A stretch of DNA of 64,000 bases. Origin: Effrenium voratum (Eukaryota; Sar; Dinophyceae; Suessiales; Symbiodiniaceae). Both the position numbers and the translations under genes were made by a program. A model generated the notes under the pieces. The model made no database searches, had not been told where the DNA came from, and was given only the letters and a program-made list of their open reading frames with translations. The stretch covers positions 786,333 through 850,332 of the forward strand of contig CAUJNA010000469.1 in assembly GCA_963377175.1 (NCBI GenBank). Reading direction: 5' to 3'. This document shows, one piece after another, positions 1-64,000 of the stretch (positions are counted from its first letter, which is position 1; the number at the start of each line of letters is the position of its first letter).

Positions 1-58
1 GATGGTCTCATTCCATTTCTCGTTCCCCTCTCGCCCCCAAAGCCCAAAAAACCCCCAC

Positions 59-2072
59 CTGGCCGTGTCCTCCTGGTTCCGGAACAGCTGGGCGCGCGCA
101 ATGGGCCGCGCTAGGCGGCCCCCGCCTCCCACCAACTCCGCGCCCGGCCCAGGGCCGTCCAGCAGCAAAGAGCCGGTGGCAAGGAGCTGGCGCGCCTTGT
201 ACCTCAGATCCCAAAGGAACAAAACAGGTGGGGGGTGGCAAAAATGTAGACCCTAAAACCTGGTGCCGCATGGGGGTCAAAAATGGAGATGGGACCACAA
301 ACATGTTTCATGTGGGGGGGTGGCAAAAATGGAGACCCTCAAACCTGGGACCCAAAACAGGTGGGGGGCGGCAATGAAGATTCTACCCCCAGACCTGGGA
401 TTGTGGTGTCTGGGACCTGCCGCAATTGTGCCGCCTGAGAAAATGCCCCAAGAGGGCCCCTTTTGGCAAACCTTCAATGCGCCCTCGCGACCAATATTAG
501 GAAGCGCGCAAAGCCCATGTGGAAAGACTGCTTTCCTCTTGGAAAGGGGAAAGAACATGCACTTCCATCTTAATTTGCGGGAGGGTATGTCAAGTTGAAA
601 AACCCTTGGAAGCAGCGGTTGGTGTGCGACCTGGCTGTGACTCACCTCAGCTTTTGCCCACCAAACATGTTGGAGTCTGGCTAGCATATTGAGTGAACCT
701 TAAAATAAGTTCAAGAGAGATCCCCGTCAAAGCCCATAGTTTAGGTGGAGTATACAACACAAGTCCACTTGGTCCATGTTGAATCCTAGGGACAACAGAA
801 CCAACCCTCATCAATCCGCTTCGGTTTAAGCCAAAAATGACATGTTGGGAATCTGGCCATTTTTTGTGCATGTCAATGGTTACCTTGAAATATGGGATGT
901 CAAAAGAAATTTGTCACCTGGGTAAATTCCCAGGAAGCAATGTTGGAAATCAACCAACAGCAAGAACATCAAAAGCAAGCAGGAACGAGAAAGTTTTCGT
1001 GCAACACAACAGCAACAATCATTCGGGCTCCAAACAGCTTCGAAACAAACAGCAAAAGGTTATGGTACACGGCAGCATGCCAGATTTCAGTGGCCTGATA
1101 TTTGGTCGTGGACAGGTGGGATGCCCTGAATGAAACTTCAGCGCTTCCTTAGGCGCTTAGGCCTATGGCCGGTCAGCTTCAAACCTCACCTTCCAACGCA
1201 GTGACGTCACACATTGGACAAGCAAACGGCTTCCCTTCTCAACCTTCTGGGAACCGCATTTACCCCATGCTTTATTAAGTTCAAAGCCACCCATGTTCCA
1301 GCCTTCTTGGGGTACCTTTTTCTGGAATGCCGTAAGTAAAGGCATGGTGAAAACTACAAGTTCCGGGGATTCCCCGATTGAAGGATGGGCTTTTGCCTTT
1401 CCCATCCGCGGGCGAGTTGCAAGGCGAACTCCCCACAAGAGGAGGCCTCTGAGCGCATGGTCCGCAGATCTGCCCGGGGGATGCCCACCCACAAATCCGC
1501 CACCTCCACGTCCAGGTCACTCAAGGCCTGGACATTGCAAAGGGACCCTTTGTCAGGTTTCACGTGAATTGGTGGGAGGGTAATTCGCCGGCCTAAACAT
1601 AGAACTGCGCCATGAGCAGAAAGTGTTTTAAGTTGACCAGCCGGCGACAGAACCAGTGCTGCCCGGATGGGGCACAAGTTGGGTTACACTGGCCCCCATT
1701 ACCTTGCCATGATCAAAGTCATAATGAACCCAGTTACCCTGGCACAAGCCATTTTCCAACGTACAAGCGGTATTGTGGTTGCGACCTAACTGTACCTAAG
1801 TATCCCCGAATCAACCCCAGCTTTTGGCCAACCAAACGCCATGGTCATCATTTTTCCCCTGACATCACCTCCAAGCTCCCACTCCAGCGCTCCTTTCCCG
1901 CGCTCCGCGCCTGGGCCAGGGTCTGGGCCACTTGCCGCCCCTCGGCGTCCCGGGGCCCAGGGCTCTTGGGGTCCGAGACGCGCTTCAGGACGCTGGCGCG
2001 GGGGCTGTTGTCCGACTCGAAGACCTGGAGCCCCCAAAGCCCGCGAGCCCGGAAGAAACCCCGGAGCCTCAC
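59..2072 (-). CDS. three consecutive exons of an unrecognised gene; continues past the window edge
   Basis: I read three exons, in transcription order 2072-1869, 1527-1397 and 202-59. Each has strongly G/C-ending codons, follows an AG acceptor and is free of stops. Phases agree: exon 1 is 68 whole codons and ends at a GT donor after a Glu codon; exon 2 starts in phase 0 and ends in phase 2 at a GC donor; exon 3 supplies the missing base and ends at a GT donor. The joined peptide is basic and Arg/Ala/Leu-rich, with no domain I recognise. The introns are 341 and 1194 bp; the larger holds G-rich tandem repeats. Exons 4494-4215 upstream may belong to the same gene, but phase does not join directly. 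Confidence 0.5.
225..400. repeat. tandem GGTGGGGGGTGGCAAAAATG repeat
   Basis: Three imperfect units of ~65 bp containing GTGGGGGGTGGCAAAAATG and GACCCTNAAACCTGG. Confidence 0.75.
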
Positions 2073-2166
2073 CTAAACCGCTCCTAGGAACCCTCTGAAC
2101 CCTCTGGAAACAACCCATCTAAACCGGTGGAGCCCACCTACCCCACCTATTTCTAACCAAGCTAAC

Positions 2167-2288
2167 CTAGGTCCTCCAGTAGAGAGCTTAGGATAAGTTG
2201 GTACCGTTTCTTTTTTCTGGACGTCGATTTTACTAGGGGAACCCTCCCCGAAAAAAGGGGTGAGAAAGGGCACTACTGGGGGACCTAG
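2167..2288 (+). mobile_element. family-A TIR element
   Basis: Ends CTAGGTCCTCCAGTAG and CTACTGGGGGACCTAG form a 16 bp inverted repeat with one mismatch. The interior has the conserved AAGGG...CCCTTTC and GGGGAACCCTCCCC blocks shared by all copies. Non-coding; MITE-like. Confidence 0.8.
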
Positions 2289-4016
2289 ACACGGAACCTC
2301 ACGCTTCGCGCGGAAAAAGCGGTTCTGACGGGTCCTTCGGCCAAGTTTTCCTTAGGGACGTCCCGAAAAGGAAAAAAAAACATTGTTGCATAAGTTGCAT
2401 GTGATGTCCGAACTTTCCGGGGGTTGGTAGCCTGATCACGCTCCTGATGTCAAAATCCTGGTTAAGAGTCAAAGCAAAACAACCTGCTTCGAAAACGGGC
2501 CGCTTCCTTTGGCAGTCTGTGAGTATCTGTGAGAAAGGCCGAATTTTCGGGTAAGCTTGGTTCGTGCAGGTGTCATGAAATCAGAGTCAAGCGGCGCATG
2601 CCTCCTTCGGAATCGTTCTCAAATCAGTTGCTGCCCCTCTAGCGCCGAAATAAAATCCGCGAGGAGAAATTAAATACGTATCAATCTGCCTCCCTGGCAA
2701 ATCCAATGAAGATACATTGGAGATACATCTGCGTCTTGTCCTACTCAGATCCAGGTGGTAACCGCCCAACCTTTGACATCAGCGATGCAGGCGTGGCGCC
2801 TAGGGAAGCCACCAAGACTTGTGAAGGTCTGCGAAAACAATGTCGCAGGCCGCCACCCCAAAAGCCACCCAAGTTTGTCTGGACCCGTCCCTGTCCCTGT
2901 GACCCTAGCTTCGCAAGCTGAATACTCGGACTGCGCAACAAATGCTCTTCCTGCCACTTCTTTGGGCAAACTGCTGTCAGCCGAATTTATCGCAAGAGCC
3001 ACAGTTCCAAAGCCCAGCGGCCGGAGGGAACAATCCCTTTAGCGCAGGCGAGGTTCTCGCGGCAAAGGTCCCTTTCACGACTTTTGGGTTGAGGGAAGCG
3101 ATCTTTCGCGGCGCTTTCCATTTCGCGGCCAATTGAAACTTAAGATTGGGCACATGGGGCGAGGCCAAGTTGGGCCCCTTTCGCTCAGTTTTCGCGGAAG
3201 ATCGCGGAAGTCAGGCTGCGTTTCGACTTTTTTGGCCAGTGGCTTTCAGCCACTGTGCGTGTTGGCCAGGGATGTCGGGTAAAACCCACAGCTTTTTTAG
3301 CTGGCATCCCAAAGGTTCGTTGTCGTTCTTTATAAGCAAGCAAGGGCTTGTACAAACGGGCTTCAAAGCCAATGACTATACCTGCCCCCTCACTGTCACT
3401 CGACGCCAGTGTTTGCTGACGAGATTTGTCACCGGAAGTTGCTCCTGCCAAGCCCACCTCTCAGCCCTTGCAGTTCTGCAAACAAACAGGGATCCTTACA
3501 TTATACACCTGACCGTTGCCTTGCAAATGGTGGTGTCCCGGTGTCCCTTTATTTGTGGAAAAGCCATGTTTCAAATGGGGCAAGATGTATCTTCTATTAT
3601 CTTCCAGGAGCCCTGATAAACCTCGTTTCCCGACGCGTGCTTCGAGCTAAACCGTTCGCAGCGTCTGCGCCGCCTCTGGCGCACCTCATGAAACATCGAC
3701 GGTTTGAAACTGATGTTTCCTCCCGACGTTCCAACAATTATGGGCTCTTAGAACGCGTCTATGGGGCAAACCATGGCAAACCCCAAACTTGGATGTTTGA
3801 GGCAAATGGTCAAACAAATCCGGGTTCTTCGAGCGCCTCCCATGGCGCAAAACCCAAACTTGGATGCTTGAAGCCAATGGCTCGACGCTTTTTCCGTGGC
3901 CCAAAAGGGCTCAAGTCTGAAAAAATCTCTGGACGTCTGGAGCCCGTGGTTTTTGAAGGGCGGACGGCCCATGATATCGGGAACATGCCAGGTCCCCGGA
4001 ACCTCAGCTTCCATAT
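2289..4016. other. no supported gene
   Basis: Mixed unique sequence with the direct duplication at 3760-3895. Open frames on both strands mirror each other and lack exon signals. Confidence 0.5.
3760..3895. repeat. imperfect ~80 bp direct duplication
   Basis: GGCAAACCCCAAACTTGGATG...GGCAAATGG and GCGCAAAACCCAAACTTGGATG...GCCAATGG are successive copies. Confidence 0.65.
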
Positions 4017-4149
4017 CTAGATCCAGATCCTCCAGAGAGATTGGAATACGGGCACCCTTTCTTTTTTCTGTAGTCCATTTTAGTAGGGGAACATAGGGGA
4101 ACCCTCCCAACCAAAAAAGGGGTGAGAAAGAGCATCTAGCTGGACCTAG
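4017..4149 (+). mobile_element. family-A TIR element
   Basis: Same ends and core as 2167-2288 but with a short internal duplication near AGGGGAACATAGGGGAAC. More diverged. Confidence 0.7.
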
Positions 4150-4214
4150 ATAGGGAGGGTTTTTCTTTGCCTTGCAACCTCTCCCCGCCCGGAGATGACA
4201 AATGCACTTCGTAC

Positions 4215-4494
4215 CTGGCAAGTCCTTGACAATCTGCAATACGTCTTCAGCAAATGACCCCTGGTCTGCCGATGCCCGCGCCACGACCCTGCGAAACTCG
4301 GCTGGAAGTCAGGGACTGAACAAGGGGTTTTCTGTGCTCCCGGTCGAACAGGCAGTCCCGCGCCTCCCAGAAGGGGCCCAGCGGCTCACATCCGCAAAGG
4401 CCCACGGCAGAGTCCGCGTGGTTGGACAGCAGGATGCCCAAGAGACCCCCCGTCTTCAAGCCACCGAAGCGGCCCCCCAAGTACATGGAGCTGC
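4215..4494 (-). CDS. two candidate exons split by a 52 bp GC-AG intron
   Basis: Exon 4494-4354 encodes a Gly/Leu-rich stretch (begins S-S-M-Y-L-G-G) and exon 4301-4215 an acidic helical stretch ending D-L-P. Between them the frame shifts. Placing a GC donor at 4353 and an AG acceptor at 4302 restores it, phase 1 on both sides, with a 52 nt intron. A GT donor follows at 4214. No family recognised. A sequencing frameshift would also explain the break. Confidence 0.35.
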
Positions 4495-5502
4495 CTACGC
4501 CGTGATCCCGTCAGGATGTTACGTTTGCATGGCGACCGCGCCTCATGAAACCACGAGCCTAGCTCAGCTTGACAGCGGCCAAGCCGTTCAATGCATTTGG
4601 GGCTTATGCTCGCGTTCGCGGCTTTCTGTTGAATCTTCCCGGCTCTTGCTGAACTTTTGCCACCCAAGCAACTTCAAGGCTTGCGCAGATTGTCTTCAAA
4701 TGGCCTGTGCATGTGATTGGGCTTGAGTCCTGGGTGTCCCTCTCTTTTACCACTCAGGGAAGCTTCTCCGGCGAACAGCCCGCCTCCGGCAACTCCAGCA
4801 GCAGTGAGCAAGCCAAGCTTCACTGCTTGTGGGTAGGCAGAGTCCAACAAACCAAGGCCTCAACCGCACAGCACCCGCCCAACTCGATATGACACGAAGC
4901 GCCACCTGTTTCTGGACCGCATGAAGCTCAAACGTCACACGGGAATCTGTCAATGGGAATTACGCTTTGTCCATTGCAAATGTCCACCACTATGAAAAAT
5001 GATCTAATTTGGAGAGGCACTTGAGACAAATTCCCTCACAGTCGTTGGCTTTACATTCAAAGCCTGAAGTTGCCATAACTCGGCCGTAAGAAGTAAAGAA
5101 GAAGACCAGCACTCGTGCCAGGCCTTCCCTTCGGCGTGAGCAATTGAAGCTCCTACCCTGGTTCCTGGATGGATACAGACAGCTCTTGCTGACTGGCTCA
5201 TGTTGACATGCTGCCAATGAGCCTTGTGTAGTGTGAGATTTAAACACTTATTCTTAAACAGCGCACTACTGCTCACCTGTGCGCGGTCAAAAACATTTCG
5301 GGCACCCGGGAACATAGCTGTCACTCTGTGCTTGGGTGCGGAAATGTGCGGAAAAAATGCTTATTGCGGGTTACGCAAGTTGTTCTAAAAAATTGGCATG
5401 GCTTGGCCGCTGCCGATACTTTTACATCATCCCTCCAATCATCAGATCTCTGACTCGTCGTTGGGTTGGCCGCGTTGGCATGCTTCAATTGAGCGGAGCC
5501 GC

Positions 5503-6920
5503 TCAATCTGTCCAGCGGCGGAACCATGCGCTCTTGCACGGCCGCGCGCAAACACCGTCGAATTGGATCTCCTCGACTGGAGAGGTTCGGCGGCGGAAGC
5601 CCGAAAGCTGCCGGACGGCGCGCAGCCAGTTTGCCGCCAAATGGGCCACGTGTCCCCGCGCTTTCGGGGACTCCGACGCCTTCCGGGACGGCGTCGGAGT
5701 GGTGGTCGGCTCACTGAAGACACTGGAGAGCTTTGGATCTGACATCTTGGTCTGTGCAGCCCGGAGGGATCGGATCCCTCCGGCCATCTCCAACCAGGAA
5801 AACTCCAAAGCTTCCTCGGCCGTCGGCCTGCTCTCAGGCAGAAAGGCCAGCAACTGCCTCACCAAGTCACAACTGGCTTCGGACTTGCCTACTGCCTTGC
5901 CACAAGGCAGCAGTGGCAGTTGCCCCATCCTTGGTTGCAACGCTCGACCCCTCTGCCCAAAAAAAAGAAGAAGTCTCACTTTTCGTGGCAAAAAAGTTGG
6001 GAAACCCCCAAACGCCTTCCACCAAAAAGTCGGAAGATCCCTTGCCCCCAAACATCAGTTGCCCCCAAAGATCCGTTGGATCCCAAGATCCGTTGCCCAG
6101 TCAAGCATCAGAGTGGCCACCCGGCTTTCGATCGGCGTTTGCCGCTGGAAAGCCGGCGTGCGGAAGAGCAGCAAGTAGAGCACCGCACCGGCGGCAAACA
6201 GATCCGCTGCGAGCCCGCATTGGTTCCTCACGGATGGGCGGGAAAAGGTGATCACCTGTTGGGACCTCGAAAAATAGGGAACCCAACAAGGGAAAGCCAA
6301 AAAGCTGAAAAACAAATCGGCGGTTGATTTGAACTGAGCTTCTCTTGCAGCGCCTCTGGCGATATGTAGCCGTGGCTCCCGCCTTTGGGTGTCACAGTGC
6401 CTTTAAAAATGCTCTGTGACAGTCCCAAATCGCTAAGAACCAGGTTCCCACACCCTGAGATCAAGATGTTGGCCGGCTGGACGTCCCCGTGCAGAATGTA
6501 TCGGCTGTGAAGATGCCGCAGTCCGGAGAAGACCCCCTTCATGACAAACGCGCTCTCGGATTCCGCAAGGCGAACACCCAGAAGCTCGTGAAGTGAGCAG
6601 TCGCATCTCTCCATCAGCAAGGCCCAGCGAGTCGCGCATTCAGCATCTGGCACGCACAAAGGCTCCAGGGGAACTTGAACCAGGCCAAGAGTTCGGATGA
6701 TGTAGGGGCTGCCTGAGGCAGCCCGGAGCATCTCAGCTTCGTGCAAGGCACTGGCTGGTGCCAGCCCTGAGTCTGATTGCTCTTTGTAGATCTTGGCAGC
6801 AAGCATTGTGCCCTGTGGGTCTTGGCAGGCATGGGTCACTGCAAAACCGCCTTTGCCAAGAGCTTCACCAAGCTCAATATCCCCCGCCAACATGCCCTGA
6901 ACGAAGACTTCCTCGCCCAT
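5503..6920 (-). CDS. serine/threonine-type protein kinase, three exons
   Basis: ATG at 6920, with an in-frame TAA two codons upstream. Exon 1 (6920 to ~6345) carries the Gly-rich loop G-K-G-G-F-A-V, the ATP-binding Lys in A-A-K-I-Y, an alpha-C Glu in H-E-A-E-M-L, the catalytic loop H-G-D-V-Q-P-A-N-I-L, the metal site D-L-G and the P+1 motif S-P-E-A. Exon 2 (6255-6097) carries the F-helix segment D-L-F-A-A-G-A-V-L-Y. Exon 3 (5952-5503) carries the C-lobe end, R-P-T-A-E-E-A-L, then a ~100-residue basic Ser/Pro tail and a stop. The total is ~394 aa and all joins are phase 0. Intron 2 appears to be GC-AG; the intron 1 donor is uncertain (GA at 6344 fits phase). The catalytic Asp is kept, but HRD is HGD (a non-RD kinase) and DFG is DLG. 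Confidence 0.8.
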
Positions 6921-7205
6921 GGCTTAAACAATTCCTGCCTCTGCCTGAGGCTTGAGCCGCGACTGCCATGCAGCTGTTGGAATGATTGCAACTGATTGCA
7001 TGAGGAGCGGATGCCTCTGAAATAAATATGCAATGCATGTGTGCGCTTGGGAAGCCAAGCTGCACGGCTTGGATTCCTTGCTATGCACCGCTCGCGGGTT
7101 CCCCAAAGCAACAATCTTGATGTTGATGCCCAACATGGGCTGTTGGTCAGCCACCGACCGTTGCGCGCTGACATCAAGACTTGACAAAAAATAGACACCA
7201 GCTCA

Positions 7206-7517
7206 TCAATGCTGCACAATGCATGATAATGATGAGAACCCACGCAGCCACACAGCGCCGTAAAGCAAGTCAGGGCTCGATTGGTTTACGTAGGCCAAGG
7301 CGCCCTGTCGGGTAAAATCTGCTTCGGCGGCAGGATCCCCGAAGACCAGCATGCTGGAAACCTCGTTGCGGCTGCGCTGGTGCATGATGCGGCAGGCCAC
7401 CACTGTGCCATTGAGCCGCCCATGCTCCTGCCAGTACTTGGTATAGTACCTCGGCATCTGGCAATCCTTGCTCTCATATTGACAGGAAAGAGTTGTTTGG
7501 CAGCAGCCAACCTTGAC
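7206..7517 (-). CDS. 3'-terminal exon of an unrecognised gene upstream of the kinase
   Basis: A 103-codon open stretch starts in phase 0 after the acceptor AAACAG (AG at 7519-7518) and ends at TGA 7208-7206. The peptide has five Cys in its first third, then Y-W-Q-E-H-G, and later D-P-A-A-E-A-D and D-L-L-Y-G-A-V-W. Codon use looks coding throughout. The stop lies only 285 bp before the kinase ATG on the same strand, a head-to-tail pair. Function unknown; upstream exons were not found. Confidence 0.55.
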   Translation of the reverse strand, partial: VKVGCCQTTLSCQYESKDCQMPRYYTKYWQEHGRLNGTVVACRIMHQRSRNEVSSMLVFGDPAAEADFTRQGALAYVNQSSPDLLYGAVWLRGFSSLSCIVQH

Positions 7518-9870
7518 CTGTTTAAACCCCGCCCCGATTGAAATGCAAACTTGGATCTTGTGAGGAGATATTGGGACCTGCCGATTGGACAGCCGCTTGA
7601 GGTGGCGCATGGCAAATACACTTCTCGTATCACTGCGCAAACGCTTCCGCAATCCCGCGCATCAAAGCCTAAGCGAGCACATGTCATCTTGCAGGTGCCT
7701 ACGCGGACGCCTAGGCGGGAAAAAGATGAATTCAAGTGCGGCACGCGAAGTGCACATTAACTTCGGCTGCTAAAGAACCCCAGCAAACAAAGCGTCGTAC
7801 ACGAAGCACACTTCGCTCCAGCTGAAAGATCACGGCTTTTCAGCACCAGAAGAACCTCATTACCAGTAGCGCCGGCGAAGCTGGATATGTTTCCCTTTCT
7901 CGCTTTGTCTTTCTTTTTCTCTTTCCCTGTTTCTTGCTCTGGCCCTTTCTCTTTATCATATTTCTCTCTCTCTGTCTCTTTCCCTTTCTCTTCCTCCTCC
8001 TTTTCTTTCGTCTTTCCCTTGCTCTTCTTTCTCTGTCTCTTTCTCCTGTTCTATCTATCTACCTATCTAGCTTTACCGTAGTTTGTACGTCTCTGCATCT
8101 CTCTGCCCATGCATCTACCTAACCAGAAGTCTACGTGACCAATCTATCCAATCTGTGTATCTACCTACACTGATATTTGTCTGTCTATCTATCCTTCCAT
8201 CTGTCCACGAAGCTGCACCTATCAACCTACCATGTCTATCTACGCATCTTTCTTATACTTTTATCTATCTGTCTGCGACGTATTTATCCTAGCTATCAGT
8301 CTCTCTGTTTGTCTATCTGTCATCTGTCTATCTATCTAGGGATCTGGAGAATCTCACTAATCACTGGATGTCTGCGAGCTCACCTTGCAAAAGTGCTACG
8401 CCTTCGCGGGCCTGCCAAAACATCTGCACCATGACCTTGCGAAAGCAATGCGCCTGCCACGAAATCCGCATCGCGCCTTGCGAAAGCGCTGCGCCTGCCA
8501 CGCGCTTGGCACTTGACCCTGCGAGCATGCCACGCCTAAGAACGAAATCTGCATGTGCTGGTTTGCGCGTGCCAAGCTGTGGAAATTCACGTGCGCGTCC
8601 GTGCCAACGGGCCGGGGCCCGCACCCGGTTCCGAATCCGGCACCAACACCGGCCAAAACATGCCAATACACGAAGAGGACCACTCTGTTCGCAATTTTGA
8701 TTCCAACGCCACGCTCCCACGCATGCCTTCTTGCTTGCAGTCACTCATTCTTCATCTTATCAACGGACTACCTTCAGTTAGGGCCTGCGACACAAAAGCT
8801 CCTTCTAAGCTTCCTTTGGTTAATGATTTGTGACCCTGGGCAACCCGACTCCTCCAACAACGCTGTTTGCGTCGCTGACATGTCACAGCCACCCGCTCAT
8901 TGAGCAAACGTTCTGGCAACGACTTTGTTCGCAAACGCCCTTCAGTTCCAGAGAGCCACAGCTAGGGATTTCGAGCATTTGCCGGGCGCTGCCCAAACAG
9001 GTCTCGTCAGTGCCTTGGCTTCTTCAGGCAGAAGGGCCGGTTGCCCAAAGCACCCCCCCCAAAACAAAACCTCAATGTCTCGGGCTCTTGGGCAAACGGC
9101 CCCCTGCTAAGAAACTCAGTATTTCGGTTTCTTATTTGGGCAGAAAAGCCGGTTGCCCCAACAGGTCACCGCTAAGATGGGTGTATGGCTACATTGGCAG
9201 CCTGTCAGGAGCACAACCTGACTACTCATGTAGGTGTTAAGAGCTTCAGTGTCACTAGCTCGTCCCATACGTGCTTGGAAAAGCGACAGCTGCCGAACAA
9301 TGCGAGTGAAACTGGCCAAATCCTTATCATACTCTTATCCAGCAGTTGGGCTGTACCTTCGAACTGTGGGGTGCGAGAAAAGGCCTAGCTAGGTATGGAA
9401 AATGCCTTGCAAGCCTAAGTGGTCACGACGAATGCTTATGCAGGGCCTAGGCAGGGTCTACTGAGGCTACGTGGAGCCGACGCGGAGCCTACAGTATGCG
9501 AACATATTGACAAAGAAACGCAACAAAAAAACAGAATCGATTCTATCTGGCACTCTGCATTCGACCATGTTTCGTTCAAGAAATGCCAGATCCGCAGATA
9601 TGCCTCCTCACGCATTCCATCTTTGTGCAACTGTTTTTTCTCGCTCGACTACACACTGTTTCACACAAGTGTTTGCCAGCGGGCAAGAGCTATGAAGCAG
9701 ACCACCGATTCCCCTGTTTCCAGCACACCACATTGTGACGGCAACTCGAGCATCCCCCACCATTGACCTTTGGCTTCATTCTTTGCGCACTTTCTATAGC
9801 TCACCCGTGAAACGTGGAAGAAAGGCCTAAACTTGCCTGTGCCCGCCTCTTTCAAGCCTTACATGACTAG
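7518..9870. other. no supported gene
   Basis: Pyrimidine tract (7887-8345), a short tandem region with CCTTGCGAAAGCNNTGCGCCTGCCACG at 8387-8560, and unique AT-rich DNA. Confidence 0.5.
7887..8345. repeat. pyrimidine-rich tract with (CTAT)n
   Basis: TCTTTCCCTTTC-type sequence to ~8045, then repeated CTATCTAC and CTGTCTAT. No coding content. Confidence 0.8.
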
Positions 9871-9877
9871 AGTTAGG

Positions 9878-9956
9878 CCCAGTTCTAGAATGTATATTAT
9901 ATTGGTTGCTTCACTTTGAGCCACTGGTAAAATGCCAAATGTATCCTAAGTCTAGA
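9878..9956. repeat. dispersed ~80 bp repeat (copy 1)
   Basis: AGTTCTAGAATGTATATTAT, TTGAGCCACTGGTAAAATG and ATGTATCCTAAGTCTA recur in the same order at 49708-49790. It begins right at the stop codon of the 10074-9952 exon, so a shared 3' end is possible. Confidence 0.6.
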
Positions 9957-10074
9957 CAGGCTTAGATCCGGGTGGCTTGTTGGCCATGTCCAGCTGCTCC
10001 TGCAACCGGTAGCCCTCTGCGCCCACCTCCTCGAACTCTCTTGGCCCCAGGAAGAAGGCTTTGGGCGTCTGTGC
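9952..10074 (-). CDS. 3'-terminal exon, unrecognised protein
   Basis: A 40-codon frame ends at TAG 9954-9952. It is rich in Glu/Phe/Gly (P-R-E-F-E-E-V-G-A-E-G-Y-R-L-Q-E-Q-L) with G/C-ending codons, in contrast to the AT-rich sequence downstream. The proposed acceptor is the AG at 10076-10075; a stop lies in frame a little further upstream, so the exon must start near here. A small repeat element (10095-10245) sits immediately upstream. Probably the end of the gene whose other exons lie at 12.0-15.5 kb. Confidence 0.45.
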   Translation of the reverse strand, partial: AQTPKAFFLGPREFEEVGAEGYRLQEQLDMANKPPGSKPV

Positions 10075-10094
10075 CTCGGGCGAAGCGCGAAGCC

Positions 10095-10245
10095 ATTAGC
10101 TCCCTGAAGGGGGAGGGGGGTGGGTCCCACAATTCCATTTATTCAGTCTTCCCCACAAAAGGGAAAATGAAACCCTAAATGGAGTTCCAGGGGTCACCCC
10201 CCTCCCCCAATTGCATTTTGAAGGGGGTGGAGATCTGGTTGACTG
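10095..10245. mobile_element. family-F G/C-block element
   Basis: CCACAATTCCATTTATTCAG, then AAAGGGAAAATGAAACC, GGGGTCACCCCCCTCCCC and TTTTGAAGGGGGTGGAG. The order of blocks is shared with 17605 and 56790. Confidence 0.65.
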
Positions 10246-10249
10246 CTAC

Positions 10250-11900
10250 CTCCAGTTGGAGGTGGCTTACTTATTCATGTAATGCGCACTCGGGGCGGCC
10301 CACCCCTGAGCCCATCTAAACTATCACTCAAGGCTCCATAAACCAAGCCAGGTTGGGACGATGCCAATGGAGCCCTGGCAATGCTAATAAATTCAGTACT
10401 AGAAAAAACACCAGCATATACTTGAGACTTGGCAATTGAATTGCACCGGAGCCTCGCAACAATCTCCATCTGGCTGAAGAATGACGTAAAATGAGTGTCC
10501 AAAATTCAGTTGCATATCATGGAGGCCTCCAGCTTGTTACATTAAACCACCGCAAAGAACCTGCTGGGAATCCCAAGAGAAACCAGCAAAGTAAATTCAC
10601 AATCATATGCTAACAGAGGCTTCCATACAAACCAACCGAACCCACTGGAGCACCGAAAACACACATGAACCAGCAGTAACACTGCGGATGGATGAAATCC
10701 ATTTCGCAGCACTTCCAAAAACCATGGTTGAAACCATACCGTTTGCTGTTTCTTTTGCAGGGGAACCATCAGAAACCAGGGTTTCTGAACGGGTGCGAAA
10801 CCTATGTGTCCTTTTGGGGGAAATAGATGGCCCTGGATTATTACACCACCAGGTAAACCAGGCCCATCCATTTTCTAGCGAAACAACCGAAAAGGACACC
10901 TATGGTGAAACGGACTCCACCGTATTTCGCTGGCCTCGTGCAGCATGGCTGTTCCAAAGCTCAGGAGGGAGCCATGCGTCAGCACTGCTATGAAGGGCAT
11001 GGTCTCTGGCCAGCCTGCCGAAGCCGAAACGAAGCGGAACCCAGACCTACGGACCTACGGCCGCCCGGCGCGGATTTTTGTTTGCTGAAGTTCACTTCGC
11101 CCGAGTTGGGGCCATCTGCAATGGATGATGCCGGCTCCTGAGTTAGAGCCATCTGCAACAAATGACTTAGTTCATCTTGGTTCACTTCACCTGAGCTAGG
11201 GCCTCTCTTGTGTCTCATGGTAGTTTTTGGAGCCCTGACACTCAAGACTCAAGACAAAACTGGCAATCTCTCCCAACCACAGCCCCCAGAATTCTGCAAT
11301 GAACGGCTCCAAGGGCCATCTTCGGCAAGGCGCGCTTCCAAAGTTGGGGCTGGGCTGGGCAGATTCTGCGGAAATAAACCATCCCCCTCACTTTCAAGTT
11401 TTTGCTCCTTGCTCACCTGAAGAATGCAGGTTACCTGATGGAACTAAGCATGTGGTCATTGCACCTGGGACTCTGCTGAGAAACTGCAGCGTGCACCTGT
11501 AAATGTGTTTTATTGAAGCGCGTCTGCTGGAGCGCATGCCTGCCTTGAAACGGCCAAGCAAGTGGCTCTCGTTGCTCTTCGCACAAGTTGGGTTGGGGAG
11601 TAACTCGTGCGGTGCCTGGGGCATAATCAAACATGCCGTTGCCATCTTGAGCCTGTGCAATAAATGAAAAAAACAACTAATTTGCTCTATGTTTGCAAAG
11701 TGCCAACTACAATAAAATAGCACATTGGTAAGAAGCTAAGCCTCCCCCCCCGCCACCCAAGATTTTCGTACAAACTAACGTTCATCCAACGCGCGGCGGC
11801 TTGCAATGCCGTGGCATGACGCAGCAACAGTTGAACCTCGCTAGCCACTGCGTTGCTCGTAGAAAAACCTTGGTTTGCTGCACCCCTCGGCAAAAATTGC
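10250..11900. other. no supported gene
   Basis: Holds an element-like stretch at 10690-10880 (AAACCATGGTTGAAACCAT and a TTTCTTTTGCAGG block) and unique sequence. No frame stands out. Confidence 0.5.
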
Positions 11901-12029
11901 CTTACTTTTCACGGGTCTCATCGCAAATCCACCCGTTCCCAGCTGAAAAGTCCAAAGCTCCCAAAGAGCCACAAAGAGCCACCGCTCCCAGCTCCCCAGC
12001 GCCCGACTCTCTGCCGCCCGCCCCCAAAA

Positions 12030-12139
12030 TCCGCGCCTATGGCCCGCTCCAGGCGCCGTGCCAAGGGCTCCAGGTGCTGCGCCCAGCGAGAAGGCACCGA
12101 GGCCAGCAGGAAGCACTTCGGCGCCGCTATCGCCACCTC
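12030..12139 (-). CDS. internal exon, unrecognised
   Basis: After the acceptor CTCAG, the frame reads E-V-A-I-A-A-P-K-C-F-L-L-A-S-V-P-S-R-W with near-uniform G/C third positions, then an amphipathic Arg/Leu helix. The downstream end is unclear: the same frame stays open to a TGA at 11918 but turns into a Gly/Ser/Trp-rich, less convincing sequence. Confidence 0.45.
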
Positions 12140-12198
12140 CTGAGGCTGAGGCATTCACAACCTGACAAGGTGCGTTCCTGCCATCTGCTGCATGTTTT

Positions 12199-12318
12199 CT
12201 AGGTCCTCCAGATTTGAGAGGTTTTTTTTAAATGGGCACCCACTTTTTTGCTGTAGTCGATTTTAGTTGGGAACCCTCCCCACCACAAAGGGTAAAAGGG
12301 CGCTACTCAGCGAGCTAG
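12199..12318 (+). mobile_element. family-A TIR element
   Basis: Starts CTAGGTCCTCCAG, ends GCGAGCTAG, with the core TGTAGTCGATTTTAG. The ends are decayed. T-runs flank both sides (possible TTTT target duplication). Confidence 0.7.
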
Positions 12319-12526
12319 ATTTTTTTGGGAAACGGGTTGGATGTGGCGAATCTGTGGATTCGCCCCTGCTGAAGATAAAAAGGAGTACTAAACAAGTACG
12401 CAAAAGGACCAAGAAATAGAAAACGGCGGGAAATCCCGACAAAGTGCATCCAAACTATTTTCTAGACATGGACCGTTGTGACTGGCGTTTCGAGTTCATC
12501 GTGGATCCTGACAACGCAAACCAAAT

Positions 12527-12630
12527 ATATGGCTGTGGGTCCAAAATAGGGTAACCCCCCAAGTGGAAACCTGGACCAAAACCTGCGGTCCCCTGGTGGT
12601 TGAATTTTGACCCATACCCACATCACACCA
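12527..12630. mobile_element. family-B TIR element
   Basis: Starts TGGCTGTGGGTCCAAAAT and ends TTTTGACCCATACCCACA, i.e. inverted copies of TGGGTNTGGGTCAAAA. The middle (CCAAGTGGAAACCTGGACC, then CCTGCGG) recurs in other copies. Confidence 0.65.
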
Positions 12631-12989
12631 TGCCTGTTGGGCATGCTGTGCTGTTTTAACGGATACCATCCAAATCCCATGGCCACGCAGGCGCCGGCAT
12701 GAACAAATCTATAGTCCGTGATAGGGTGCGTATATGCCATGTGCTTGCAGAACCTGATGCGACACGCATACCGTCAAAGGATCGCGCTTGGCAAGCCGAC
12801 CTCCGAAGCTTCCAGCCGAAGAACTCAGCGGGTGTCCCAGCAAAACATAACTCAAGGTGCTTCCAGACTTTCCCTGTCCTGGTGCACGGGCTAGTTCCAC
12901 TTTGTGGACTGAGTATATGATGGCCGCGAAATCCGTTTCGCATCACACACACAAGCCTGGAACGATTCGATGTCCCGAGAATACCAGGA

Positions 12990-13080
12990 AACGTTCTGGC
13001 TTCAACCACTTCCATTTGCTTGAGCCTCCTGGAAAAACATAAAACAGATTTCCAGTAGTGATAGATTGCCTTTCAAACCA
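12990..13080. repeat. dispersed repeat with CCAGTAGTGATAGATT core
   Basis: CTTCCATTTGCTT, CCTGGAAAAA and TTCCAGTAGTGATAGATTGCC match 54060-54130 in order and spacing. In the second copy the CTGGAAA block supplies an exon acceptor. Confidence 0.55.
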
Positions 13081-13155
13081 GCCAAACATGTACATATGTG
13101 TGTATATATATATATATATGTACAACCTATTCTTCAGAACATGGATGATGTCCGC

Positions 13156-13315
13156 AGTATCTCCGAAACCGGCTGCGCGCGTCCTGCAGCTCCCGAGCGC
13201 ACTCCCGCAAGGCCGCCGCGACGGCGCCCTGGCGCTTCTTCATCTTCCAGGTGGCGTCCGCCGGTGGCCTGGGGCGACTGGGGCGAGCAAAACTGCCGCG
13301 GGATGGCGTCAGCCT
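13156..13315 (-). CDS. internal exon, Ala/Arg-rich helix
   Basis: Follows the acceptor AAACAG at 13317-13316 in phase 0. The second half is M-K-K-R-Q-G-A-V-A-A-A-L-R-E-C-A-R-E-L-Q, a clear amphipathic helix with G/C-ending codons. A GC donor at 13155-13154 (phase 1) or a GA donor just upstream would end it. Phase fits the exon at 14373-14119, which ends in phase 0. Confidence 0.45.
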
Positions 13316-13678
13316 CTGTTTGAAGGGGGTTGGAGTTTTCTCAATTTAGGGGGCCGGGGGTGGGTGGGGGAAAGGGGGGGGGGTGGGGGGGAGGGAGGCA
13401 GGGGACTGTATGATTTTCTTGGGTGATGCTTTGTCAAAGACGCTCAAGCTGGCTGCGGCGGCTTCTACTTTGCAACACTCAAAACTTGTCATGCCATGTC
13501 ATGCCTCACGGTTTCAGGGGCCCGGGAATCAATATCATCTCCAACCACTACAACTAAACCCCGCCAACAACAAGAAGAGAGCCCAAGCTGCATTTATAAA
13601 CCGCTTTGGAGCTGTAGTACTAGCAGGGGAAGCCGGAGGAAGCAAACGGGACGTCACAACACGCGGCAAAGGTCCTCC

Positions 13679-13790
13679 TCACTTGGCCAGTGACCAGCCA
13701 AGAAATGTGTACACTTTTTGGGCCACCACTAGTAAAAAGGGAGAGCCGCCAAGGAAACAAGTGTAAAGTGTGTCCACTGGCTGGGTGAGC
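13679..13790. mobile_element. family-E TIR element
   Basis: Starts CACTTGGCCAGTGACC and ends GTCCACTGGCTGGGTGAG, inverted. Interior GTGTACACTTTTTGGGCCAC and GGGAGAGCCGCCAAGGAAAC are shared with 58095. Confidence 0.7.
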
Positions 13791-14118
13791 CTCCAACTTC
13801 AGCGCCCTGAAATCCGCTTGCCAAACCGGAGCCCATCCTCAATCCTCGCCTGTCCGGCTTCTCCCACCGCAAGGCTGTGCGCCACTTTGGGTACACGACA
13901 TCTGCGCCTTGCACGCGACCAAATTGGATCATTGCACGCTGTGGCAGCAAGCCCAGCCCTAAAATAAAGCAGCATCCGGCGTAGGCAAGGGGCCGTCATG
14001 TCACATTTTATCACTTTAGACATTTCAGCTCTTACACTACGCCTGCTGCTGAATATTAGGGAGGACCGTGAGCTTGATCTCATCACCACATTCTCCCCAC
14101 CTCTCAGCGCAAGCACAC

Positions 14119-14373
14119 CTCAAGCAACCCGGTCGGTCTAACAAAGCGAGAAAAAAACCAACAGAACGGCACACGCCCCAGCCAAAATCGTCTCCAGCCT
14201 TGATCCGGAAAAAGCTTGAATGCTTCCTTGAGCCCAGCGCGTTCCACTGCTTCGGAGAGCTTCAGACCCAAACCGCTTGCGCGCCAGCTGTGCCAAAGAT
14301 CATCGATGCGGCTGAAATCCGGCCACACCTGCAACGAGCCAACCTCACGGCCATCCGTCTTCCGAATCGCGGG
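14119..14373 (-). CDS. internal exon, Trp-rich; in-frame TAA just upstream
   Basis: 85 codons are open from 14373 to a GT donor at 14118. The peptide includes V-W-P-D-F-S-R-I-D-D-L-W-H-S-W, a Leu/Glu helix and F-C-W-F-F-S-R. The frame remains coding-like on both sides of an isolated TAA at 14376-14374 (upstream: W-P-P-I-L-D-A-R-G-C-L-K-G-H). That suggests either an acceptor hidden between them or a single stop mutation. Possible AG acceptors, all phase 0, lie at the start of the stretch. Confidence 0.5.
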
Positions 14374-14466
14374 TTACTTGCAGACATGACCCTTCAAGCA
14401 GCCACGCGCGTCAAGAATCGGCGGCCAAATGGAACCCTGGAAAATGGGAAAACAAAGGCCAAACAC

Positions 14467-14678
14467 CTGCAGCCTCCTGGTATAAGTCTAACTCATACCC
14501 CATTGGTTTCTGAGGACACGGAACCCCTTGAAGGCATGGGGCATCTTTTGGGTCTGATCCAGTCCCGTTGCGCGCCTGGGATTCGACGGGGGCTTGCACC
14601 GCCGCTTCGCTGACCCGGGGCGCCCCAAAGGACTGGCGCCACTCCGCCAGAGCCTCCTGACTTCCGTGGGCCATCAAA
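14467..14678 (-). CDS. internal exon behind a poly-C/T acceptor tract
   Basis: The acceptor is unusually strong: a run of C (G on the plus strand, 14684-14698), then TTCAG. The frame starts M-A-H-G-S-Q-E-A-L-A-E-W-R-Q-S-F-G and runs 70 codons to a GT donor after G-14467 (phase 1). Composition is Ala/Gln/Pro/Ser-rich with coding-like codons. Function unknown. Confidence 0.45.
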
Positions 14679-14864
14679 CTGAAGGGGGGGGGGGGGGGAA
14701 AACACCTCACTCATCCTCGTTCTATTTCCTTCGCATGGGGTGTGGGAACGCCGAAGTTGCATAAAACATAGGAGGAAGGTGTGTGACGGTTTGTGCGAAA
14801 CATAAATCCAATATAAATCCGGTCCACATCCCGCCCCGCACCTGCCCACTCCTCCGCCTGCTGG

Positions 14865-15003
14865 GCCCTTTCCGCCCTCCCTCCCTCCCCCTTCCTTCCC
14901 CTCCCTTCCCTTCCCTTCTCTTCGCTCCCCTCCCCTCCCTACCCTGCCCTCCCTTACCCTCCCCTCCCCCCCTCCTCTCCCCTCCCCTCCTCCTCTCCCT
15001 CGA
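14865..15003. repeat. (CCCTCC)n/(CCTTCC)n tract
   Basis: Almost pure pyrimidine for ~140 bp. On the minus strand it is purine-rich, so it cannot serve as a 3' splice tract for minus genes. Confidence 0.9.
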
Positions 15004-15284
15004 GTTCAGCTTCAAGACAGAAAAACACAGATTACAACTTGAACCTCAATTGTTCCAACGCGCTCCCGAGATGCACACCTACAAATAGAATCTTAGCAAA
15101 GCGTCACAGAGCAGGCCAAATAGCAACAACAAATGCATGTGTCCTTTTTAGCGACACCCTTTTGTTGGTGTTGACGGGAAACCACAGGAGCATCACATTT
15201 TTGGGCCGAAAAGCCCGCCCCCCCCCCCCCCTTGTGGATCGCCATGCCAGGACGGCCATAATTAACGGCCATGACTGCCCTGCC

Positions 15285-15451
15285 ATGCTCCGATCCCGTC
15301 CTCCAGGGCCACTTCCCAGTCCTCCGCCTTGGAGCTTCCCCGGTGCCAGCGGCTCCGCCGCAGCGTCCCGAGCACCCGCAGCGCCCGCAGCGCCCCCAGC
15401 GATCCGCACCCGGCGAGGGCCAGGCGGAGCTTCGTGCCGGGCGCTGGGCGG
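15285..15451 (-). CDS. candidate exon, Leu/Arg-rich
   Basis: All three minus frames are partly open, but one has almost only G/C in third positions and reads K-L-R-L-A-L-A-G-C-G-S-L, followed by L-R-A-L-R-V-L and D-W-E-V-A-L-E-D. The acceptor GGCAG is at 15453-15452. The 3' end is undefined because several GC/GA donors are possible. Confidence 0.35.
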
Positions 15452-15503
15452 CTGCCACAAAGGCCTCCAGGTTTGCAGCGGATGGAAGGGAGGAGTGCAC
15501 TTG

Positions 15504-15612
15504 GTTGCTGTTGACTCCCCTACAAAAAGTTTAACTTGGGGGGGTTAGTAGAAAACTCCGTTATTCCCCAAAAAGTTAAAGTCTAGGGATCCAACTCAAT
15601 AGCAGTCAAGTG
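15504..15612. mobile_element. family-D TIR element
   Basis: Starts TTGCTGTTGACTCCCC, then ACAAAAAGTTTAACTT, and ends AAAAGTTAAAGTCTAGGG, then ATCCAACTCAATAGCAG: long imperfect inverted ends. Confidence 0.65.
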
Positions 15613-16184
15613 CAAAGCCCAATGAAATGCGAGTGATGCGCCTGGCTAAAAAAAACAAACTTTTTGTTTTACCGAATCGGCAACCGCTGGCGCCAATTCG
15701 GCCGTAGCTTTCAACCCCCTCTTCATGGATTTGTGGTGGGTGGCGGGCCCGTGTTCTTGGAGAGCCTGCTGGGGCAGGGAGCATTGTCACCCATTCATTC
15801 CACCGAAAGCTTGGCAACGCAAGGTCATTGAACGTGCAATCTCAAAGGTTCAAAGGATGCCAAGATTGGGACTGGGCGCCGCAAACGAAGAAACGATACA
15901 ACAACCAAACTGAAGTGGCCTCGCGCAGAGCTGAGATGCCCAGCGGGGCGAGATGGCCCAGGAACGATCATGCCCACGCCATGCTAGGAATCGACCCAAC
16001 CGGAATCAACCGAGTTGATCAGAATGGCGTCCGCGCCATTACAACTTGTCCGCGCCCGAGGAGTTTGGTTTCCAGGCGACTCCTGCTGTGTGCTAAACCG
16101 CTGGCGCTGGCCACGCGGCCTCTTGAGATGAATGACGTGCCTTGAGCGGGCAGGCACCGGGAGCGCACCAACTTCCACGCACTT

Positions 16185-16294
16185 CTAGGTCCTCCAGTAG
16201 TTAGAATAAGGGTACCCTTCTTTCTTCTGCAGTCTATGTTAGCAGGGGAACCCTCCCCTAAAAAAGGGTAAAAGGGCACTACTGGGGGACCTAG
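16185..16294 (+). mobile_element. family-A TIR element with ACTT flanks
   Basis: Intact ends (CTAGGTCCTCCAGTAG and CTACTGGGGGACCTAG), 110 bp. ACTT lies on both sides, a likely target-site duplication. Confidence 0.8.
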
Positions 16295-16550
16295 ACTTGG
16301 TATGCATACGTCAGGAAATGCCAACTGTGCGCAGGAGCCCTTTGCGACCCTCGGAAGGAACGTTTCTGCGAGAGCATGAACTCCGGAGAATGCAGCATCA
16401 CACGCCCAACATGGGCCATGCTCAAAACTAACTGCCTGTGGGTCATGGACACCATTCCATGAGGAGCCCATGAGGGGCTGTTTAAGATCCCGGTAAGGGG
16501 TGCATACCCGCACCACTACCAGCCCCAAGCAAATGAGTCAAGTTGACATT

Positions 16551-16690
16551 GTTCTAGGGGGTGATTCCCCATTCTTTTCGGCCATCGTTCTTTTCAAAAA
16601 CCGATCGCCATTTCCCCAGGGTTTTTGGTGGTTTTCTAGAAAGATCCAGATCCCTGGAAAGAATGGAAATGGAAGTTACCCCTAGAATTC
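16551..16690. mobile_element. single-copy TIR element
   Basis: Ends TTCTAGGGGGTGATTCCCC and GGAAGTTACCCCTAGAATTC are inverted (TTCTAGGGGT.A.TTCC). No second copy seen here. Confidence 0.55.
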
Positions 16691-17329
16691 TGCCTCGCTG
16701 CATCAATTTGCCGGCCCGGCGAAGATAGAGCTGCAGGATCTCTCTCCCAGGCTGCTCCCCAACCTTAGTCAACCGGCGCAGTCCCCGTATTTCCACGGGG
16801 TTAGCTCCAAATATCTTCTGGAACCCCTTACGCACCTGAAGGAAACAACACAAAGGAAAGCCAAAGCCAAAAGGACTTGCTTTTAGGCTTCTGCTTGAGC
16901 CGCAGCAAGCCCCCTGACCCTTAGGGCAAGCGTTTGGGGGCTGCTTTGTAGGGTCCCTGAAGTTCGAACACTCCCGAGTCAGTTCTTCGCTAGTAGTAAC
17001 TCCGCAAAACCATGCTACCGGACAATGTCTGTACGCCATGCTGCGCTGAGAAACTGGCAAACAGCCCTCAAGATGCAAATAGCCCTGAGGATGTTAATCC
17101 CCCGTTGATGAAACTTAGATCTTCAAAAATAGTCATTCAGGTTAATCCTATGGCACCACCATAGGTTTTGGTAGTTTTGGTAGAGATGCAGGCCAACACC
17201 TCGAGACTTGGTGCCTTACATTCTTGACCGTGACGTGCAAACTCTTTGCCCCGCTCTCCTGCTCGTCAGACCTGAGACTGGCGGTGTCCAAAAAAGCGCC
17301 ATGCAGGAAAACGCGCCCAGTCTTCACAC

Positions 17330-17437
17330 GGTTGTCAAAAATAGGGTAACCCCAAAATGGAAGCTGGGTAAATGGAAAAACATGGACTAACACCTGCGCT
17401 CGTCTAGTTGTTTAACTTTGACCCACACCCATGTGTG
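17330..17437. mobile_element. family-B TIR element
   Basis: Shares ATAGGGTAACCCC, AACACCTGCG and the end TTTGACCCACACCCATGT with the copy at 12527-12630. The left end is eroded. Lies past the 3' end of the GH3 blocks. Confidence 0.65.
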
Positions 17438-17604
17438 GCTGTAAGTGATTCTCAACGAGCTGTGTTCTGAGATATCAAGGTGATGCTCTTGAAACACAAG
17501 GCTGTCATGACAGGCTTGCCCAACACGCGTGCAAGGCACATGCCACATGCAGCCTCGTGCGGGTCGTTGCGCAACCCATGGCTGATCCGCCGGGCAAAGA
17601 GCAA

Positions 17605-17737
17605 AGGCGCCCAAGGGGGGACAAGGGGTCCGGGCCGATTCAATTTCTCTTTCCCCATAAAAGGGAAAACGGAACCGTACCATGGAACTCCACGGGTCAC
17701 TCCCTCCCCAATTTCAGTTTTAAGGGGAACTTGGGGA
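17605..17737. mobile_element. family-F element
   Basis: GATTCAATTTCTCTTTCCCC, AAAGGGAAAACGGAACC, GGGTCACTCCCTCCCCAA, TTTTAAGGGGAACTTGG: a diverged copy, lying just beyond the last GH3 block. Confidence 0.6.
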
Positions 17738-17749
17738 AACTCCGCCCTT

Positions 17750-18270
17750 GGCCAAAGACAGTCCCTTGATTGCTCCCGCAAACTCAGGCGTGCGCATCTC
17801 CCCAGGGAGGTACTCAAAGGACCTGGGCTGGACGCAGTTCCATGCATTGACTCCTTCGAGCGGGTCTGTGTGCCGGGCGTGTAGGTCAAGCCGAAGCCAA
17901 AGGGATAGGCCACATCCCGGCCTTCAGAACTTCAGCATGCACGCTCGATGTCTAGGCGTGCACACGGCAGCACAAATTTGTCTAAGCCAACATGCCACTG
18001 ATTGCAGCAGAGCCTATACACTCCATGTCCGATGGTTTGTTATGAGCACTCGACGAACATGGGACGAACCAGCTGCGAGCCCCAAGCCGTCGTAGAGGTG
18101 CCAGCCCACAAAGAGCTTCTCCTGCGGAAGCGTTCCCTTGCCACAACACAACAAGGCCCAAGCACCAGACGCCTCCTCCGCATTGTGTGATTTCATGGGA
18201 GCTGTCAGCCGATCATTGCAATAAAACAGACCCATGCCATACTGTAGCCAAACAGGCCATGCTCCAAACA

Positions 18271-18320
<50 letters not shown>

Positions 18321-21300
18321 CGCAACAGCCTGTGCATCCCAAGTTGTATCGACACAAAACCGACAACTTATCTGCAGGGAATCCTGTCTTGGAAACAAGC
18401 CAAGTTGGGCACGTCGAACCATCGTTGAATGGAACCTGCGTACCCCCACCTCATAGGGGCATGCGGACTCAATGCACGGCCGCCTCAGCAAAGCCGTAAC
18501 TTGCCACCGGATGCCGACAGCTTGATGGGGGTCTTTGAAAAGCAAGAAATCCCCCACCCCGTTTGCCTTTGTAGCTAAGAAAGATGGGCATGCACAAGGC
18601 TTGCCCAGACCACGTTCTGCATTGCCAGCCGACTTTTGCTGATCAAATGCCAAGGACGGGGTTGCGTGAGAACATTGGAACACTTCACTGGGCATGTGCG
18701 CGAGCTACGGACAGAATTATCTGTTCTTTTCCTTTAGGCACTCCTGCAGTTCTGCTGTACACTGACAGTTCCGGCATGTACATGCATGTTCCAACCTTGA
18801 AAACCCAGCCTTAGCTGCAACCGCAGCCCCTTCTCCACTGCTTCCCAAATGCCATGAGGGCGTGTCTCTGAAGACCCCGTAAGCTGGCCGTGGGATATTG
18901 CAAGCTCTCACCGGGCAGCCAGCATGGCATCCTCCTGGCGCAGCAAGTGGGGACATGGGGTGTGGCACACCCCTCCCTTTGCTTCCGAAAGAAAAAACAA
19001 CATGGCCATGGGTCAAAATCCAAATCTGAAATCCGCCGACAACAGGCGGCGTGTTGGACATAAGAAATGCTCCTTACCTCTTTACCTGTTACCCCTCCCC
19101 TAACCCCTCCCCAGGGGCAGCATTTCAGACTATTGCGGGGGGGGGGGGTCCACGTACCACGCGGTGATTCGAAGACGCTTCACTAAATCTGTTCATTGTG
19201 CGGGCTACATCGCCAGCATCACCTGCATCATCCGCATCAGCGCCTGCCAAGGATGCGGATGATGCAAGTGATGCTGGGGATGTTGCCTATGCTGGTGAAC
19301 CCCCCCCAGTTCCTTGTTGAGATCAGTTATTTCCCCCCTTTCCCTTCTAAGGCCTTTTCCCAGCCTCAGTCCAAAGATCTTTCCCCCCCTTTCCTCCCTA
19401 AGAGTTCGTCTCCCTTTGCCTCCCTAAGATCTCTTCCCCCCTTTCCCGCTTAAGATCCTTGCCCCCGTTTCCCCCCTAAGGCCTTTTCCCCCCAAGATCT
19501 CCACCTTCTCTTCCCAAAGTTTTTTTCTCTCTTTCCCGATTGAGATCCTGTCCCCCGATTGCCCCTTAGGGCCTGTTCCCCCCGAGAAAGATTTCCCTTT
19601 TCCTCCCAAAGATCTTTTCCCCCCTTTCCCCCTTAAGGCATTTTTTCCCCAGATCTTCTCCCTTTCCTCCCTGAGATCTTTCCCCCCCTTTCGCTGTTGA
19701 GATCCTTTCCCCCTTTCCCCCCTTCATTTCCAGATCTTAGGGAGGAAAGGCAGAAGATCTGGGGCAAAAAGGCCTTAGGGGGGAAAGGGGAGAAATGATC
19801 TCAACAGGGCAAGGGGTGGAAAAGATCTTCGGGAGGAAAGGGAGAAGATCTGGGGAAAAAAGGCCAACAGGGAAAGGGGGGAAAAGATCTTAGGAAGGAA
19901 AAGCGAGAAGCTCTCAGGGGGGGAAAGGCCTTGGGAGGGAAAGGGGGGAAAGGATCTCAACAGGGAAAGGGTGGGAAAGATCTTAGGGAGGAAAGGGGGG
20001 GGGGAAGATCTTAGGGAGGAACTCCTAAGATCTTCCCCCCCCTTTCCTCCTTAAGATCTTTCCCACCCTTTCCCTTTCCCTGTTGAGATCCTTTCCCCCC
20101 TTTCCCTCCCAAGGCCTTTCCCCCCCCCCTCTTCTCCCTGTTCCTTCCCCCTAAGATCTTCCCCCCCCTTTCCTCCCTAAGATCTTTCCCACCCTTTCCC
20201 TGTTGAGATCCTTTCCCCCCTTTCCCTCCCAAGGCCTTTCCCCCCCCCCATGAGAGCTTCTCCCTGTTCCTTCCTAAGATCTTTTCCCCCCTTTCCCTGT
20301 TGGGCTTCCCCCCCTAAGTCCTTTTCTCCCAGATCTTCTCCCTTTCCTCCTAAGATCTTCCCCCCCCTTTCCTTCCTAAGATTGTTTCCCCCCTTTCCCT
20401 GTTGAGATCCTTCCCACCCTTTCCCCCTGAGGCCTTCCCCCCCCTGAGAGCTTCTCCTTCCTTAGATCTTTCCCCCCTGTCCCTGTTGGCCTTTTTTCCC
20501 CCAGATCTTCCCCCTTTCCTCCCTAAGATCTTTTCCACCCCTTTCCCTGTTGAGATCATTTCTCCCCTTTCCCCCCTAAGGCCTTTGCCCCCAGATCTTC
20601 TCCCTTTCCTCCCTAAGATCTTTCCCCCCCTTTCCGCTAGGCGAGCGCAGGCAGGCGCAGGAGGGGCAGCGGCACCTGGACGACGTGAGCCGGGTACCCC
20701 AGCTGCGCTACGCGCGGGCCGAGTGCCGGGGCGTGGAATGGACGGCGACGGAGTTGCACAACGGTAAAGAGATGAAGACACTTCGGGCCCACGGCTTCAA
20801 CCAGCGCCCGCGCTTTGAGCAGGTGGTGGGCTACCTTGAGCGGAATGAGCCGCTGCCCCTGGATCAACCGGACCCTGCTCAGATCCTTTCCCCCCTTTCC
20901 CCCCTAAGGCCTTTCCCCCCCTGAGATCTTCTCCCTTTTCCTCCCTAAGATCTTTTGCCATTTTTCCCTGTTGAGATCCATCCCCCCTTTCCCCCCTAAG
21001 GCCCTTTCTCCCTCTGAGTTTTTCCCTTTTCCTCCCCACGATGTTTTCCCCCCTCTCCCTGTTGAGATCCTTTCCCTCCTTTCCCCCCTAAGGCCTTTTT
21101 TCCCCCTGCGATCTTCCCCCTTTTCCTTCCTAAGATCTTTTCCCCCCTTTCCTTGTTGAGATCCTTTCCCGCCCTTTCCCCCCTAAGGCGTTTTCCCCCC
21201 CAAGATCTTCTCCCTTTTCCTCCCTAAGATCCTTTGCCCCCTTTCCCTGTTGAGATCCTTTCCCCCCTTTCCCCCCTAAGGCCTTCCCCCCCCTGAGATC

Positions 21301-24094
21301 TTCTCCCTTGTCCTCCCCAAGATCTTTTCCCCCGAGATCTTCTCCCTTTTCCTCCCTAGGATCTTCTCCCACCTTTCCCTGTTGAGCTCCTTTCCCCCTT
21401 TTCCCCCTAAGGCCTTTTCAGATCTTCTCCCTTTTCCTCCCTAAGATCCTTTGCCCCCTGTCCCTGTTGAGATCCTTTCCCCCTTTCCCCCCTAAGGCCT
21501 TTTCCCTGCCTGGGACCTTCTCCCTTTTTCACTGAGATCTTTCCCCCCCTTTCCCTGTTGAGATCCTTTCCCCTCTTTCCCCCCTACGGCCTTTCCCCCC
21601 GCTGAGATCTTCTTCCTATTCCTCCTTAAGATCCTTTGCCCCCTTTCCCTGTTGAGATCCTTTCCCCCCTTCCCTTTAAGGCCTTTCCAGATCTTCTCCC
21701 TTTCCTTCCTAAGATTGTTTCCCCCCTTTCCCTGTTGAGATCCTTCCCACCCTTTCCCCCCTCAGGCCTTTCCCCCCCCTGAGAGCTTCTCCCTTTTCCT
21801 TCCTTAGGTCTTTCCCCCCTTTCCCTGTTGGCCTTTTTTCTCCCAGATCTTCTCCCTTTCCGCCCTAAGATCTTTTCCACCCCTTTCCCTGTTGAGATCA
21901 TTTCTCCCCTTTCCCCCCTAAGGCCTTTGTCCCCAGATCTTCTCCCTTTCCTCCCTAAGATCTTCCCCCCCCCCGCTGAGATCCTTTTCCCCCTTTCCCC
22001 CCTAAGGCCTTTCCCCCCCCTGAGAGCTTCTCCCTTTTCCTTCCTAAATCTTTTCCCCCCTTTCCCTGTTGGGCTTTCCCCCCTAAGTCCTTTTCTCCCA
22101 GATCTTCTCCCTGAAAGGGAGACGATCTGGGAGATCTTAGGGAGGCAAAGGGAGAAGATCTCAGGGGGGAAAAGGCCTTAGGGGGGAAAGGGGGGAAAGG
22201 ATCTCAACAGGGAGAGGGGTGAAAACATCTTAGGGAGGAAAAGGGGAAAAAACAGAGGGAGAAAAGGCCTTCGGGCGGAAAGGGGGAATGGATCTCAACA
22301 AAGAAAGGGGGGCAAAAATCTCAGAGGGGAAGGGGGCAAGGGGACAATTCCAAAGGGACGCAAATAAGAAAGCAGGCCTGTAATGTCGGCGGCCTGAGCC
22401 GGAGGCACTAAAATAGACTAAAATGGGTGTTGCACCTACCCCAAAATGGTACCATTGGTTTTGACCCACAGCCACCTGACACTATCCATTTCGGGCTTCC
22501 CTGGAATTTTCAGCAACCAAAAGCCGAATACTGGCGGTTACAGGTAACCAGGGGCTTGTCATCAGGCTCTTCCCCAACGCCTTGCCTCCTTGGCAGGGAT
22601 TGTCACTGGCAGCTTCCCTGACGGGTGCACAGCGCCAAACCTGGGCCAGGCAACGCCGCAGCCACAACCCTTGGTACGGCAGCAAAAAACAATCTGTTCT
22701 ACCAGCCCCCTGCCAAAAACGAACAGAACCAACAAACAAACAAAAACAACAACACTTGTCAAGAACAGTCAAGTTGAAAGTGGCACTAGGGACGGAGAGC
22801 ATTGCTGTGGGCCCCAGATGCCTTAGGATTGCCCTCTTGGGACCCATCCCCAAGTGCTTGGCAAGAGATCCGCTGCCGCAAGGCCAGTCGCCTGACCTCG
22901 AGCGGAAGCTGGCACTGGTGCAACTTGCGATTCCTCTCACGCCTCGTTCTCTGTCTGGCGATGGTGGTGATACCCATGCAGAACTTATCAGCTTCCCTAT
23001 GATTGGCGCACTTTGGGATGTAGGATAATCACAGCGGTCAAGCGTCAACCCTTGTTTCGGAAAGCAAACACGAACATAAACTACCGTTGAGTTAATGGTC
23101 TTGCAGAATCAAAACCGCAACACACAACACAAGCTGGCTCTCAAAGCAGGTACACAGCATGGCGTCCCATACCGCGCCACCACGGTCTGACAGCGTCTTC
23201 GTTGGGCAGCGACTGTCAGCCGTGCACTGCCCCCCCTGACTCATGAAATTCAGCGTTGGCGGTGAAGCCTTCCATCCGTGATCTATCATGATCCACACAC
23301 ACACACACCCAAACACACACACACAGACACACAGACACATCAGACACACAGACACACAGACACACAGACACACAGACACACAGACACACAGACACACAGA
23401 CACACAGACACACACAGACACACACACACACACACACAAGCGGACACACAAACACACAAACACACAAACACACAAACACACAAACACACAAACAAACACA
23501 TTGACATACACACAAACACATTGACATACACACACAAACAGTCGAAGAAACACATGCACAACACACAGAGACGCGCAGAAACAAACACAAGAACGTGACA
23601 GGGGCACGAACCAAAGTGACACGCACAAACACACCGACCCAAACGAACATACAAATACAAATGCATACACATATACATGCTTGTTTGTGTACTTGCGCAT
23701 GCTTGCAGACAACAGAGCCCATATGTTCTATGCAAGGCGCATAGCCACGGGCATGGCTAAACGCTTCCAAGTCTGGTCATGTCTGGCAGTGGGCAATGGC
23801 TTCACCCAAAATTTGTTCTTTCAATTCCTGAGTCTCCGCGCCCGAGGGAAACATCAGCAAGATGCCCGTGGCAGCTTGGCCTCAGATTCTTGCGCGCTTT
23901 GCAACCACCTAGGGAGGAAACCAAAAAGTATCCAAAAGCCCTATCTCCCCCTCTCTGTCTGAGAACCTTCTAGGGGATCACATTGTTTTGGACAGCTGGT
24001 TGTGTGTGAATCTGTGTGTCTCTGTGCCTCTCTGTATCTACGTGTGAGTCTCTGCGTCTGTGTCTCTGTGCGTGTGTCTCTGTGTCTGCCTGTC

Positions 24095-24127
<33 letters not shown>

Positions 24128-24128
24128 A

Positions 24129-24162
<34 letters not shown>

Positions 24163-24989
24163 GTCTGTCTGTCTGTCTCTGTCTGTCTCTGTCTGTCTCT
24201 GTCTGTCTCTGTCTCTGTGTGTCTGTGTGCGTGTCTCTGTCTGTATCTGTCTGTCTGTCTCTGTCTGTCTGCCTGCCTGCCTGCCTGCTGGCCTGCCTGC
24301 CTGCCTGCCTGCCCGCCGTGTGTCTCTGTCTGTTTGTGTGTCTGTGTGCCGTGTGTCTCTCTCTGTTTGTGTGTCTGTGTGTCTGTGTGTCTGTGTGTCT
24401 GTGTGTCTGTGTGTCTGTGTGTCTGTGTGTCTGCGTGTCTGTGCGCCGGTGAGCCTATGTGCCTGTGTGTGTGTGTGTCTGTCTGTCTGCCTGCCTGCCT
24501 GCCTGCCTGTCTATCTGTCTGTATGTGTCTGTCTCTCTGTTTCTGTCTGTCCTTGGAAAGGTGTTCTCCAGCAGTGATCTGCAAAAATGGTGGCCTGCCA
24601 TCCTTCGTAACCCTATAGTAAACCCGCTCACTTCCTTGATCATGTGTTGACAGGCCTCAGGTCACCCCTTCCACGTTGCTGGACTACAACGGATCATATG
24701 ATCAAAAATGGCCCCGCTTATCAACCAAACTTGTTTGCTCCCTGCTTCATATCCAGCTTATGTTGGTATGTCTTCTCTTGGTACACACCCTTTGGTTGCT
24801 TCTTTTGTCAAAAGAGTGAAACAAAAACAAAAACGGAACAATGGGTAAGCCACAGGGTACACACCACTTTGGAGCTTTTTCTTTGACCTGACCAGACAAC
24901 CCCTTTTTTTTGTTCCTTTCCGAGGAGCTCCAGGGCATCACCACGACGCCGGCCGTGAGCAGCAGCACCACCACCGGAACCTCGAGGTT
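17750..24989 (-). CDS. glycoside hydrolase family 3 (beta-glucosidase/xylosidase-type), C-terminal half over at least seven exons
   Basis: GH3 hydrolyses beta-linked glycosides. Conserved C-terminal-domain blocks occur in the right order: exon 24989-24929 ([11 protein letters not shown]); 23880-23828 ([11 protein letters not shown]); 23196-23156 ([11 protein letters not shown]); 22640-22586 ([13 protein letters not shown]); 18121-18088 (L-F-V-G-W-H-L-Y-D); 17921-17879 ([10 protein letters not shown]); 17822 to ~17750 (S-F-E-Y-L). Phases match at every join. GC donors are used at 24928, 22585, 18087 and 17878; the 23156 exon uses GT; 23828 may use GA. A linker exon may be missing between 22586 and 18121. 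The catalytic N-domain and the end of the gene were not found. Confidence 0.75.
18271..18316. repeat. (CA)n microsatellite
   Basis: Pure CA dinucleotide, ~23 units, within the GH3 large-intron region. Confidence 0.95.
19310..22340. repeat. 3 kb CT-rich tandem array with inverted segments
   Basis: A degenerate ~90-100 bp unit recurs: AGATCTTCTCCCTTTCCTCC, CTAAGATCTTT, CCCCCTTTCCCTGTTGAGATC and CTTTCCCCCCTAAGGCCTTT. Orientation is CT-rich on plus except 19737-20025 and 22115-22340, where the unit is reverse complemented, so the array ends in an inverted copy on its right. Unique sequence interrupts at 20641-20880. It fills the largest GH3 intron. Confidence 0.85.
20641..20880 (+). CDS. isolated plus-strand exon inside the CT-rich array
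   Basis: About 240 bp of ~65-70% GC unique sequence interrupts the CT-rich repeats. After the acceptor CGCTAG, the plus frame runs open with G/C third positions and a charged, globular-looking peptide ([15 protein letters not shown], then [15 protein letters not shown]). It ends where repeat sequence resumes; GCTCAG near 20876 could be a GC donor. It is opposite in strand to the surrounding GH3 gene and lies within that gene's largest intron. Not recognised. Confidence 0.5.
22393..22480. mobile_element. partial family-C element
   Basis: Has the right two-thirds: AATAGACTAAAATGGGTG, CTACCCCAAAATGGTACC, TTGACCCACAGCCAC. A left-end fragment of the same family (AACATGGCCATGGGTCAAAA) lies separately at 18999-19040. 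Confidence 0.6.
23286..23600. repeat. CA / CACAGA / CACAAA repeat tract
   Basis: Successive blocks of ACAC, then ACACAG (8 bp higher order), then ACACAA. It lies in the GH3 intron between 23828 and 23196. Confidence 0.95.
24004..24560. repeat. TCTG / TGCC / TGTGTC repeat tract
   Basis: GTCT, CTGT, TGCC and TGTGTCTG blocks alternate over ~550 bp. It lies in the GH3 intron between 24929 and 23880. Long open frames in it are low-complexity artefacts. Confidence 0.95.
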
Positions 24990-25079
24990 CTGGGTGAGAA
25001 GCTGCCCCCGGTTTATGGGGGGCGTTTGTCTTTGGGCTTGGGCCCTTGCCCACTCGGATTCGGAGTGGGCTCCATTGGT

Positions 25080-25335
25080 TCCATTGGAAGACCTTTCCCA
25101 CCAGTTTCTGTATCACAGCAGATTCCATTTCCCACCATTCGGAGCGCTCTCCCTTAGCACAGGTGGGAAAGGCCGGGTGTTGCTTTCGGTGAAGCTGCTT
25201 TACCATAGGCCCCAGGGTTGTGGGATCGCTCGGGGTTTATCCCCACTTGTACAAGGGAATCTCCCCCCTGGGGAAGTCCCTTGTTGTATCACAGAAGTGG
25301 ATTCCATTTCCCACAACGATTCGGAGCAGGTGGCT
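25080..25335. repeat. duplicated GTATCACAG...GATTCCATTTCCCAC block
   Basis: GTATCACAGCAGATTCCATTT (25106) recurs as GTATCACAGAAGTGGATTCC (25286) with the following TTCCCAC and ATTCGGAGC. An inverted copy is at 51195-51300 (GGGAAATGGAATCCACTTCT, GTATCACAGAAGTGG). Confidence 0.6.
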
Positions 25336-25629
25336 TGTTGATTTGGGTTTCGGCATGCTCGATATAGCTCAGTGTACAGTATGAGCTTGTGAGGTACATG
25401 CGCGCGCCTTAGGCACAGTATAGAAGTGGCTTTCGATAACCCCCAGCCCACACCTGCAGATCTCATTCCTGAGAGCTTTGCTGGGAGCGTGGGGGGCATG
25501 GGCAGGCATAAGTACAACTCCCAAATGATGAAGATACCCACCTCCCGCCCTGAAATTAGTCTTTGGTCTGGAGAAAGGCATGGGAGGACCCACGAACTGT
25601 CCGCAAAAAAACACCAAGGTTTGTAACTT

Positions 25630-25728
25630 TGCCATGGCAAAGGCTGTTCCCATAGGGCAGACATGTGGATGCAGGCGCTGGGCAGCCAGCAAAAGGCAAG
25701 ATTCAAGTGCCCATCGCATTTGTTCAGC
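25630..25728 (-). CDS. weak candidate exon
   Basis: After the acceptor TCTGAG, the frame reads A-E-Q-M-R-W-A-L-E-S-C-L-L-L-A-A-Q-R-L-H. It is helical in look, but codon bias is only moderate. The end is undefined. Confidence 0.25.
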
Positions 25729-26091
25729 CTCAGACCACCTTAGTGTATACAACTCCAACATACCGGTGAATCACTGCAGGTCCTGTGACGCAATTTGCGT
25801 TGGAAGGCGTCACCTCACAATAAAATACCACAACCAAAGCGCCTCACCAGGTGAGGCATTCTACCCCTCTTTGCAACAGATCCAGCGCCAAATCTCGGGA
25901 AGCTCGGGGAGGCAGGGACAAAAATCAAGGTTTCATTTCACCACACTCCGTCCCTGCTCCTTGGTCACTGATTTGCACAGGGCTCCACACCTTCATTTCG
26001 TTCCCCTGGCGCAGAACCTGGCGCGAGGAGCGCGAAGGCGATGCGGACACGGCTGGGTCCAGGATAGCCCCCACCCAACAGAAACCAAGTA

Positions 26092-26215
26092 ACATGGCCA
26101 TGGGTCAACACCCCGTACCCCCAGTGAACATCCCAATCCCCACTAAAATAGACTTGAAGTGGGTGGTGCACCTGTCCCGAAATGGTTACCATGGGTTGTG
26201 CACTACGGCCACATG
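26092..26215. mobile_element. family-C TIR element
   Basis: Starts ACATGGCCATGGGTCAA and carries CAGTGAACATCCCAATCC, then TAGACT..AGTGGGTGGTGCACCT and AAATGGTTACCATGGGTT. Related to family B by its GGGTCAA ends. Confidence 0.7.
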
Positions 26216-26300
26216 GACAGTGCGCAGGGACTTTGCCACATGCGCAAAAGACTATCCGTGCTTGGATGCTGGTGGGTGTGACCCTGCTGCAGGTACTCAC

Positions 26301-26392
26301 TGTGCAAACGCTCCAATGCATTCCTTCATCACCCACAGGTCAGCGAAGAAAGGCAGAGCTGTTCCGTTGAAGACCAGCACTGCGGCTGGCTT
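26301..26392 (-). CDS. internal exon with canonical GTGAGT donor
   Basis: Bounded by the acceptor TTCAG (26394-26393) and a textbook GTGAGT donor (26300). Thirty codons plus two bases read K-P-A-A-V-L-V-F-N-G-T-A-L-P-F-F, then an acidic/aromatic helix ending E-C-I-G-A-F-A. Phase 2 at the end fits a very short candidate exon near 26050-26010. No family assigned. Confidence 0.5.
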
Positions 26393-26734
26393 CTGAACTG
26401 TTTCTCAGAAGCTTGGTTGAAAACTTCTCGTGGTGCGGTGCTTTGTGTGTGTGTGCGTGGTGTGTGGGACTGTGGGTCTGCCTTGTACTGGTTGCAAAGC
26501 TCTGTTTGTCTTGCCTGAGAAACAACGTGCTGCAGAAAAGCCTCAGACAATTAGTGCCAACACAGCTGCCTGCAAAGAATCAAGCACGGGCAAATTGCCT
26601 CGGCTAAGCCGGCTACTTTGGGACTGTTTCTTCGGGTGCACTTGTCGGACCCTTTGCGGGACTCGAAGGGTAAAGGCCGCAGGATGCCGCAGGCAAAGCC
26701 TCATCCACGAGGGCGTCCTGATCCAATCCTGAGC

Positions 26735-26818
26735 CACACACATCGCTGGGGCGATGTGGCTGTCGGGCATCACGTCCAGGCGGTAAGTGGGCATCCAATT
26801 TCTGGAACTGAGTTCTGC
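26735..26818 (-). CDS. candidate exon
   Basis: The frame reads E-L-S-S-R-N-W-M-P-T-Y-R-L-D-V-M-P-D-S-H after a GCGCAG acceptor and can end before GATTGG (GA donor) following a Gln codon. A second minus frame is also open here, so the choice of frame is uncertain. Confidence 0.3.
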
Positions 26819-27045
26819 GCGCAAGGTCGTTCTGTCTGCAGACTCGGTCGAGGTAGAACCTGCACATGGCAACACAGCACCTAATGTTGCTTGTACTCTA
26901 GCCCTGCGCCCACCACCAGCCACAGTCACGACTAAATACACAATTTTGCTTGTACCTGCCCCACGCCCAATGCTGGCAACGGTGAGCATGTGAATTTGGA
27001 TTGCTGTAAGACTACGCACCCAAAAAAACTCGATCGATATTGACG

Positions 27046-27157
27046 TCATCCACTAGTGATTGGGGGCTGAGCACAGCACTTAACACCCATTTGGCTCAAG
27101 CCAGCTGATGCAGAGCTAACGCCTGCACAAACGATGGCCACGTCTGCACCTGGCTTG
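27046..27157 (-). CDS. candidate 3' exon with a methyltransferase-like Cys-Ala-Gly motif
   Basis: The frame reads A-D-V-A-I-V-C-A-G-V-S-S-A-S-A-G-L-S-Q-M, then G-V-K-C-C-A-Q, and reaches a stop at 27046. The C-A-G-V...G-L...G pattern resembles motif I (AdoMet binding) of C5-cytosine methyltransferases, a class known in dinoflagellate retroelements. The stretch is too short to call with confidence and no other methylase motif was found nearby. Confidence 0.3.
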
Positions 27158-27375
27158 GAGTCTTGGAGTTGAGGGATCAGCATGGTGAGATGCATCAACA
27201 GAGCCGTATCCGAAAAGTATGCGAATTGCAACGCCATGATTCGTGAACATGATTCAAGACTTCAAGGTGACTTTCAATCATCAAGGAATGCATTTTGCAA
27301 GGCAATCAGGAAATGGGCTTTCAGCGCCACTGTTCCGGAAGGGACAGCCGCCGTTCACTCGACTGCTGGGATGGA

Positions 27376-27572
27376 TCAATCCCCTGCGTGGATCTCCGCT
27401 TGCGGCTGATATGGACCAGTCTTGCCTGATAGGGCCTTGTTGACGCCAGCAAAGTCATCTTCTAAGCCTGCAGCGTGACCCGGTGGAACACCCCACTGAC
27501 ATAAGGAGAAGCGGCATGGCTCCAACGCTTGAATACCATTCACGAGATGTGCCAAGAGTTCCATGGCTGCCT
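27376..27572 (-). CDS. candidate 3'-terminal exon
   Basis: After a good acceptor (TTTTGCAG), the frame runs 65 codons from A-A-M-E-L-L-A-H-L-V-N-G-I to a TGA at 27378-27376. Codons are less G/C-biased than in neighbouring exons. Chance is possible at this length. Confidence 0.3.
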
Positions 27573-27809
27573 GCAAAAGTATCTTGCAAATAGCTTTTCA
27601 TACCGGGCATTAGCCAATGGGTGCGTGAGATTGCGACATGTTGTCGGGAACAAGATATGAAGCGTTCAGCCCTCAAACTCCCTGAAGCTCATCACTCCTC
27701 GCCGGGCTCTGGGCAAATTTGTGTGGTGGCGCCGTACCGAGACCTGAGTCAAGTGGCGCAAGCGTCACCTCGAAAAGATGCAAGAACCGAACAGATAAGC
27801 TGAAGCCTA

Positions 27810-29300
27810 ACAATGGCTTCCAATGGGTCAAAAGGCCGTGAGTCGTGGCAGAGAAACAACCCCCACATCGAATGATCTATGCATGCATGTTGCTTTATGA
27901 CATTGAGATATTGTACTCAACAGCAAGAAAAGCAACGCACGCAGGCGGCAAGTGAGCAAAAATAGCACTCGCTGTTGTAAACTCCCGGTGTCTACATGTC
28001 ATTGGCTTTTGCATGATGGGTTCGAGTTAGCAATTGCCTGCTCATGTGCATGGGCAGCACAAAAGCCCGCGCGGAGCCATGCAGCTTGATTCTCGGGCGC
28101 TGGCATGCCATCCATCAGAGTAAGATCGTCCTTCGACAGCACCTAAGGTTCGAGGGGGGCCCAAACTGCAATCAAACAAATCCACATAAATCTTGACGAG
28201 TTCGCACCTTGCAAACCTTCATCTTGCAAACTGCCTTCTGCCCTCCTGTCCAGCTGGCCCCTTCACCCGGATCGCAGCTTGGGAGGCCTTTGGTTAGCCG
28301 AAACAAAGGCCGCTTGCTTGCCCCACGGAATTTGCAGCCACTGGACATGTTGTCGCCAATGGACATGTCAAATGTCAAATGGCTCACCAACGATGAGCCA
28401 CACGCCACCTTTGCATACCATGCTTGGCAAATTCGCCTCGGCCCCCAGGGCCGGGAAGCGGTCAGACCCTTCAGAACCTTTTTGGGATCTTCGAAATTGC
28501 CAGACCGCACAAAAGGCTCCAGACTCCAGACTGAAGACTCCACTGAGGCTCCAGACTTTAGACTGCACACTTCAGACTCCTCCAGACTGCAGACTGCAGA
28601 CTCCAGGCTTTCCCATCTAGCTCCACTCAAATCCTGCTAGAAACCGCTCAACTTCCTCCTCTCAAAGCTGGTCCAACTCGGTCGAATCCCCCTTCAAATC
28701 CCCCTTCAGAAGCCACTCAAATCCCGCCTAAAACTCTTCTACAAACCTGTCACATCCCCTCTGAAAACTCCCATCAAATCCCCCTAGAAACTGGCAAAAT
28801 CCCCCCAAAACAACAATCAACTTCCCTAGAAATTTGGATGCGCTTGGCCCTCCATTCTGTAGCTCTCCGCGGCTCTTGTCCTGGCCCTCGAAGCCAGGTC
28901 AAATCGCGCTGACATGCACCCACCCTCTAGCTTGGAAACCAGCTCGCGCATTTCAGCGCCAACTCACTCACTTCAACAACAGCACTTCAAGGCAAACCAA
29001 AGCACAGTACATACCTCAAAGCCAGCCAAAAGCGGACTGGCCGAGGCGGGCAACGCCAAGCGTTTACCATTTTTCGTAAGTGCACAAAGCGGAAATAAGG
29101 AAGTCCAAAAGTAGGGCACATGTCGGGATGGCCAAGCCTTACCAACGCTGTTGATTGACTCCTTTCCAATTACCTTGCAATCTCTGAAGCTCTGTGTGGC
29201 TGCTCTGCAAAGGAGCAACATTGGGAAACAAATTTAAAGGGGATACCGGGAAAGCGGGGATGTCCGAGGACTTTGTGTAAAGGAAACCATGTCTAACAAT
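27810..29300. other. no supported gene
   Basis: Degenerate repeats at 28500-28820. Both strands are open at 28200-28500 without a preference. Confidence 0.45.
28500..28820. repeat. CTCCAGACT and CAAATCCCCCT degenerate repeats
   Basis: 28515-28610 is built of TCCAGACT-type units; 28640-28810 of CAAATCCCCCTNAGAAACT-type units. Frames crossing them are not credible genes. Confidence 0.7.
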
Positions 29301-29400
29301 TACCCGAACAATATGCCCACATCCCTGCTTCCCCCACATCCCTGCTTCTTTGCTTGTCTGAAACATGAGCCAGAGAGCAGCACACAAACTGGTTGATGAC

Positions 29401-30035
29401 CTTTGGGCGTTGGGGGCGCCCCAATCCCAGCAGGACTTCCGCATAGGGAGCAGCCGTCCAAACAAAGCGAGCGCCGCCTAAGAGCGAAACCCGACTGGAG
29501 CCGCCGATGGAGAAATAGGACGCATCCGTCCAGGTCTCAGCACGCAGGAATTCGTAGGGCTTACATGTTTTTCTACCACCAAAATATCTGAGCTGGCAGC
29601 CTGACAACCTTTCTCACTGACTGACTGGCTGGCTGGGTGGCTGGGTGGCTGTGTGACGGACTAATCGCCTGCCCACCTTCCCGACCAACAACGACAGCCC
29701 AAAAACAAGATTGACATTCCAGGCATCCGCTCCTTAGATTCGTGGTCAATGTCCGGCGCAACGCCGCAGGCCTCCCCGCACATGAGCAGCAAGGGTTGAG
29801 GGGAGGTTCTAATTGACGCTTTCCGCTTAGGCTTAAAAAGTTTTGACGCTGAATATCCCGCAGCCCCAATCAAGAGAATTGTGCTTGAACATACATGCAA
29901 GGCCTGGGGCTCACGCGTGATACCCTCGTTTGCATGCGCGGCAGTAATTCCAAGAAGTTGAGGAGAGTTAAACTTCAGCCTGCCTTGGCTGGGGGCCAAG
30001 ACTGGATCAAGCGGAAAGAGACATGCAACAGACTG

Positions 30036-30131
<96 letters not shown>

Positions 30132-30133
30132 CA

Positions 30134-30201
<68 letters not shown>

Positions 30202-30439
30202 CCCAGTTGGCAAACCATCACCTTGCTTGGGTGGAACTCGCTTGCTGGTGGGACACGGCGCCTCACCAATGATCGCGATTTTCTGGCTCCTCAACAAGGG
30301 CAGAACAGGTGCACCTGGGCCGCCCGCGCTCAAAAACAGGCTGCCACTCCATTCCATATTCGACGACAAACAGCGCATTAATTTCGCCAAAAGCTGGTTC
30401 CAATGTTTCCAAGACATGGGTCAGGCATGTCCACAAGTG
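29401..30439 (-). CDS. three phase-matched exons of an unrecognised protein
   Basis: Exons 30439-30315, 29808-29677 and 29572-29401 are each bounded by an AG acceptor and a GT donor, and they join in phases 0-2, 2-2 and 2-0. The joined ~142 residues include F-V-V-E-Y-G-M-E-W-Q-P-V-F, a Cys-rich stretch (C-G-E-A-C-G, then G-C-R-C) and W-T-D-A-S-Y-F-S-I-G-G-S-S. The (AGGC)n microsatellite fills the first intron. Canonical introns here contrast with the GC introns elsewhere in the window. Family unknown. Confidence 0.55.
30034..30200. repeat. (AGGC)n microsatellite
   Basis: About 40 AGGC units with a single AAC interruption near 30134. It is inside a GT-AG intron between two phase-matched exons. 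Confidence 0.95.
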
Positions 30440-31384
30440 CTGCCAACATGCTTATTTCGAGCATGTCGGCTTGCAACGCGTTGGTCCAACTAAACTGGCC
30501 CAAAGTTGTTCGAAATCGTTTGCGTGCCATCAGCACGGACGAATCCTAGCTTTGCTTGCGTGACACCGAGGCCAATGTTTGAAGCAAACTCCCCAAGTTC
30601 GAATCAACGTGTGCAAAAGCTGTCCAAGCTGGAGACCATCTTGGGACACTTTGTCGTTCTTCAGCAAGACCTCTGCAGGACATCCGGGCAGGTCAAGATT
30701 CATGTGTAAAGCAGATATATTCAGCATCATTGGCCATGCTCGTGTGCAATAAGGTAGGTTGTTAGCACCGAAACAGATTATTCATGACCAATGTACCACT
30801 CAGTTGGCACAATTCCTCGGTCATTGTTCGACCCTAAACCTAAGATTTAAGTCTTTTCTGCCATCATCATTTGCACCAAGGGCAAACATGTATAATGGTA
30901 CCAAATGTTGACCCCGATTCCCGCAGCTGGATGAGCAACGATGAGCAGTGATGTCCTGCTGATATCTAACGCTTGCTTGTTGGAGTCTATGAGTCTATGC
31001 ATGCCCGAGTGTGGCGCACCACAGCGGATTGAGCAGGCTTAGCAACATAAAGTGGCTAACACAAAGACAAACGGGAACTTGTCTCAGCCAATCTGCAGCG
31101 GCGGCTTTTAAAACAAGTGCAAACACTACTGATCGCTTATTTCTTGAACATCTACCAAGCGACCAGCACCATTTGCAAACAGACCCTTCCCACCCACAAG
31201 CCTGGAAGCAAACAAGCGCATCCCCTTCAAAAGCATTGTTCCTGCATGCGCGTTCATGTGTGTCTCTGTGTCTCTGTGTCTCTGTGTGTGGCGTGCACGT
31301 GCGTGTAAATGAGGATGTCCGCGTGTGGGTATGCATGGCGCTTTCTCGAAATTGCCGGCGGCCAGCGGAAGCCTTTTCCAGGCG

Positions 31385-31510
31385 ATTCCATGGAAGCTCC
31401 CCGAACCCCTTCGGGAAGACGTGGTTCCATTTGCAGTGGGTTTCTGGGAGCTTCCATGCTGCAAATGGAACCACGTCTTCCAAAAAAGGTTTTGGGGAGC
31501 TTTCATGTTA
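31385..31510. mobile_element. long imperfect foldback, hairpin-forming
   Basis: GGAAGCTCCCCGAACCCC plus GAAGACGTGGTTCCATTTGC on the left is mirrored by GCAAATGGAACCACGTCTTC plus GGTTTTGGGGAGCTTTC on the right. The central ~20 bp are perfect. An additional GGGAGCTTCCATG palindrome lies in the loop. A transcript would form a stem of ~45 bp. Confidence 0.75.
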
Positions 31511-31539
31511 ATCTGAGGGAGGGTAATTTTGTTCCATAC

Positions 31540-31846
31540 CGAGCTTTGTGCGGCTTGCGCAAGCCCGAAGCCTGGTGGCGCGCACAGAAAAGGCACCGGC
31601 TTCGAGACAAAGCTCGCTGAGGCTGCGGCCGCCCCTTGACTCGCAATGCTCCTGGCCTAGGCTCCAAGAGACATGTGTTGGGCTTGTCGCCAAATGGGGG
31701 ACTGCAAAGGGCGTGCCTTCGAAAAGGGTATTGGAAGAAGCAATGCTATTGGCATAGGCAACCCGCGCTGAAGCACGGCTGCTAATCTCTAGCGATGCCT
31801 TGAACCCAAACAGCCTTCTAAGCCTCAGCCACTGCAGCAAGGCCAT
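31540..31846 (-). CDS. probable first exon, unrecognised protein
   Basis: ATG at 31846 has in-frame TAG and TAA just upstream. 102 codons follow to a GT donor at 31539 (phase 1). The N-terminus is M-A-L-L-Q-W-L-R-L-R-R-L-F, basic and hydrophobic (organelle targeting possible), then Ser/Ala-rich sequence. A foldback element (31385-31510) begins just beyond the donor. An AG (GCTGCAG) shortly after the ATG means an internal exon start is also possible. Confidence 0.5.
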
Positions 31847-32798
31847 TAGCAATTACTAGCCCATGATGCTCCGCCAACTTGCAAAACATGTGGCGGAAAG
31901 CAACACACAAAATATAGACACAAACAAAATACTTGGAAGTGGCAGAATTCTGAAGAAACTAGCCACAAATCCAAACCGCCTGAGGATTCACTGGATAGGA
32001 GCCTGCTGGTGGGCGTCAACTACTTTGGCTCCCAGCTGTTTTTGAGGGCCAGTTCGGACATGAGAGAACGGATACTTGCTTCGCAGTGGGAAAGCTGCTT
32101 GCATAAGAGATGCCCGTCTAAGAGGGAAGCAGGACATTTGCCCCTTTGAACGCAAGCTATGTATGGCACGCTGCCATCAAGCCGCACCAAAGCGACTTTC
32201 CTACCAGAACTGCTTCAGCAGTTAATCATTACACATGTATATGTACAACATTTGAATGCGTGCGCGTGTGTATATATATATATGCATAAATATGTCCGTA
32301 CATACATGTATTGCTGATATGTGTACGTTGTCTATGTATGGATTCTCACAGTTCTATCAACCAGCTAGTGTAGAAATGTTGTGTTTTCAGGGCTGGGTGT
32401 CTTTCTAGGAAGCTAGGATCTGTATGTCTCCCTCTTGAACACGCTCTCTGCCAAAGACAACTTTGTTCTCGAGTTGGTCCCAAAGCTGATGTCGTACTGC
32501 GACTATTCCCAGCTCAGAAACTGCCAAGGCCACTGCCAACTCCACGTGCTCCTGAGATGTTGCCATTTTGCCTTGGGCACTCGAGACGCCCTCCTAACCA
32601 CCTGACTGAAACACCATGTTCAACTCTTCGAAATTTCAGTAAAATAACAAAAAAGAACAGGCCATTCAGCATTGACTTGGCCTGCCCATGTTCATCAATA
32701 CGCTCGTCCTTTAATATGTCCCCCACAACCTTGCAACCAGTCTCGATCCCCGTGGCTCACAAGTCCGACTGCAGCTGGTGGCCGCTACACTTGCCACC

Positions 32799-32930
32799 GC
32801 ACACACACGCACACAAACACACAGACACACAGACACACAGACACACAGACACACAGACACACAGAGACACACACACACACGTCACACAAAACACACACAC
32901 ACACACACACACGCAAGGAACGCACAACAC
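32799..32930. repeat. CA / CACAGA repeat tract
   Basis: Same composition as 23286-23600, broken by CGTCACACAAAAC. Confidence 0.95.
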
Positions 32931-32961
32931 ACAACACATAATTAACCACACACTTTGTGGG

Positions 32962-33085
32962 GAAGTGTGGCAGGTTTCGCGAGCAGAAACTGAGGTGCAA
33001 AGGTGCCTCGCCGCCCCTCCACGCTTCGCGCCAGGGCCCCAAGCTGTACAAGGGGCCATCGCAGTTGCACCCTACCTAGGCCATC
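32962..33085. CDS. candidate exon, strand unresolved
   Basis: A GC-rich island next to a CA-repeat is open in coding-like frames on both strands. The plus strand begins after GTGGCAG with V-S-R-A-E-T-E-V-Q-R-C-L-A-A. The minus strand has V-Q-L-R-W-P-L-V-Q-L-G-A-L-A-R before a GT donor. The direction of neighbouring genes favours minus. Confidence 0.3.
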
Positions 33086-33149
33086 GCAGTTGCGCCGGCT
33101 TTCAGTGAGTCAAATGAGTCACCAACCGGATATTTATTCATGTGGGCGG

Positions 33150-33233
33150 GGGACGGAGGGGAGGGGGAGCCCCAAAAGCCCTTATTAAGCCCTTAATAAG
33201 GCCTTGTTTAGGGCGAATTTGGGCTCCCTCCCC
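33150..33233. mobile_element. small foldback element
   Basis: GGGGGAGCCCCAAAAGCCC on the left mirrors GGGCGAATTTGGGCTCCC-t-CCCCC on the right. The loop holds a CCTTATTAAGCCCTTAATAAGG palindromic run. Confidence 0.7.
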
Positions 33234-33236
33234 CTG

Positions 33237-33363
33237 AGTCGACCCAAAACCATGGAAATCCCAAGGGCAGAAATGCATTTTTATGGAAAGCCCAAGGTTT
33301 GAGCGCGGGTCAAATCGGGTCAAATTTAGACGAGACGGGTTTCCATGGTTTTCCGCTGGGCCG
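33237..33363. mobile_element. inverted-repeat element
   Basis: GACCCAAAACCATGGAAATCC on the left, GGGTTTCCATGGTTTT then GGG on the right. It abuts the foldback at 33150. Confidence 0.6.
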
Positions 33364-33534
33364 AATTCTTCAAAGCTAATGAGACGTGAGCACCAAATCA
33401 AGCACAAACAAAGGTCAGATTCAACTGGAAAGCCACAAACCAAACCAACCAACCAACCAAGCAAACATGGACAGAAGACGAATAGAATCCACGGGAACGT
33501 GAATAACTATAAATAATAAGTCATGACGCTCAAC

Positions 33535-33697
33535 CTCCTGGTGAGGTCGATTTCTATTCGCTTGCCAAAGGGAAGACAGCAAACAACAACTGCAGGAGGG
33601 TATTTTTGAAATGCCATCCTTGCGACTTGCGACGGTTCCCTCTGGGCACTGCACGCGGCAATCCTGGGCGCAGTGCTTGGCAACATGTCTGTCCCTC
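33535..33697 (-). CDS. cysteine-rich exon
   Basis: After the acceptor CAACAG (33699-33698), the frame reads R-D-R-H-V-A-K-H-C-A-Q-D-C-R-V-Q-C, then P-S-C-S-C-C. Six or more Cys in ~45 residues suggest an extracellular or metal-binding segment. A GA donor following C-C-T-C-A-C-C-A-G fits phase, but the 3' edge is uncertain. Confidence 0.4.
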
Positions 33698-33899
33698 CTG
33701 TTGGGACCACGGTGCTCTAGGTGTAGCACTGAGAAAACTATGGGCCTATGGGCACTTGGGATGCTGCATTCCGGCTGGTTTGCAAAATGAATCAAAATGG
33801 ATCCGCTGCGGAGAACTGTGTGATCTGGGAAATGCCGTCCGTATACATGCTACATATACGCACCCAAAGCGGTACTAAATGGGCACTGCTCGAGAAGCC

Positions 33900-35200
33900 A
33901 AGCTCGCAAACCTGCTAGTGAAACGGAGTCGATAATTCCACCCTTTCAGTGACGGAGGAAGCATCCCTGTAGCATTATCCACCCAAAAATGATTAGTTCC
34001 CCTTTAGTTTGGCTTCCCTTTCAGCCAAACCCAAAACGGGTTCCCCCCAAAACAAAACTCTGAGCACCCGAAACCGACTGGGCCCACGGTCACGGGGTCA
34101 CACTGGGCCACCGGGCGTCCCCTGGAAGGTCAGACCAGGCACCGGAACCTTGGAGGGGCGCAACTCCCTTTTTGACAACTCCATAAGGCCTTAAGGGCTC
34201 ATCCTTGGCTTATCAAAGTAAAAAAACCTCCTAGGGGCCCATGACTTGGAGAACCAGCCTTTTTCCTTTTACATTCTAAAGGCTGGTTCCCTGTCACCCA
34301 AAAAATGCACATGAAAACGATGTTTCGCCCATCTCATTGTGCCAAGTTTGCTTGAGGGGCATAGGACCCCTGGTCTGTCTTTGGCTGGCGGATTTTGAAG
34401 GGAAAACCACCAAAGCGAGCTTCAGGGCTACCTCTAGAACCGGGTCATCGTGGACAACCCGGCCCAACTCGAAGCTGACAACGTGTTTGGCACCTCCTTA
34501 GGTAGGCAATAGGTAGGTTGGCACACACAGCACATTTGGTGCAATGTTGGACCTGCTTCCGAACATGGGACGTCTATTGCAGAAAGCTCAACACCCCGAA
34601 GCTGTTTTGGGGAGTCTTCAATGATAGACATATTTGTCGCGAGCAAAAAACGATGCCTTTTCTTGTTCAAGGATGGTGTATCTAAGTCTTTCTCAACTCA
34701 GAGGTTCTTAGATCAACGAAACTCAACTTTGCAAGTGGTTCCCAAACCATATTTTTTAGGCAAGCTCTATTCACAAAAAGGGCAAGCCCAATGAGTCGCA
34801 CAAAGGTGGGGGTGCCGGGAGCTCCTGATCTGGTTTGATATGACTATTTCGAGGTCTGCTTTGTCAAGTTTGGACTCCGGGGTCTCGAAGTCAAAGCCTC
34901 AGCCTTTTACTTTTAAAGGCTGGTTCACCCCGAGCTCTGAGAACTCTGAGATCAAGCCTTGGCAATATTAAATTTCGAGTCGGCAAGACACAATTAAGTT
35001 TTGGGGCTCCGCGCGGCGGGGGGGATCAAGGTCCAGCAATAAGAAATCCCTTGAACTATCTTGCACTGGCATCCGACATGCTGAACAAATGATCCGTGTG
35101 GGCTGTTTCTGCTAAGGAAGTGACATCCTGGTGGGCAGGTGCTGCTGCAACTGTTCATGCCAGCTGGTTTGATCAAGCCTTGAAAAACGTACCAATTTTG
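33900..35200. other. no supported gene; small hairpins
   Basis: GAACCAGCCTTT...AAAGGCTGGTTC at 34252-34290 forms a hairpin, and its right arm recurs at 34893-34925 (AGCCTTTTACTTTTAAAGGC). A weak minus frame at 34670-34434 was not accepted. Confidence 0.45.
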
Positions 35201-35214
35201 CAGGGAGAGATGAC

Positions 35215-35343
35215 CCTACAAAGCTGCATCAACAACGACAGCGGCATATCTGCTAGCATGCTCCGACCTGTCCCAGGATCCGGGCTGCGCATGCCAACAA
35301 GGACCCGCTCCACCATGTCATCAAGGCCTGAGTCGGAATTGGA
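35215..35343 (-). CDS. internal exon adjoining an inverted-repeat element
   Basis: 43 codons, phase 0 at both ends, run from the acceptor CCCAAG to a GT donor at 35214. The peptide is S-N-S-D-S-G-L-D-D-M-V-E-R-V-L, then R-S-P-D-P-G-T-G. The exon abuts the end of a family-D element (35343-35450), whose terminal bases lie at the acceptor. Confidence 0.4.
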
Positions 35344-35450
35344 CTTGGGTGCTGTAGATCCCCCAGCAAAAAGTTTAGGTTGAAAGGAAACATGAGGGGA
35401 ATCCAACAAGTTGAAGCCTAATGATCCAACCCAATAGCAGTAGAGTGGAC
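35343..35450. mobile_element. family-D TIR element
   Basis: CTTGGGTGCTGTAGATCCCC, then CAGCAAAAAGTTTA, ending GATCCAACCCAATAGCAG. Its left end coincides with the acceptor of exon 35343-35215. Confidence 0.65.
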
Positions 35451-35499
35451 TGCCAACTCTCCCCCCCCCCCACGGTTTGGCACACCCAGTCAGAAAACT

Positions 35500-35629
35500 T
35501 AGGCGCCGCGCGGTGATCTGGTAGGGCAGATCCCAGCTTTGGCCTCATGGGAACACGAAAAATGCGACATGCAATGGAGCGGAGAAAACAACCGGCCCCA
35601 ATCGCCAGCACGAAGAATGGGAAGCCAAG
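35500..35629 (-). CDS. candidate exon with a hydrophobic segment
   Basis: From the acceptor GCTTCAG, the frame reads L-G-F-P-F-F-V-L-A-I-G-A-G-C-F-L-R-S, a possible membrane span, then a basic stretch. Another minus frame is also open. The 3' edge is unclear. Confidence 0.3.
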
Positions 35630-36149
35630 CTGAAGCAATATAAACGCATGCTTCTTTCGGTGAAAACTGCAAGCTAGCCAGCAGGCACATGCCCAGCGAC
35701 CTTTTACTGCGCTTGCAAGCGCGTAAAGCGTCGGTCGGTACTCCTCTCATCCAAGCGTGGTGAATCATTTTACCTACTTTGCCTTGGTCAGGTCAGTAGA
35801 ACATCGTCTCACACAGCGCGTCATGCCGCACATCTGGTCCTTGGAGTCGGCTTCGACACATCGTTCCCACATGCCAAACTCACAGTGCAACCAGGCCAAC
35901 GCAGGCAACAAATGCATTCATCAACCATCCGAGTACCGTCCGCTTCAAGCGCCTGGGCCCTCTTCCATTGCACGGACAACACATGCCATTGAACAACATC
36001 GGTGGCGCAAAACTTGTGCGGCTGGAGGGTCGGTGATCGCAATTGATCAACTTGCCATTCTCCTTGTCCAAGCACAGGTAGTCACCTCAGGTAGAAACTC
36101 TGGGAAGCAAAGTCCATCCTGCTTAATTGAGGAATCCTAGTTGAACAGG

Positions 36150-37200
36150 CTCCCTGCTGTTGGAACCTTACCGATTCAAAGTCTGTGTTGGCTGGCCCCT
36201 TCAAATCAGCAACCACAGGGCATAGTTCATGTTGGCAAGGGTAGCACAAGTGCTCAAACAAACATTGAGGAACCCGACACAGAGGTCCTGGTGTGGACCA
36301 TGTTCCTTTTAAAGGGACCCCAAACGTCAGGTTCCATGCTCATTGGTTGGAGGGTGCCTGAAACAGCAAGGGCGACTATGCCAGACCCCAAGGCCTGGCA
36401 AGGAATGATTCCTTTGACCCGGAGGCCTGGCAATTCTCAAACTCGACTAAACCAATAACATCTAAACCGATACATGGGTGTGGGTCAAAAACAAGTATAC
36501 AAAATGGGTTGCCCTGGTATATGGCAAAAAGGGACGAAAATATGTGGTCTGGATTAATGTTGACCCATACCAATACATGTTAAATATGTTAAGTTACTAA
36601 AGAGCAACTTCTGAGCTCGACCGAGGCCGCAAACCGATGAACTCTAAACAGCATCGATCACTCAAACACGAACATTGCCAAACTCAACACAATGTCAGGG
36701 GAGTGGTTGAGGGAAACCCCTAATAGAGAGAATTAAAACATGCTGCAACAATTGAATCAACACTGAGCCAATACTATTCAAAGAATAGTTGAAGCAGTGC
36801 AAAGCCAATACTCCCTAAGCCAGACAAACTAGATGCGATTGGCTCAGGCCCGAAACAGCCGAATTCTACATGACATCCTTTACCAAAAAAAGCCACCCAA
36901 ACAAAGTGTGGTAAAAGGAAGCCCCTAACGGGGAAATATGATGAGATGTTTAGGGTAAGGAGAGAGCGACATGGCACCAAATGCACCAAATACTAAACCA
37001 ATACAAAAACAATGCAGCAAAGGATTCTAAACTGGGACTGGCCAGCACTGACCTGAGCGATGTTACACCAGTACTAAACCAAGTTAAAACAGAGAGGACC
37101 CAAGTCGATTCCGAATGTGTCGCAGGTCCAACATATTGTCATTGTTGTTTGCTTTCTTTTTAATACCACAAGGTGGTCACCACTTACAACCAATTGCTTC
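36150..37200. other. no supported gene
   Basis: AT-richer unique DNA with one family-B element (36473). Confidence 0.5.
36473..36580. mobile_element. family-B TIR element
   Basis: Ends CATGGGTGTGGGTCAAAA and TTGACCCATACCAATACATG; interior AT-rich. ACATG flanks both ends. Confidence 0.7.
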
Positions 37201-37343
37201 TATGTGCGGCTCAAGTTTTCCAAAGCCGTATGGGTTTCTCAAAACTAGGGACCTTTCTTGCAGGTGATTGGCTTCCTTTTGGTTCCCCCTTTAAACCCAT
37301 CGGAAAAAAGAAGAAGTTGTTCTTATTTTGGAGCCACGCCCAC

Positions 37344-37470
37344 CTCCAAGTCCTAGCTGCTCCTGGGGGCTTCAAAACGGCGGAACTGAGGCAAGCGCCA
37401 ACTTTGCCTTCGATGGTGCCACCACCCTCCACGTCGGTGTCGTCGCCCCACTTCCAACCGCCCTCACATG
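37344..37470 (-). CDS. internal exon, Gly/Asp-rich
   Basis: Acceptor GGTCAG (37472-37471) and GT donor (37343); 41 codons in phase 1-2. The peptide is C-E-G-G-W-K-W-G-D-D-T-D-V-E-G-G-G, then a short Lys/Ala stretch. Codon bias is good. Not recognised. Confidence 0.45.
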
Positions 37471-37589
37471 CTGACCATTGCGGGGGATCGATAGGCCGTT
37501 TGACCTATACAGCCGACCTCTCATGGAAACAACATACGTCCCTGACGATGGCGTGCTACTGAATTGCCAAGGTGCTGAGCAAACAAGTC

Positions 37590-37701
37590 CTAGGTCCTCC
37601 AGCAGAGAGGTTAGAATAAGGGTACCCTGTTTTCTGCAGTTTATTTTAGTAGGGGAATCCTCCCCAACAAAAAAGTAAAAGGGCACTACTAGGAGACCTA
37701 G
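37590..37701 (+). mobile_element. family-A TIR element with 5 bp target duplication
   Basis: 112 bp with ends CTAGGTCCTCCAGCAG and CTACTAGGAGACCTAG. AAGTC is repeated exactly at 37585-37589 and 37702-37706, the clearest insertion footprint of the family. Confidence 0.85.
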
Positions 37702-38031
37702 AAGTCAGTTGAATTGGCTTGACGAAGCAAACACCGGGAGGCAGGATGCAGCCATGCCGCTTCCTTGAAGTTCCCACCTTGGCAAACGCTACGGCAGCGG
37801 TCTCGGATTGGGAACTGAACACATCCACTTGGGCTTGAGGTTGTTCCCTTATGCGACCGTGTTGCTCCTCAAACATTTACAAGTTGTCTACCAATACCGC
37901 GAGAATAGAATGTGAACCTCACCGACACCAAAGTGATGGATCCCCAAATTTGCGGAACCTTCATCATTGGTTGCCCAGATCACTTCAGCAGGTTGTCCAA
38001 GGTCCGAAAGGGTCAGGTAGTTTAACATCAC

Positions 38032-38172
38032 CTGTAAAATCTCTCCGAAGATGGCATCTGCAGTGCTGCGTCTCTCAAGGCTTCTAAAGCCAAGCAGCCG
38101 ATCCATCCCTTCTCCGCTGTGGTGAATTTCTTCTGCAGGATCCAAAGTCTTGCCTTGTCAGCCTCGAGTTTG
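38032..38172 (-). CDS. internal exon, helical
   Basis: From GTCTCAG to a GT donor at 38031, phase 2-2. The chosen frame is K-L-E-A-D-K-A-R-L-W-I-L-Q-K-K-F, then C-L-A-L-E-A-L-R-D-A-A. A second frame is also open for 85 residues, so the frame choice is tentative; the first has the more typical helix composition. Confidence 0.4.
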
Positions 38173-38202
38173 CTGAGACCCGGAGGATTTTTTTTCTTCT
38201 TA

Positions 38203-38444
38203 TCAACACTGCATCAAACCGGTCCTTTTCGAGGAATGTAAGGAATTCGCAATGGGAACCCTGGATATGTGCTGTTCGCCCCTTTTGGGAGTGCGGGGGT
38301 GGTCGAGGCGGGGGGGTGGCGGTTCTTCTTGGGGCCCTTTGGCAAAGGCAGGATTGATGCCAAGCAAGGCCAGCCGTGGCTGCACATCAAGCCATTGCGC
38401 TTGAAACAGGAGCACAGGCCCGCAGGATCCCGCAGGAATGGCCT
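38203..38444 (-). CDS. candidate 3' exon
   Basis: After CACTTAG, the frame reads A-I-P-A-G-S-C-G-P-V-L-L-F-Q-A-Q-W-L, then L-L-G-I-N-P-A-F-A and a Pro-rich stretch. It is open to TGA 38205-38203. A donor before the stop is possible. Not recognised. Confidence 0.4.
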
Positions 38445-38636
38445 CTAAGTGGGAGGCGAGAGGGCTGATCAGTGAACACCACTAAACCGACAAAGAGGGT
38501 ACTGTCGAGCTTGGACCAACCAACCTGATTTGAAAGGTTTCCAAATTATAAAGGAATCCCTGTCAAAAGGGAATAACCTATGAATCAACTGAAGGGTTCC
38601 CATTCAAGAACAAGGATTCGTTGATAAATCGGCCAC

Positions 38637-38726
38637 CTATGAATCGACTGCGTAGCATCGGTTCCCATAGAAATCGAAGCCAGCCTCTGCCTTGGGCATC
38701 GCCAGCTCCTGAGCGATGCAGGCGTC
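38637..38726 (-). CDS. short 3'-terminal exon with two Cys
   Basis: After TTGCCAG, 29 codons read D-A-C-I-A-Q-E-L-A-M-P-K, then G-F-D-F-Y-G-N-R-C-Y and a TAG stop. Codons look coding. The frame also extends upstream (V-G-W-Q-F-C-I-R-I-F), so the true acceptor may be earlier. Confidence 0.4.
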   Translation of the reverse strand, partial: DACIAQELAMPKAEAGFDFYGNRCYAVDS

Positions 38727-39339
38727 CTGGCAATGCGGAGGCGGGGGGTGTGGGGCGAAAATGCGTATGCAGAACTGCCAGCCAACCCCCACATCTTGGT
38801 CCAAGAATGAGCCTTGTACAAAAGAAATGGATGGCATGTCGAAAAAGGGAAGGCAAGTGGGTGAAGTGTTCCGCAAGTACCATATACACCAACAGCATCT
38901 CCTGGCATAGGGGGGGTAGGGGGCGAGTGTAGGGTGAGTTTAAGGGCAGGTTGGGGAATGGTTTCGGGTGGGGTTAGGGTTGATGTTCTTCTCCGTGCGG
39001 GCTCACTAAGGTTGGCTTGGGATGCTTTAGGGTGCATTTCTGGGGTGGGTGCTGCGTAAGTTCGGTCTGTAGCACAAAGCGCGGGCTGTTGGCTTGGGCT
39101 TGGTTTTCAGGTGGGTTTCCAGCTGGTGGATTAGGCTGGGTGCCGGACGCAGTCAATGCATGTTTCAAGCAGCCCCAGCCTCCAAGGTCTGGGGTTGGTT
39201 TAGCTTTGAAGGCCGGGCTTCGGCTGGGTTTCGGTTTTTGGCCGTTAGCGCAAAATTCAGAAGCGTTGGAAAGCCAGCCCTGCTAAAAGCACTTACTTCT
39301 TAGGTGGGTTGAATGAACCCACAACCACTAAACCAAAAA

Positions 39340-39968
39340 AAAAACTGTGAGCAGGGGATGTGTCCAGTGGGCTAAGCACTAAACCAACAAACAGAAAACT
39401 GTGAGCAGGGGATCTGTCCACTGGGCTAAGCACTAAACCAACAAAAAAAAAGTGAGCAGGGGATCTGTCCACTGGGCTAAGCACTAAACCAATAAAAAGA
39501 AACTGTGAGCAGGGGATCTGTCCACTGGGCTAAGCACAACCAAAAAAAAACTGTGAGCAGGGGATCTGTCCACTGGGCTAAGCACTGAACCAACAAAAAT
39601 AAACTGTGAGCAGGGGATCTGTCCACTGGGCTAAGCACCAAACCAACAAAAAGAAACTGTGAGCAGGGGATCTGTCCACTGGGCTAAGCACTAAACCAAC
39701 AAACAAAAAACTGTGAGCAGGGGATCTGTCCACTGGGCTAAGCACTAAACCAACAAAAATAATCTGTGAGCAGGGGATCTGTCCACAGGGCTAAGCGCTA
39801 AACCAACAAAAAAACTGTGAGCAGGGGATCTGTCCACTGGGCTAAGCACTAAACCAACAAAAATAATCTGTGAGCAGGGGATCTGTCCACTGGGCTAAGC
39901 ACTAAACCAACAAAAAAACTGTGAGCAGGGGATCTGTCCACTGGGCTAGGCACTAAACCAACAAAAAA
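39340..39968. repeat. 12-copy ~52 bp minisatellite
   Basis: The unit GTGAGCAGGGGATCTGTCCA, then CTGGGCTAAGCACTAAACC and A-rich filler, starts at 39347, 39401, 39452, 39505, 39553, 39606, 39658, 39712, 39764, 39816, 39867 and 39920. Only the A-run length and a few bases vary. The TGTCCACTGGG part resembles the family-E element end. Confidence 0.9.
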
Positions 39969-40127
39969 ACAATGTGGTCGTACAAACTCTCCAAGTTTCT
40001 TGAGTTTGAATCATTGAACCCTCGCACCACGTCCTTCGTCTCGTTGTGGAGCACCATAGGGCCCACCAGGTAGCGACGATCTTGGCATGGCGAAGACACA
40101 TAAAAATTGCGGCACATGGTACGAGAG

Positions 40128-40239
40128 AAGGTCCTCCAGTGGAGAGGCTACAATAAGGGTACCTTTTTTTTCTGTAGTCTATTTTAGTAGGGGAGCCCTC
40201 CCCCAACAAAGGGTGAAAGGGCACTACTGGGAAACCTAG
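40128..40239 (+). mobile_element. family-A TIR element
   Basis: Ends AAGGTCCTCCAGTGG and CTACTGGGAAACCTAG; core identical in layout to 37590-37701. Confidence 0.75.
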
Positions 40240-40581
40240 AAGGTCTGTTCACGACTGAAACGGTCCTATGAAGAAACTACCCACCGGTCAATGCTGCCGG
40301 GGGGAAAAAACTACGCGGAGTTGCAAAGCAGGAAAGGCATAGGCGAGGGGCGAGGAACGGCGAACCTTCTTGGGCACCGGAAGTTTCATGATACACAAAG
40401 AGCATATACATGTACATGCACATATCTATATATATATATTGCACGTATCTACATACATATGTATATATATATATATATTTATTCGCACATTTCTATATAT
40501 TTTTCTATTTATATACAAATATGTACACATGTATCAATACATTATGTGCTTCATCAGCTTTAGGCATCTCAAGGGCCACCG

Positions 40582-40740
40582 CTCGGAGCCGCGCACTACG
40601 GACCCCCCCGGTACCTCATGCTGGAGGCGTGCGCCACGGCTCACTGCGCCAAGCGTCGAGCCGGTCGGCAGATCTTGCAAGCCACCGTGCACGCCTCCTT
40701 CTTCTTGTCCGCCCGGGACCTCAGCGACGATTTGGTCGGA
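40582..40740 (+). CDS. plus-strand exon, high G/C third positions
   Basis: The plus frame after CTCAAG reads G-A-A-H-Y-G-P-P-R-Y-L-M-L-E-A-C, then A-K-R-R-A-G-R-Q-I-L-Q-A-T-V and F-F-L-S-A-R-D-L-S-D-D-L. Third positions are ~85% G/C, higher than in the best minus frame. It is one of only two convincing plus-strand exons in the window. The 3' edge is undefined. Confidence 0.45.
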
Positions 40741-40890
40741 AGAAGCACGCGGACCTGCGGATGGGTTGCAAAATCCAGTTTGCGCCACGAAATGAAACGA
40801 CGGGACACCGTGGTTGCTGGGAATTTACACGCGGGTCAGCATTCCGGGGCTTCTTATGTGGTGCAAGATTTCGTCCATCCACAGTAGCAC

Positions 40891-41100
40891 CCTGAGAAAC
40901 GCCAGTAAAGTACCAAACTGCTGATTCCGAGGCAGGAACAAAAACGCTTCCATCAGGCCCTGCCACACAAATATTCACAAAGTGCCACAAGCTTCATGAA
41001 ATCACACGTGCACAGTTCACCAGGCTGCCATCCAATTTCACTGGGCAGTTCGGTCTTGCGTGTCTTTGCTTGGCAGCACAACTTTTTCTTAACCCAAATG
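40891..41100 (-). CDS. two phase-matched exons, unrecognised
   Basis: Exon 41100-41021 (I-W-V-K-K-K-L-C-C-Q-A-K) ends at a GT donor in phase 1. Exon 40959-40891 starts in phase 1 (P-D-G-S-V-F-V-P-A-S-E-S-A-V-W-Y-F-T-G) and can end at a GT donor at 40890. The frame stays open further, but beyond it enters repeat-like sequence. The intron is 61 bp. Confidence 0.4.
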
Positions 41101-41451
41101 CTGTGGGGCGGAGCCGGCAGGCAAGGTTGTTTCATCACAACGCCATCCGGAAAAGGAGGAGCCTGCGACCATTGAAACTGCCAAAGCGAGCGCGTGCATC
41201 CTACGCCTGATTAACTAACACGCATGTGTGGCTTTAAAAAGAAACACTACAAAACACATGGCTGCTCTTGCTCCGACTGAATGCAACACGACCTGCTAGC
41301 CACTCCAACTGGCCACAAAACACTGGGCCAGTGCTGTCTGGTGGCTTTTCCTCCTCCAACAGGAAGTTGTCCCCGGAGTCTGTGGAAGTCCAGCCTGCAA
41401 TATTCGCTTGCCTCTCGCTTACTCGGCCCTCTGGTCAGTCGTCCGACATCA

Positions 41452-41565
41452 GGATGCCCAAGATGGGTGTGGCTCAAAACCAAACGGGAGGGGTTACGCA
41501 GGTTTTGGGCCATGTTTCCACCTACCGGGTTCCATTTTGGTTGCGGCTTTTGGAGCCACAGCCAG
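41452..41565. mobile_element. family-B TIR element
   Basis: Starts GATGGGTGTGGCTCAAAACC and shares GTTACGCAGGTTTTGG, CATGTTTCCACNTACC and GGTTCCATTTTGGT with the copies at 42067 and 63281. Confidence 0.65.
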
Positions 41566-41952
41566 ATCTTCTCAAACCCCCTCCTTCCCTGACTGATCCC
41601 GCTTCCTTTTTTTCTGTCTGCATTTGCTTGTGCACGAATACAGCCCACCAGAAGTGGCGCATCAGGGTAGCAATGCGTAAGTATTGGAATTTGCAAGCAC
41701 ATTTCAAGGGATTGACATGTGAATGAGCACCATGTTTGCTTCTCGCGCTCCTTGTCTATTTCTGCTTTGCGAGTACACATGTGCCAAATCTTAACATTGC
41801 CTACAGGTCACGTTCCCGAATGCGAGCAAGTTGGAGAACAAACAGTGGAAAACTTGTTGGTGCTCAATAGAATGAACCCAGAGGTCCCCTTGAAGGAAAC
41901 CACAAAGGATGGTGTATGAGAATCATTCCAACTCATCCCCTGCCTATCTCAC

Positions 41953-42066
41953 CAGCAAGGAAGCCCGGATGGCAAGCTGCGCACAGGCGCGCACCCCGCC
42001 TTCCTTGCACTCCCCGTCCGCCGCGGCGGTGCGAAATGCCTCGGGCCAGCGATTCGCCGATGCCAT
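41953..42066 (-). CDS. candidate first or internal exon beside an inverted-repeat element
   Basis: ATG at 42066 starts M-A-S-A-N-R-W-P-E-A-F-R-T-A-A-A-D-G-E, followed by C-K-E-G-G-V-R-A-C. 38 codons run to a canonical GTGAGA donor. The first bases overlap the end of a family-B element (42067-42190), and no AG acceptor lies near the start. Either this ATG is used or the element has inserted at the old exon edge. Confidence 0.45.
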
Positions 42067-42190
42067 GGGAATCCCCAAATGGGTATGGGTCAAAATAAAC
42101 CCACCAGGATATGGACTGCAGGTACGCCATGTTTCCACTCATATATGCCAGGGTTCCATTTTGGCTACCTATATTTGACCCGCAGCCACG
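42067..42190. mobile_element. family-B TIR element abutting an exon
   Basis: Starts AAATGGGTATGGGTCAAAAT and ends ATTTGACCCGCAGCCACG. One end lies within a few bases of the exon 42066-41953, the other just beyond the donor of exon 42274-42214, so the element occupies nearly the whole interval between the two. Confidence 0.7.
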
Positions 42191-42213
42191 CCGCGACGAA
42201 CAACAAATGAGAC

Positions 42214-42274
42214 CTGACGAAGTTGATCGAGCGGCCTTCTTGTGCTTCAGGGCAGCCTGCATCTCGCTCTCTTC
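42214..42274 (-). CDS. short internal exon
   Basis: Acceptor ATGCCAG and donor TCAG|GTCTC; 20 codons: E-E-S-E-M-Q-A-A-L-K-H-K-K-A-A-R-S. Helical, coding-like. It ends in phase 1, just before a family-B element in the next intron. Confidence 0.4.
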
Positions 42275-42543
42275 CTGGCATGGACCGCAGGCTCAGTTGC
42301 CACGGAAAAAAAAGGCGATCACCTTTTGGGGCCATGACTCTAAGACTGGACCAAATCAGGGAAAGCAAAAGGTTAAAAGGTCCATTCGCTTTGGGCAAGC
42401 GAGCAGACATGTTTCGAAGCTTTCGAACATCTCCCTGTCACAGGGTGATGCCACTTTTAGCAGAGGCCGTCCACAAAATTCCTACTAGCCCATTCAGCTT
42501 CGCCAAGGTACCCACACATTCAGGCACGCTTGTGGCGAACCAC

Positions 42544-42709
42544 CTAGGGCAGCGTTTGAACATCGGCCCGAAACCCAAAACCACGGCCCGTCATGTGCGA
42601 GTTCGCGCGAAAGATCTGTTCCACCACCCCCATAAAGCATAGCAGAGACACAAACTTGTCATGGCCGCCTTTGCCGAACTCAAGGTTTCGGTTGGGCCAC
42701 CAAAAACAC
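42544..42709 (-). CDS. 3'-terminal exon
   Basis: After CTGTAG, 54 codons run to TAG 42546-42544: F-W-W-P-N-R-N-L-E-F-G-K-G-G-H-D-K-F, then L-C-F-M-G-V-V-E-Q-I-F-R and G-R-G-F-G-F-R-A-D-V. Good coding composition. Not recognised. Confidence 0.5.
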
Positions 42710-42778
42710 CTACAGGTGTAAAAACAAACACATGCGAGACTTGTCGGCTGTAAAAAACAAACGGAAAAAATGCGTCGC

Positions 42779-42845
42779 CTCGGTTTCCTTCGCCGCTTCC
42801 CCGAAGTTGCCGTTCGCCGTGGCGCAGACATCCGCGATGCATGCA
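42779..42845 (-). CDS. short internal exon
   Basis: From GCCCAG, 22 codons read A-C-I-A-D-V-C-A-T-A-N-G-N-F-G-E-A-A-K. A GC donor (GAG|GCGACG) would end it in phase 0. Codon bias is strong. It does not join the flanking exons in phase, so a further exon or another edge is needed. Confidence 0.4.
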
Positions 42846-43121
42846 CTGGGCGCAAGTTGCTAAGAACTGCCAATGCACAATGACAACTGCACACAAAAAA
42901 ATGGGAAGGCAACAAAATTCAGACCACCAAAATTGGATGAAAGCTGGTTGAGCAACCACCTTTCCATCATTTCAGCCAGGACATCGTGACGTACACAGCT
43001 CTTTATGATTGCGTGACACTGGGGCCACGGCTTGTAGGTTGCTTCCTGTCAAGCACATGCCCGGAATGTGCGAGAAACAGTGCGAAAGAAGCCAAGCACA
43101 TCTCCGCAGCCACTTGTCAAC

Positions 43122-44286
43122 CTGCCCTCGCCTGGGTTGCCTGGGCCTCTTCATCCTCTTCGAGTTCCTCTTGCTCTTCCTTGGCATGTCTGAAGGCCAG
43201 CCACAAGACACGCAGCATCGCATCTCCGAATTAGCAAGGAGCATGGGTTCATGCGAAGACGGCCTACGCCTCCCAAGAAAAGGAGCCCTCAGTGCATGCA
43301 ACGCCTTCCCGCGGCCATGCGGCAACAAACAGCTTGCTTACGCAAGGTACCGGACCCAGCGCGGTGCTTGCCCGGCTGCATAGCCAAGCGTCCTCCGTCT
43401 CTTCCTTTTTGAGGACCGCACAATCCTTCTGTGCTTCCTGCATCGCATGGTGCTGGCACCTGGCCTTTCAATCTGATGTTCACTGGTTTCTCATGGGAAG
43501 ACATGAGACTTCCGGCTGTCCTCGAGCGCCTTGCCAGTGCATAGCCTTAGTCGAACATTGAGCCAACCGCCCTCGACAAAGACGGCGTTCATTCTTGCTA
43601 CGGCCTGCAGGGGAGTTCTCACTATCTGCTCAAGGAGGAAAACTTTGGCCAGCTGCGGCGTAGAATCGCGTTTCGAGGGAGCCAAGGAATTGGAGCTGCA
43701 TAAGGCAGAAAACAAAATGATACTTGGAAGACTGCATATGTGAGAAATGGGAAGCAACATGCAACAAGGCATAGCAGCCTAGACCAGGGCTCTATTCAAC
43801 CACTTGCAGCCTGCACATGTAGGACTGCGTCGTGTACTCAAAGAATTGGAACAAAGTCAAACAAAGCCTCACCGTGCCGCCTGACGCACTGACTGAACAA
43901 CACGCCAAAAGCAGAAAAGATCCACACGCTGGGGATCAGGGTCAATCACAGTGCGACCATGTTTCCTCCAAACTGAGAATTGTTGGTGAATGATGCTACA
44001 TTGTCACGTGGTGGGCGTGGTGCATAACACCTGTCCATCTGAAGTGTCTCGACCCAAAAAAGAACCCACCAGTTGGCCAAGATCTCCAAAGGCCGCCAAG
44101 AAGCTGGGGCTCGTCACTGACTTTTAGCGACTGGTTGAGCGCCAGAGTTTCAATGCCATCTTCCACATCATCTGTGTCCAGCCTGGGGCTCCAGAAAGCT
44201 GTTCTTGGGACCCACTTGGTGCAAAAGTTCGGGGCACAGGGATGGATGGCCCATGGACCATGTGGCGCTTCAAAACTCGCGGCCAT
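43122..44286 (-). CDS. two-exon 5' part of an unrecognised gene
   Basis: ATG at 44286 has TGA immediately upstream in frame. Exon 1 (44286-44031) is 85 codons: M-A-A-S-F-E-A-P-H-G-P-W, later C-T-K-W-V-P-R-T-A-F-W and D-T-D-D-V-E-D. It ends at a GT donor in phase 1. Exon 2 (43223-43122) starts in phase 1 with A-M-L-R-V-L-W-L-A-F-R and a run of Glu/Gln (E-E-Q-E-E-L-E-E-D-E-E) and ends at GT. A long foldback element (44308-44423) lies just upstream of the ATG. Family unknown. Confidence 0.5.
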
Positions 44287-44307
44287 TCAACATGGCTTAC
44301 TTCCCAG

Positions 44308-44423
44308 GATTAATAAACCCGTCCCATTATTAGGGGGGTGTTCTCTCCAAAAGTGATAAATCCCCACTAAAAGGGGACACCCCCCTATTAATCAACATGG
44401 GGTTTATTAATCCGGGGTTAACA
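44308..44423. mobile_element. long foldback element upstream of a start codon
   Basis: Left arm GGATTAATAAACCC, then ATTATTAGGGGGGTG, mirrors right arm CACCCCCCTATTAAT, then GGGTTTATTAATCC, leaving a short loop. The arms are ~40 bp each. It lies 22 bp upstream of the ATG at 44286. Confidence 0.75.
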
Positions 44424-45292
44424 TTAGCGGCGTTCACCTCCACAAAGGAAGCACGCATGCAACGGACTGCTCTTTGTTGGTTTCCCTGACTACAAATTAT
44501 CATTATCGCCAATGATTCACCCCAGGAAGCGTTCAAAAGCTGCTCAAAACCAGGCACGCATTTGGTTGCCCCTTGAAAGATGATTGCGCGCAATGGGCAC
44601 GCGAAAAACCATGTGCAGAATCCTGGCCTGGCATATCGTTTCTGGCATCTTGTTTGTTTCAGTCAGAATGCAACCCATGGACACCAGGATAGAAATGGTG
44701 ATTGGTGCCACATCATTGTGTATTGATCTGGTCGATTTCATACTGTGGCTTGGCTGAAGCATGACACTCGTTGACCACCAAGTGGTTGGGTGTCTGCTGC
44801 CTGTGTGAGAGGGGCGCGCCGGTTTAGCATGCTCAGCCGTCTGTTCGCCCTTGCTTCCCACTTAGGCGAAAGGTCAATAACCAATTTAAAATTAACATCG
44901 CTACTCTCCGTGGTAGCATATCGAGGCTGGAGGCTCTCTGGCATGTTCCCTACGAACAGCTTTTTATTGGCCTAAAGCATCAAATTGGTGAACTAAATGC
45001 CTAAAGCGCATGCGCAAACACGTGTAGCAATTCTGGCGTGCTTTTTTCTCTCCAACCCTAATCAGAGACATTTTTTCTCACACAGCTACAAAGGGCAAAC
45101 AGGTTGGAACTCAAACCACTTGGACTTTTGCCTTTCAGCCCAGCAAAAGCAATCTCTGCTTTTAAAAGCCATGGGCAAGCACAAGAACAACTCGGGATGG
45201 TCTGGCCCGTTTTTTTTTTTTTGTTTCGCTCTTTTTTTTCTTCTGCCATAGCCATGTGTAACACAAGAAAAACTCGGGATGGTCTGACCATC

Positions 45293-45603
45293 CTAAATTT
45301 CTGAGGCTGCGACAAGCTGGCCATTGCCGTAAGTGAGTCCAGCTTCGCTTCCTGAGGTGATGCCAAAGACTTTCCATTTAAAGAGGCCTTCTGGGAGCTT
45401 CCGGCTGTTAGTCGAGTGAAAAAGGTTTTGCTCACATGACGGCTTGGCTTCCATGCAAGCTCACGAAACCCTACAGATCGTACACTTTGGGACTTTGCTT
45501 TGACAATCCTTTCTTGTAGCTTGCTCTCCAGCAGGTGTCCAACTGTGATACTGCTGTTGCTGTGAACCGCTCCAGGACTGGCAGAGTTGTGCTGTCGAGG
45601 CAT
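45293..45603 (-). CDS. probable first exon, Ser-rich unrecognised protein
   Basis: ATG at 45603 has TGA three codons upstream. 103 codons follow, from M-P-R-Q-H-N-S-A-S-P-G-A-V through L-E-S-K-L-Q-E-R-I-V-K-A-K to S-Q-P-Q-K-F. The frame stays open for 180 residues, but the remainder contains a T-rich tract flanked by a 24 bp direct repeat, so the exon probably ends at a GA donor after TTTAG. No family recognised; Ser, Lys and Gln content suggests disorder. Confidence 0.5.
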
Positions 45604-45959
45604 TGGATTTCACAATTTCGCCTAGTCGGGCTGAGCCGAAACCGGGTGAAACAAAACTTGACCATGGAAAACACCAGCAAATTGGAGATACCAGCAAACT
45701 ATGCAAAATACTAACAATTTGGGAAACCGATGAGAAATACCAGCAAGGGCATCAATTTTCAGCATCCAGCTTGAATTGAATTTCGATGTTCGAACATATT
45801 AGGCCGGTCCATCAAACATAGCCACACATCCAAATTTGCCATTCTTGCCGGATGTCCTGCCCTTCCAAACCAGGCCGTTTCAGCAGCAGATGTGACAAGT
45901 GCAGAGCTGGTGAGACTTCCCATGACATTGGCATGCGGCACATGACAAGTTCAGGACTG

Positions 45960-46141
45960 AAGGGGGGAATGACTTTGTTGATTGGTCGCGAGTGGCGAGT
46001 AACAAGAAGCTATGCACCACTCTTGGCTGCTGGTGGTACCAAGCTGCGATGTGGGCCTTGCTCTTCTGGAACAAGTCATAGTCGCTATTCACCTCACCCA
46101 GCCCAATGCAGCGACGGCCATACCGGCCAAGTGTCCGGCAA
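45960..46141 (-). CDS. internal exon, unrecognised
   Basis: After the acceptor TATTAAG, the frame reads C-R-T-L-G-R-Y-G-R-R-C-I-G-L-G-E-V, then S-D-Y-D-L-F-Q-K-S-K-A-H-I-A-A-W-Y. Clear coding composition. The plus strand is also open here for 132 residues but looks like the mirror of this frame. The 3' edge is undefined. Confidence 0.45.
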
Positions 46142-46259
46142 CTTAATAGTTGGGTGTGCTGCCGGTTTGGCTGTGGTGGGTTTGATATGGGACATCACCC
46201 GCCCTTGTGGGTCTAAATCTGGCGAGTGCCTTTTTCTATGCCCTAGCTAGCTAACCGGC

Positions 46260-47590
46260 GCACAGATCCCGCACAGGTTCATGTTGCTTGGGTGGGGGGG
46301 GCAGGTCCATTGCGCGTCGGCTTTTTTTTGGTCGAACCTGCCCCAAGAGTCGATCACAAAAGCCAAGCTGTGGCTGTGCTGGCCATGTCAAGCGGTTCAA
46401 GCAGCCCAAAACAGCTTGGCAATGCTCCACCAAGAAATGAAGTCAACATGATGAAGAGAAGACTTGTCAGCCGCGTGCCGTCAATTCGAGATGGCTCGCA
46501 GCGAGGACTCCAAACGATTGCTGGAATGCATTGAAGTCAAGGTGGTCATGCACAATTGATGAGGGAACACTTGACCGTCAACACGTGGGCTTAAGCACAG
46601 GGTCGTCAAGATCATGCTGTCCAGGCCAAGGAAGCTAGTTAGAAATGTAATTCGGATTAATCCAGAGGAACATGGTCCTCAGTCTGAATGCAAACTTGGG
46701 GCATGGTCAGAGCTGCTGTGTGGTTCCAAAGGCACGGAATCAGGTGAACGGTCGGAAGAGGTGAGATAAAACATGATAAAGCAAGAAAACTCCGCTGAGG
46801 TTCAACGTGTCCATTGCTCAAGCTTGCCGAAGCCAGGTCAAAGTGGTCGCCGCACAAACAAACTTTAACCTGTTTCACGCGAACTAAACACGCGAGAGCG
46901 TGGCCGTGGCAGCATTGAAATCAGGTGTCAGAGAAAAGGTGAACAAGACACAGTGCATTGCATTGTTCAATCACCGGTCCCAGTGAAAATTGGATACCTT
47001 CCTACAAGGATTGAGCAAATTTGCATGTGAAGTAAACATAAGAGTGTTCAATAGGGGAGGTCAAGCAATCTTGCCCCAGTAGAAACTGCGAGCACCACGT
47101 TTCAACATAGGATTCCAGCAAACGCAGTTCAAAGACAGGCAGCCGACATGGAAGCTCTTTGCAAGCCATGTGACATGTGAACAGAAAGAAAGCCATAAGA
47201 TGATACACACAGAAGCCAGAATGAGACTCCCTGATGGACAAGCAACAGGGAGGGGCAGATGCCAGCGTGCCGAACACAGGGGTTCACTCAACTTGAGTGT
47301 GTTGAAGTATGTACGGTTGACCTGACTTGTTGTTAGTAACAAAGTCGCTTTCTGAAACGAACATCGTCACGAGCAAATAAAGCTACCATGACAGCGCTTA
47401 GCTAACCCACATCTACATTGCGTCAGGTTGGTGAATATCACGAAGTCGTGCAGAATCGCCCCATGCTGCCAACCTCACCACGCCCTTCACCTACCAGCAA
47501 AATGAGCATGGGCCATGCCAACGTAGTTTCACTCGGCCGTAACACGCATGCGGGCAGGCACTTGAACAAACAAGAATAACACTGCTACCT
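46260..47590. other. no supported gene
   Basis: Both strands open at 46320-46530 (Ser/Arg-rich on plus, hydrophobic on minus) without splice support; otherwise featureless. Confidence 0.4.
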
Positions 47591-47597
47591 TGGCGAC

Positions 47598-47848
47598 CTT
47601 TGTGGTGATGTTCTTGGCTTGCCCCTTCAACTGAGACAGCTTCAGCAAACGGGCTGATTGTATGGGCCCATGCGTAAACCGCAATATTGGGCCCCTTCAA
47701 TTCCAAGAACGCCAATTTCAATCCCAAAATCATGAGCCCCCAGCCCTCAGGCAGCCGGGATGCCAATTTATCATCCCCAGATGGGGACCATACGTTGCGA
47801 GGGTGCGGCAGCTCAATAGCCTCGCCCGCGAAGGTCCCGTCTTTGCAC
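47598..47848 (-). CDS. internal exon, 83 codons, unrecognised
   Basis: Acceptor ACTTGAG and GT donor at 47597; phase 2-1. The peptide is C-K-D-G-T-F-A-G-E-A-I-E-L-P-H-P, then L-P-E-G-W-G-L-M-I-L-G-L-K-L and P-N-I-A-V-Y-A-W-A-H-T. A well-structured globular composition, but I do not recognise a family. Confidence 0.55.
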
Positions 47849-47905
47849 CTCAAGTGATTTCAGGGATCCTTGCACGTCAAATGGCGAACAATTTGAGGAA
47901 ACTTT

Positions 47906-47996
47906 GGGTGTGGCACAAAATGAAAGAGCAAGGGTTAGGCAGGTGTTTGTCTTTACCAAGGTGCAAATCTTGTACATTCTTTGAGCCACAGCCTTT
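47906..47996. mobile_element. family-B-like remnant
   Basis: TTTGGGTGTGGCACAAAAT at one end and TTTGAGCCACAGCC at the other; the middle is similar to the 41452 copy. Confidence 0.5.
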
Positions 47997-48012
47997 TCAA
48001 AGGATGAAGTCT

Positions 48013-49059
48013 CTAAACGGTGGCGCCCCAAACAGCGTTCTTTTGCTGTCTCTTCAAGCAATCACAAAAGGGCTTCGCTTCAAAATGCCAATGTTCATTC
48101 AGCCTGTGATTCAATTGACAGGGGTCTTCACAGGCCCCTGCAAGAAGGGGAACCATTTGAACGCTGACCCAAACGTGGGAAAGGGGCTGCCCGCATAAGC
48201 CCAAAAGGCGAGGGGCCCTGTCAGTAAGGCTGTGTCTGTCGCTTTGGGCGATGCAGTCTCTTGATCAATCACTTGATGCAGCTCAGGCACGTCTTTGTCC
48301 TCACAGTTTGGGTGACCAAGCGCCCACAGCAAAGAACAAGTCATGCGGGTCTGTCTTTTTGTTGATGGTATCCCTTTGTTTGATGGTGCGAGGAAATTAC
48401 CAAGCAATCATTTTAGGAGGGTCCGCTCCAAGCTCGGAGTTGCAAACCTCCATGTTCAGCCGGCGCTTGCAATGTCAATGCTCCGACTTGAAGCCGTGTG
48501 TTCCACTCTGAGGCTGAGGCCAGAAATTGTTCTGCGTGTAGTAATCCTGAGGATGGATTGTGACCGTCGGCCGGAGAAGCGAAGGCACGGCCACATCTGG
48601 ATCTACTCCGGATGACACACATCCGGTGTGCCCGCTTTCATGCCGGGCGGCTGTGTAGTAGAAGCCGGAGACCTCGAATAAGTTTCAGAGGAACGCGATA
48701 CACTGAGCTCAGCACACCGCAGAAAGCTAAACGCAGGCTTTGCTTCACGGGCTGCGTGCTTGCAAACAGAAACTGTGTGTGGGGCTCTCTGCCTAGGCGG
48801 GTGACCAACACAAACACTCCTGAGAGGAAGGACGCTTGATCCTGGACGGGGTGCATGAGTCCAATTCGTCTCCAGTGCATCCACATCTGCAACACGAGCT
48901 ATCCCTGGCTCCAACCAGCAGAGATGCTACCAATGCACTCCCGCAAGCCAAACATCCAAAAGGGCGATTGCCTTCAAAAAGAGGCAAGACATGCCCTTCC
49001 ATATTTGCTTCTGAGAGGATGTTCTTGCCTTTGGTGTCTAGAAGTTTCTCTTGCGCCAA
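48013..49059 (-). CDS. five phase-matched exons of a cysteine-containing protein
   Basis: Exons: 49059(approx)-48873, 48819-48673, 48605-48484, 48350-48191 and 48137-48013 with a TAG stop. Joins are 1-1, 1-1, 0-0 and 1-1. The first exon has a Cys-rich end (C-L-A-C-G, then S-C-C-R-C-G-C); the third has H-P-Q-D-Y-Y-T-Q-N-N-F-W; the last has A-C-E-D-P-C and F-C-D-C-L-K. The intron 48190-48138 is 53 nt with a GC donor, and 48872-48820 is 53 nt with a GA donor. The 48672-48606 intron is GT-AG. Function unknown; an extracellular or zinc-binding protein is possible. A GA donor before the last stop could instead link to 47848-47598. Confidence 0.5.
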
Positions 49060-49235
49060 GCAGCTTTGATATTGTTTTCGCGGTTCCAGCCCGACCGGCT
49101 AGCCTTGTATGTGACGCCATAGCCTCGGGACGGACACTGCCAAGGCCAAGAGTCAGCCGACCAATTCACGAAGCATAATTTTGAGCTTGAACCTTTTTTT
49201 TGGACTCAGTCATCACTGAACTACCAGAATAAACA

Positions 49236-49670
49236 CTAAGAATCCATTCGGGCACACTTGTACCATCGGCCTCGTCGCAACTCATTGGTTGGCAGTAATG
49301 CCGGTAGCCGATTCATCAAAGGGTGGCAAACACAATAACGTGTTTCCAACTTCGCCTCTACCCCCCAAATGAAAAGGGGTTCCAAACACACAAGTTCGAA
49401 CAGGCTAGTTTTGGAAGCTGCCAAAAGGCCAGATCCACTGTTTCTGGATGTTCCTCCAATATGGCCCAATGGTGACGGATGCATGTTTCCATCACGAGCA
49501 GCTAGCAACGCAACCCGAGCACCTCCAAGCAAGCGACGGCTCCCGGGTCTTCTGTTGACGTCCCTCCGATTTCCATGCGCTGCGAGCAAAAACGGCCCCT
49601 CGTTGGCCCACTTTTGGCAAATGCTTGCCTCAAAGGCATCCACAGAGTTTGGCAGAAAGCCATTTTTCAC
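49236..49670 (-). CDS. long open frame (144 codons), unrecognised
   Basis: Open from about 49670 to TAG 49238-49236, with plausible codon use: N-G-F-L-P-N-S-V-D-A-F-E-A-S, then N-R-R-D-V-N-R-R-P-G-S-R-R and Y-C-V-C-H-P-L-M-N-R-L-P. There is no ATG at its start, so it is a 3' exon or two exons read through. A frame starting at an internal ATG (49661) is shorter. Confidence 0.4.
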   Translation of the reverse strand: MKNGFLPNSVDAFEASICQKWANEGPFLLAAHGNRRDVNRRPGSRRLLGGARVALLAARDGNMHPSPLGHIGGTSRNSGSGLLAASKTSLFELVCLEPLFIWGVEAKLETRYCVCHPLMNRLPALLPTNELRRGRWYKCARMDS

Positions 49671-49707
49671 CCCCGCTACAACCCCATGTCATGATTAGCG
49701 TGGGGAC

Positions 49708-49790
49708 CAGTTATAGAATGTGTATTTTATTGTTTGCTTCGCCTTTGAGTCACAGGCAAAATGTACAAACATGTATCCTAAGTCTACCCC
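49708..49790. repeat. dispersed ~80 bp repeat (copy 2)
   Basis: AGTTATAGAATGTGTATTTTAT, TTGAGTCACAGGCAAAATG, ATGTATCCTAAGTCTA: ~80% match to 9878-9956. It lies just upstream (minus sense) of the 49670-49236 frame. Confidence 0.6.
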
Positions 49791-50199
49791 AGATGTGCGT
49801 AAAAACGGCCTTCCAGCCGTAACAAAAACCAACTATGAATCAAGCTGTAGCCAATCCTTCTGCACATGGAAGCTCCTGTCGTTCGAGGAGTGCCCCCTCT
49901 GCATTGATTTCATGTCAAGTTATGGTCCGGTTCGCCAGGACCAGAGAGGACCGGAGAGGACCGGAGACCGGATTCAGAGAATCTCAATGCTCAAGAACCT
50001 TGTCCATCATGGTCAAAACGGGGAGCCGGTGTCGCAAAACAGGGGTCCCAGGCTCGAATCCCCCTGCCGGCTGTTTGCTGGTTTGGGTTTCCTGCCTCCT
50101 TTTTTGCGAAAATCTGGAAAAACTCTGTGTTTTTGGACGTCCTCTTTGCGAAAACGCTGGAAAAACCGTATTTTTTTTGCGGGAAATACTGCGGAGCAC

Positions 50200-50520
50200 A
50201 AGGGGAAATGCAAGGAAGTGCAAGGAAATGAGGGGAGGAAATAGGAAGTCGACATGACAGGAAAGCAACGGGAAATGAAAGGGAAACAAAGGGGAACTGA
50301 GGAGAGTGCAGGGGGAATGAAAACGACGGGATATGTAGGGAACTGACTCGCAACGAAAGAACGGGACATGCATGGAAAATGAAGCGGACATACCGAGAAA
50401 ATGACAGGGACATGAAGGGGGAGTTGAAAGGAATGGAAGGGACATGACCAGGACATCATGGGAAACGTGAAAAGGACATGAAGGGGAAATCAAGGGGAAA
50501 GCCAGTAGTGAGATGACAGT
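50200..50520. repeat. degenerate GGGAAATGAAAGG-type repeat
   Basis: Purine-rich ~12 bp units (GGACATGAAGGGG, GGGAAATGAAAGGG) run into the GA tract that follows. Confidence 0.7.
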
Positions 50521-50582
50521 GCAAGGTCATGAAGGGGCAGTGCCCGGACATCGAGGCAACTCAGGGGGGACGTGACGCTGCA

Positions 50583-50739
50583 ATGCAGAGAGAGAGAGGG
50601 AGAGACAGGGAGAGAGCGGGAGAGAGAGAGAGAGAGAGGGAGAGAGAGAGACACAGAGAGCGGGAAAGAGAGAGAGAGAGAGAGACAGAGACAGAGCCAG
50701 AGTCACAGAAAGAGACAGAGTAAGAGACAAACAAAGAGG

Positions 50740-50773
<34 letters not shown>

Positions 50774-50810
50774 GGCACAGAAAGACAGAGAGAGAGAGAG
50801 AGAGACAGAG

Positions 50811-50849
<39 letters not shown>

Positions 50850-50944
50850 CTCGGTCCTCCAGTAGAGAGGTTAGAATAAGGGTGCCCTTTTTCTGTAGAG
50901 GGGCGTGGACAGGAAGGAGACAGGGAGACAGAAAGAGACAGAGT

Positions 50945-51004
<60 letters not shown>

Positions 51005-51040
51005 AAGAGATAGAGAGAGACAGAGAGAGGCAGATTGAGG
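50583..51040. repeat. (GA)n and GAGACAGA tract
   Basis: Two GA-rich blocks (50583-50850, 50930-51040) split by the truncated family-A element. Confidence 0.95.
50850..50898 (+). mobile_element. truncated family-A element inside a GA repeat
   Basis: Only the left half (GGTCCTCCAGTAGAGAGG to the CTGTAG core) is present, joined at both sides to GA-rich repeat. A broken copy. Confidence 0.65.
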
Positions 51041-51369
51041 AGAGAGAGGCTTGGGGGGATGGGGAGGATGGGGAGCAAAGGAAAAACGGAACAAGAAACG
51101 GAACACGACAGCTCTTAGACGTGCACAGCCCTCGATATCTTGCAAATGGAGGCGGTCTCTCACGAAGCAACAGACAGCAACAGGCTTTGTTGAACAGAGC
51201 TGTGGGAAATGGAATCCACTTCTACAACAGCAAGGGCTTCCCAAACACTAACCCCCCCATATACACGGGAAGATTCCCTTGTATCACAGAAGTGGGGGTA
51301 AACCCCCTGATCCACCAGCCCTGTTGAAGGATATAAATCCATCAAGCAAATGTTTCAGGGTTGTGGGAT

Positions 51370-51527
51370 CCTTGCCATCAGCTGGCCATTTGTTTTGCTT
51401 TTTGGCCCCTGCGCTCGCTGGTTTCCGCGCCGAGTGGCTGAGCCCCACCTCAATCTTACTGCTGGTCCAGGTGATCGAGAGCTGAGTGCCGCCGAGGTTG
51501 TAGTTCCATGAGCTGCCCTGAGAGAGG
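51370..51527 (-). CDS. exon with beta-sheet-like sequence
   Basis: Strong acceptor (CCCTCTCTCAG). The frame is G-S-S-W-N-Y-N-L-G-G-T-Q-L-S-I-T-W-T-S-S, then K-I-E-V-G-L-S-H-S-A-R-K and a Lys/Ala-rich tail. The alternating hydrophobic pattern could continue the gene at 52478-54895, but the joining phase is not certain. The 3' edge may be a GA donor near 51370. Confidence 0.45.
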
Positions 51528-51559
51528 GAATTCCGGAAGGGAGCTACCAAAAGCAAAAC

Positions 51560-51815
51560 TAGGGTGTGTGCGTGTGTGTGCATGTGTGTGTGTGTGTGTG
51601 GAGTGGTGTGGTGTGGTGTGGTGTGCTGTGGTGTGGTGTGCTGTGCTGTGGTGAGGTTGGGCTGGGTTGGGTTGGGTTGGGTTGGGTTGGGGTGGCGTGG
51701 GTTGGGTTGGGTTGGGGTGGGGTGTAGTGTGTGTGTGTGTAGTGTGTATGTGTGCGTGTGTATGTGTGTCGTGTGTGTGTGTGTGTGCTGTGTATGTGTG
51801 TGGTGGGCCATGCCA
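51560..51815. repeat. GT-rich tract with GGTTG and GTGTGGT blocks
   Basis: TG dinucleotides, then (GTGTG)n, (GGTTGGGTT)n and again TG. GGTTG units dominate the centre. Confidence 0.9.
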
Positions 51816-52477
51816 CGTACTGCATGCTAAACATGTGGACTTTGGCAGTCACGGTTCAAATGATCAGGCCCGCAGCAGCTACAAAACAGCATCTGTAGAA
51901 GCCAGCATAAGTTAAACAGCATCTCTAAATTGTAGAATTGTAGGCGGTATAGAAACAAGCATCCGGCATGTCTGAACTCTAGAAGAAGTGGAAAATGGGG
52001 GGCTAACAGCACTTGTAGAAACAAGCATCCAGGGAGAAAAGGCAACCGCGACTAGCCAAAAGCCAACCGTTGACGGCTTGCTAAACATTCACTAGGTGTC
52101 ATCCAAATGGCTTGCTGGTGCGATAGCTAGGGAACCGAGTGTTGGGAACAAACCGTTTGGGAATTCCCGAACAGAGCAAACCACAGGGGATGGTTGAGGG
52201 GGCTCGCTCCCTCATTGCCTGCTCGCTTCGATCTCTCAACGCCCCGCGCGCACAGGGACCCAACGCATGTCGAGCAATCTGCTACAGCTGCCTCGCAAGC
52301 CACCGAAAATCCACAAAGAATCCCACTGACATCCCCAGCATTCCCCAGCAAACCCTGAAACCTCCAGCGCATGTGACGACTTCTTCTCAAGCATGCGTCA
52401 GGAGACTGGCACATGCCATAGGTGAATTGAAGGAAATAACGTGGGTGCAGCATGGTTCCCGATCACCAGGCAAGATT

Positions 52478-54895
52478 TCAGGATCTGCGCTGACTGAGGC
52501 CAGGCACACTCCCCTGCCAAACGTTGGCGATCGGCTGGTCGTTCCACTTCACAACCCACGACGGGTTGTTGTTGACGCCTGGGCACGCCGTTTCAATCGC
52601 GCTTGCCCCACCTGCCCTTGCCAGAGCTTCTATGCATGGAAGCCATCGTGAGGCCAAGGCAAATGCACAGATACAGCTCAACTCCTTGCGACCTTCCGCC
52701 GCATAAGTGAGGCCAGTGACAACCCCTTGCCCACACTTGAAAAAGAACATTTGCCCAAAAATGAACCCTCACTTCCCGAGTTTTGATGGTCCCAAAGAAG
52801 CCTGAACTTGTTGTTGGCCACTAAAATGGCTCAAACCCAAAACATGACTCAAGTCCGGGAAGTCGGGCAAGAAACAGACCACTTGCGGCCGAGCAGCGGA
52901 TGGTGAGGACGTTCTTGCTCAGGAACAGGCCGCCGAAGGCGGCACCCATGGTCACAGAGGGGCTGCGCGGGCCGTAGAGGCCCTGCACCCACATGAAGTT
53001 GGGACTGCCCGGGCAGCTCCTAAGCTCAAGCTTGCCCCTGAACCTGATGAGGGTTTCCCCCCTCTCGGGGTTGAAGAGGTGGTATACTCATCAAGATCCA
53101 CCATTACCAGTCTGGCTCCTTGTGAGGTGACAAGGTCAGCTCAAGCTTTCCATGTGGCCATGAGTCAAAATCCAAATCGTACCCAGTGAACATCCCAATC
53201 CAACCACTAGAATAGACTAAAATGGGTGGTGAATTCACCTACCCCAAAATGGTACCATTGGTGTTGACCCACAGCCATGTAAGTGATTTGTGAACCTCTC
53301 ATCAAGTTCCACCACTACCTTGGGTCTGCTGCTGCTGCTGCTGATGGCTGCTCATGATGCTGCTGATGCTGCTGTCGTGATTTTGGTTGTCGTTGTGCTC
53401 GCTTTAGGTCGGGGATGCCACGAGAAGCAAACAGAGAAGGGCGACTACTTGCCATTGCATCAGCTGAGCATTTCGAGCCTACGCCTAAAACTCGCCCCAG
53501 CTCGTGCGCACTCGATCCTCCTGAATGCTCAACATTGAGAAGTCTTTTTTCAAGAATGGGCCTCCAAATGCCTCCAAGCACGTCCAAGCTCCTAAAGATA
53601 GGCAAGACCATAGGTTCCATTCTTGGTTCAAATGGCCCTGGTAGATTAATAACCAGGTCCATCTATTTTCGACCACTTGGTCGCCGACAAGACCTCTCCG
53701 CAAAACGTGTGTCACTTTCTGTGGGCCCAATGGAAAACCCACCTTCTCCCAAAAGGCCAAAAAATCCAAAGAACCGCGCCCGAACGGCTATGAATTCTAA
53801 TGGGGAATTTTCTGAATAGTGCTTGGTGGACATAAATCCCGACCTAAATGATGTCCACCAAAGGGACCCTAATTGAAACTACCTAAATGATGTCCATCAA
53901 AGGGGCCCCTAATTAACACTCATAGCCAAATAGCCATAGAGAACCAACAAGCAACCTGGCATTGCCAAGTGGCTGCTTGAAGACCCAGTGCGTTCCCGGC
54001 ACCAAGGGATCAGAGCGGCGCCCGCCATCTGAGTCGATTTTGCGGAATTGGTCCCCCAGTTTGCTTCCATTTGCTTTTTGAAGCCCTGGAAAAAGTACAA
54101 ATATTGCCAGTAGTGATAGATTCCCTTTAACACCAACAGGGGAAATATGCAATAAATATGACATGTTCCTAAGTAAATGGAAGTTTGAATTGGTCCCGAA
54201 GCCCCACGAGAAACCAGTCAGCTGATCTCTGCATCCAATCAAACCCCTGATTGTGGCTCTGCCGTTTGCAACTCTCCTGCCTTTGGCCTTACAAATCTGA
54301 GGAATGCTAGTCTTGCCAAATGAGACGTCAACAAATCAAACAAGCTACGCAGTCTGCAAGGCCTAATTAGTATCCTCAAGCTGTAGCCTTGTTAGTTCCA
54401 CTCGCCGGAGGCTCTCACTTTAATCTACAGGTTTCCAAAGTGTGCATCCAGTAGCTTAATGCCTCTCTGCCGCACGCACCTTCCGAAACATGTCATGCCA
54501 ATCCGAGCGAACCATCTAAAAACCTGCGGTCATCATGTTCACCATTTCCATGAAGTTATCAGCGTCAGAATCTGGATAGGCTTCTCTCGAACTGGCCACT
54601 TTAAAAATGACTTTGACACTGGTACCGAACCATCTCACAACCGCTACTTGGGCGCTGTAGATCCCCCAGCAAAAAGTTTAACTGTTTGCTGGCTAAAAGG
54701 AAATATGAGGTGAATCGAAAAAGTTCAAGTCTAAAAATCCAAGCCAACAGCAGTAGAGGCTATTCACCCCCACAACCCCTCGCCGGATTGACTTCGGGGG
54801 CCAAGTGCCAAGGCGTGGCCGAGCCACGGCAGGTGAAGTGCGGATCTCCGGTCCAGCAGTTGTAGAAGTCCCCGCCGATAGGCGGCGGCCCGGTC
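52478..54895 (-). CDS. four phase-matched exons; von Willebrand type D-like (tentative)
   Basis: Exons 54895-54777, 54085-53956, 53043-52883 and 52578-52478 join 1-1, 2-2 and 1-1, with GT donors throughout. Exon 1 has D-F-Y-N-C-W-T-G-D-P-H-F-T-C. GDPHF is the hallmark opening of VWD domains, although the usual F-D-G does not follow. Exon 3 has K-L-E-L-R-S-C, V-Q-G-L-Y-G and S-V-T-M-G-A-A-F-G-G, and exon 4 has W-V-V-K-W-N-D-Q-P-I, all in keeping with the strand pattern of such domains. If so, the product is secreted or surface-bound. The 5' part was not found; a TGA at 52478 may be the true end or lie past a donor. Confidence 0.45.
53151..53281. mobile_element. family-C TIR element
   Basis: Starts CATGTGGCCATGAGTCAAAA and ends GTTGACCCACAGCCATGT, with the same CAGTGAACATCCCAATCC block as 26092. 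Lies in the intron right after exon 53043-52883 on the upstream side. Confidence 0.7.
53828..53925. repeat. GATGTCCACC inverted and direct repeats
   Basis: GGTGGACAT at 53828 is inverted to ATGTCCACC at ~53860. The segment CCTAAATGATGTCCACCAAAGG is then repeated directly ~45 bp on with two changes. Confidence 0.6.
54648..54765. mobile_element. family-D TIR element
   Basis: Starts GGGCGCTGTAGATCCCCCAG, then CAAAAAGTTTAACTG, ending AATCCAAGCCAACAGCAG. Lies in the first intron of the VWD-like gene, ~12 bp from the exon 54777 border. Confidence 0.65.
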
Positions 54896-54984
54896 CTTGG
54901 GGGGCGGGATTATTTTTCCCCAACAGCTGAAAGCTTTGGGGTCTCAGCTCAGGTAGGCTCCGGGGTGGTCTGGGGCGGCCCTGA

Positions 54985-55615
54985 CATAAGGTTCCACGAG
55001 GGTTCCACCAGGGTTCCACGACGGTTCCACCAGGGTTCTGCAAGGTAAGGTTCCACGAAGGTTCCACCACCAGGGTTTTAGCAGGGTTCCACGAGGTTCT
55101 TCGAGGGCTTTGAGGTAAGGTTCCACGAGGGTCTGTTTGCGGCCACAAGGGTTCCACGAGGGTTCCACCAGGTTCTGCTAGGTAAGGTTCCATGAAGGTT
55201 CTACCAGGAGGGCTGCGGGGTGGTCCGGGGTGGTTTGGGGTAAGGTTCCACGAGGGTCTGTTTGCGGGGCACCAGGTTGTTCCATGAAGGTTCCACCACC
55301 ACCGTTCTAGCAGGGTTCCACCAGGTTGTTCAAGGGCTGCGGGGTGGTCCGGGGTGGTTCGACCACGAGGGTCTGTTTGCGGTGCACGAGACAAGGGTTC
55401 CGCGAGGCTTTCACCCATTTGAACCAGGGTTGCACCAGGTTCTGCAAGGTAAGGTTCCATGAAGGTCCCAGAAAACAGAGGTAGGGTTCCATGAGGGTTC
55501 AGGGTTCCACGAGGGCTGTGGGACGGTCCGGGCGGCCCTGACATCTGCAAGAATTCCGCAAGAGTTTCACAAGGCTCCACAAGTTCCACGAGGGTTCCAG
55601 AAATGTTCTGCAAGG
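54985..55615. repeat. GGTTCCACGAGGGTTCCACC minisatellite
   Basis: Units of ~17 bp (GGTTCCACGAGG, GGTTCCACCAGG, GTTCTGCAAGGTAAG) and a longer unit containing GGGCTGCGGGGTGGTCCGGG. Diverged units continue at 55915-56070. It sits upstream of the VWD-like exons. Confidence 0.85.
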
Positions 55616-55631
55616 TTCCGTGGTTTGCCCT

Positions 55632-55767
55632 GAGGCAAGCAGTGTGTCGCGCGCCCGCCGTCTGAAAAGCCATCCGAGCAGAAAATTGAGGGCTCAGAAG
55701 CTCGCCTTGCTCATGGGCGGAACACAAAGCAAAACCGAATTCAGTGGATTTCAGCAATCTTTCACTG
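55632..55767 (-). CDS. candidate exon upstream of the VWD-like gene
   Basis: Frame L-L-K-S-T-E-F-G-F-A-L-C-S-A-H-E-Q-G, then F-Q-T-A-G-A-R-H-T-A-C-L-R, lying between an AAAG acceptor and the edge of the GTTCCACGAGG minisatellite (GC donor possible). The minisatellite itself is open in the same frame, but its low-complexity translation is not believable protein. Confidence 0.35.
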
Positions 55768-56454
55768 TTTTGTCACTTGCTCACTTGCTCAGGCAACGCG
55801 GCCCGAAATGTTGGCTTTGTGGCAAATCAAATCACGTTGCTGCGGGACTCACGGTGCAGCAGAGTACATGCTTGGCATTGCTGAGTATTACTTGGTGGGC
55901 TTTGGGTTTCAAGAATTCCACGAGGCTGCAAGGGCTGTGGGGTAAGGTTCCAAAACCGCTTCCACCAGGTTCTGCAAAAGCTATGGGGCAGCCCTGAGGA
56001 AAGGCCCCAACAAAGTTTCACGCTGAGTTCCACGAGATTTCACGAGGACGGTTTGCGAGGTTCACCGGGCCCGCCCCGATTGCACCGATCGGGTTTATAA
56101 AGTTACAAGGCGGCATCCTAGCAACACCGGCGGTGAGGTGAATTCCGGGGCGTTCCGCGAGGATTCTGGGAGGGTGTGGTGCTGTTGGGGATATCGCCTG
56201 AGCTTTTTTCTTTTTTTTTGGGGGGGGGGATTTGTTCTTCATTTTTCTTTTTTTTTTGGGGGGGGGGGGGGGAATTTTGGAGGGGGTGGGGGGGGGGGGA
56301 TTGTTGGGGTTGCACTCGAAGGCTTTTGTGGGGAGATCCTGGCAAAAACCCGGGGTGGTGCACAGAAAAACGGGTCTGGGCACTGCCGTACTTTGTCAAC
56401 AAACCGGTTGCAACAGGCAGATTGCACTTTCACCAAAGTTCAAAGCTACGGGCT

Positions 56455-56607
56455 TCAACACATGAGCTTGACTTTTGGTCTTGTCACTCTGAATGAAACA
56501 CAAGACGAAAACCGCGGAAAGCTCCGAACCAGTGCTTTTATGGCTGTTGATAGGCCAGGCCAGCTGCTGTCAGCGATGTCAACTTGTTGTTTGAACAGGT
56601 CGCCAAC
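56455..56607 (-). CDS. 3'-terminal exon, unrecognised
   Basis: After TGTGGCAG, 50 codons run to TGA: V-G-D-L-F-K-Q-Q-V-D-I-A-D-S-S-W-P-G, then T-A-I-K-A-L-V-R-S-F-P-R-F. Coding composition is good. A 66 bp GA repeat lies upstream. Confidence 0.45.
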   Translation of the reverse strand, partial: VGDLFKQQVDIADSSWPGLSTAIKALVRSFPRFSSCVSFRVTRPKVKLMC

Positions 56608-56688
56608 CTGCCACAAACACAAAGAGCCCCATGCGAGCCGAGCAGCTGGCAAAAGACCGGCAAGCCAGTCCTGACAATGGCGGATTGC

Positions 56689-56692
<4 letters not shown>

Positions 56693-56760
<68 letters not shown>
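56693..56760. repeat. (GA)n microsatellite
   Basis: Pure AGAG, ~33 units. Confidence 0.95.
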
Positions 56761-56761
<1 letters not shown>

Positions 56762-56789
56762 CAGAATTTGCCTGGAACATCCCCCCTAC

Positions 56790-56942
56790 ATTGAGAGGGA
56801 GGCGGGAAAAGGGGGGTCCCCCAATTCCATTTTTTATCTACAGGAGTCTTCCACGGAAATGGGAAAATGAAAGCATGAATGGAAACTCAGGGGTTACCCC
56901 CTCCCCCAACTTCATTTTAAGGGGGTGGAGGTCCTGAAACAT
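56790..56942. mobile_element. family-F element
   Basis: CCCCCAATTCCATTTTTTAT, GGGAAAATGAAAGC, GGGGTTACCCCCTCCCCC and TTTTAAGGGGGTGGAGGTCC; closest to the 10095 copy. Confidence 0.65.
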
Positions 56943-57159
56943 GGTTCGCAGGAAATTACAAGGCGCCACTCTTAGCCGGCATGTTGCGGGCATCTACAGC
57001 TGCTATATACGTAATACCCAAGGAAAGGCTCTACTCACAGAACCCACTGCTCGCCAACGCGGACGAATTTCAATGCAACACAGTGCCTGCCTTGCAACGT
57101 AAACAAGGCCACATACATACTGTCAAAGAAACAACATGCAACAACACACGCGAATTGCT

Positions 57160-58917
57160 TCAGCAGAGCAATGCCGGTTCAATAACTTTGCCAAGTGACA
57201 GCGAGCCGTCATTGCACTCCAGGGATGCCTTGTTGGGCATGTAGCCCGCCTTGGGCAACAGCATCTTAGGTACGCAAGCATCCATCACTGCACCCAATGA
57301 AGGTTCAGCCCATTCAGCATTTGTCCTCAGAGACTCCTCAGAGGGTTGGAAATCCGTTTCAAGTGCCAGCTCGAAGTGACTGGCCCCCTGTTGAATCGGA
57401 ACTCACGAGCCCAGCGGCATTGCACTGAGTGGTGCAGGACTTGCCGTGCTCAATGCTGCTGCCCTCCTTGCAAACGCCATTGGAGTGAAGCACCTGGGTG
57501 GCGATTCGGCTGGGCAACAACCGCCATGTCGGTTGCAACAGGACAGCCTCAAGATATATTACGCCATCAGGTCCGCAGTCCCTTTCAAAAAGAGAGCATG
57601 AAACAAGAAAAACAACAAAAACAAACATGACCTCTTTCCGCTGCCATGGCAATGGCATAGGCACAACACTTCCTAGTGAACACAGGCAGCCGTGTGGTTT
57701 AAAGCCGTGGTGGCTTGTGAATTGACGCCAAGCCAAAATCCGCAAAAAACAGCAACGAATCGCAAGAAACTATGAGGAGAGCACCGTCAACACAATCCAT
57801 ACTCGGTTGCTTTCTGCCCCCCTGCTATAACAGTTTTAAACTTTAGTGGTTTAATACGGAAAACCCATCTAGACGTCGGCAAAAAGCTCTCAAGTCCGAA
57901 CATCCCTGGGCAAAACTGTGGCAAAATGCACCAAAGCATAAAAAACTCCGCAAACAGCTGCAACGAATCGCAAATACGAGGAGAGCACCCCTTCAACACA
58001 AGCCATAGACATTCGTTTCACCTTCTCGCCGCTTGCCCCGCTCTCGCTGCCTTCGGCCCAAGGCGCGTTCGGCGCGGCGCAGGGCGCCTAGCGGTGGTCA
58101 CTTGGCCAGTGAGCCCCCCCCAAAAAAAAGTATACACTTTTTGGGGCTCCACTAAAGGAGAGCCACCATGGAAAAACGTGTAAAGAGTGTCCACTGGGTG
58201 AGTTTAGCACTGTTTAGCAGAAGTACAGGGAGTTCCCTGGATCCAAGCGGATTCAAACGCAGTTAAGGCCATAAACAAGGCGTCTGCACCCAGAAAGAAA
58301 TTCGTTCAGGGCTGTTGAGATGACAAAAACTGGACCAGGACCAACAAGCGGCAAGGTGCATTGGCCAACCAGAACAACTCAAACTGCATAGTCTATGCGC
58401 TTGTCATCTCTAGCCCGCCTTGCCTGGTCCGCAAAGCATCACTTCAAGGGATGTTTCCCCATTTTCCACTCAGAGTCTGTTTCGTGACCCGCGCGTGGCA
58501 TGCAACGAAGTCGGCGTGCACCTGAAGAAAAGCATCGAACTGCTTCCCAGGGGGCCCTGCTCCACATGATCGATCAGCCCAGCAAGGGTGCACGGCCAGA
58601 CGGGTTCAATTGCTGAGCTAAGGCCAATCCCATGTTTCGGAATGCGGGACCCCGCTTCCATTTGGATGTCAGGACTACAGATTCAAAGGCCCAAAATGAA
58701 CGAGAACTGGACCCGAACACTTATAACAGCCGTTTCCCGTGTTCAAAGCGGTTCATGGTACCTGCGCACACCTCACCATTCTTCGGCGATGTGACACTTA
58801 CCCGGCCTTGCAAAGGAAGGTCGCTGGGCTCAAGGTGCCGGCACTGCATGAGAGGGATGACTCTGAGGCAGAGTATCCGCTCTTGCCTTGGCATTGAAAA
58901 TTGCAGGAGCCGCGCCA
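57160..58917 (-). CDS. cysteine-rich extracellular-type module protein, 3' part in three exons
   Basis: Exons 58917-58807, 57493-57419 and 57249-57160 (TGA), all phase 0. Exon 1 carries C-N-F-Q-C-Q, G-Y-S-A-S-E-S-S-L-S-C-S-A-G-T-L-S-P-A-T-F-L-C. Exon 2 carries C-K-E-G-S-S-I-E-H-G-K-S-C-T-T-Q-C, and exon 3 completes it with A-G-Y-M-P-N-K-A-S-L-E-C. Together they give about one and a half copies of a pattern C-x-E-G-x2-I-x2-G-x2-C-T-x-Q-C-x-A-G-Y-x-P that I know as common in predicted dinoflagellate secreted or surface proteins. Both introns (58806-57494 and 57418-57250) are GC-AG, and the module is only completed after splicing, which supports the borders. The N-terminus lies upstream and was not found. 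Confidence 0.65.
57737..58012. repeat. local ~70 bp duplication
   Basis: CAGCAACGAATCGCAAGAA...GAGGAGAGCACC...CAACACAA at 57737-57800 recurs at 57946-58012. Inside the first intron of the cysteine-rich gene. Confidence 0.7.
58022..58087 (-). CDS. very short candidate exon
   Basis: CGCTAG acceptor, GT donor, 21 codons: A-L-R-R-A-E-R-A-L-G-R-R-Q-R-E-R-G. Strong Arg bias and G/C third positions, directly beside a family-E element. Its 1-1 phase conflicts with the surrounding cysteine-rich gene (0-0), so it would be an alternative or unrelated exon. Confidence 0.25.
58095..58205. mobile_element. family-E TIR element
   Basis: CACTTGGCCAGTGAGCC, GTATACACTTTTTGGGGCTC, GGAGAGCCACCATGGAAA and GTGTCCACTGGGTGAGT match the copy at 13679 block for block. 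Inside the first intron of the cysteine-rich gene. Confidence 0.7.
58470..58555 (-). CDS. weak candidate exon
   Basis: After GGAGCAG, one frame reads P-G-K-Q-F-D-A-F-L-Q-V-H-A-D-F-V-A-C-H-A. Another minus frame is open for 63 residues. It lies inside the first intron of the cysteine-rich gene. Confidence 0.25.
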
Positions 58918-59109
58918 CTAAGGAGAACCAATGGGAACGGTTGCACACGCTTCACTGGCTGAGCTCGGAATCAAGCACGTTGCCCTGCAAAAAACATGGT
59001 ATTGATGCTCTGGGTAGGTATTCTGGTGATGCAGGATTCGATCCACCAACAGCACGGGTCTGCCGCAAACTGAAGCCAATATCCTAAGAACTATTCCCAG
59101 AACTTGATC

Positions 59110-59890
59110 CAACTTGAGGGGTGAACGGAAGCCAGCCAGCCCAAGGGCATGTACGACCCAGTGGTTGCCAAGACATTAAACATGATCCACCATAGATTTA
59201 GACCAGAAAGTCAAAACCCGAACTCGGACCAACTGGTAATGAGAAAGACTCAGCGCATGGGGCTAGGGGAGTATGATGGTCGCGCGTGGGGACGGAAAGA
59301 ATCGAACCCTTCGAATGACGGCGAGTGATTCACTGGAAACTGGACTTGTTGCATGTTGCGCCCTGTAAAGCTTGCTGCTCGGGTGGGAATGACTTGGCGA
59401 GACCTGGTGTTGGGGGATGCACCGTTTGAAGGATACCCTTTAAGAAAACCATAGGCGATGATGGCGACGGTTTAATTCCCTGAGAACCAGCAATCAGGCC
59501 CGGATCAAGTACTTGGCTGAAGCCTGGGCAAGGATTCCAGGGCTGCCCCCCTTGGAGAAGCAGAACCGGGCGTGTCGCACACCAAACTCTGCCAAGCCAC
59601 ACTTTGGAGTGCACCTCTTCCCATGGTCAACGCTGTTGCCCTGGCAAGAGGGGCAATGCAAAAGTCCCTGGAACTTTTAAAGTTTCCGGAGTGGTGCAAA
59701 CATGGGGGCAACAAGCACTGCCATGTCCCCACGAGCAACTCTCGCTTTGCCAACCTGATGTCGGACGGCATTTTACTGCACTCAAGTTCACTCGCGGCTT
59801 CGCGCTAGAGTCCTTAACAAAAGCGACCTGTCACTTGTGCTGGTGGGCAAAGTCGGAGAAACACGCCCGAGGCACAATACTTCCTATCAA
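59110..59890. other. unresolved stretch downstream of the module gene
   Basis: 59590-59790 is open and coding-like on both strands (plus: A-M-Q-K-S-L-E-L-L-K-F-P-E-W-C). No clear acceptor or donor, so no gene is called. Confidence 0.35.
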
Positions 59891-59899
59891 AACCTGCCC

Positions 59900-62790
59900 T
59901 CAAAGCATTTCCTGAATGAGGGCGATGGAGCATCCAGTGCAGGCCGCGTCGTACTGCCAGACCATGGAGCCTTCGTACTTGCAATGGTCCGCGCAAGTGG
60001 GTGTGGCCGCAATTGCGGTGGCGGGCATGGAAGCAGCGCAATCCTTGCAGCCCGGATCATAGCCCATAATGGCGGCACCCTCATACTTGCAATGGTCAGC
60101 GCAGCCGGTGGTTGATCCGCTCGTGGTCTGAAGAAGCGCCATTTTCTGCACCAGAGCAGGGGAACAGCCTTTGCAGGAAGGATCGTACTGCCAGACCTGG
60201 CAGGGTTTGCTTGCATACTGTCGCATGCCTGTCAAGAAATCACATCCGAACATCCAAAACAAGTTTCGTTCAGAACTCTTGCGCCTGCGACCCCTCGTAC
60301 TGGCAGTGGTCCTCGCAAGATCCCGATGCCATCGGAGCAGCCCCCAGCGGATCGGGAGTGCAATCCGAACAAGCCGAGTCGTACTTCCAAACCGCGACAC
60401 CCTCATACTGGCCTAAGCTGCGTCAGTCTCCGTCCAATGGCAACCCATCCAAATTGGCAGAAAGCAAATCATGCGCTACCAACATACCGCGACGATATAC
60501 CAACAGACCGCGACAACCGTATATAAGTAGCATCATGAAAAACATGGCGTTGCTGGATAGCCAAGTTGCAGTGGTCTGCGCATCCGGTGGATGCTTTGGA
60601 GTTAGACCCACTGGATGCCGTTTGCAACAGCATTTCCTGCACGAGGGCGACGGAGCATCCCGTGCACTCGCCGTCGTACTGCCAGACCATGGAGCCTTCG
60701 TACTTGCAATGGCCCGCGCAAGTGGGCGTGGCCGCAATTGCGGTGGCGGGCATGGAAGCAGCGCAATCCTTGCAGCCCGGATCATAGCCCATAATGGCGG
60801 CACCCTCATACTTGCAATGGTCAGCGCAGCCGGTGGTTGATCCGCTCGTGGTCTGAAGAAGCGCCATTTTCTGCACCAGAGCAGGGGAACAGCCTTTGCA
60901 GGAAGGATCGTACTGCCACACCTGACAGGGTTTGCTTGCATACTGTCGCATGCCTGTCAAGAAATCACATCCGAACATCCAAAACAAGTTTCGTTCAGAA
61001 CTCTTGAGTCTTGCGCCTGCGACCCCTCGTACTGGCAGTGGTCCTCGCAAGATCCCGATGCCATCGGAGCAGCCCCCAGCGGATCGGGAGTGCAATCCGA
61101 ACAAGCCGAGTCGTACTTCCAAACCGCGACACCCTCATACTGGCCTAAGCTGCGTCAGTCTCCGTCCAATGGCAACCAATCCGAATTGGCAGAAAGCAAG
61201 CCATGCGCTACCAACATACCGCGACGATGTACCAACAGACCGCGACAACCGTAAGTAGCATCATGAAAAATAAAGGCGTTGCTGGATAGCCAAGTTGCAG
61301 TGGTCTGCGCATCCGGTGGATGCTTTGGAGTTAGACCCACTGGATGCCGTTTGCAACAGCATTTCCTGCACGAGGGCGACGGAGCATCCCGTGCACTCGC
61401 CGTCGTACTGCCAAACCAGGGAGCCTTCGTACTTGCAATGGTCCGCGCAAGTGGGCGTGGCCGCAATTGCGGTGGCGGGCATGGAAGCAGCGCAATCCTT
61501 GCAGCCCGGATCATAGCCCATAATGGCGGCACCCTCATACTTGCAATGGTCAGCGCAGCCGGTGGCTGATCCGCTCGTGGTCTGAAGCAGCGCCATTTTC
61601 TGCACCAGAGCAGGGGAACAGCCTTTGCAAGCATTGTCGTACTGCCAAATCTGGGCCCCTTCGTACTTGCAATGGTCTGCGCAGGTGGCGGTTTTGCTGG
61701 TGGGGCTGCTGGCTACGCAGCCCTGGCAGTCCGCGTCGTACTGCCACACCGCCGCACCCTCAAACTTGCAATGATCCGCGCAGCCAGTGCTTACTGCCCT
61801 GGGCGCGGGCTGCAAGGGCTGAGTTACGAATTACAACCTGCTGGTATGGCTTTCCTTGGTTTCATGCATGACACACACACACACAAACTTCGTGAATAGC
61901 AAGGGTGCACTGTGCAAACAGCTGATTTCCACATGCATCTGTATATGTACATATATACGCATACAAAGTTGCGCATGCATAGTATGCATACATACACGGC
62001 CACATCTCAAACCTAAACCAGCATCTAAGATTCCGTACGCACCATCACGCAAAGGACCCTACCCAAACCCGGAAAAAGAACGGGGTGCGCTCGCTGAAGC
62101 AAAGCGATGCTTTGGGCGACACCCTCTGAATTTCCCAAGCCTTGCAATGGATCCGGCAGTGTGGCCACAAGTTGGGGGTACAAGCGGCTAGTCCGTCCAG
62201 AAAGGCATCTAGCAGCCAGGCCGAAAAGCCCAACATCGCTGAAAAGGCTATGTATTTTCACTGCCGAAAGCACGCAGCCTTGACCCGAGTTGCCTAGCAA
62301 TCCTGGAAGAACAAGAGTTGCAGTACATTTCACCACTTGGAGCTGGACCAAAATTGGCTTTCAGGCTTATCCGCACTAAATGTTTTTTGGACATCATTTT
62401 CACTTGGAGCTGTTCCAAAGTTGGCTTTCAGGCTTATCCGCACAAAATGTTTTTTGGACATCATTTCACTTGGAGCTGTTCCAAAGCTGGCTTTCAGGGA
62501 CATCTGCACAATATGTTTTTTGGACATCATTTCACCACTTGGAGCTGGACCAAAGTTGGCTTTCAGGGTTATCCGCACAAGAACGGGAAAAATCCTTTCC
62601 ACAACTTGGAGCTGGACCAAAGTGGGCCTGGGCCGGGCAGTTCGCAAAACACGCCTTCCGCGCCGGGGCGCTGCTTGGAGGCCTTGAACTGCAGGAGCTC
62701 TACCGCGGGCTCGTCGCACAAGACCTCCAAGGCCTCCTCTGCCAGCACGGCGGAGGAAGCCACCAGGGAGACCAGCACGAGGCGCGCCAT
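59900..62790 (-). CDS. complete gene: secreted protein of twelve four-cysteine modules (~517 aa)
   Basis: Six exons: 62790-62653, 61809-61299, 61144-61017, 60921-60570, 60412-60285, 60196-59900 (TGA). Lengths 138+511+128+352+128+297 = 1554 nt, all joins in phase. The N-terminus M-A-R-L-V-L-V-S-L-V-A-S-S-A-V-L-A is a signal peptide. Then twelve modules follow: C-[AE]-[DG]-H-C-[KQ]-[YF]-E-G-x3-[WM]-x-Y-D-x2-C-x-[GD]-C, ~40 residues apart with Ala/Ser/Thr or L-V-Q-K/E-M-L linkers, giving 48 Cys. Intron 1 is GT-AG (843 bp); the other four are GC-AG (154, 95, 157, 88 bp) and two cut inside a module, so only splicing restores the pattern. The start could instead be an in-frame ATG at 62871. I know no named family; a wall, scale or matrix role is only a guess. 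Confidence 0.8.
59918..61640. repeat. three tandem ~725-729 bp gene-internal repeats
   Basis: Landmarks recur at 59918/60643/61372 and at 60547/61276, i.e. every 725-729 bp. Copies are nearly identical in exons and introns. One intron differs by a 7 bp tandem duplication (95 versus 88 bp) and the other is 154 versus 157 bp. Each full repeat unit carries four cysteine modules, so the gene grew by duplication of a whole exon-intron block. The third copy (highest coordinate) diverges upstream of ~61640. Confidence 0.9.
62325..62610. repeat. ~67 bp tandem repeat in intron 1 of the module gene
   Basis: The unit ACTTGGAGCTGGACCAAAG, then TTGGCTTTCAGG, ATCCGCACAA and TTTTTTGGACATCATTT, recurs about every 67 bp, four to five times. 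Each unit carries CTTTCAGG on plus, absent as an acceptor on minus. Confidence 0.8.
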
Positions 62791-62885
62791 GGCACAGCAC
62801 TGTGGACAAAAGAGACGCAAAACGCTGCGGAAGGCGCGACGAAAGGCGAGGCGATTCGCGGAACGCAGCATGGCCCGGAGCTAAG
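62790..62885 (-). promoter_or_regulatory. candidate splice-leader acceptors before the module gene
   Basis: Two pyrimidine-rich AG sites precede the possible starts: CTCTTAG about 12 nt before the ATG at 62871, and TTTTGTCCACAG about 10 nt before the ATG at 62790. Dinoflagellate mRNAs receive a spliced leader at such sites. The first would give a longer, Arg-rich N-terminus in front of the signal peptide; the second gives a clean signal peptide. Confidence 0.35.
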
Positions 62886-62911
62886 AGCTTGGTCCCCAGT
62901 TTTTTCAGGAA

Positions 62912-63138
62912 CTAAGGATGTGTTGGGTTGAAGAACACTGCAAATTCATCTTTGGCATCTTTCTTCGGTTTGCTTCGGCCTTGGGTGCCTGGTGAACCAG
63001 ACTCTTTGCGTGTCGCAAGAGCACGTGCCTGTTTTTCGTTTTGATGTCGCAAGATGAGCATGACTGTCGTGGGCGCTCGCTCAGCGCCCACCTCCGCACA
63101 GGTAGGGTTCAACGAGTTGGCCACGTACGGCACGTCGC
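62912..63138 (-). CDS. 3'-terminal exon, unrecognised, 121 bp upstream of the module gene
   Basis: After GGCTAAG, 74 codons run to TAG 62914-62912: D-V-P-Y-V-A-N-S-L-N-P-T-C-A-E, then V-M-L-I-L-R-H-Q-N-E-K-Q-A-R and a Lys/Asp-rich tail. Convincing codon use. The stop is 121 bp from the ATG of the cysteine-module gene, a close head-to-tail pair. Confidence 0.5.
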
Positions 63139-63280
63139 CTTAGCCCAAGCACCCCAGCGCCCACGCAGCAAAAAAACACTGCAACAGATTCGGCCGAGAA
63201 CGAACGATTGTTTCCAATGAAGCAATCACATCCCATGACAAAGCCTGTCAAGCAGCCCTGAGGTGTGTCCACGGTGTGGC

Positions 63281-63395
63281 CATGTGGCTGTTGGCTTTAC
63301 AGTACCAATTCGGTGTGGCTCAAAATTAAACAGGAGGGGTTACGCAGGTTTTGGTCCATGTTTCCACTTACCAGGGTTCCGTTTTGGTACCTGGC
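63281..63395. mobile_element. family-B TIR element next to an exon donor
   Basis: GGTGTGGCTCAAAATTAAAC, then GTTACGCAGGTTTTGG and the block TTTCCACTTACCAGGGTTCC, as in 41452-41565. The element overlaps the donor of exon 63572-63391. Confidence 0.65.
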
Positions 63396-63572
63396 AGCTG
63401 GAGTCGCTTCCGGCCTCGCGTCTTTCAAAAGCTTCAGGCTCGAACCCGTTGGCCGGGTGGCAGGAATCCGCCTTGCACTCGAAGCTGCTTGGCTCCAGTT
63501 CTCCTCGCCTACAGGCCTTGGATGCTGGCAAATTTGCACATCGAACCACAAAACCCGTCAGTTGAGGAATCT
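63391..63572 (-). CDS. cysteine-rich internal exon
   Basis: Acceptor AAAGCAG, GT donor at 63390, 60 codons: I-P-Q-L-T-G-F-V-V-R-C-A-N-L-P, C-R-R-G-E-L-E, F-E-C-K-A-D-S-C-H-P and S-D-S-S-C-Q. Five to six Cys suggest an extracellular protein. A family-B element begins just past the donor. It may follow the exon 63867-63770 (phase 1 with a GA donor) in one gene. Confidence 0.5.
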
Positions 63573-63769
63573 CTGCTTTGGGCGCCTTGTTTTGGCTTCC
63601 ATGGTTGATTGGCAGGGTCAGTCATGATAAGTCTCACTGGCCGTTTGGTGAACACCACGGATCTCAATTGAAGAGCTCAAATCGCTCTCCTTCGGGAACT
63701 CTCGAGGAAAGCAAACCTCTATCTGTCAGCAAACGTTTAGATCTGCCATACCCAACAGCTCCATGAGAT

Positions 63770-63867
63770 TCATCTTTGCCCGGTGCATTCCTTCTCCGCG
63801 CAGGCCTTGCATTGCTTGTCGCCAATTTCTCCAACCACGGAGGCGAAAACCGCAGAAGGCCACCGAA
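63770..63867 (-). CDS. cysteine-rich exon, possibly terminal
   Basis: After TTTGCAG, the frame reads R-W-P-S-A-V-F-A-S-V-V-G-E-I-G-D-K-Q-C-K-A-C-A-E-K-E-C and reaches TGA at 63770. The C-K-A-C-A-E-K-E-C run is distinctive. Either a terminal exon or, with a GA donor before the stop, the exon before 63572-63391. The rest lies beyond the window. Confidence 0.45.
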
Positions 63868-64000
63868 CTGCAAAGTTGCGGGCAACCCTTTCACAAAAAC
63901 TTTGCGTGACAACAGCTACAGTGGGCACAACCAACAGCCAAGTAGCGGAACACAACATGTAAAGGATACGTTTATATACGCTTGCACGATCGAGAGGCTG

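Follow-up and report, generated by a model that had tools for sequence, protein, structure and literature searches.

A predicted split gene for a probably secreted protein of twelve four-cysteine modules

What kind of protein, if any, is encoded by the cysteine-rich repeats on the minus strand of the window, the whole 64-kb stretch of DNA that was analyzed? An earlier note on this DNA had read them as six exons joining in phase into 517 codons, with a signal peptide and twelve modules that carry 48 cysteines. Our analysis of the sequence likewise predicts a split gene on the minus strand for a probably secreted protein of twelve four-cysteine units, and a check of the raw sequence places it at positions 62790 to 59900, as a signal-peptide exon and five downstream exons:

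62628..62790, minus strand: exon 1, with the ATG at 62790, the predicted signal peptide MARLVLVSLVASSAVLA and an ELLQ-containing stretch; 3' end uncertain
61810..62627, minus strand: intron 1, both ends approximate; includes a tandem array (67 bp x 3.7) at 62334-62580
61299..61809, minus strand: exon 2, modules 1 to 4 and the first part of module 5
61145..61298, minus strand: intron 2, 154 nt, GC...AG, cutting module 5 within the second Cys codon
61017..61144, minus strand: exon 3, the remainder of module 5 and the first half of module 6
60922..61016, minus strand: intron 3, 95 nt, GC...AG, cutting module 6
60570..60921, minus strand: exon 4, the remainder of module 6, modules 7 and 8, and the start of module 9
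60413..60569, minus strand: intron 4, 157 nt, GC...AG, cutting module 9; 92% identity to intron 2
60285..60412, minus strand: exon 5, the remainder of module 9 and the first half of module 10; identical to exon 3
60197..60284, minus strand: intron 5, 88 nt, GC...AG, cutting module 10; 99% identity to intron 3 over 85 nt
59900..60196, minus strand: exon 6, the remainder of module 10, modules 11 and 12, and the stop TGA

Internal introns and the first junction

All four internal introns run from GC to AG, with a G right after the acceptor. In modules 5 and 9, the intron lies inside the second Cys codon (CACT/GC...AG/GCCAGTATGAG, with slashes at the splice sites), and the one in modules 6 and 10 separates SQ from VW (TCGCAG/GC...CAG/GT). 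Joining the GC...AG ends yields CADHCQYEGVAVWKYDSACSDC and CEDHCQYEGSQVWQYDPSCKGC, in register with the intact modules, and restores the spacing in four out of four split modules; because modules 9 and 10 are copies of modules 5 and 6, this counts as two independent cases. The spliced frame from 61830 to the stop at 59900 comprises 478 residues and contains, between exon 2 and the stop, all of the twelve modules and 48 cysteines of the earlier note. Retention of intron 2 or intron 3 leads to an early in-frame stop. The GC...AG/G style of these introns is the one reported for Symbiodinium, where the available text of PMC4083563 describes GC and GA donors beside GT and an acceptor AG that is often followed by G. 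The G+C content of the window (52.65%) falls inside the bounds of 45 to 60% outside of which, according to the available text of a Symbiodinium study, scaffolds of >100 kb were dropped as putative contaminants (PMC8045281). The intron style and the homologues described below both suggest that the DNA is from a dinoflagellate close to Symbiodiniaceae. The dinoflagellate spliced leader had no match in the window (21 bases, with ≤3 mismatches), which carries little weight either way; Rfam gave no window match at the gathering score, and introns 2 to 5 have no extra copies within the window apart from the duplication described below.

Module 1 follows an in-frame stop without an intervening Met, which calls for an exon upstream, and from the ATG at 62790 the protein start reads MARLVLVSLVASSAVLA followed by EE. 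Where this exon joins exon 2 is ambiguous: scanning ranges on both sides for GT, GC, and GA donors and AG acceptors, we found 89 in-frame pairs for intron 1, which give 469 to 538 codons, and exon 2 acceptors with in-frame partners lie at 61818, 61809, 61798, 61793, and 61789. Thus, introns 2 to 5 bear out the phased exons of the earlier note by restoring the modules, but intron 1 is not fixed, and the proposed 517 codons result from 2 of the 89 joins. A CAG/GC donor at 62628, just ahead of the start of the 67-bp tandem array, resembles the donors of introns 3 and 5 and, paired with the acceptor at 61793, gives 520 codons. Because a partial copy of the array runs on beyond 62580 toward 62627, reaching the probable end of exon 1, we place this end probably at or before 62628. 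After the signal peptide, VELLQFK resembles TELLQVK at about the equal position in two homologues introduced below (P0003 and P0005). The N-terminal match is weak when the signal peptide is left out, its score being reached by 43, 44, 64, 251, and 25 of 500 shuffles for P0003, P0005, P0004, P0001, and P0002, respectively; with the signal peptide included, the corresponding counts are 10, 152, 174, 70, and 9 of 500, in a comparison that took in P0001 to P0005.

Elsewhere in the window, (i) a 223-aa open frame at 6255-6923 on the minus strand matches the protein kinase domain (Pfam PF00069, E 1.2e-26); (ii) long C-rich arrays of the TTTCCCCCCTAAGATC type occupy 19916-22321, with G-rich, reverse-complement-like copies on both flanks, and the GC skew at 20001-22000 is -0.52; (iii) a 53-bp unit is repeated in tandem about 12 times, with 91% matches, at 39326-39969; and (iv) the longest open frame of the window (54696-55772, minus strand, 359 aa from stop to stop) has no Pfam match at E 0.01 and overlaps a GGTTCCACGAG-type repeat at 54990-55359.

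Duplication of the module array and selection on its frame

The module is 22 residues long, has the spacing C-x3-C-x13-C-x2-C, and occurs in 12 copies from exon 2 to the stop. Eight of these are contiguous in the DNA, within three exons, and they are the sole strict matches to this spacing in the six-frame translation of the window; 20 mononucleotide shuffles of the window gave zero strict matches. The aromatic positions of the module are conserved (H/Y/W before the second Cys, Y/F, W, and Y). Its linkers are rich in Ser/Thr/Ala/Pro and differ in length and sequence, and the linker after every second module contains a short hydrophobic S-x-A-L-V-Q stretch. Part of the array was built by a 725/729-bp tandem duplication that includes introns, which shows how module copies get added. 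The duplicated unit holds four modules (exons 3 and 4, 480 nt, 160 codons) and would have arisen by unequal crossing-over or slippage. Since modules 3/7/11, 5/9, and 6/10 are identical in protein, 8 of the 12 modules are distinct.

Among modules 1 to 6, 145 of 291 differences fall at third codon positions. Nine of the 15 module pairs allowed dS to be estimated, with dN of 0.15 to 0.27, dS of 1.0 to 3.2, and dN/dS of 0.08 to 0.21; for the remaining six pairs (dN 0.18 to 0.34) the program gave no dS, which we take as saturation. The reading frame is under selection, and we therefore regard long plus-strand frames such as 60070-60840 as shadows of the minus-strand gene. The same data bear on whether there is a functional gene here at all, as opposed to a decaying or spuriously joined repeat. 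The many options for the first junction count in favor of the latter, but the low dN/dS across modules, the splice sites that restore modules, and the homologues with identical spacing speak against it, and we consider it very improbable.

Homologues, conservation, and searches against known families

Three protein searches retrieved seven homologues (P0001 to P0007), with 22 complete modules of identical Cys spacing. A search with 178 residues found P0001 and P0002, and one with 478 residues found P0003; a profile search gave five relatives at E values of 1e-46 to 4e-30 and a weak one at 4.5e-3, recovering P0001 and P0002 again. In this profile search, P0004 (E 2.8e-44) is an unnamed protein from Symbiodinium pilosum and P0005 (E 7.7e-43) an unnamed protein from Durusdinium trenchii, P0006 has an E value of 3.9e-30, and P0007 (E 4.5e-3) is a weak fragment, apparently out of frame past its first module. 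Symbiodinium and Durusdinium trenchii both belong to Symbiodiniaceae, and our best reading of these seven proteins, the two with organism names both being from this group, is that the family is probably lineage-restricted. The recovered homologue sequences, some of them incomplete, contain between 1 and 6 complete modules, compared to 12 in the window protein; besides the 22 complete modules, P0005 has one that is too short in the C2-C3 interval, and three C-x3-C pairs are truncated at the end of a protein. The six modules of P0003 can be read uninterrupted from a 1,318-base contig, which we take as hinting that it may come from a spliced transcript. It also has an extra Cys-rich C-terminal tail (residues 290-341), which has no Pfam or PDB match and is absent from the window protein. 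Linkers of some homologues carry S-x-A-L-[VI]-Q. Judged by hydrophobicity alone, the N-terminus typical of signal peptides, as the earlier note had recognized it in the window protein, recurs in four of the seven homologues (P0001, P0003, P0004, and P0005); P0002, P0006, and P0007 have no hydrophobic N-terminal segment and may be incomplete.

The module consensus reads C-x3-C-x-[YF]-x-G-x3-W-x-Y-D-x2-C-x2-C, and its Cys spacing is found in 12 of 12 window modules and in the 22 homologue modules (family P0001 to P0006). Over 29 distinct modules, 8 from the window and 21 from homologues, G9, W13, and D16 are each present in 26 (G9 and W13 being each missing in 3), Y15 in 24, Y7 in 22, and E8 in 21, while every one of the 29 has H, Y, or W at position 4, with Tyr or Trp replacing His in 10. 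Hence, the Y-E-G residues once described as strict are somewhat relaxed in the family. All 29 modules have four cysteines by construction of the spacing search; a Cys-free anchor, picked after the modules were known, gave 35 sites in 8 proteins, 34 of them with all four cysteines, while at the one remaining site the end of P0006 truncates the module. As the module is conserved beyond the window gene, we take the finding to be real, and its presence in unnamed proteins from algae that live as coral symbionts makes it look like a genuine, if uncharacterized, protein domain.

In Pfam and NCBIfam, the window protein and the seven homologues all stayed below the curated cut-offs: the best window matches were UDPG_MGDP_dh_C (18.6 bits compared to a cut-off of 30) and PRK13475.1 (16.5 compared to 489), and the best match of a homologue was Meleagrin/Cygnin for P0004 (19.5 compared to 25, E 0.00088). 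For 287 residues of the window protein, the best PHROGs match was an unconvincing one to phrog_961 (E 0.0049), and a PDB sequence search returned nothing. The sub-threshold Pfam, NCBIfam, and PHROGs matches were rejected as short and below cut-offs. A profile-derived scan of viral contigs hit 39 stretches, of which tblastn confirmed zero as relatives; in the viral collection, a DNA pattern for W-Q-Y-D-P-x-C-x2-C hit five loci, none with a full module and four with a stop inside the match; and in prokaryote genomes, 64 stretches matched, with zero relatives. The motif strings WQYDP, VWQYD, HCKYEG, YCKYEG, HCQYEG, and IWQYD occur in no openly available paper searched, and titles and abstract openings on dinoflagellate or Symbiodinium cysteine-rich or repeat proteins revealed no such protein among the matches listed, so that, as far as these literature searches go, it is not yet in print. 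These results agree with the view that no named domain has this pattern, and the profile search against proteins found relatives, none of which places the module inside a known family. "Undescribed" fits the domain, within these searches, but less so the proteins, as members are already in databases as unnamed predicted Symbiodiniaceae proteins.

Two alternatives for the module itself can be weighed at this point. In one, it would be a metal-binding knuckle with four Cys ligands, comparable to a zinc or iron site, in a protein that would store or buffer metal. The paired cysteines, C-x3-C and C-x2-C, speak for such a site, and the profile matched eight PDB chains at E 0.022 or worse, seven of the eight listed being half-module matches to the start of the [NiFe] hydrogenase small subunit. 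However, this match spans 24 of 238 profile positions with an E value above the default threshold, and we rejected it as chance; position 4 often loses its His, no metalloprotein family reached its cut-off, and the signal peptide would place the cysteines in an oxidizing compartment, all of which makes a metal site improbable. In the other, the module would serve as a small binding unit for carbohydrate in the cellulosic cell covering, with W and Y as a sugar-stacking face. Dinoflagellates have cellulosic walls, and the well-conserved W13 and Y15 stand beside two putative disulfides, but no carbohydrate-binding family was matched and aromatic conservation may instead reflect core packing; we regard this idea as improbable.

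The AlphaFold2 models, from inputs of 10 and 14 sequences, have a mean pLDDT of 58.2 for two modules and 66.5 for one module. Both show a helix over C1-C2 with low pLDDT, and the single-module model adds another in the linker past C4, with none over C3-C4. The models gave no confident fold and are too weak to name one. The stand-alone fold that the earlier note proposed to look for in a single module did not emerge from them.

Possible function and comparison with named systems

The window protein, taken as 471 residues from 61809, has a pI of 4.57, with 50 acidic versus 23 basic residues, about 10% Cys, no basic pair, and no N-glycosylation sequon. It ends nine residues past module 12, which would leave no room for a membrane segment or a GPI-anchor signal. 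With somewhat better than even confidence, we propose a lineage-restricted, secreted, disulfide-stapled repeat protein that serves outside the cell as a multivalent binder or as part of the matrix. Such a protein would be soluble, acidic, and probably secreted, with each module most likely closed by two disulfides in the oxidizing secretory pathway. The intact chain would then work through multivalency, its many weak, alike modules binding or cross-linking an extracellular partner—candidates being cell wall polysaccharide, mucilage, and a host or prey surface—and the module number could be adjusted by unequal crossing-over. More tentatively, we envisage a so far unnamed extracellular domain that is specific to dinoflagellates and forms a mini-fold with two disulfides and a fixed W-x-Y-D signature; its copy number would be tuned by unequal crossing-over, in a multivalent surface or matrix protein that may serve symbiont-host or cell-wall interactions.

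Alternatively, the chain could be a precursor (polyprotein) whose linkers are cleaved to release cysteine-rich peptides of one or two modules, as in plant alpha-hairpinin precursors or dinoflagellate polyproteins. We think this unlikely, although it should be given some weight, as modular alpha-hairpinin precursors share the layout in the available description (PMC11591084), dinoflagellates are reported to express polyproteins (PMC11453091), and [LVI][LVI]Q is repeated in the linkers of the window protein and of five of the seven homologues. In the window protein, this motif occurs 11 times compared to 0.26 per shuffle, with 0 of 2,000 shuffles reaching 11, a contrast that the duplication inflates; for P0001, P0002, P0003, P0004, and P0005, the observed count was reached in 1, 5, 6, 54, and 54 of 2,000 shuffles, respectively. 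The motif, which in the window protein and P0001 to P0005 recurs after the signal peptide as well as in linkers, could be a processing or sorting signal or mere helix packing. Against a precursor stand the zero basic pairs in 471 residues, the absence of [LVI][LVI]Q from P0006 and P0007, and the variable length and sequence of the linkers. Moreover, the eight distinct window modules are acidic (net charge of -1 to -3), unlike typical antimicrobial peptides, which are cationic.

In the available text of two studies, about half or more of the predicted dinoflagellate genes have no functional annotation (PMC11453091), and >90% of Symbiodinium core genes are reported as "dark" (PMC8045281). One such family now has a testable definition, consisting of a 22-residue module whose motif is sharp enough to model as a domain, a gene model, and representatives in two or more genera. 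Should it be secreted in coral symbionts, the protein would be a candidate constituent of the surface or matrix, with a very small disulfide fold that has yet to be studied.

Among named systems, the modular alpha-hairpinin precursors of plants resemble the window protein in layout: they begin with a signal peptide, carry up to 12 four-Cys modules in a cassette, and have a short C-terminus (PMC11591084, available text). The window gene likewise combines a signal peptide and a module cassette in one precursor, as judged by hydrophobicity and with a junction that is not pinned. The alpha-hairpinin definition, C1-x3-C2-xn-C3-x3-C4 (PMC7191063 and PMC11591084, as far as available), has the C-x3-C that is also the first half of the window module. 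However, the motif C-x3-C-x(4-20)-C-x3-C has zero matches in the window protein and the seven homologues, where C-x3-C is followed by C-x2-C in 12 of 12 complete window pairs and in 23 homologue module pairs. In the accessible part of PMC11591084, the cysteines are reported as the sole conserved residues of alpha-hairpinins, in contrast to the strong W/Y/D/G conservation of the window family. Finally, the alpha-hairpinin fold is a helix-loop-helix with Cys1-Cys4 and Cys2-Cys3 bonds; the models place a helix over C1-C2, and the single-module model, at a pLDDT too low to decide either way, places none over C3-C4.

The broader class of secreted cysteine-rich repeat peptides (SCREPs), described in the available text of PMC6262176 as having a tandem Cys-rich domain and high-avidity binding, is defined by architecture, not homology. 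The window protein shares this architecture, with its signal peptide, 10% Cys, and 12 tandem copies, secretion being suggested by the N-terminus; the likeness is architectural, and high-avidity receptor binding is a SCREP trait. The SCRiPs of reef corals resemble the window protein, for which secretion is predicted, in being secreted, Cys-rich, sometimes acidic, and taxon-restricted. According to the available text of PMC2652719, they have one Cys-rich domain and products of 41 to 48 residues, and almost all have a potential proprotein convertase site. Their single C-terminal Cys-rich domain in a short preproprotein differs from twelve modules over 478 residues, and their convertase sites contrast with a chain that has no basic pairs in 471 residues, a comparison made at the level of architecture. 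What is new here is an unnamed domain; the kind of protein that carries it, the secreted cysteine-rich tandem repeat protein, is already known.
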